26,570 nt of DNA from positions 1 through 26,570 of the IMG/VR virus record IMGVR_UViG_3300025301_000094. The stretch is one strand, 5' to 3'. The notes below the pieces were generated by a model. It saw nothing but the letters and a program-made list of their open reading frames with translations. It was not told the origin of the DNA and did not search any database. The DNA comes from a virus. The position numbers were made by a program, and so were the translations under genes. Of this stretch, positions 1 to 26,570 are shown piece by piece (position 1 is the first letter of the stretch; each line of letters starts with the position of its first letter).

Positions 1-2
1 GT

Positions 3-65
3 ATTACAATCATAACTTTGAATGGCGATTTCGATGCCGGTGTCGCCAGCGTGTCTTATATGTAA
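3..65 (+). CDS. C-terminal end of an upstream gene, probably a tail fibre or structural protein (partial)
   Basis: The frame starting at base 3 is open from the window edge and encodes 20 residues ending SVSYM before a TAA at 63-65. The stop overlaps the Shine-Dalgarno of the next gene (AAGGAAG, 64-70), the tight packing seen throughout this block. The other two forward frames are less convincing: one stops at 13-15 and the other runs to about base 106 inside the next gene with an Arg/Cys-rich translation. The beta-type composition (alternating Ile, Thr, Val, Ser) would suit the end of a fibre. Every later fibre gene here is followed by a small chaperone, so the position fits too. The fragment is too short to prove. 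Confidence 0.4.
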   Translation: MTIITLNGDFDAGVASVSYM

Positions 66-75
66 GGAAGAAACC

Positions 76-474
76 ATGGAAAACTTTATAGCAGTTGTTA
101 AATCTACAGATGGCAAGTTGGACAAGTACCAAGACTTCGCAGTCGAGGCTGATGCTGTCAGTCACGTTGCAACCTATGGCGGCTTCGTTGCCCCTGATCC
201 CGGTGGCTCAACAAGTTATTGGGTTGTAGATGCAGATGCCGAGACAGTCACTAACAACCAAGATCAAGCTGACGCTGACGCCCTCGCGAATAGTTGGGCT
301 GCTCTTCGTGCAGAACGTGATGCGTTGTTAGCCTCATCTGATTGGACGCAAGCTTCTGACTCACCGTTAACAGATGAAGTCAAAGCTACTTGGGCAACGT
401 ATCGTCAAGAACTGAGGGACTTCCCAGAAAGTGCAGACCCCGCTGACCCAACGTGGCCGACGCCGCCTGAATAA
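76..474 (+). CDS. Tail fibre assembly chaperone-like protein, 132 aa (Phage_tail_APC-type C-terminus)
   Basis: Residues about 77-132 carry the pattern of phage tail assembly chaperones: LRAERDALL, then SDWTQ, SPLTD, WATYRQELRD and a Pro-rich end with PTWPTPPE. Such proteins sit directly after fibre genes and are thought to help fibres fold or attach. The first 70 residues are an unrelated acidic N-terminal domain that I do not recognise. The start is ATG 76, preceded by AAGGAAG at 64-70; an in-frame ATG at 22 has no ribosome-binding site and would overlap the end of the preceding frame. The C-terminal half is closely similar to that of the protein at 2403-2696, so the two are paralogues. The role is inferred from motif and position. 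Confidence 0.75.
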   Translation: MENFIAVVKSTDGKLDKYQDFAVEADAVSHVATYGGFVAPDPGGSTSYWVVDADAETVTNNQDQADADALANSWAALRAERDALLASSDWTQASDSPLTDEVKATWATYRQELRDFPESADPADPTWPTPPE

Positions 475-485
475 GGAGAAGATGA

Positions 486-1436
486 ATGTCAACGCTGAAG
501 GCTGACGCTGTAACTAGCGCACAAGACAATACGGCTTTAACGCTGTCTGGTACAGGAACAGGTGGTGTTAAAGTTAATGACTTCTTTGTCCAGACTAAAG
601 GTGCTGACATTGCTTCCGGCACCACACTCACTCTGGGCAAGGACGGTAATCAGTTCGATGTCACTGGAACGACGACCATAACGTCCATAGCCACACAGGG
701 TATAGGATCATACGTCACCCTGCATTTTGATGGAGTACTAACGTTCACACACCACAGTACTAATCTGATATTGCCAGGAGCGGCCAACATCACGACTGCC
801 GCTGGTGATATCGCGGTCATGTATGAATACGCTTCTGCTGATTGGCGGTGCGTTAGTTACACTAAGGCCAGCGGAGCGGCAGTTGTTGCGGCTGCTGGTG
901 CCGGAGCTTGGGAGTTGGTTGCTAGAACAGCAATTACTGGTGATGTAGGCAGCGTTGAGTTTAATACGGGCTACACTGAACACGCCGTTCAAATGTTCGT
1001 TCTTGAGTGCATTGACAGTACGGATGATACAACAAACCGCGTACTTGAATTGCAGTTTTCTGACGATGCTGGTTCGAGTTTTAAAACGTCTGGTTATCTC
1101 TCCTCCATGTTTCAACATTACAGTTCCGGTAGTACCAATCACGCAACCGCAACGTCATGGATTCAACTTTCTGACGGGACAAATACTAGTGACGAAACCG
1201 AAGGGCTTCACGGCATTGTGTATTGCTCCAACATGAACAACGCCTCCCAAAAAGCATATGCTTGGCACCAGTGTGTTTGGACAGCGGATGCTTCCAACCC
1301 TCTAAGGACAGCGACAGGGGGCGGAATATATAATACGGCGGCAGCTATAGATGGCGTTCGCTTTCAATTTAGCGGTGGCAATATCCAAGGGAATGTTGAT
1401 GCCTTCATTACACAATATAGGCAGGTGTTATCGTGA
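486..1436 (+). CDS. Tail fibre / receptor-binding-type structural protein, 316 aa
   Basis: The protein begins MSTLKADAV and continues with a Thr/Gly-rich beta segment (LTLSGTGTGGVKV), the N-terminal style of many marine podovirus fibre genes. The same opening pattern recurs in the fibre at 1688-2410. After a Gly/Ala-rich linker at about residues 128-141 comes a distal domain rich in Ser, Thr, Gly and aromatic residues (about 142-316), which would be the likely receptor-contacting part. There is no signal peptide or membrane helix. The start is fixed by AAGGAG at 473-478, eight bases before the ATG. The stop TGA overlaps the GTG start of the next gene. No enzymatic motif was seen. The assignment rests on composition, the shared N-terminus and the adjacent chaperone genes. 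Confidence 0.65.
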   Translation: MSTLKADAVTSAQDNTALTLSGTGTGGVKVNDFFVQTKGADIASGTTLTLGKDGNQFDVTGTTTITSIATQGIGSYVTLHFDGVLTFTHHSTNLILPGAANITTAAGDIAVMYEYASADWRCVSYTKASGAAVVAAAGAGAWELVARTAITGDVGSVEFNTGYTEHAVQMFVLECIDSTDDTTNRVLELQFSDDAGSSFKTSGYLSSMFQHYSSGSTNHATATSWIQLSDGTNTSDETEGLHGIVYCSNMNNASQKAYAWHQCVWTADASNPLRTATGGGIYNTAAAIDGVRFQFSGGNIQGNVDAFITQYRQVLS

Positions 1437-1675
1437 GAAAATTAGTTGATGGAGAATTTGTTGATTTGACCCCAGAAGAGGTCACGGCAAGAGAAGCAGA
1501 CGAAGCGGCAGATACAGCAAGGGTAACTGCCAACAAATACAAGGGTGATCGGTGTGAGGCTTATGGCAGCATTGGCGACCAGTTGGATATGCAATATTGG
1601 GACAGTGTAAACGACACAACTGTTTGGGTTGACCACATTGCGGCTGTTAAGTTAGCCAATCCGAAACCGGATTAA
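1433..1675 (+). CDS. Small fibre-associated chaperone-like protein, 80 aa
   Basis: It starts at GTG 1433, overlapping the previous stop (GTGA), so translation is probably coupled. The N-terminus contains LTPEEVTAREADEA, nearly the same pattern as FTPEEETARDAEEA in the protein at 2403-2696. The C-terminal half is different, with AYGSIGDQLDMQYWDSVN, WVDHIAAVK and an ending NPKPD. This SIGDQLD...A-V-K...PKP pattern recurs in small phage proteins encoded beside tail fibres. The pairing of one shared and one swapped half suggests a modular chaperone matched to the preceding fibre. The exact function is not known. Confidence 0.6.
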   Translation: MRKLVDGEFVDLTPEEVTAREADEAADTARVTANKYKGDRCEAYGSIGDQLDMQYWDSVNDTTVWVDHIAAVKLANPKPD

Positions 1676-1687
1676 AGGAAATAAAAT

Positions 1688-2410
1688 ATGTCCGATCTCA
1701 AAGTTGACGGCATTATAGCTTCCACCGGCACCAACACTAACCTTACTCTCCAGGGTAAGGGGTCAGGAAAAGTTGACATTGGTGATGGCGCTTTAAGTTT
1801 CCCTGACGCTGATGGAGATGCTAACCAAGTTATTAAGACCGATGGCTCGGGGGCGTTATCGTTTGTTACGCCAGCGGCGGCTGGTTGGAATATTATCGGA
1901 ACAGCGGTTGCGTCGGGTAGTGGCACCCTAGACATAACTGGGCTGAGTAGTACTTATGACACCTACGCGATTGGCCTTTCAGACCTCGTACCGGCCACAG
2001 ATAATGTCGCCCCCTATATCCGCCTCGGCGATAGTAGCGGCGTCGATTCTGCGGGAAGTGACTATTCATGGTGCCAAATAGGGATGAGGAACAACTCTTC
2101 CTCTGTTCTTGGTGCTGTTGACGCCGCTGATAGCGAAATTGAATTAACTCCAGTGTCAGGGAATATCGGGAACGGTGCTGGCGATGGCTTGGGTGGTCTG
2201 CTTTTTCTCCACACTCCCGGCGATGCTACTGGTTGGCCTCGTCTTTCGGGAACAACCTACGGCGGCGACGATAGTGGCCCTATCGGTGTTTTTTCAACAA
2301 TCGGCGGGGAGAGGAGGGCTGTAATAGTAGTGGATAGAATCCAATTCCTTTTCTCAAGTGGCAATGTTGCTACAGGCCGAATGACAGTGTGGGGAGTGGC
2401 TCATGCCTAG
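1688..2410 (+). CDS. Second tail fibre / receptor-binding-type protein, 240 aa
   Basis: The opening MSDLKVDGI followed by NLTLQGKGSGKVDIGDGAL matches the start pattern of the fibre at 486-1436, so the two probably share a virion-anchoring N-terminal segment. The remaining about 190 residues (Gly, Ser, Asp-rich, with many beta-forming stretches and YGGDDSGPIGV) do not align by eye with the distal part of the first fibre. AAGGAA at 1675-1680 precedes the ATG by seven bases, overlapping the end of the upstream stop. The last codons overlap the start of the chaperone-like gene at 2403. No catalytic motif was seen. The fibre role is inferred from the N-terminus and context. Confidence 0.65.
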   Translation: MSDLKVDGIIASTGTNTNLTLQGKGSGKVDIGDGALSFPDADGDANQVIKTDGSGALSFVTPAAAGWNIIGTAVASGSGTLDITGLSSTYDTYAIGLSDLVPATDNVAPYIRLGDSSGVDSAGSDYSWCQIGMRNNSSSVLGAVDAADSEIELTPVSGNIGNGAGDGLGGLLFLHTPGDATGWPRLSGTTYGGDDSGPIGVFSTIGGERRAVIVVDRIQFLFSSGNVATGRMTVWGVAHA

Positions 2411-2696
2411 ATTTCATACAACACAAAATGGGGATGTTCCATTCACGCCAGAAGAAGAAACAGCGAGAGATGCTGAAGAAGCTACATGGGAAGAAGAGGG
2501 GCCAGCACGGGCGTTAGTTGGACTCCGTGCAAAGCGTAACACCCTGCTAACCGAAACCGATTGGACACAGTACAACGACTCGCCGCTAACAGATGAGGTC
2601 AAGGCTGAGTGGGCCGTCTATCGCGTGTCGCTTCGTGATCTCCCTGAAAACACCGACGATCCCGCTGATCCGACTTGGCCGCCGCCGCCGGGGTGA
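2403..2696 (+). CDS. Tail fibre assembly chaperone-like protein, 97 aa (Phage_tail_APC-type)
   Basis: Residues about 38-97 repeat the chaperone pattern: LRAKRNTLL, TDWTQ, SPLTDEVKAEW, YRVSLRDLPE and PTWPPPPG. They are clearly paralogous to the C-terminal half of the 76-474 product. The first 30 residues contain FTPEEETARDAEEA, shared instead with the 80-aa protein at 1433. It begins eight bases inside the end of the preceding fibre gene and has GGGGAG just upstream (about 2391-2396). As a short acidic protein next to a fibre, it most likely helps that fibre fold or attach. Confidence 0.75.
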   Translation: MPRFHTTQNGDVPFTPEEETARDAEEATWEEEGPARALVGLRAKRNTLLTETDWTQYNDSPLTDEVKAEWAVYRVSLRDLPENTDDPADPTWPPPPG

Positions 2697-2702
2697 TGAC
2701 TG

Positions 2703-2990
2703 ATGCCAGCTGACATTAACGATTTATCGCGTATTCTAGGACGGCTTGAAGCTGATGCCAGTGCCGCTAAGAATCAACGCACTGAGATCTTTAAGCAATT
2801 AGAAGAGGTGAAATCGAAACTGTCTTGCCTTCCTCAGTTGGCGAAAACAGTCGAGTCACATTCAATAGTAATTGATGATTTTAAGCGACTCAAAAATAAG
2901 GCCGCCGGAATCATGCTGGTTCTAACAATCATCGGCGGGGCTATAGGATCAGCCGGGATGTGGATGGCAAAGAATTTCATATCGAAATGA
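2703..2990 (+). CDS. Coiled-coil protein with one C-terminal membrane helix, 95 aa
   Basis: Residues about 5-64 are charged and heptad-like (LEADASAAKNQ, FKQLEEVKSKL, VIDDFKRLK). They are followed by a hydrophobic segment at about 67-86 (AGIMLVLTIIGGAIGSAGMW) and a short basic end. This layout resembles small phage proteins of the DUF1515 or XhlA type, some of which assist holins or anchor at the inner membrane; I cannot assign a family firmly. It lies between the fibre cassette and the tail tube genes, with GGTGA upstream and a six-base gap from the previous stop. It could be a holin-associated or spanin-like lysis protein, but nothing in the sequence decides this. Confidence 0.6.
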   Translation: MPADINDLSRILGRLEADASAAKNQRTEIFKQLEEVKSKLSCLPQLAKTVESHSIVIDDFKRLKNKAAGIMLVLTIIGGAIGSAGMWMAKNFISK

Positions 2991-3020
2991 TAATTAATTA
3001 TTATTATTGGAGAGCCGACG

Positions 3021-3839
3021 ATGCCTAAACGCACCCTAATCGATATGGTCCAGAATATCATGTCCTCAATGGATAGTGATACGGTGAACTCTATCACTGA
3101 TACTACTGAGTCTAGCGCAATCGCGGATATCGTTGAGACTACTTATTATGATCTAATTACTAATCGTGTTATTCCCGAGCACAAAGAGATTTTCGAGTTA
3201 GACGCTTTAGGCGATGCTACTCGCCCAGCGATGATGGAAGTACCGAGTACGGTAGAAACAATTGAGTGGATCAAGTATGACAGGCGACAGAGTAGCACTG
3301 ATACTCGCCTGCGTTTCGAAACGCTCCTCTATAAGACTCCTGATGCTATGTTGGATCTACTTAACAGTAGGGATTCTACCGATACCACTACGGTAGTCAA
3401 CATGCCATCCAAGAATACAACGAGCGTTGACCTTCTAGTGAAGAACAACGTCAACCCCACCTACTGGACCATGTTTGATGACAGATATATTGTGTTCGAC
3501 TCTTATGATAGTGCTATAGACTCTACGCTGCAACAGAGTAAGACACAATGTTACGGCTTGAAGGAACCAAGCTGGACCAAGTCTGATACTTTCGTACCAG
3601 ATCTTGACCTTGACTTGTTTCCTCTTCTTCTATCTGCTAGTAAGTCTGTCTCTTTCGCTACTCTTAAGTCTGCAAATAATCCTGCTGTTAATGCTGCTGC
3701 CCGTGCTCACGTTATCCGGACACAAGGGGCTAAGTATAAGAGTACGACTGCAGATGACATTGAGCGACTAACACCCTCCTTCGGTAGGCGGTCCACCTTT
3801 GGGGAAACGCGAAGCAATAGAAGTAGAAGGTCCCAATAA
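3021..3839 (+). CDS. Tail tubular protein A / head-tail adaptor (T7 gp11-like), 272 aa
   Basis: The N-terminus MPKRTLIDMVQNIMSSMDSD, followed by VNSITDTTES and IADIVETTYYDLITNR, is the typical opening of podovirus gp11-like tail tubular proteins. These form the ring that joins the portal to the nozzle. The gene is directly upstream (with one small gene between) of a gp12-like gene, the T7 order. The C-terminus is basic and Arg/Ser-rich (about 255-272), a disordered tail. GGAG at 3009-3012 marks the start. At 272 aa it is longer than T7 gp11 (196 aa). The stop overlaps the next ATG (TAATG). It acts in the mature virion tail. Confidence 0.8.
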   Translation: MPKRTLIDMVQNIMSSMDSDTVNSITDTTESSAIADIVETTYYDLITNRVIPEHKEIFELDALGDATRPAMMEVPSTVETIEWIKYDRRQSSTDTRLRFETLLYKTPDAMLDLLNSRDSTDTTTVVNMPSKNTTSVDLLVKNNVNPTYWTMFDDRYIVFDSYDSAIDSTLQQSKTQCYGLKEPSWTKSDTFVPDLDLDLFPLLLSASKSVSFATLKSANNPAVNAAARAHVIRTQGAKYKSTTADDIERLTPSFGRRSTFGETRSNRSRRSQ

Positions 3840-4183
3840 TGTCGTATATTTTAGCAAACGGAAAAGAGATCACCATTGGCCGTGAGAGCCATACTGGTCT
3901 GCTTCAGTTCTTACTCCCTGAAGATGGTGGGCAACTGCCATCACTCTTATCAGGTAAGTTTACGGCTCAGAAGTTTGTAGATGAGGCGTGGAGCCAGTAT
4001 CTCAGTAAGACGCCTAATCTGAGAACTGCTCACCCACTATCTGAAACTAGGGTAGAGAAAGAAGATAACTCTGCTTTCACTGAGACACTTCCTACTGAGC
4101 CTGTAAAGGCTAAGAAAGAACGCCCACCCCTCAGATATAAGAAGCCCAAGGTAAAGAAAGAGGTTAAATCAAAGGACGCTTAA
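3839..4183 (+). CDS. Hypothetical small protein between the two tail tube genes, 114 aa
   Basis: I do not recognise this protein. The N-terminal half (about 1-65) looks folded (YILANGKEITIG, LLQFLLPEDGG, FVDEAWSQYL). The C-terminal third (about 88-114) is Lys/Pro-rich and probably disordered (KAKKERPPLRYKKPKVKK), which could bind nucleic acid or an acidic partner. It is coupled to the upstream gp11-like gene by a TAATG overlap, with GAAGG eight bases before the start, and abuts the gp12-like gene. Placement implies a virion or assembly role, but no function can be assigned. Confidence 0.6.
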   Translation: MSYILANGKEITIGRESHTGLLQFLLPEDGGQLPSLLSGKFTAQKFVDEAWSQYLSKTPNLRTAHPLSETRVEKEDNSAFTETLPTEPVKAKKERPPLRYKKPKVKKEVKSKDA

Positions 4184-6418
4184 ATGGTTGGTGAGATCGA
4201 CTCAACGAAGGTATTCAACACATTTGTTGCAGGACTCATCACCGAAGCGGGTCCGCTTACCTTCCCTGAGAACGCGAGTAAAGACGAACTCAACTGTGTC
4301 CTGAGTAGAAAGGGCAACAGGCGTAGGCGCTTGGGTGTTGACTATGAAAATAGTGGAGCGCTCTCTGCTGTTACTCTAACTGATGCTGCAGCAGCTGCAC
4401 AAGGGCTCTTCACCGATGTTTGGACTTCTGTAGCGGGCAGTGGTACGAGGAACTTCCTTGTTCTTCAGATTGATACTACGCTGCACTTTTATGATCTCTC
4501 CGTTTCCCCGCTGAGTTCTGGTAAAAAAGGATTTACACAATCTATTAGCGGGTTTGCTGCTAGTGGTGCTACTGATGTAGGGCTTGAACCAATTACGATG
4601 GTGTCAGGCAGGGGGCTGCTCTTCTGTGCATCTAGTAAGCTAGAGCCGTTCTCGATTGAGTACTCTCCTAGTGGTGACTCCATCACTGCCACGCAGATTA
4701 GCTTAGAAATTAGAGATTTCGATGGATTAACTGAGAGTCCTGTTATCACCAATGATAACGAGCCCGCTACTCTCTCGACTACCCACGATTATAATCTGCA
4801 GAATCAAGGTTGGAACTCTCCCGGCGCTGGTGAAGCAGATCCTACAGCTACTTACTTTTCGAGTAAAGCTGTCTATCCCCCTAACTCTAAACAATGGTGG
4901 GCAGGGAAAGATTCTTCTGAAGTATTCGATCCAAATTTATTGACTAAGTTTGATACAGGCAATACTCTGGCTCCTCGTGGTCATTATCTACTCAACCCCT
5001 TTTACAAAGATAGGACAACTGCATCAGGGGTCTCTGGCATTACAGTTGAATCTGAAACTAAGAGACCAGAAGTACTGGCCTTCTTTGCTGGTCGTGTCTG
5101 GTATATGGGTGTAGATTCCTCAAAGATCAACGGACATATCTTCTTTAGTCAAGTTCTATTAACTGCAAATCACGCAGGGCGCTGTTATCAAGAAGCAGAT
5201 CCAACATCCGAGGATGTGGCTGAGCTAATAGATTCAGATGGTGGTGTTGTGGTTATCCCTGAAATTGGAAGGGTTAGAGGAGCTATCGTCAAAGATCGCT
5301 TCTTAATTATATTTGCTAGTAACGGTGTCTGGTCTATTTCAGGTGGCGGTACGGATGGATTCAAAGCTACTGACTTCCAAGTACAGGAAGTAACTTCTAC
5401 TGGTGTTACTGGTAAGGAGAGCATTGTTGTTACTGAAGCGTTTCCGATGTGGTGGTCAGAGCAAGGCATCTATACTCTTCTTGTAGATCAAGTCAGCGGA
5501 CAACTCAGTGCTCAATCAATGACGCAGAATACTATCGAGACATTTTACCAAGATGATATTCCTGCTATGTCTAAGATTTATGCAAGGGGGCAATTTGATG
5601 ATGCATCTAAGAAGATTTACTGGCTCTATAGTACGGTAGCCCCTGCCAATGATGCAGATAGATGGCGATTCAATGCTATTCTTGTCTTTGATACTTCAAT
5701 AGGTGCATTCACTCCTTGGCAGATTAGTAACTTAACTAATAATAGTCCCTATCTATTTAGTGTCTTTAACCTACAAGCTATTCAAACTACGGATCGTACA
5801 GAAAACGTTATAGATAGTAGTGCTAATACCATCGTTACGGATCAAGGTGCTGGTACAGAGAACTCAGTAGTTACGGATGTGCAGACTATTAGTGGTAACA
5901 CTACATTTCTCAAGTTTGTTGCTATTGTGCCTAATAGTGGAGCCGCTACTAATACATGGGTCTTCTGTGAGTTCAATAATGGTGACTTCCTAGACTGGGA
6001 AACCAACGATAGTACAGGGATTACTTATGATAGCTACTGGGAGATGGGTTACGAACTTTTTGGTTCTCTGACTAAGAAGCAAGTACCCTATGTACAGCTG
6101 TTCTTTAACAAGACAGAGACGGGAGCGGCTGGTGGTGCGTTGACTGCTCCATCTAGTCTCTTTATGCAGAGTAAATGGGACTGGACTAGTTCGGGTAATA
6201 CAGGTCGGTGGTCTGAGTTGAAACAGGTATACCGTTTGAAGCGTGAATTTGATACAGGATTGATAACAGATGAACGTCCAGGGGAAGATGTCATTGTCTC
6301 GGAAGAGAAAATAAGAGGACACGGTAAAGCGTTCCAATTGCGTTTCGAAAGCGAAGACGGCAAGGATTTCGATGTTGCTGGCTGGCAGACCTTTGTGGAT
6401 CAAACGAGTAATGTCTAA
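4184..6418 (+). CDS. Tail tubular protein B / nozzle (T7 gp12-like), 744 aa
   Basis: The N-terminus (FNTFVAGLITEAGPLTFPENA, then ELNCVLSRKGNRRRRLGVDYE) is the hallmark of podovirus gp12-like nozzle proteins. There the 'G-L-x-TEA-PL-P' segment is followed by an Arg-rich strand. The rest is beta-rich, with repeated aromatic and Gly patterns such as FFAGRVWYMGV, FLIIFASNGVWSISGG, MWWSEQGIYTL and KIYWLYST, as in a beta-propeller nozzle. The length (744) is close to T7 gp12 (794). It follows its neighbour's TAA immediately, with AAAGGA inside the upstream gene. The protein forms the distal tail tube through which DNA leaves. Confidence 0.85.
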   Translation: MVGEIDSTKVFNTFVAGLITEAGPLTFPENASKDELNCVLSRKGNRRRRLGVDYENSGALSAVTLTDAAAAAQGLFTDVWTSVAGSGTRNFLVLQIDTTLHFYDLSVSPLSSGKKGFTQSISGFAASGATDVGLEPITMVSGRGLLFCASSKLEPFSIEYSPSGDSITATQISLEIRDFDGLTESPVITNDNEPATLSTTHDYNLQNQGWNSPGAGEADPTATYFSSKAVYPPNSKQWWAGKDSSEVFDPNLLTKFDTGNTLAPRGHYLLNPFYKDRTTASGVSGITVESETKRPEVLAFFAGRVWYMGVDSSKINGHIFFSQVLLTANHAGRCYQEADPTSEDVAELIDSDGGVVVIPEIGRVRGAIVKDRFLIIFASNGVWSISGGGTDGFKATDFQVQEVTSTGVTGKESIVVTEAFPMWWSEQGIYTLLVDQVSGQLSAQSMTQNTIETFYQDDIPAMSKIYARGQFDDASKKIYWLYSTVAPANDADRWRFNAILVFDTSIGAFTPWQISNLTNNSPYLFSVFNLQAIQTTDRTENVIDSSANTIVTDQGAGTENSVVTDVQTISGNTTFLKFVAIVPNSGAATNTWVFCEFNNGDFLDWETNDSTGITYDSYWEMGYELFGSLTKKQVPYVQLFFNKTETGAAGGALTAPSSLFMQSKWDWTSSGNTGRWSELKQVYRLKREFDTGLITDERPGEDVIVSEEKIRGHGKAFQLRFESEDGKDFDVAGWQTFVDQTSNV

Positions 6419-6806
6419 TCTAGAAATGACAAAAACAGGAAAGTCATATATAGAGGAAAATAAAGAGCATATTCTTGCAATGATGTTCAATACAGTAAAG
6501 GATAGAATTTTACTAGCTGAAAACGATGCCATCAAATTTGAATGTGAAACAGATATGCCAGGACAACTTTGTTTTCACTATTCAATTAAACGCTGGGCAC
6601 CGTCTGCATTTAAGATTATTCTACACGATTGGGAAATTGTAAAGAATGAATTAAAGAAGATTGGAGTTCCCTGCATTTCTGCTAGAGCGAAAATAGATGA
6701 TACGAAGAATCTTAAGTTTTTTGAAATGATGAAGTTTATTCCATTTGGAACTTGGAGTGAGGACGGGGAAACCGTCAATTTAATAGAGTATAGGTTGGAG
6801 TTATAA
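6411..6806 (+). CDS. T7 gp13-like internal virion / GNAT-fold protein, 131 aa
   Basis: The size (131 aa, against 138 for T7 gp13) and position (directly after the gp12-like gene, before a gp14-like gene) match T7 gene 13, whose Pfam family belongs to the acetyltransferase-like clan. The C-terminal run DDTKNLKFFEMMKFIPFGTW followed by EDGETVNLIEYRLEL has the GNAT-like 'N...FFxxxGF...G' shape. The usual acetyl-CoA loop (Q/RxxGxG/A) is not visible, so catalysis is doubtful. The start chosen is ATG 6411, overlapping the previous stop; ATG 6426 is an alternative. The gene is visibly more AT-rich, with more Lys and Ile, than its neighbours, which hints at separate acquisition. Confidence 0.6.
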   Translation: MSNLEMTKTGKSYIEENKEHILAMMFNTVKDRILLAENDAIKFECETDMPGQLCFHYSIKRWAPSAFKIILHDWEIVKNELKKIGVPCISARAKIDDTKNLKFFEMMKFIPFGTWSEDGETVNLIEYRLEL

Positions 6807-6807
6807 T

Positions 6808-7419
6808 ATGTGTCCTCCAGTATTTGCAGCAGCAGGCGGGTTGACCCCTTTCGGATTTGGAATAAGCCTAGGTGTTAAGCTATTAGGTGCGGGAATATCG
6901 TTTCTAGGCCAACGGAAGGCAGCAAAAGCCGCTAAAAGACGAGCAGCAGAGACGACTGCAGCACGTAGACGTACTGAAGCTCTTCAGAAGCGTCGTGAAG
7001 ATATTGTTGCTGCCCGACAGAGACGCCGCTCCTTTGCAGAAGCACGAAGGTTTAGAGGAGGAGCCGTTAACCTTGCTGCTGTTCGGGGAGTAGGTGGCGC
7101 TATCGGTGCACAAGGTTCTACTGTTCCGGGCGTAACAGCTAACATCGCTCAACAGCTAAATGCCAATAACGCCTTTATCAATCAGGTCACAACACTTAAT
7201 GCTGGTATCAGATCAGCGCAAGGCGCTGTTGCCGATATTGCTGGAACACCGATTACTGCTGGCTCAGGATTAGTTGCCTTTGGAGGTTTGCTTGGTTCTG
7301 AAAGCGTTGGAGAAGCTTTCTCTTTCTTTGGTGGCAGTCCTGCTGGTATTCGTACTACAGCAGCCCAAGCAAACGCTCCGGGTGGTCGTGCTTCCAATTG
7401 GAATCCTACTGGGCCGTAA
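6808..7419 (+). CDS. Internal virion protein gp14-like, 203 aa
   Basis: A hydrophobic N-terminal stretch (about 14-34, LTPFGFGISLGVKLLGAGIS) is followed by an Ala/Arg/Lys-rich helix (about 35-85, QRKAAKAAKRRAAE). Then comes a Gly/Ala/Asn-rich body. This is the layout and length of T7 gp14 (196 aa), a core protein ejected into the outer membrane during infection. It lies where gene 14 would be, after gp13-like and before the giant ejection proteins. GGAG at 6797-6800 precedes the start by seven bases. Assignment is by architecture and order, as the primary sequence is low in distinctive motifs. Confidence 0.7.
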   Translation: MCPPVFAAAGGLTPFGFGISLGVKLLGAGISFLGQRKAAKAAKRRAAETTAARRRTEALQKRREDIVAARQRRRSFAEARRFRGGAVNLAAVRGVGGAIGAQGSTVPGVTANIAQQLNANNAFINQVTTLNAGIRSAQGAVADIAGTPITAGSGLVAFGGLLGSESVGEAFSFFGGSPAGIRTTAAQANAPGGRASNWNPTGP

Positions 7420-7432
7420 ATAGGGTATCAAT

Positions 7433-10400
7433 ATGGCACAACAATTTGAACCTAGTTTAAATCCTGAAGAGCAAGATACTTCTTCCTTTGAAGAAGAAGA
7501 CGAACTAGGTCTGCCTGAATCTGAGGAGTTAGACGTAGTTGCGCCTAATTCTGTATCTCCATATAATCCACCTATGTTAGATGTAATTTCTACTCTCGCT
7601 GGTGTAGCACAGATTGATACAACTATAGCTATTGACGACTTAAGTGAGTTTCAGAGTCAAGTAGAGGCTAATGCTGCTGCTATCGAAGCAGGAGGTGAAG
7701 CTGCTATACGTCAACAGATTCTTAACCAAGAAGCAGCAGCAGAATTTCAACGATTACGCGCCTTCCTTATTGAAGGTGCTGTAGAACGAGATGCCAACAT
7801 ACAAGAGTTGCAAGATATTATAGATGTTTTTCCTGCTATTGATGCAGCAGCAAATAAGGATAAGCTTGAAGAAACGGCTCTTGATAGAATCGAAGAATTT
7901 GCTACTAATCATCCTGAGCAAGGAGATATGTTAGAACTTCTTGCTGTTGATGAAACACAGGATAGGACGGTACTCGGTAGTCTCCGTGATCAGTTGGAGC
8001 GAGCAATTATTCTACGTCGTGAAGCAGATAAAGCAAGCAAGGCCGTTAAAAACCAGTCTCTAGGAGCAGATATCTTAGATATTCTTGCTCGTATGATTCC
8101 TTTTAATAAACTTACTTCTGTGGATAACACTGTTGAATCGTCGATGCTAGATCTTAGTGGTACAAAAATTATGCTAGCACGGCAGAATCTATTTACTGTA
8201 CCTCGTGAAGAGTTTGACGAGATACTACCAAAAATTATTGATGCTATTAAGAATGAATCAGGATTTATCGGTGATAATCTTCAGCTTATCAAAGAGAACA
8301 TTCACGAGCTTGGCACAGCAAATAGTCAAACAGAGAATCTTCATAACTTCTTCGATTTTATAGATTTCACGGTTGTTGCACCCACTATTCTCAAGACAGT
8401 CCCCGCTCTTGGGAAGGCAGCTATTGCTAGGGTTGGTCGTAATCGTGAGCTATCTCGTATTATAACAGAGAATACGCTACAAGCAGAACAGGATGCTGTA
8501 GTCTTTGTTAACTCAGAAGGCACAGCAGTAGTAAGTAGGACAGGTTCAGTAGAAGAAGCGGTAGTTGCTATCTCTATTGACGAGTCTATGCCGACTGCAT
8601 TGAAAACTACAGAGCAACTGATAGACGGTTCAGTAGGTCTATCCGATTCAGTAGGTCGTGGTCTAGCTGCCAATAAACAAGCAGCTGACGATGTTGCTCG
8701 TGCGTTAGAGCAGACACCTAGACTTACTGAAGAGGAACTAGCTAATGCTTTTGATGCAGCGAAAGCTAAAGCTATTGAGTCACACGGCGAAGGTGCACTG
8801 ATTGATTTCCAAGTTGCTCCTATTGAAGTTAGAAAAGGTACCTTTGTTGACAAGTTTACAATGGTCCTAGGACGTAAAGACGGTATCGGTTATGCTTCTA
8901 AACATAGTGCTGAACGAGCAGCAAAACGTAAAGGGCTCCTTGAGTTCGATATTATCAAAGATGCAGATGGATTGCATTATATCAATATTCAATCCAATAT
9001 AGACGAGGCAGGCTATGTCCTCGTCTTAAACGAAGCAGGGTTAACCCCTAGTCTCTTTATTAATACGTTCTTTCGTTCTCCTTCGTCATTCTTACAGGAC
9101 GTATTACAACAGAGAGCTACTTCTTCTGTCTTCTCAAAGGGACGTATTCAGCGGCTATTGAAGCCCATGATGGATAATCTTAAGGGATTGGGCCGTAAGA
9201 GTCGTGGTCGTGTCTCCGCTGTACTCAAGAGAGGCAATATCGAAAAGAAGTGGTACACTACTAACGAGTTTACTTCGCATTACTCAGACCTACATGGTGG
9301 TAGAATGCCGAGTAATCATGAAATACTCGCTTATTACACAGTAAAAGATATTAATGACTTTGACTACCTTCTGCGAAACCACGCTGAGTATATCAAACGT
9401 GCTACACAAGGATTTATTACTGGTGAAGTAAAGTCTGCTAATGGGATCACCCTAAATGCTCGCAACATGAAGGAGATCGAAAGAATAGATGACGTAGCTC
9501 GATCTATTATCCTAGATGTAGGTGAAGGAAAACTTCTAGAAGGACGTAAGATAGGCCTCGATGTTCTTAAAGAGCGTATGAAGACAGAAGGATTGAAACT
9601 CTTCAGGGTAGAAGGGGATGATGTTGTATTCCAAGGTCGTCCACTCAATCATATCCTCGTTAAGAAGGGGGATCTAGCTGTTAAGGATCTAGAATATAGG
9701 CAGTTAAAGTATAGCGCTGGTGGTCACCGTCTCTATGATGGTAAGTTCTTTGTTAAACAGGCTATTATCGGCGCTACTGAGAGTGGAGCTAAATTCGTCC
9801 GCAATCCACGCACACATATCGTAGCCCCAACTAAGAAGACAGCACAAGAGTGGGCTGATAGGATGAATGCAGCCCGTAATGCCTACCGTAAAGCTATTGA
9901 TGATCCCAAATATACGCTACAGGCAGATAGAATCATCAGAGATGCTGGTGTCGAAGATGGTACAGAAGGGTGGGCGCGGTTGCTTGATGATGGAAAACTG
10001 CAAGATGAGCCCTTCCAAGTTACCTTCGATAAAGAATTACCAAGACGCCATCAGGAAACGCTATTAGAAGATGGCTCCTATGATTTAACTTTTGAAGCTA
10101 CAGGCCAAAGAGCCTACCTTGAGCAACAGGGTCAACTATATTATAGTAGAAAAGGTAACATCCTCAAAGGACCGCAAGACGAGACTGCTGGCCTCGTTGA
10201 TCCATTTATTACTGCTACTCGTGCTGTCGAGAATGCTGCTTCTATTGCCTCGTTTACGAACTATAGGGTCAACGCTGTTCAACGGTGGCTTAAGACATAC
10301 GGTGATTTACTTCCACCTGGAGATGGATTGTCTCCAATGCAGCGCTTCTGGTCAGAGTTTGATGTTTCCAAAGTCAAGGGCATGGATACTAACCATGTCA

Positions 10401-12163
10401 ATAGAGCACAGAGCGTCCGCTTAGCTATTCAGAGGCAGCTTGGTACTCAGACTAAGTTTGGTCAAGCGGTACGTAATGGTCTCCGTAATCTTGCAGACTG
10501 GGTTGAAGGCCCTACCGCTAGTGGTATACGTTCTAAGGTGGCAAAGAAGGTGTTAGATCTACAGGATAGAGACCCTGTAGGTGCAATCAAGGGTTTCTCC
10601 TTCGATTTCAAGCTGGGCCTATTTGATCCGTCGCAGTTGATCATCCAGACACAGACTATCGCAGCATTAGTTAGCCTTAATCCGACTCGCTTTCCAAAGT
10701 TTATCTTTGATGGAATACTTATGCGCTATGCTGCGGTTAACCAGAGTGATGAGATGCTCAAATGGGCGGCTAAGCGTTCTTCAATGAAGCCAGCCGAGTT
10801 TGAGAGCATGGTCAAGACGATGCGTGAATCCGGTATCATTGATATCAATGGTGAACTCATACTTCTTGACCATACAGCTACTGCTGCTCTTGGCCCTGTC
10901 GGGTCTACTACCGCAAGAGTGCGTGATATGGGTCGAATTCCATTTTTTGAGGCTGAACGAATCAATCGTATCTATGCATGGCGTAAAAGTTGGGATGATT
11001 TAAGAAGCGGTGTTGGAACAGGGCCTCAAGGTACAATAGGACCACCTAAATCTGTAAAGGAACTTCTTACACCTGACGGTAAAGCAGAATTAGCACGACG
11101 AACTGATAAGTTCACTATGAATATGACGTCTGCTTCTGCTGCGTTCTGGCAGAAGGGTGTCCTATCTATTCCCACTCAGTTTCTCAGCTACCAAGCACGG
11201 CTATTCGAGAATGTACTTCCTATTATCGGAAATAAACAGTGGACAAAAAGCGAGAAATTTAGGCTGGCAGCAGGACAAATGCTTCTTTACGGCGCAGTGG
11301 GTGTTCCCGGTGGCCGGTTTGTCCTCGATCAGATATTCAGGGCTACAGGTACGGAGTTCGATCCCGAGAGTAAAGCAGATCAGATAGCCTACCGTGCTTA
11401 TGTTGGTGGCTTTACAGATTCTATGTTGTACGCTATTACAAATGGTGAGCTCGACGTAGCTTTCTCTCAGCGCGCTGCGGTGGGCCAAGCTGTCACTGAC
11501 TTCATAAACAAGATATCGGGTGGTGGCATCGAAGAGCAGAGTTTTCTCGAAGTGATTGGTGGTGCGCCGTTTAGCGTCATCGGTGACGTAGGCTCTGATG
11601 CCTTGGATGTTCTCAAAGCTGTAATGCGTGGTGCAGCATCCGAAAGTGTGTCGGTAACTGAGATGTTACCCTCTCTCGTTACTCAGATGGCAGATAATGT
11701 ATCGTCTCTATCTAGATTCCATAGGGCCTATTATGTATGGAAGTATGGCGAATGGATAAGTCAAGAGACAGGGAAGACGTTAGCTAAGGCTACGAAGACA
11801 GAGACTATAGCCGCTGCTCTTGGATTTCAACTACGAGAACTAGCAGATATAGGGTTTGCAAACGATTTAATTACAAGGCGCAAGGAATTTATTAAGAGTC
11901 AAGCCAAGTTGATTAGTAAGTTACAGCTTGAAGCCGCTCGTCTCTGGAACAGTGACGATAGAGAAGGATGGGAGTTGAAGCAACGTGAAATTATAGCATG
12001 GCAACAGGTGCTAGACCCTATGGACAGATTAGATGTAATGAAAGCGGCTCGATTAAGTTCTGATTGGCGCACCACCACTGAAATAATGACTGACAATTTT
12101 AACCAGAAATACGCACCAGTGATAGGATCACCGGAATTACCAGCCGAAAATACGGAGAGATAA
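7433..12163 (+). CDS. Giant internal virion (ejection) protein, gp16-like, 1576 aa
   Basis: This is the largest gene in the window. The N-terminus is very acidic (EEQDTSSFEEEDELGLPESE). Long alpha-helical stretches follow (Gln/Glu/Ala-rich) with no membrane segment strong enough to call. The C-terminal third (about 1040-1330) contains GFSFDFKLGLFDPSQLIIQ, FFEAERINRIYAW, FTMNMTSASAAFWQKG and IPTQFLSYQARLFENVLP. This pattern is typical of the C-terminal region of large podovirus ejection proteins (T7 internal protein D type). In T7 the gp16 N-terminus is a transglycosylase; no such motif is seen here, and a lysozyme domain occurs instead in the protein at 14125-16881. The start is supported by AGGG at 7422-7425. 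It probably lies in the capsid core and helps build the trans-envelope DNA channel. Confidence 0.75.
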   Translation: MAQQFEPSLNPEEQDTSSFEEEDELGLPESEELDVVAPNSVSPYNPPMLDVISTLAGVAQIDTTIAIDDLSEFQSQVEANAAAIEAGGEAAIRQQILNQEAAAEFQRLRAFLIEGAVERDANIQELQDIIDVFPAIDAAANKDKLEETALDRIEEFATNHPEQGDMLELLAVDETQDRTVLGSLRDQLERAIILRREADKASKAVKNQSLGADILDILARMIPFNKLTSVDNTVESSMLDLSGTKIMLARQNLFTVPREEFDEILPKIIDAIKNESGFIGDNLQLIKENIHELGTANSQTENLHNFFDFIDFTVVAPTILKTVPALGKAAIARVGRNRELSRIITENTLQAEQDAVVFVNSEGTAVVSRTGSVEEAVVAISIDESMPTALKTTEQLIDGSVGLSDSVGRGLAANKQAADDVARALEQTPRLTEEELANAFDAAKAKAIESHGEGALIDFQVAPIEVRKGTFVDKFTMVLGRKDGIGYASKHSAERAAKRKGLLEFDIIKDADGLHYINIQSNIDEAGYVLVLNEAGLTPSLFINTFFRSPSSFLQDVLQQRATSSVFSKGRIQRLLKPMMDNLKGLGRKSRGRVSAVLKRGNIEKKWYTTNEFTSHYSDLHGGRMPSNHEILAYYTVKDINDFDYLLRNHAEYIKRATQGFITGEVKSANGITLNARNMKEIERIDDVARSIILDVGEGKLLEGRKIGLDVLKERMKTEGLKLFRVEGDDVVFQGRPLNHILVKKGDLAVKDLEYRQLKYSAGGHRLYDGKFFVKQAIIGATESGAKFVRNPRTHIVAPTKKTAQEWADRMNAARNAYRKAIDDPKYTLQADRIIRDAGVEDGTEGWARLLDDGKLQDEPFQVTFDKELPRRHQETLLEDGSYDLTFEATGQRAYLEQQGQLYYSRKGNILKGPQDETAGLVDPFITATRAVENAASIASFTNYRVNAVQRWLKTYGDLLPPGDGLSPMQRFWSEFDVSKVKGMDTNHVNRAQSVRLAIQRQLGTQTKFGQAVRNGLRNLADWVEGPTASGIRSKVAKKVLDLQDRDPVGAIKGFSFDFKLGLFDPSQLIIQTQTIAALVSLNPTRFPKFIFDGILMRYAAVNQSDEMLKWAAKRSSMKPAEFESMVKTMRESGIIDINGELILLDHTATAALGPVGSTTARVRDMGRIPFFEAERINRIYAWRKSWDDLRSGVGTGPQGTIGPPKSVKELLTPDGKAELARRTDKFTMNMTSASAAFWQKGVLSIPTQFLSYQARLFENVLPIIGNKQWTKSEKFRLAAGQMLLYGAVGVPGGRFVLDQIFRATGTEFDPESKADQIAYRAYVGGFTDSMLYAITNGELDVAFSQRAAVGQAVTDFINKISGGGIEEQSFLEVIGGAPFSVIGDVGSDALDVLKAVMRGAASESVSVTEMLPSLVTQMADNVSSLSRFHRAYYVWKYGEWISQETGKTLAKATKTETIAAALGFQLRELADIGFANDLITRRKEFIKSQAKLISKLQLEAARLWNSDDREGWELKQREIIAWQQVLDPMDRLDVMKAARLSSDWRTTTEIMTDNFNQKYAPVIGSPELPAENTER

Positions 12164-12164
12164 T

Positions 12165-14123
12165 ATGGCTACTTTTCAACAGAGTTTATCAGACGTTAAA
12201 GTTCCTGCAGTAGGCGCTGCTACTGGTGCAACTACTCGAGCAGGCACTGCTAGTACTGCAGCTATGGCGATCAATGCTATAACTGGTGCGATCAATACTG
12301 CCGTACCCCTAATCGACAAGGAAATGGGGAGAAATGCTTATCAAACTACACAGAAGGCAGCATTTAAATTAATTCAAGAACACGATCAAGGTCTGATAAA
12401 TGATATTACCTTCCGAACACTAAAGAAACAGTTAGCTATCGAACAGTTCTCTACTTTTGATCGCAAACCTGAGGAAGTTCAGAAGGCACTCGTTTCTGCC
12501 TTTGGGGCTAATCCTATTGAGAGACAAGAAAAAACTGAAGCTACCTTCATGGAAACTATGCTACTCGAAGGCTCTGCTCTTATACCTCAAGGCACAGATG
12601 AGCAGAAAGTCGATGCGGGCATTCAACTTAATCAAGATAAAAACAAAGCTGCAGCTTCCGCACTTGCTATCAAAGCTGCAACTGCCGCAAGGACAGCTAC
12701 CGATAACGAACAGATGACTCTTGCGGGACGTTATGTAAGTACTGTTGCTGAGCCTTTAGGTGCTGTTATGCAAGGGACGATTGATTTACTTGGCAATGTT
12801 ACTACTCCTAAACAGGCGGAGGAGGTCTTTGGTAGGATTACCAACGAGGCTAATCAACTTATCGCTGACTTCGAGAGAGTGGCATTAAAGGGAATACAGC
12901 CTCTTGGCCCTAAGGGATTTAAAGAAGGTCTTGATCGTATTAAAGCGGTAAAAGATCAATTTAAATCAATATTAGATCCTGTTCATGGTGTCCGTGGCGT
13001 TACATCTAAACTGGAGTTTCTTAAGAAAATTAAGGCAGACACAGAGCTAAGTCTAATTGATGCTGCTCCATTAGTTAATCGTCTTCATACTCTAATTGGA
13101 TCACACGCTCTCAGTGTTATTGTTGCTAGTATATCAAATAGAAGGGCAGAATTTGGCGCTACCCTTCGTACTCAGCTGGAAGGATTACTTGATGTTCAAG
13201 GTGTAACAGGTAAGAAAAAGACCCAGGCCTTAAGTATAATGGATATTATGCGTATACATCGTGATCCTGATAAAACATCTGAGTTCCTGACTGATAAAAA
13301 TAAACGTAGTGCAGCACTTGCTGTCTCAACTGATATGATTAATAGTATTCCACTTACTAAAGAGTCATCACAGGCAGATAAGGATACCTTTACTAGACAA
13401 AGCGCAGCTGCAATGCATTTAGCTATTCGTTATGTTAGAACTCCTGGCAACAGGAAGACATTCCTTGATACTGTAGGTTCTGAGTCTTATGCTAAGAAGT
13501 TATCTGAACTAGCTAAGACTGATTCTAAGTCGGCTGGTATCCTTGGCCGTTCTGCTATGCGCTTTGGTATCGGCGCTGTTCGTGAGGCTCTAAACGAGTC
13601 TAGTCGTATTCGCTACAATCTACAAGAAGGGCAGCTTGAGTTTCAGGAGTCAAAAATAAAAACTACACCTAGTCAATACGGTACAGAAGGTGCAGAAGTT
13701 GAGGCAGGCCCCATGACTTCTCAAGAAGCTCAGATTATAGAGAATGGTAATCGTGCCTTAGATTTGCTCGATAAATATGCACTATACGATGAGCGGTTTA
13801 GTAATCTAGAGTTTACAAAGATGGGTGGGAAAGCTCGTCGTGACATAGTGATACATACTATCGGCAATGTTACTGGTAAGGGTGATAAAATTCTTCTTGA
13901 AGAGCAAAAATTCGAGACTGCGTTTACAGAAAGCCAGACAACTGGAGCGCGTAACATAGTAAAACCTTCAAATTCTGAGCTAGAGAATGATAGAATACCT
14001 TCTGTCTTTGCTCAGAAAAGTACTAAAGTAGCTGAAGTAACTAAGAAGGCAAGGACTATAATAAATCGTCTTGTACGTGACAAGAAGGGCAAGTGGACTG
14101 TCGTCAAGCCCGAGGGTCTCTAA
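12165..14123 (+). CDS. Internal virion (ejection) protein, gp15-like by position, 652 aa
   Basis: The product is almost entirely alpha-helical, rich in Ala, Thr, Lys and Gln. It has an Ala/Thr/Gly N-terminus (residues 12-46, including AVGAATGATTRAG) and then helices such as AYQTTQKAAFKLIQEHDQGL. There are no catalytic motifs or signal peptide. Length and composition resemble T7 gp15 (747 aa), the core protein that forms the periplasmic tunnel with gp16. Here it follows rather than precedes the giant gp16-like gene. GGAG at about 12154-12157 and a one-base gap from the previous stop point to coupled translation. The name by homology is uncertain; the ejection-protein class is more secure. Confidence 0.65.
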   Translation: MATFQQSLSDVKVPAVGAATGATTRAGTASTAAMAINAITGAINTAVPLIDKEMGRNAYQTTQKAAFKLIQEHDQGLINDITFRTLKKQLAIEQFSTFDRKPEEVQKALVSAFGANPIERQEKTEATFMETMLLEGSALIPQGTDEQKVDAGIQLNQDKNKAAASALAIKAATAARTATDNEQMTLAGRYVSTVAEPLGAVMQGTIDLLGNVTTPKQAEEVFGRITNEANQLIADFERVALKGIQPLGPKGFKEGLDRIKAVKDQFKSILDPVHGVRGVTSKLEFLKKIKADTELSLIDAAPLVNRLHTLIGSHALSVIVASISNRRAEFGATLRTQLEGLLDVQGVTGKKKTQALSIMDIMRIHRDPDKTSEFLTDKNKRSAALAVSTDMINSIPLTKESSQADKDTFTRQSAAAMHLAIRYVRTPGNRKTFLDTVGSESYAKKLSELAKTDSKSAGILGRSAMRFGIGAVREALNESSRIRYNLQEGQLEFQESKIKTTPSQYGTEGAEVEAGPMTSQEAQIIENGNRALDLLDKYALYDERFSNLEFTKMGGKARRDIVIHTIGNVTGKGDKILLEEQKFETAFTESQTTGARNIVKPSNSELENDRIPSVFAQKSTKVAEVTKKARTIINRLVRDKKGKWTVVKPEGL

Positions 14124-14124
14124 C

Positions 14125-16881
14125 GTGGAACAGATAATCGAACTCGAAGATGGTCAACAGTTTACAGTTGAAACTGACGAGCCTCTTAAGCCTGAAGATC
14201 TCGAGGGTGTAGACTTTGACGCTATCTTAGCTGGTGGAGAAGGATCTGTCTTTGACTTTCCCGGTCAGAAGCGTACCGAGGATGTCCCCTTTAAGCCTCA
14301 ACATAATGCTTTTGATAAGGATCTAAAGAGTATGGAGACTATCTTACCTAATATAGGTGATACCCCTCGTAACTTCATGATCCAAGTAGAGGGAAACAAT
14401 CCTAAACCACACGATGATGGGGCAGGATTCACTACGATTGGGATAGGTCATAAGCTGACCCCTAAAGAGCTAGAAACAGGGAAGCTGTCTATTGGAGAAG
14501 AGGAGATAGAATGGAAGAAGGGACTGACACAGGTTCAAATGAACACTCTCTTCGAAGAAGACTTTAGCTCTTATTGGGACGTTGCTGGTGACTTGATTGA
14601 GCGTAGTGGATTAGGTCATGTTCCTAATATGCAAACATCTTTAGCTTCCTTGATGTTTAACAGCAGTAGCAAGGAAGACCCCGAAGCAGGATTTAAGAAA
14701 GTAGCACCAGAAGCGTATAACGCTCTTCTCCGGGGAGATTTAGAAGCGTTTAAATTTCAAGCCTTCGATGCTGAGTCTGGAATTGTACGTGTAGGGGATA
14801 AAGTTTTTAGGGGTCTAGTCAATCGAAGGCGGGCAGAACTAGAACTACTAAGTCCCACTCGTGGTATTGAGAGAGCACAAGTGGGTCCCGCTGCTGTTAT
14901 TGGTGGGCTCAGTAGTGCAGCAGATTTCCCACCGCCAAAGGCGACAGAGAGGGAGGTTACTCCTCTCTCACCAGATGTTGACTTGGGTGACGAGATAGTT
15001 GGTGATCTGCCTACTCCCGAGAGTGCAGCTGAATTTGATAAACATCTAGGTGAGTTAGCCACGGCCCTTAATCCGATCACTGGTGCCAAAGAGGCCGTCG
15101 AAGGCTCAACGCAGATCACTGAGTCTTTCAAGAAGGGAGACTTCCGTGGTATGGCAGAGGGGTTAGCTGCTATGCTGGTAGGCATAGCTGGTACGGTAGG
15201 TGGCCCTAGTGGTAAGAGTGGTAAGGCTGGTAAGCCTATGCTTAAGCTGATCCAAGGCGGTGGCAAGACTACCCCTCCTGATCCTCCCATACTCAAGGTG
15301 TACGAGGGAGGTGCACCTACACCGGCACAAGAGGCAGCTGCTTTAGCGCACAAAGAACAATTAGACGAGGCTGCACGTATCATAGATGACGCCCTTGCAG
15401 GAGCAGATAAGAAGAAAGTTAAAGATGCATTAAGAGTGGTTGAAGGGGATCTGCCTTCTCCTCTAGAGGTTGCACGAGGACGAAAGGCCTTGAGTGAAAT
15501 GGATGAGGCTACTCTTGGCCCACTTAAGACTGCAGAGGAGATCAAGTATGATAAGGCTGTTAGCGAACAAAGATTAAAAAAGATAGCTGACAAAAGCAAT
15601 AAAGAATTTATTGATGATATACTACGACGCGGCGGTACAACTAAAGACGTAGCTCGATTTAAACAAATTCTCAAAGAAGATCGTGCTGCAAAGACTCTGC
15701 GTATGAAGGCGAGAGAAGCAGAAGAACGTACTAAAGATAAAATATCTAAACTTATTGAGCGTATTAAAAAGAAAGGGGATAAGCCCCCCATTCTTCCTGC
15801 TGGTATAGCCGGTACAGTAGCTGGCGAGAAGGCTCTTGAGGGATTAGAGACCGACGATCTAATCAAAGGTCAGCAAGGTGCCGATGTCCTAGGCGCGACA
15901 CATATTGTAGTCAGTGGCGATACCCTCGGTAAGATAGCGCGGGACAACAACACTACTGTAGCTAATCTCATGTCTGCTAATCCGCAGATCAAGGATGCTA
16001 ACAAGATTGGTATCGGAGATCAGATCGATATTCCTATTCATAAGCCTGAGGGAATATTAGAAACGATAGGCGCACCCGATACAGTAGTATCAAAGAACGG
16101 CAAACGGGATTTCAAAAGAACTGCTGAAAATGTTGGTAAGGCCCTTGATATGGATCTAGGTGATGAAGTAATTGGTGATAAAAAAACTACTTTAGGTTAC
16201 AGTGGCGGTCTTTTTCAACTCGCACCTTATGCTAGTTGGGTAGTAGCGGCTAATTTTCTTACAGGATATAAGGGAATTATAGATGAAGGAGTGCTTAGGG
16301 GAAAAGAATTAGAGAATCTTACAGAGATTACATTAGGTAGAATTGAAAAAGGTCAGAATAAAATTACTTATGCCTCTTATGGTGATCCAAGCAAACCAGG
16401 GTATCAATCTGATATAGCCCTTAGTCCATCAGTAAAGAGAGCCCTAAAGACTACTCTAGGTGCAGCATATATTGTAAAGCATAAAGGTAAAATTTTAATT
16501 GCTGATGAATATGATATGCCTATGGATAAAAAAGTTCTTAAAGCATTGGGTACAACTGAAAAGAAATTAAGGGATGCGAGCTTTATTAAAAAAATGGAGT
16601 ATGTACTAGGTGTAAATGATAAAAAGAAAGGACTCCCCGCTGTGGGCTCTAGAGGTAAGGTGCATAGGTTTGGAGAACTCTTTGGACCTCGAGAAGGAGA
16701 TACTCTTTCTCAAAGATATACTCTTGGAACATTCGAAGACTTAAAATTAGAAGAAAAAGATATTAAGAATGTTCCAACTTTAGAAGACCATGAGAAACGA
16801 TTGTTGAAAGAGGGTAGACTTAATCCAGATAATGTAATTGCATTAGAGACTCCTTTTGACATGCCTATTGGGGGCGCTTAA
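14125..16881 (+). CDS. Virion-associated lysozyme: T4-type (GH24) domain plus LysM domain, 918 aa
   Basis: Residues about 80-250 form a T4-type lysozyme domain. E89, D98 and T104 keep exactly the spacing of the T4 lysozyme triad E11, D20, T26, ending in TIGIGH. The enzyme should cleave the glycan strands of peptidoglycan. Residues about 592-638 are a LysM peptidoglycan-binding domain (HIVVSGDTLGKIARDNNTTV, then LMSANPQI and IGIGDQIDIPI). Between them lie a Gly/Ala-rich hydrophobic stretch (about 343-363) and charged helices. The last about 230 residues are unrecognised and more AT-rich. The start taken is GTG 14125, with GAGGG nearby, two bases after the previous stop; an in-frame TTG at 14071 lies inside the upstream gene. 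Size and neighbours point to an ejected wall-opening protein rather than the release endolysin. Confidence 0.85.
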   Translation: MEQIIELEDGQQFTVETDEPLKPEDLEGVDFDAILAGGEGSVFDFPGQKRTEDVPFKPQHNAFDKDLKSMETILPNIGDTPRNFMIQVEGNNPKPHDDGAGFTTIGIGHKLTPKELETGKLSIGEEEIEWKKGLTQVQMNTLFEEDFSSYWDVAGDLIERSGLGHVPNMQTSLASLMFNSSSKEDPEAGFKKVAPEAYNALLRGDLEAFKFQAFDAESGIVRVGDKVFRGLVNRRRAELELLSPTRGIERAQVGPAAVIGGLSSAADFPPPKATEREVTPLSPDVDLGDEIVGDLPTPESAAEFDKHLGELATALNPITGAKEAVEGSTQITESFKKGDFRGMAEGLAAMLVGIAGTVGGPSGKSGKAGKPMLKLIQGGGKTTPPDPPILKVYEGGAPTPAQEAAALAHKEQLDEAARIIDDALAGADKKKVKDALRVVEGDLPSPLEVARGRKALSEMDEATLGPLKTAEEIKYDKAVSEQRLKKIADKSNKEFIDDILRRGGTTKDVARFKQILKEDRAAKTLRMKAREAEERTKDKISKLIERIKKKGDKPPILPAGIAGTVAGEKALEGLETDDLIKGQQGADVLGATHIVVSGDTLGKIARDNNTTVANLMSANPQIKDANKIGIGDQIDIPIHKPEGILETIGAPDTVVSKNGKRDFKRTAENVGKALDMDLGDEVIGDKKTTLGYSGGLFQLAPYASWVVAANFLTGYKGIIDEGVLRGKELENLTEITLGRIEKGQNKITYASYGDPSKPGYQSDIALSPSVKRALKTTLGAAYIVKHKGKILIADEYDMPMDKKVLKALGTTEKKLRDASFIKKMEYVLGVNDKKKGLPAVGSRGKVHRFGELFGPREGDTLSQRYTLGTFEDLKLEEKDIKNVPTLEDHEKRLLKEGRLNPDNVIALETPFDMPIGGA

Positions 16882-17086
16882 TATTGGAGAGAGTAGCACG
16901 TAACTTACCTAACACATAAAAATAACAAACGGTTATTAAAATAGTATAAAGAGGCCATATCACGCACCATAACCACACAACTGTTTCATGATAAGTTAAT
17001 CCAATGTACCTTGCGGTAGCAAATAGGATAACGTCACAGGCTTTATATACTTTCATAATCCAGATAATATAAGGAGTAGATTCCAT
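16865..17086 (-). CDS. Probable small membrane protein encoded antisense in the late block, 73 aa
   Basis: This frame fills the 203-base space between two forward genes and overlaps the end of the lysozyme gene by 17 bases. It has one long hydrophobic helix, VVWLWCVIWPLYTILITVCY (about residues 36-55), with a Trp-Pro break, and a basic C-terminus (GKLRATLSNIKRP). A weaker hydrophobic N-terminal stretch precedes it. The segment YIGLTYHETVVWLW resembles a type of small phage membrane protein in which a G-T-Y stretch leads into a helix with 'IIWP'; this is from memory, not a search. ATG 17086 has AGGAAGAAGG upstream on its strand; ATG 17056 is an alternative. Codons look natural. It could be a holin-like or superinfection-related protein; function unknown. 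Confidence 0.5.
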   Translation of the reverse strand: MESTPYIIWIMKVYKACDVILFATARYIGLTYHETVVWLWCVIWPLYTILITVCYFYVLGKLRATLSNIKRPQ

Positions 17087-17300
17087 GATAAACCTTCTTC
17101 CTAAAACATTAGGTTACGTTGGTAACGTATTCGGTGTCGGTTCCGATGCTGCCAAGAAGAACCCTAAAGCTTCGAACACCCTTGCTGGCCTATCAATGGC
17201 CGTACTCGGCTACTGGGGTATCGACCAGTCTGATATAGCTGCTGTTGGTAGCATCTTCCATAAGATTGGTAACTTTCTAGGCTCTAGTTGCGGCATCTAA
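17085..17300 (+). CDS. Small hydrophobic protein, 71 aa (holin candidate or minor virion protein)
   Basis: The start is well supported by AAGGAG at 17071-17076, eight bases before ATG 17085. The product is Gly/Ala-rich, with a moderately hydrophobic segment at about 31-46 (NTLAGLSMAVLGYWGI) and a second amphipathic stretch at about 51-68 (AAVGSIFHKIGNFLG). One weak membrane helix and short length would suit a holin or a pore-forming minor protein, but the hydrophobicity is low and there is no charged C-terminal tail. The C-terminal codons overlap or abut the next gene (17288), so the two are probably co-translated. I do not recognise a family. Confidence 0.6.
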   Translation: MINLLPKTLGYVGNVFGVGSDAAKKNPKASNTLAGLSMAVLGYWGIDQSDIAAVGSIFHKIGNFLGSSCGI

Positions 17301-17773
17301 CCTTGGCTAAGCAAAACTTCAATCCCCCTAAGTGGCACGTTGGTCTATCGGATGGCTGTTCAGCCCCTTGGGGGTTACGCTGGCTCTTTAATAGCAAGCT
17401 ACTAAAGTATTGCCATAGGCACGATGAACGCTATCATTACGGTGGTACTTGGTCAGACAAATTATACGCTGATGACGAGTTTTATTGGAACATCTATCAT
17501 AGTGGTTGGTGGGGCCGTAGACTGGCTGGTGTAATCTACTGGAACATTCGTACGTACACCTATAACTTTCCGGTAGGCCATCCTAATCGTAGTTGGCGAT
17601 CTTTAACCAAAGGAAAGGCTTTTAACTTTCTAGGGCCGGGACTACCCAAAAATGGGCCTCTACGTTACGCACTGGTAGGCGATAAGACACCCCTCGGCAG
17701 GGGTACCACCCGAGAGCACAGAGAAGCGCTTGTGGGGGCTTTAAAACGGCTCACAGGACAGAAGAAGCCGTAA
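17288..17773 (+). CDS. His-Asp protein resembling phospholipase A2, 161 aa
   Basis: The central region has C42-x2-H45-D46, an aromatic/Gly-Gly loop (ERYHYGGTW) and K-x2-A-D-D (A61, D62, D63). It is preceded by D22-G-C-S-A-P27. This 'GCS.P ... C..HD..Y..GG....K..AD' order resembles the catalytic helix of phospholipase A2 (CxxHD with a later AD), and also the HD...AD pattern of some small phage proteins such as DUF1353. C24 and C42 could pair. The middle, WWGRRLAGVIYWNIRTYTY (about 74-92), is aromatic and could sit at a membrane. Start: TTG 17288 has a weak AGG before it; TTG 17303, just after the upstream stop, is the alternative. No ATG precedes the motif. Lipase activity is an inference. Confidence 0.65.
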   Translation: MRHLTLAKQNFNPPKWHVGLSDGCSAPWGLRWLFNSKLLKYCHRHDERYHYGGTWSDKLYADDEFYWNIYHSGWWGRRLAGVIYWNIRTYTYNFPVGHPNRSWRSLTKGKAFNFLGPGLPKNGPLRYALVGDKTPLGRGTTREHREALVGALKRLTGQKKP

Positions 17774-17784
17774 TTACCCAACTT

Positions 17785-17808
17785 AGGCCCCCATTTGGGG
17801 GTCTTTTT
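17785..17808 (+). terminator. Intrinsic terminator ending the rightward (late) block
   Basis: The stem 17785-17792 (AGGCCCCC) pairs with 17797-17804 (GGGGGTCT) through a four-base loop ATTT. It includes one G-T pair and is followed by TTTT at 17805-17808. It lies just after the stop of the HD protein (17771-17773) and directly before the converging leftward gene that ends at 17809. On the opposite strand no T-run follows the stem, so it should act mainly on rightward transcription. Confidence 0.8.
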
Positions 17809-17997
17809 CTACCCACACCCCTTTGGCTTAGTGAAATACTTATATAGCTTATAAACTCCCCAAGATAAAGCCACTGATCCAACGCCAACACCTACGCCTG
17901 AAATAAATGGATTGCTATCGATCCATATATGGGTGGTGGTTAGTCCTAGTGCACTAAAAATAGTGACTAGTAGTGGAAAATAACATACTGGACACAT
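17809..17997 (-). CDS. Two-helix membrane protein with paired cysteines, 62 aa
   Basis: There are two hydrophobic helices, about residues 6-22 (YFPLLVTIFSALGLTTT) and 31-49 (PFISGVGVGVGSVALSWGV). They are separated by a short polar turn (HIWIDSN) and followed by a basic tail KLYKYFTKPKGCG. This hairpin with a positive C-terminus is a common holin shape. The N-terminal CPVC and the C-terminal CG also recall small metal-transport proteins such as MerF, but the cysteine layout is not the same. The start is ATG 17997 in a TGATG overlap with the preceding gene, with a G-rich stretch upstream; GTG 18015 (68 aa, adding MGASCL) is an alternative. It is the last gene of the leftward block before the convergent junction. 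Confidence 0.6.
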   Translation of the reverse strand: MCPVCYFPLLVTIFSALGLTTTHIWIDSNPFISGVGVGVGSVALSWGVYKLYKYFTKPKGCG

Positions 17998-18383
17998 CAG
18001 ACAAGATGCCCCCACCTCGATTTTCTCTTTTCTTCCTCAATTTTAACCATCCCTACCCGTAGTCTTTCAAGATAGACAGAGGCATCGAGGAGTTCTTCGA
18101 TGGTGTGGTCAATCCAGCCCACTATGGAGATGTCGTCACGCTCCATAGACACACCATACTTCTTCATTCCTTCTTCGCTACGTTCAGCTATCCTATCTAC
18201 TACTCGAACAACGATAGGATCTTCGATAGTCCATTCTGTAGCATGATAGTCAGGCGCTTCTTCCTGCTCGACTAACCCCGGTACAAGAGAGTGGTTCCCA
18301 TCATCCTCGATGGTGTTGAGTCTGTCGAACTCCTCTTGTGTCATGGCAGGGTTACCTAGATCATCGTACTTTATGTTTGGCAT
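17997..18383 (-). CDS. MazG-like helical protein, possible NTP pyrophosphohydrolase relative, 128 aa
   Basis: The second half (about 57-110) reads VVRVVDRIAERSEEGMKKYG ... IDHTIEELLDASVYLERL. This matches phage proteins related to the all-alpha NTP pyrophosphatases (MazG and relatives), with E96-E97-x2-D100 as a possible metal-binding set. The first EExxE motif of a complete MazG active site is not evident, so activity is uncertain. The N-terminal 50 residues are acidic and probably flexible. AGGAG lies about seven bases upstream. The ATG overlaps the reductase stop (TAATG), so it is co-translated with ribonucleotide reductase, a fitting neighbour for nucleotide-pool housekeeping. Confidence 0.55.
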   Translation of the reverse strand: MPNIKYDDLGNPAMTQEEFDRLNTIEDDGNHSLVPGLVEQEEAPDYHATEWTIEDPIVVRVVDRIAERSEEGMKKYGVSMERDDISIVGWIDHTIEELLDASVYLERLRVGMVKIEEEKRKSRWGHLV

Positions 18384-20287
18384 TATACATCTCCTATGTC
18401 TACCAGTTCACACACATTGCCATCACAAGCTAGTGTCTGCGAGGCGGCTGTGTTATCTTCCTTCTCGAACTCTGTTAAACCTGACCAGTCTATCGTATCA
18501 GGTGATATCTTGACTAGCTCGGTGTAATCTCGTCCGTTACACTCTTGATACGGCGCTTGAGCGTAGACGTGATCACTATAGGGCAAGAAGGCAAGCCCAC
18601 TACATAGATCAAAGTTCTCCCACATCCATGCTCCGACAGCCATCCACTCGTCATCTTTGACAGAGACCGTAACGCTTGGCTTGTGTTCGCACCACTCTTC
18701 GGCGTACTGTTTCCACAACTCGAGGTGATCAAGCGCAGATAACTCTGATCGTAGTTTAGCCCCCTTAGGTGCAGCAATAGGAAATGAGAATACTCCGGTA
18801 TTACCACTGGTATCCGATACGGCATCTTCAAAGGGGATACCCGCTTGTCTAAGGAAGGACGTGAGAGGATCTTTCTTATCTGCTCGAACCGTACGAGTAT
18901 AGAATCTAGAGTGTCTAGGATGGATTCCACTAGCTGAGTCTACCAGCTGCGAGACGGTACCACTTGGTTTGACACAGGTGATAGCTGTGCTCGGTTGTAT
19001 CTCCCACCGTTTAGCATATTGTTTGTTAGTTGCATTAGCTACCTCTCTCATCTCTCGTAACCATCGTTCTGCCTGATTAGATACCGCGCCTAAGATAGAA
19101 TGGTCTAGAATACCAGTGAGAGAGACACCAAGTAAGCGCTCCTCTTCTGTGTTGTCCTTCCAGATCTTACGGATATACTTAAAGTCAGTTAACGTAGCCT
19201 GATAGGTACCAAGAATGGTAGCTAGTCGTACCTTTCTTTTTAGGTCTGCCAGTGTATCATTACTGCGCACAATTACTTCAGTCAGATTACATACCTGGTG
19301 TGGACGTAGTATGATCTCACTACACGGGTTGGTACCCCACTCGTGGTCAGGGTCACGCTTACCATACTTCTCCACCTGTGCACGAGCAGCTAAACGGCTG
19401 AACATACCACGCTCTCCTGATCTGCTCTTCATTAGGGAGAGCCACTCTTCCATAAAGGAAGGAGTATCAGGCTTGGTAGTATAGACCACGCTGTTGTTGG
19501 CGAAGCTACGGTGTGGGTGTTGATCGAACCACTGTCCTGACTTACATAGGCGTAGCTGGTTGTCACCTAGGTTGGAGAGCGAGATCATCGCTGACCTACG
19601 TACCCCACCTACTACCACCGCTTGAGCAACCATACACATGATGTCGTGACACTCTAGGCTGGTTAGCTGTCGTCCTCCTGCATTGATACATGTCTTGGTA
19701 ACAAAGCGGAGTAGTGCATCAAGCGGCTCAGGTCCACTTGCTCGACCACCAAAGGTCTTCAGTCTTGCCCCAGCTGGTCTGATTTTGCTGAGATCCCATC
19801 GTGGTATGACAGCCTTGGCGAAGATTGAGTAGAGTATTTGCTTGAGCCCCTCTGCCCATCCCATCTTTGAATCTGCCACTATAATAGGTCTATCTCCGTT
19901 GATCTGGAGAGAATGAGGTACGGGGGGTAGGTTGCTTATGTACTGTCGTTCCACTGAGTAGCCGATACCTGAACCACACATCAGAATATAGAGAGCTTCA
20001 TCGAAAGCACGAAGGTCATCTATTTTAGTGTAGGAGCAGTTAAAGCCAGCCATATTATCACGGGTCAAAGCAGGGCCAGCAGTCATGAGGCACCGCATAG
20101 AGGGCATGACGCCCATACTCTCTATACCATAACTAAGATCTGTGTAGTCAGAAGCAGATACATTGACATGGTCTTTCATGAACTTCATGTATCTATCTAC
20201 TGTCTCTTTCCACGTCTCCCTACGCTGCTCGTCTTCGAGCCACCTAGCATACCGGGATTGGTGGATGAAGGTCTGATAATTATCCAT
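18383..20287 (-). CDS. nrdJ: Adenosylcobalamin-dependent (class II, monomeric) ribonucleoside-triphosphate reductase, 634 aa
   Basis: The enzyme reduces ribonucleoside triphosphates to dNTPs using a radical made from coenzyme B12. NPCSEI holds the radical Cys322 and Glu324, and Cys333 (in QVCNLTEV) lies 11 residues on, the same spacing as C408/C419 in the Lactobacillus leichmannii enzyme. Cys84 in FNCSY is the partner redox Cys. The C-terminal pair Cys621/Cys626 keeps the five-residue step of C731/C736. At 634 aa it is shorter than the 739-aa Lactobacillus enzyme, partly at the N-terminus. I start at ATG 20287; a TTG three bases earlier is possible. It overlaps the upstream 61-aa gene by eight bases. 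No oxygen or partner subunit is needed, but cobalamin is, so phage growth should depend on a host that makes or takes up B12. Confidence 0.95.
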   Translation of the reverse strand: MDNYQTFIHQSRYARWLEDEQRRETWKETVDRYMKFMKDHVNVSASDYTDLSYGIESMGVMPSMRCLMTAGPALTRDNMAGFNCSYTKIDDLRAFDEALYILMCGSGIGYSVERQYISNLPPVPHSLQINGDRPIIVADSKMGWAEGLKQILYSIFAKAVIPRWDLSKIRPAGARLKTFGGRASGPEPLDALLRFVTKTCINAGGRQLTSLECHDIMCMVAQAVVVGGVRRSAMISLSNLGDNQLRLCKSGQWFDQHPHRSFANNSVVYTTKPDTPSFMEEWLSLMKSRSGERGMFSRLAARAQVEKYGKRDPDHEWGTNPCSEIILRPHQVCNLTEVIVRSNDTLADLKRKVRLATILGTYQATLTDFKYIRKIWKDNTEEERLLGVSLTGILDHSILGAVSNQAERWLREMREVANATNKQYAKRWEIQPSTAITCVKPSGTVSQLVDSASGIHPRHSRFYTRTVRADKKDPLTSFLRQAGIPFEDAVSDTSGNTGVFSFPIAAPKGAKLRSELSALDHLELWKQYAEEWCEHKPSVTVSVKDDEWMAVGAWMWENFDLCSGLAFLPYSDHVYAQAPYQECNGRDYTELVKISPDTIDWSGLTEFEKEDNTAASQTLACDGNVCELVDIGDV

Positions 20288-20465
20288 CAAGATCGTAATC
20301 CAGTTCTGTTAAGACATCTTCGAAGAGTTCTATATGTTTACTTCGGTCAAACATTTGATCGAAGATATCTTCAGGTGTTAGCTCCATGATATCACAGAGC
20401 TCTTCTACGTCATACTTGGTACAGATACGACGGCGTAACTCTTCGAATGAAATGTTCGTGTTCAT
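20280..20465 (-). CDS. Small acidic hypothetical protein, 61 aa
   Basis: The product is helical and acidic: ISFEELRRRICTKYDVEELC, then DIMELTPEDIFDQMFDRSKH, ending LTELDYDLDG. The 'D-V-E-E-L-C-D-I-M-E-L-T-P-E-D-I' part looks like a small helix-turn-helix-like or adaptor fold, and similar short proteins occur in other podovirus early regions. No catalytic residues are evident. ATG 20465 overlaps the stop of the metallophosphoesterase gene (ATGA); a longer reading frame upstream is only an out-of-frame overlap with that gene. Its stop lies inside the start of the reductase gene. I cannot assign a function. Confidence 0.6.
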   Translation of the reverse strand: MNTNISFEELRRRICTKYDVEELCDIMELTPEDIFDQMFDRSKHIELFEDVLTELDYDLDG

Positions 20466-21196
20466 CCGTAAGCTTCTTTCAATGCTTTCAGTGATACCCA
20501 GCTGTGATCGTACTTCCCATCTTCTACATTGTTGCATAGTACTACTCCACGCCAGTAATTTTCATTAGCAGGACCAGCAAACTCGTGGAATTGATCGAAG
20601 TAACAACCCACAACAAGAGTATGCTTACCCCTCTCTTCATAGAAGTCTCGGAAGTGAGTGTGTCCAACGGTGTAAGACTTATGCTCCTGCTTAACAATAG
20701 CACGAGCGAGATTAACCGACGAAAGAGGGGTAGAGAGAATAGGAGAAGGACATACGTGGTTATACGTAATTCCATCTATCGGCTCTCCTGCAAATAGATA
20801 CTCGTTTATATTATCATTAAAGTCCTTCTCACATAGATCATCGATACCAAACGTGCCACTCATGACACCAGCATAGCTCTCTGCTGTACGTATCCTGTTC
20901 TCGTGGTTGCCTCGGCGTTTTTCTCGCCTTGGTAGCTTCTTCTTGTTCTTTTTGTAGGGCCACCATACTTTTTCCATTGCATCTATATAAGCATTTACAT
21001 CATTTGTATACCTTCTGCTGTCATATCCTTGCTTACCCTTGTCGTAAGTGCACAGTGAAGGCATATCAGCTGAGTCCCCTATATCAATAACTACGTCAGG
21101 CCGCATGGCATAGATGTACTTACCAAGCCATTCAAACCTATCGTTATTATGTTCGGGATTAGCGTGACTGTCAGGGATAATTAAATGAGTAGTCAT
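20462..21196 (-). CDS. Calcineurin-like metallophosphoesterase, 244 aa
   Basis: The motifs of the two-metal phosphoesterase fold are in order: D9-S-H11 (IPDSHANPE), G40-D41 (VIDIGDSAD), G96-N97-H98-E99 (RRGNHENR) and G178-H179-T-H181 (TVGHTHF). These bind the metal pair and the phosphate. The substrate cannot be read from the sequence. Phage relatives are annotated as phosphatases or nucleases, and a DNA 3'-end or nucleotide substrate would suit its neighbours, endonuclease I and ribonucleotide reductase. A basic stretch (YKKNKKKLPRREKRR, about 81-95) just before the GNHE motif could touch nucleic acid. AGAGGA precedes the ATG by eight bases, and the ATG overlaps the endonuclease stop (ATGA). 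Confidence 0.85.
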   Translation of the reverse strand: MTTHLIIPDSHANPEHNNDRFEWLGKYIYAMRPDVVIDIGDSADMPSLCTYDKGKQGYDSRRYTNDVNAYIDAMEKVWWPYKKNKKKLPRREKRRGNHENRIRTAESYAGVMSGTFGIDDLCEKDFNDNINEYLFAGEPIDGITYNHVCPSPILSTPLSSVNLARAIVKQEHKSYTVGHTHFRDFYEERGKHTLVVGCYFDQFHEFAGPANENYWRGVVLCNNVEDGKYDHSWVSLKALKEAYG

Positions 21197-21600
21197 TTAT
21201 GATCCTCTTGTATCCAGCTAAGAGGTATCAACCTATCCGCAAAGAGGAAGTCCTTATTCATACACCATCTCGCGTAAGATGTAGGGCTGCCTCGATACAG
21301 TTTGTTCTGGCTGTTACCAAAGACGAAACGTATGTCGAGATTAGGATGTTGTTCCTTGACGAACATATGTTTCTTTCGATCAGCGCTGGAGAATAGGCCC
21401 TTTGCCTCAATGATGATTCCGTTGGGCAATACGAAATCAGGCGTGTAGGTGTGACATGTCACGGGCTTAGTGTAAGAGATCTTACATGTCTCGTATTTAA
21501 CGTAGACACCGTTAGCCTTCAAGTCCTCAGCGATCTTGTATTCAAGACCAGACTTGTACCTACCGTGACGTCTAGCTTTTTTATTATGTTTCGGCTTCAC
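21193..21600 (-). CDS. Endonuclease I, T7 gp3-like Holliday-junction resolvase, 135 aa
   Basis: With the GTG start at 21600 the catalytic residues fall at E20 (SGLE), D55 (YTPDF), E65 and K67 (IEAKG), identical numbering to T7 endonuclease I. This supports GTG over the longer ATG 21630 (145 aa). AAGAAGGA lies eight bases upstream of the GTG. Further conserved pieces are DRKKHMFVKEQHP, LDIRFVFGNS, KLYRGSPTSYARWC and FADRLIPLSWI. The enzyme cuts branched DNA and breaks host DNA to feed phage synthesis, acting as a dimer in the cytoplasm. The N-terminal 15 residues are basic. The gene overlaps the coiled-coil gene upstream by 17 bases and the phosphoesterase downstream by ATGA. Confidence 0.92.
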   Translation of the reverse strand: MKPKHNKKARRHGRYKSGLEYKIAEDLKANGVYVKYETCKISYTKPVTCHTYTPDFVLPNGIIIEAKGLFSSADRKKHMFVKEQHPNLDIRFVFGNSQNKLYRGSPTSYARWCMNKDFLFADRLIPLSWIQEDHK

Positions 21601-21889
21601 CAGACTTGTCCTTCTTGTATTTTGGACCATATACTTCTTGGTTATAAGCAAGATCTTGATGAAGATATGATATTTGTTCCAGTTTAGCTTGTAACTTATC
21701 TTCAAGTATGCCTCGCTCGTTTTGCAAAGCAATCAACTCTTTCTCAAGCAGATCAATATAGTCCCATATCTGTGACATAGCAGCAGTGAGCCAGCTGCCG
21801 TGAACAGGAATAGAATGAGAAAGATCACTATTACGTAGCGTGAACTGCCACTCTTCTCGAATGTCTGCTACTTCCTTCTTGTTACTCAT
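21584..21889 (-). CDS. Coiled-coil hypothetical protein, 101 aa
   Basis: Residues about 42-80 form a heptad-like helix (IDLLEKELIALQNERGILED, then KLQAKLEQISYLHQDL). The segment around 12-40 (REEWQFTLRNSDLSHSIP...SWLTAAMSQIWDY) is mixed, and the C-terminus is charged. No known domain is recognised; it may form dimers or bridge partners. AAGGAG lies about eight bases before ATG 21889. The start overlaps the end of the acyl carrier protein gene by eight bases, and its stop is inside the endonuclease I gene, so it belongs to the coupled leftward operon. Confidence 0.6.
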   Translation of the reverse strand: MSNKKEVADIREEWQFTLRNSDLSHSIPVHGSWLTAAMSQIWDYIDLLEKELIALQNERGILEDKLQAKLEQISYLHQDLAYNQEVYGPKYKKDKSGEAET

Positions 21890-22136
21890 TGCTGTTTCTC
21901 CTTGTTAGCTTTGTATTAATGATATCGATTACATCTTGAACAGTGGTGAAACATAGAGCCTCTTTATCATAGATAAGCATATTAAATTCATCTTCTAAGT
22001 CCATGATAAACTCTTGTTCATCAAGGCTATCAAGTCCAAGATCGTCCTTGAACTTTGACTTGACTGTAATGTTAGGCATATTATCTACGTAAAGACCATT
22101 GAGTACCTTCTTGATTCTATCCTTTGTATCGCTCAA
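21882..22136 (-). CDS. acpP: Acyl carrier protein, 84 aa
   Basis: The motif DDLGLDSLDEQEFIMDLEDE (31-50) contains Ser37 in DSL, the site where 4'-phosphopantetheine would be attached. The following acidic helix II is the usual partner-binding face, and FTTVQDVIDIINTKL is the normal helix IV. Length and charge match bacterial ACP (about 78 aa). The start is TTG 22136, chosen because AAAGGAG lies seven bases upstream and no usable ATG exists before the conserved core. It overlaps the nuclease gene by 20 bases. Its role in a phage is unclear: it may divert or modify host lipid synthesis, or bind a host ACP partner. No acyl synthase or transferase is encoded in the window. Confidence 0.9.
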   Translation of the reverse strand: MSDTKDRIKKVLNGLYVDNMPNITVKSKFKDDLGLDSLDEQEFIMDLEDEFNMLIYDKEALCFTTVQDVIDIINTKLTRRNSNE

Positions 22137-22986
22137 CTCTAGGCTCCTTTACAACAGTAGTAAGAAAACGAGGACCAGTGCTATAAAGATACGTGTATAG
22201 ACCTTGTCCGTCATTGGAATCCTTCCAGCAGTCCTCCTTGTAAGGACAGTACGAGCACTGCACACATAGTTTCATGTTACCACTCTTACCATCTTCGATA
22301 GCTTCATAGCAGCGCTCGGGTGGAGTGTCTAATTCTACAACCTCCTTCATGTGGCGTATCCTAGCTGCGGCATCAATCATCTCCATATCAGCCACAGGAA
22401 GTACCGCAAGTTTGCCCAAGCTCTTCTCCATAACCAGAAAGGCACCTTGATCTTTGCCTCTGGCTTGGGCGTACGCAGAGATTTGAGCGATATAACCGAA
22501 GGGGTCATCATTATAGAGTTCTCCGTTCTTGAACTTCTCGAACCCATACCGTGATGCTGACTTCACATCAACGGGAACACCATTGATCTCACAATCCATA
22601 TGGCCCTTGACATTTTCAATCTCAACCTCATGCTGTTCATGAGTCACAATATGCCCCGCTTCTTTAACGAGGAAGAGAAGCATAGCTTCGATGATGTGAC
22701 CATAAAGGAACTTGATATACGTATCCGGACGTAGTTGCTCCTTACCTACCACTTCCGGGTCCTGATGCTCGTACCACAATTGTTTATCAGGCTTGCCGAT
22801 GTTGGACATACGGAGGTAGGCTTCTCGTGATTTACTCGCTGTTTTTAACGAGGTCTTCACTGCATTTCGGATAGCCTCACACATATCATCGAGGTTGTCA
22901 TCGGTATAATGTTCTGTTTCTTCCCAGCTACCATCAAACAGCCCTTCAATATCTTTGACGAGAGTATCTAGTGTCTTACCTGTCAT
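22117..22986 (-). CDS. Cas4/RecB-like PD-(D/E)XK exonuclease with cysteine cluster, 289 aa
   Basis: The nuclease core shows H97 (YGHIIEAM), D131 in GHMDCEING, D140-V-K142 (GVPVDVKSAS) and Q168-I-S-A-Y, the order of the RecB/Cas4 branch. C241, C244, C247 and C253 (CVQCSYCPYKEDC) form a C-x2-C-x2-C-x5-C cluster that could bind an iron-sulphur cluster or zinc; C36 is a possible extra ligand as in Cas4. In podoviruses of this kind such a gene stands in for the T7 gp6 exonuclease, making single-stranded ends for recombination and degrading host DNA. The ATG overlaps the preceding 53-aa gene (ATGA) and has only a weak ribosome-binding site, so coupling is likely. Confidence 0.85.
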   Translation of the reverse strand: MTGKTLDTLVKDIEGLFDGSWEETEHYTDDNLDDMCEAIRNAVKTSLKTASKSREAYLRMSNIGKPDKQLWYEHQDPEVVGKEQLRPDTYIKFLYGHIIEAMLLFLVKEAGHIVTHEQHEVEIENVKGHMDCEINGVPVDVKSASRYGFEKFKNGELYNDDPFGYIAQISAYAQARGKDQGAFLVMEKSLGKLAVLPVADMEMIDAAARIRHMKEVVELDTPPERCYEAIEDGKSGNMKLCVQCSYCPYKEDCWKDSNDGQGLYTYLYSTGPRFLTTVVKEPRVERYKG

Positions 22987-23144
22987 AGCTTTTGTACCCT
23001 ATTCATTGGAGCAGCAACAATCCTGTTCGTCTTTACATCTCTAATATAAACAGCTTGATGCCTATTTGATAGGCGTTCTATTTGTCCTTGTACTACTTCA
23101 CCGTTAGTACGTGTATAAGTCACTACGTTTCTGGTCTTTAACAT
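22983..23144 (-). CDS. Small basic hypothetical protein, 53 aa
   Basis: Found by reading the gap upstream of the nuclease gene. ATG 23144 has a very good ribosome-binding site (AAAGGAG, about six bases away). The frame is open for 53 codons and its TGA overlaps the nuclease ATG (ATGA). The product starts MLKTRNVVTYTRTNGEVVQG and continues QIERLSNRHQAVYIRDVKTN before a short end. It is rich in Arg and beta-forming residues, and looks like one small beta-barrel-like domain. No family is recognised. A nucleic-acid contact is possible from the charge, but that is a guess. The signals for translation are stronger than for several neighbours. Confidence 0.75.
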   Translation of the reverse strand: MLKTRNVVTYTRTNGEVVQGQIERLSNRHQAVYIRDVKTNRIVAAPMNRVQKL

Positions 23145-23146
23145 AG

Positions 23147-23395
23147 TTACTCCTTTAATTTAGAACTAGCTTTGATTTCTTCTGAAGCAAGGTGCAGAAA
23201 GTCAGCCGCCTTGCTTAGTTTCTGGAAATCTGACATATATAGATCGCCTTCCATTTCACGCATCATATTAACTGGATCACGAACTAGCCCAGAAACCTTG
23301 ACGATGAACTCTTTAGCATTCATCTGCTCATTCCAGCCAAGCTTAACGTTGCCAGCTTTCATTTTATCTCCCTTTGAAAATGCAGTCCTTGGCAT
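23147..23395 (-). CDS. Hypothetical protein, 82 aa
   Basis: I do not recognise this protein. The first part is basic (FSKGDKMKAGNVKLGW). The rest is helical (MNAKEFIVKVSGLV, PVNMMREMEGDLYMSDFQKL, AADFLHLASEEIKAS). AAGGAG lies eight bases before ATG 23395, which decides this start over the in-frame ATG at codon 12. There are only two bases between its stop and the next gene's start codon. It lies between the nuclease group and the single-strand DNA-binding protein gene, with a long inverted repeat just upstream. Confidence 0.65.
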   Translation of the reverse strand: MPRTAFSKGDKMKAGNVKLGWNEQMNAKEFIVKVSGLVRDPVNMMREMEGDLYMSDFQKLSKAADFLHLASEEIKASSKLKE

Positions 23396-23432
23396 TAAGA
23401 TTCTCCTTCTAAGGTAGGAACAAGGGAAGCGG

Positions 23433-23494
23433 CGAGGGGAGCGGCTAAGTTACACTCAACACTAGCTCCATATTCGAAGCCGTAACTCCCCTCG
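23433..23494. repeat. Long imperfect inverted repeat in the SSB-downstream gap
   Basis: CGAGGGGAG (23433-23441) pairs with CTCCCCTCG (23486-23494). Directly inside, CGGCT (23442-23446) pairs with AGCCG (23478-23482), with a three-base TAA bulge on one side and a loop of 31 bases. The 106-base gap at 23396-23501 is otherwise non-coding. In the leftward transcript no T-run follows, so it is not a standard terminator. It could be an RNA processing or mRNA-stabilising hairpin. Confidence 0.65.
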
Positions 23495-23501
23495 GCTCTA
23501 G

Positions 23502-24008
23502 TTAATCGTTACTGAATTCATCGTCAGCTGCTTCACCAATGTCCTCGTCTTCGAAATCATCTCCTTCAAAGTCAAAGTCAGACATATCGGAAGAGCGGAT
23601 GAACTCAACCAAGTTGGTAACTTGAATCGCATTGAAGCCACCACTTCTACCAGCATCCCAAGTTGCGCCAGCAGGATAGTCATAGGCGGTGACACGAACA
23701 TTAGCTACCGTGCCATTACCGATAGTATCGGGCTCGACATCATTACGTGCTTTGTCGAATACCTTGGGAGGATACCCGGTCTTAAGTGTGATGTAAGAAC
23801 CACGGAAGGGCTTGTCTGCCTTCTCCGCTTTCTTCTTATCATCTTCTCTGACGGAACTCTTCAGCCCCATCTCTTCGAGAGTCTTGATAGCAGTCTTGTT
23901 CAACTGCCCGAGATCAACAGTCCACTTGCCCTTCTTCATGGGATTGGTCCGCTCAAGGAAGGGCCAGTAAAGAGTCCCTTTGATCACTGCTTTCGCTTGT
24001 ACACTCAT
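23502..24008 (-). CDS. Single-stranded DNA-binding protein, T7 gp2.5-like, 168 aa
   Basis: The N-terminal and middle region (KAVIKGTLYWPFLERTNPMK, WTVDLGQLNK, GSYITLKTGYPPKVFDKA, GNGTVANVRVTAYDYP) forms a beta-barrel-like OB-fold of the phage gp2.5 group. The last about 27 residues are almost purely acidic (FDFEGDDFEDED, then GEAADDEF), the tail through which such proteins contact polymerase and helicase. The end is EFSND rather than a final Phe as in T7. AAGGAG lies about nine bases upstream of ATG 24008. A host-type promoter sits just ahead (24046-24074), so this gene is probably expressed strongly. It coats replicating single strands and aids annealing. Confidence 0.85.
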   Translation of the reverse strand: MSVQAKAVIKGTLYWPFLERTNPMKKGKWTVDLGQLNKTAIKTLEEMGLKSSVREDDKKKAEKADKPFRGSYITLKTGYPPKVFDKARNDVEPDTIGNGTVANVRVTAYDYPAGATWDAGRSGGFNAIQVTNLVEFIRSSDMSDFDFEGDDFEDEDIGEAADDEFSND

Positions 24009-24045
24009 GGTCTTAAGCTCCTTGCTTTTGTTAGCCTATACACCT

Positions 24046-24074
24046 ATTATCTCATGTTAAAGCCCCGGTGTCAA
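24046..24074 (-). promoter_or_regulatory. Host sigma70-type promoter, extended -10, driving the SSB gene
   Basis: On the - strand TTGACA (24074-24069) is a perfect -35 box. After exactly 17 bases comes GATAAT (24051-24046), five of six matches to the -10 consensus, preceded by TGA giving an extended -10 (TGn). The start of transcription would be near 24039, leaving about 30 bases before the SSB start codon. The -35 overlaps the stop codon of the upstream 70-aa gene, so it is an internal promoter of the leftward block. Confidence 0.75.
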
Positions 24075-24283
24075 GGACTTTTTTTATTCTCTTCTTCAGC
24101 TTTCAATTTCTGTGCTGCAATTATATGTTCACGGGTTAAGCTCCCGCATTCTTCTACTTCATAGATTACGAGATCAGGCGTACCCTCTATTGGATGTAGA
24201 GTATGAAGAGCGGCACTGACGCACTCTTCTTTGGCAGAGTAGGCACGAAGTGTACCACGATACGCCATAATAAATTTACTCAT
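24071..24283 (-). CDS. Hypothetical protein, 70 aa
   Basis: The product begins MSKFIMAYRGTLRAYSAKEE. It continues with an alternating strand (TPDLVIYEVEECGSL) and ends in a Lys/Glu-rich helix (AAQKLKAEEENKKSP). It has two Cys but no recognised motif. The start codon overlaps the end of the preceding gene by eight bases; GGAGG lies about 12 bases upstream, a long but usable spacing. The stop overlaps the -35 box of the SSB promoter. I see no basis for a function. Confidence 0.6.
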   Translation of the reverse strand: MSKFIMAYRGTLRAYSAKEECVSAALHTLHPIEGTPDLVIYEVEECGSLTREHIIAAQKLKAEEENKKSP

Positions 24284-24506
24284 TTAGTAGGTTAACCTCC
24301 TCATGCTTTGCCTTGTCATTGGCGTAGTATTTTCTCCAGATATTTTGAATGGTACGTAGAGGAGCACCAGTCAGGTTGATCTGCCCTGGAAATGCTTTCT
24401 CTAAAGAACCAGAGAAGGGTGGATGTGGTGCACCTAATTGCATACATAGATGAATACAAGTAATGGCATCTTCTTCTTCCATTTGTACTTCAGGGTTACT
24501 TGGCAT
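24276..24506 (-). CDS. Hypothetical protein, 76 aa
   Basis: The protein has an acidic start (MPSNPEVQMEEEDAITCIHL) with two Cys close together (CIHLC), a Pro/Gly middle (LGAPHPPFSGSLEKAF) and a basic helix (APLRTIQNIWRKYYANDKAK). The last part could be a small DNA-contact or helix-turn-helix-like segment, but this is not firm. AAGGATGA, shared with the stop of the 48-aa gene upstream, gives a good ribosome-binding site for ATG 24506. It overlaps the next gene by eight bases. Function unknown. Confidence 0.6.
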   Translation of the reverse strand: MPSNPEVQMEEEDAITCIHLCMQLGAPHPPFSGSLEKAFPGQINLTGAPLRTIQNIWRKYYANDKAKHEEVNLLNE

Positions 24507-24512
24507 TATACT

Positions 24513-24659
24513 TCATCCTTTCATGGTCCATATTAAACCAATGTTAGCAGCAGCATAGCCAGCAAAAATAATAGTATGAGCATACTGACCATACCATGTA
24601 GATACAACAGCTTGTCCTACATATAAGGCAGTGACTACCCAAATCAATATAGGATACAT
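24513..24659 (-). CDS. Small membrane protein, 48 aa
   Basis: Found by reading the 154-base space after the polymerase gene. ATG 24659 lies two bases after the polymerase stop, with AGGAG about 11 bases upstream inside that gene. The product has two hydrophobic helices, about 3-20 (PILIWVVTALYVGQAVVS) and 28-45 (HTIIFAGYAAANIGLIWT), joined by TWYGQYA. The 'Y-V-G-Q-A ... FAGYAxANIGL' pattern recurs in small phage membrane proteins near replication genes, as far as I remember. It may sit in the inner membrane; the role is unknown. Its TGA forms part of the ribosome-binding site for the next gene. Confidence 0.7.
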   Translation of the reverse strand: MYPILIWVVTALYVGQAVVSTWYGQYAHTIIFAGYAAANIGLIWTMKG

Positions 24660-24660
24660 T

Positions 24661-26487
24661 TTAATGTGTCTCCTGCCAGTTGTTACCTATCCTGTACTCA
24701 CCATCCATAGGACAGTTAAGCTTAAAGAACTTGCCAGCGTCACGGATAGATTGACACTGAATTTCACCCAATTGATCAGCGTGTTCACGTAACACTTCTG
24801 TCTGGAACTCATCGTGAACTACAGCCACTTGCTTAAAGTCTAGCTCTGCTTGCCTAGCTTTACGATGCCAGTCCAACATAGCCCACTTCATTACGCAGCT
24901 TTCTCCTCCTTGGAGGTAGACGGACATACCGAAGTGCTCTGACTTGATCCAGATCCATCTTCCATCGAACCCCACAAGTCCTCCATTTCTAGCTGCCCCG
25001 GCAATTTGATGTAGTTTGAATTCGGCGAGGGCTGGTGTGTTGTTGAGGAATCTATCTGTTGTTGCTTTTCCATCTTTAGGTGTGCCTCCAATAATTCTTC
25101 CAATTCTTTCTGAACCCGCCCCCATGAGCCAAGCATATATGAACGTCTTCGCAAGATCTCTCGTCTTAAGCGATGCCGCCTTCTGATTCTTTGTATGGAT
25201 GTCACCATCTACTACCTCCTTTATATAGTCGGGATCATTCATATAATGAGCAAGTAATCGTAGCTGGATACCCACTGCATCAGTACCAAGTAAACAATAT
25301 GTGTCAGGGTTATCCACAGTCCAACAGCTACGACACTCAGGACCGTAAGGACTATCACGTCCTGGTATGTTAGCCATGTTCGGCGCTTGGTGTGACATGC
25401 GATGAGTGCCGCTGCCAATGCTAAAGACACCACCATGCACACGATTATCAGAAGTAAGACCATCGAACCATCCTTCTATCTCATTACTACGGCTGCTGCA
25501 CATAGCATACTCACCTAGATAACGTAATGCTTGAGGCGCATCATCGTGTATAGTCTCTAAATTCTCATCGCATAGCTGCCATGTACGGGCTGACTTCTCT
25601 TCGAACTCCTCAGCTGTCAGCTTCTTCTGTCTTCGTAAGTCAAGTAGCTTACGATAGTATTTAGTACGTATCTTTGGGTCCCAATGTCCTTCAAGACGCT
25701 CTAGTTTCTGCCTCGGTGAATTAAGGTTGAACTCCTGCCACTTAATCCTAGTCATTGGACCAGCCGCAGTGCTCCAATTTTTTCCTAGGAATTTTAGGCC
25801 CACGGTTGAGAGATCGCCGTTCTTTTTATAACGTGGCTTCACCATACTTACTGGCTTGGCAATAGGCTTCAACTCTTCTAAGATACTACGTTCTAATTCC
25901 TGCGCACGGGATTTAACTAGGGTGAAAAGCTTGTGCGCCTTAGGTACATCGAGTGCAAACCCGTGTTCCTTCTGGTTCTCAAGGATATGCTGAACAGCAT
26001 GTTCAATCTGTTCCGATAACCTTGACCCCCGCTTTCCACCCTCTAATTTTAGGGCAACCGCTACCCGATAGGTTAACTCGACATCGTTGTCGCAGTAACC
26101 TAACATCTCCTTACTGTACTCATCCCAATCATCGTGGTCACCCTTAGAGAAGTCGAGTATCCTTCCCCAATTAGCCAAACTATGACCACCTTCACGGTTA
26201 GCGTTTTGTAAACGAGATATAAGTAGTGTGTCCCATACTCGGGATGGTTTTATTTTTACACCTAGTATCTTACGTAGTACGCGTAGATCATAAGCTATGA
26301 AGTTATGACCTATCCATTCATCTACTCCTTCGGCAAACTCTTCGAACTGGTCCAATGTGTCAGGTGTAAAGTAAGTCTTGTCACCTGTATCCCATTCCTT
26401 ACACACTATACACCATACAGTGTCTACCTTTGGAAGCAAGCCATTAGTCTCTACGTCACAGACTACTCTTCTTCTTTCACTCGTCAT
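24661..26487 (-). CDS. DNA polymerase, family A (T7 gp5-like) with 3'-5' exonuclease, 608 aa
   Basis: Exonuclease motifs: D11-V-E13 (CDVETNGL), H61-N62...D67 (GHNFIAYDL) and Y131...D135 (YCDNDVEL). Polymerase motifs: A, D403 in GTDAVGIQLRLLAHY; B, R443, K447 and Y451 in RDLAKTFIYAWLMGAG; C, H558-D559-E560 in VVHDEFQTEV. All catalytic carboxylates are present, so it should be active and proofreading. Two usually conserved residues differ: Gln408 where T7 has Glu480, and Met455 where T7 has Tyr530. At 608 aa it is about 96 shorter than T7 gp5, so a T7-style thioredoxin-binding insert is probably missing. It copies the phage genome with the helicase encoded next door. The start is ATG 26487, behind GGAGAAGG. 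Confidence 0.95.
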   Translation of the reverse strand: MTSERRRVVCDVETNGLLPKVDTVWCIVCKEWDTGDKTYFTPDTLDQFEEFAEGVDEWIGHNFIAYDLRVLRKILGVKIKPSRVWDTLLISRLQNANREGGHSLANWGRILDFSKGDHDDWDEYSKEMLGYCDNDVELTYRVAVALKLEGGKRGSRLSEQIEHAVQHILENQKEHGFALDVPKAHKLFTLVKSRAQELERSILEELKPIAKPVSMVKPRYKKNGDLSTVGLKFLGKNWSTAAGPMTRIKWQEFNLNSPRQKLERLEGHWDPKIRTKYYRKLLDLRRQKKLTAEEFEEKSARTWQLCDENLETIHDDAPQALRYLGEYAMCSSRSNEIEGWFDGLTSDNRVHGGVFSIGSGTHRMSHQAPNMANIPGRDSPYGPECRSCWTVDNPDTYCLLGTDAVGIQLRLLAHYMNDPDYIKEVVDGDIHTKNQKAASLKTRDLAKTFIYAWLMGAGSERIGRIIGGTPKDGKATTDRFLNNTPALAEFKLHQIAGAARNGGLVGFDGRWIWIKSEHFGMSVYLQGGESCVMKWAMLDWHRKARQAELDFKQVAVVHDEFQTEVLREHADQLGEIQCQSIRDAGKFFKLNCPMDGEYRIGNNWQETH

Positions 26488-26570
26488 CTTCCTTCTCCGT
26501 CTCTGTTAATCTTCCAGTAAATTCATTGTATAACAGATAGGATGATGGTCCAGTCTTACCACTGAACCTG
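26477..26570 (-). CDS. C-terminal end of a replicative helicase (DnaB/T7 gp4-like), partial
   Basis: One frame is open from the window edge to a TGA at 26477-26479, overlapping the polymerase start by 11 bases. The 30 residues read RFSGKTGPSSYLLYNEFTGR, then an acidic LTETEKEDDE end. The R-F-x-G-x-T-G-P ... L-Y-x-x-x-T-G-R-L pattern is the usual last strand of DnaB-type phage helicases, and the acidic tail could bind polymerase as in T7 gp4. A helicase directly before the polymerase is expected in this phage type. The alternative frame ends earlier, in LLED, and is less convincing. Only the last part is visible, so primase content cannot be judged. Confidence 0.6.
   Translation of the reverse strand, partial: RFSGKTGPSSYLLYNEFTGRLTETEKEDDE

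Follow-up and report, generated by a model that had tools for sequence, protein, structure and literature searches.

The window analysed here, a 26.57 kb IMG/VR record taken at its full length, almost certainly holds a genuine acyl carrier protein (ACP) gene at positions 22136–21882 of the minus strand. The virus is a SIO1-like, Zobellviridae-related podovirus, and the gene lies in its early operon. We propose that it encodes a working AcpP-type ACP, that it belongs to the accessory early genes and occupies a recombination slot, and that its product would join the acyl-ACP pool of the host. Taken as a whole, this explanation has in our estimate an even chance of being right. The features on which the argument rests are as follows.

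24661..26487, minus strand: family A DNA polymerase (PolA), the basis for grouping the virus with SIO1 and ICBM1
22117..22986, minus strand: Cas4-like exonuclease (phrog_1990, 5e-41), left flank of the proposed slot
22144..22149, minus strand: AAGGAG ribosome-binding site, 7 bases before the TTG and within the Cas4 reading frame
21882..22136, minus strand: ACP, 84 amino acids, TTG start (phrog_5934, PF00550, NCBIfam, AcpP structures, AlphaFold/Foldseek)
22026..22028, minus strand: codon of Ser37, predicted 4'-phosphopantetheine attachment site in an LGLDSLD motif
21584..21889, minus strand: g101, second cassette gene, lying between ACP and endonuclease I; a small predicted coiled-coil-like protein
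21193..21585, minus strand: endonuclease I of the T7 gp3 type (PF05367, 2.6e-56), right flank of the proposed slot
20462..21196, minus strand: metallophosphoesterase (phrog_221, 4.6e-26), same operon as ACP
18383..20290, minus strand: class II ribonucleotide reductase (phrog_367, 1e-169), same operon as ACP

Identity of the Carrier Protein

The initial annotation described a complete ACP with a DSL serine, and profile matches, predicted fold and the position of Ser37 all agree with this description. The reading frame extends over 84 codons from a TTG at 22136–22134 to a stop codon that ends at 21882, and overlaps Cas4 upstream by 20 bases and g101 downstream by 8 bases. Residues 2–79 align with positions 13–90 of the 93-position PHROG profile 5934 ("acyl carrier protein") at 8.4e-17, a full-length match, and a Pfam profile search placed the protein above the gathering score of PF00550 (23.6 against 20.8 bits). 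Several NCBIfam acyl carrier protein models matched at about 1e-17, yet under their curated cut-offs. Since the acyl_carrier equivalog model TIGR00517 was not reached (61.7 bits against a cut-off of 70.45), we do not file the protein as an AcpP equivalog. The solved AcpP structures from E. coli and B. subtilis match in sequence at about 1e-11. An AlphaFold model (mean pLDDT 82, from an input alignment of only 4 sequences) predicts an AcpP-like bundle of four helices (residues 3–14, 37–51, 57–60 and 66–82) in which helix II opens with Ser37, and the best Foldseek matches to this model are AcpP-type ACPs with TM scores of about 0.8. The agreement is far beyond chance. Ser37 is invariant in A1 and A3, and a DS[LMF] motif occurs in 38 of the 38 viral ACPs of the collected set.

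The acidic residues of helix II around the serine form the face that AcpP shows to its partner enzymes. In our alignment, residues D35, D38, E41, E47, E48 and D56 of E. coli AcpP correspond to D36, D39, E42, E48, D49 and D57 of the phage protein, and three partner-facing positions are changed (V40 to Q41, E57 to K58, and E60 to L61). Because these three residues are replaced while the acidic face of helix II is kept, the phage protein may serve only some of the partners of AcpP, or act as a competitor.

The gene had been read as starting with TTG behind a very strong ribosome-binding site. The start is borne out: initiation at the first in-frame ATG, Met20, would delete helix I, and both TTG and AAGGAG are kept in a close relative (L072) and in a much diverged third lineage (L073). 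The ribosome-binding site is likewise present and conserved, but it is partly Cas4 coding sequence: AAGGAG encodes part of a VKEP motif near the end of Cas4. This motif is widely kept in Cas4 of relatives that have no ACP, so part of the conservation of AAGGAG reflects a coding constraint.

The Virus and Its Early Operon

The closest relatives of the DNA polymerase and of the tail protein are those of SIO1, ICBM1 and roseobacter or alphaproteobacterial podoviruses (41% and 33–36%), and the ribonucleotide reductase is closest to that of Roseobacter phage CRP-403 (58%). Zobellviridae is the class given for SIO1 and ICBM1. The nearest cultured relatives infect Alphaproteobacteria. Beside the tail gene, an open reading frame at 6411–6806 (plus strand) occupies the place where SIO1-like phages have an annotated GNAT acetyltransferase; it matched neither Pfam nor PHROG.

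Companion contigs extend the view beyond the window. A 20.7 kb contig (G071) overlaps positions 1–824 at 99.5% and reads as terminase, portal-like, capsid-like, RIIA, RIIB and most of a primase-helicase gene. A second contig (G074), 95.4% identical to the window and about 99% to G071, bridges the other side. G071 is apparently from the same species, although it may derive from another strain. Since G071 and G074 join the window, almost all genes of the species can be seen. The window and contigs G070, G071, G073 and G074 derive from different samples; strains may differ, and a short gap may have gone unseen.

An SSB gene, like those for ribonucleotide reductase and PolA, is among the neighbours of ACP. 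The reported location of ACP between a Cas4-like nuclease and endonuclease I is confirmed by phrog_1990 and PF05367, with the addition that g101, which the initial annotation did not mention, also intervenes. g101 matched no PHROG and no Pfam family above cut-off, and occurs as well in a sister phage (L008) that has no ACP. The listed open reading frame of endonuclease I runs to 21732 and is longer than the conserved protein.

A Probable Exchange Slot between Two Conserved Nucleases

L001/L002 (the virus of the window itself), L006/L072 and L073 share the order Cas4–ACP–g101–endonuclease I. The ACP of L072/L006 is 84% identical to that of the window over 77 residues. The ACP of L073 is only 33% identical, and has the same slot, the same start architecture and a GLDSLD motif. 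The relatives searched beyond this small clade lack the gene. In the sister L008/G045 (polymerase 82%), the slot is filled by g101 and two further small open reading frames. In the sister L009 (polymerase 80%), as in SIO1, ICBM1 and phiM6, Cas4 abuts endonuclease I. When 30 related records, many of which are fragmentary, were searched with PF00550, only the window and L073 gave a match; the 28 without one include SIO1, ICBM1 and phiM6. The context beside the nuclease is therefore kept within the small ACP clade but absent from two sisters and from the farther relatives searched, and we reject ACP as a conserved part of a Cas4/endonuclease I module. At 45 loci, other viral ACPs have neither Cas4 nor endonuclease I alongside. 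A tie to DNA processing is thus not supported for a clade-limited cassette whose counterparts in unrelated phages lack both neighbours. Since most relatives do without the gene, its benefit must be conditional.

In a comparison of the window with L073, the 3' part of Cas4 (84–98% DNA identity) and the 5' part of endonuclease I (85–92%) are strongly conserved, ACP and g101 between them are at 50–60%, and genes further out are at roughly 58–75%. Synonymous divergence agrees with this pattern (dS 0.5 for Cas4, 0.9 to saturated for other genes). The simplest reading is an exchange slot, in which conserved flanks would recombine around a variable middle cassette. The Cas4 gene (22117–22986) is itself a mosaic: in L072 its N-terminal part matches that of L008, and in L073 its 3' part matches that of the window, which suggests that the locus recombines often. 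If the neighbours of ACP are the borders of a slot, they say little about what ACP does.

Patchy occurrence could also mean that ACP is a neutral passenger, recently captured in a permissive slot and expressed without benefit. Such cargo would be expected to be absent from some relatives, as the gene is from L008, L009, SIO1, ICBM1 and phiM6, in which Cas4 borders directly on endonuclease I or on other small open reading frames. Two observations argue against it and make it improbable. Between the window and L072, ACP has a dN/dS of 0.21, estimated from about 23 substitutions in one pair of lineages (Fisher p = 0.0004 on rounded counts), with the serine and helix II intact; as judged from these substitutions, ACP and its modifiable serine are under purifying selection in this clade. 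In addition, the slot of L073 is occupied by another ACP that has diverged strongly. That two very different ACPs share slot, serine and start suggests that ACP function itself has been retained. A tree of 116 ACPs is not decisive, given such short sequences; it joins window and L072 (0.999) and puts L073 elsewhere with weak support. What we claim from these sequences is strong divergence; because the tree is too weak, we claim neither independent origins nor separate acquisition of the two ACPs. No recent cellular donor was visible in a genome scan, in which the returned matches covered the protein partly or fully at 29–58% identity and came from distant phyla.

Modification and Lipid Enzymes

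The window and contigs G070, G071, G073 and G074 yielded no phosphopantetheinyl transferase (PF01648) match, even at E ≤ 1. The window contains no ketosynthase (PF00109), and G071 contains no second PF00550 protein. ACP does not lie beside fabD, fabG or fabF, its neighbours being Cas4 and endonuclease I. Ser37 is very probably phosphopantetheinylated, and because neither window nor companion contigs revealed a transferase, this modification must come from the host. With no ketosynthase or transferase beside the gene, the protein must also act on or with host partners, and to this extent the earlier proposal of host partners is upheld.

The remark that no lipid enzyme was in sight is correct for ketosynthase and transferase but overlooks a phospholipase A2-like gene on the late side of the window (17288–17773, plus strand). 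Its product contains the motif DGCS...CHRHD and matches phospholipase A2 structure 8k1w at E = 0.005; it found no match in Pfam, PHROG or the annotated phage collection. A homologue with DGCSG...CCDEHD is present in the ACP-less sister L008 (15947–16270, minus strand).

The sister L008/G045 also contributes an AcpS-like protein of 115 amino acids, encoded upstream of RIIA and next to RIIA/RIIB (163–537, plus strand, of L008, corresponding to G045:C1:30056–30400, minus strand). It scores just over the cut-off of PF01648 (25.6 against 25 bits), matches the NCBIfam holo-ACP synthase model at 1e-12 but under cut-off, and has 3qmn as best solved relative (1.5e-8). The GVD and WAIKEA motifs are kept. 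Because some 30 residues between them are missing relative to 3qmn, its activity is uncertain. G045 has this gene and no detectable PF00550 ACP, and the AcpS-like gene was not found in the clade of the window. Its presence in a sister means that ACP chemistry recurs in this phage group.

These genes bear on the idea that ACP belongs to a lipid or secondary-metabolite route which the phage carries together with a phosphopantetheinyl transferase, on the model of cyanophages P-HM1 and P-HM2. The shortened AcpS-like protein with its GVD and WAIKEA motifs and the phospholipase A2-like gene could be taken as parts of such a route. However, the searches for transferase and ketosynthase described above were negative, G045 lacks an ACP of its own, and the phospholipase-like gene also occurs where there is no ACP. 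We consider this route highly improbable. It is also quite unlikely that, in this phage genus, ACP and the miniature AcpS-like transferase of the sister are exchanged within the early region as alternative tools for taking over the carrier-protein system of the host, possibly with a non-lipid partner as target.

Among 53 records, mostly of ACP-bearing viruses, PF01648 matched in five: G045, P-HM1 and three related contigs. In related viral contigs (L220, L221 and L222, from G031, G036 and G043), an AcpS-like gene and an ACP gene are about 7 kb apart amid long open reading frames, one of which contains a CNMECEFCYN motif and resembles a radical-SAM enzyme. These contigs possibly represent a virus-borne biosynthetic cluster.

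Proposed Function

The working explanation can be laid out as a series of steps. ACP would be translated from the TTG that overlaps the end of Cas4, probably coupled to Cas4 translation. Ser37 would then be phosphopantetheinylated by the host holo-ACP synthase, as no transferase was detected for the phage. The holo-protein would enter the host acyl-ACP pool, and acyl chains or acyl-ACP-dependent enzymes may thereby be shifted to the advantage of the phage, for example in phospholipid supply or in the feedback on fatty acid synthesis. ACP would have no role in DNA processing, its neighbours being merely the conserved borders of the slot. Hijack of the host lipid supply, one of the roles suggested at the outset, is the reading we favour, if tentatively. 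Family, predicted fold and nearest structures are all those of fatty-acid-type AcpP, and point to an acyl role. That ACP acts mainly through acyl metabolism rather than through a non-lipid partner is, by our judgment, close to an even call.

The main rival is a regulatory one, in which holo- or apo-ACP binds a host regulator or machine (Rsh/SpoT, a cysteine desulfurase, an SMC-type condensin or a defence protein) and so favours infection. ACPs are known from complexes outside fatty acid synthesis, and the Foldseek matches include MukBEF (9gm6) and a cysteine desulfurase (5usr). The early-operon location and the overlap with Cas4 would suit a takeover gene, and no fatty acid enzyme was found near ACP. 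On the other hand, no sequence feature singles out a partner, and the serine motif in all 38 viral ACPs favours a carrier role. A control search detected MukB in E. coli and found none in Caulobacter, and the closest cultured relatives of the virus infect Alphaproteobacteria. Overall, we regard a non-lipid partner as possible but rather unlikely. Of the specific partners put forward by the initial annotation, MukB and chromosome condensation find no support on these grounds, and the present analysis lends none to SpoT and stress signalling.

Alternatively, ACP could be a decoy or sink: by drawing phosphopantetheine, malonyl or acyl groups away from host AcpP, it would slow the lipid synthesis of the host or deprive one of its acyl-ACP-dependent responses of supply. 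The same modification chemistry without an own transferase, the strong translation signal, and altered partner-facing residues that could make the protein a poor substrate for later steps would all be consistent with this role. Sequence cannot separate such a decoy from participation in the acyl-ACP pool, the explanation that we favour; we rate the decoy as unlikely.

Relation to Known Phage ACPs

The nearest described counterpart of the window ACP is PHROG 5934, a phage ACP family classed under moron, auxiliary metabolic gene and host takeover. It matches over its full length (8e-17 for the window, 4e-16 for L073), and we see no difference of substance. Single phage ACPs taken from GenBank records are 30–51% identical to the window ACP. 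With bacterial AcpP of type II fatty acid synthesis, the protein shares fold, DSL serine, acidic helix II and length. It differs in being about 41% identical to E. coli AcpP, under the equivalog cut-offs and outside a fab cluster, and in the changes V40Q, E57K and E60L.

Solo ACPs are known from several phages, including cyanophages P-HM1 and P-HM2 (PMC3037559), Erythrobacter phage R6L (PMC5463345), Alteromonas podovirus R22Y (PMC11705849) and Vibrio phage R16F (PMC10152775). The published Prochlorococcus phages P-HM1 and P-HM2 resemble the window virus in being lytic and in carrying an ACP distant from lipid genes, but there ACP is paired with ACPS (PMC3037559): P-HM1 has its own phosphopantetheinyl transferase, whereas none was found for the window virus. 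The ACPs of R6L, R22Y and R16F are predictions from marine phages, as are those of roseobacter prophages (PMC8224337), and in the available text of these reports the authors call their function unclear or speculative. They belong to other phage groups and contexts, and three of the roseobacter prophages have a fabG-acpP-fabF arrangement that is absent from the window. ACPs are also annotated in Prochlorococcus, Cronobacter, Pectobacterium, Olleya and Brevundimonas phages, and Vibrio phage ICP1 has an unannotated one. A literature search for ACP together with HMO-2011 returned nothing. A match labelled as phage from Acinetobacter MD-2021a (CAKLQH020000007.1) was rejected; its rpmF-fabD-fabG-acpP region is bacterial chromosome, probably mislabelled host DNA.

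The window ACP therefore belongs to an already described sort of phage gene, to which this analysis adds the evidence for an exchange slot and the AcpS-like gene of a sister. Solo ACPs recur across many unrelated phages, and this small clade offers a natural comparison, with one ACP, a different ACP, an AcpS-like gene where no ACP was seen, or neither. Because closely related phages differ in this way in their ACP and AcpS-like content, what a phage gains from an ACP becomes testable.
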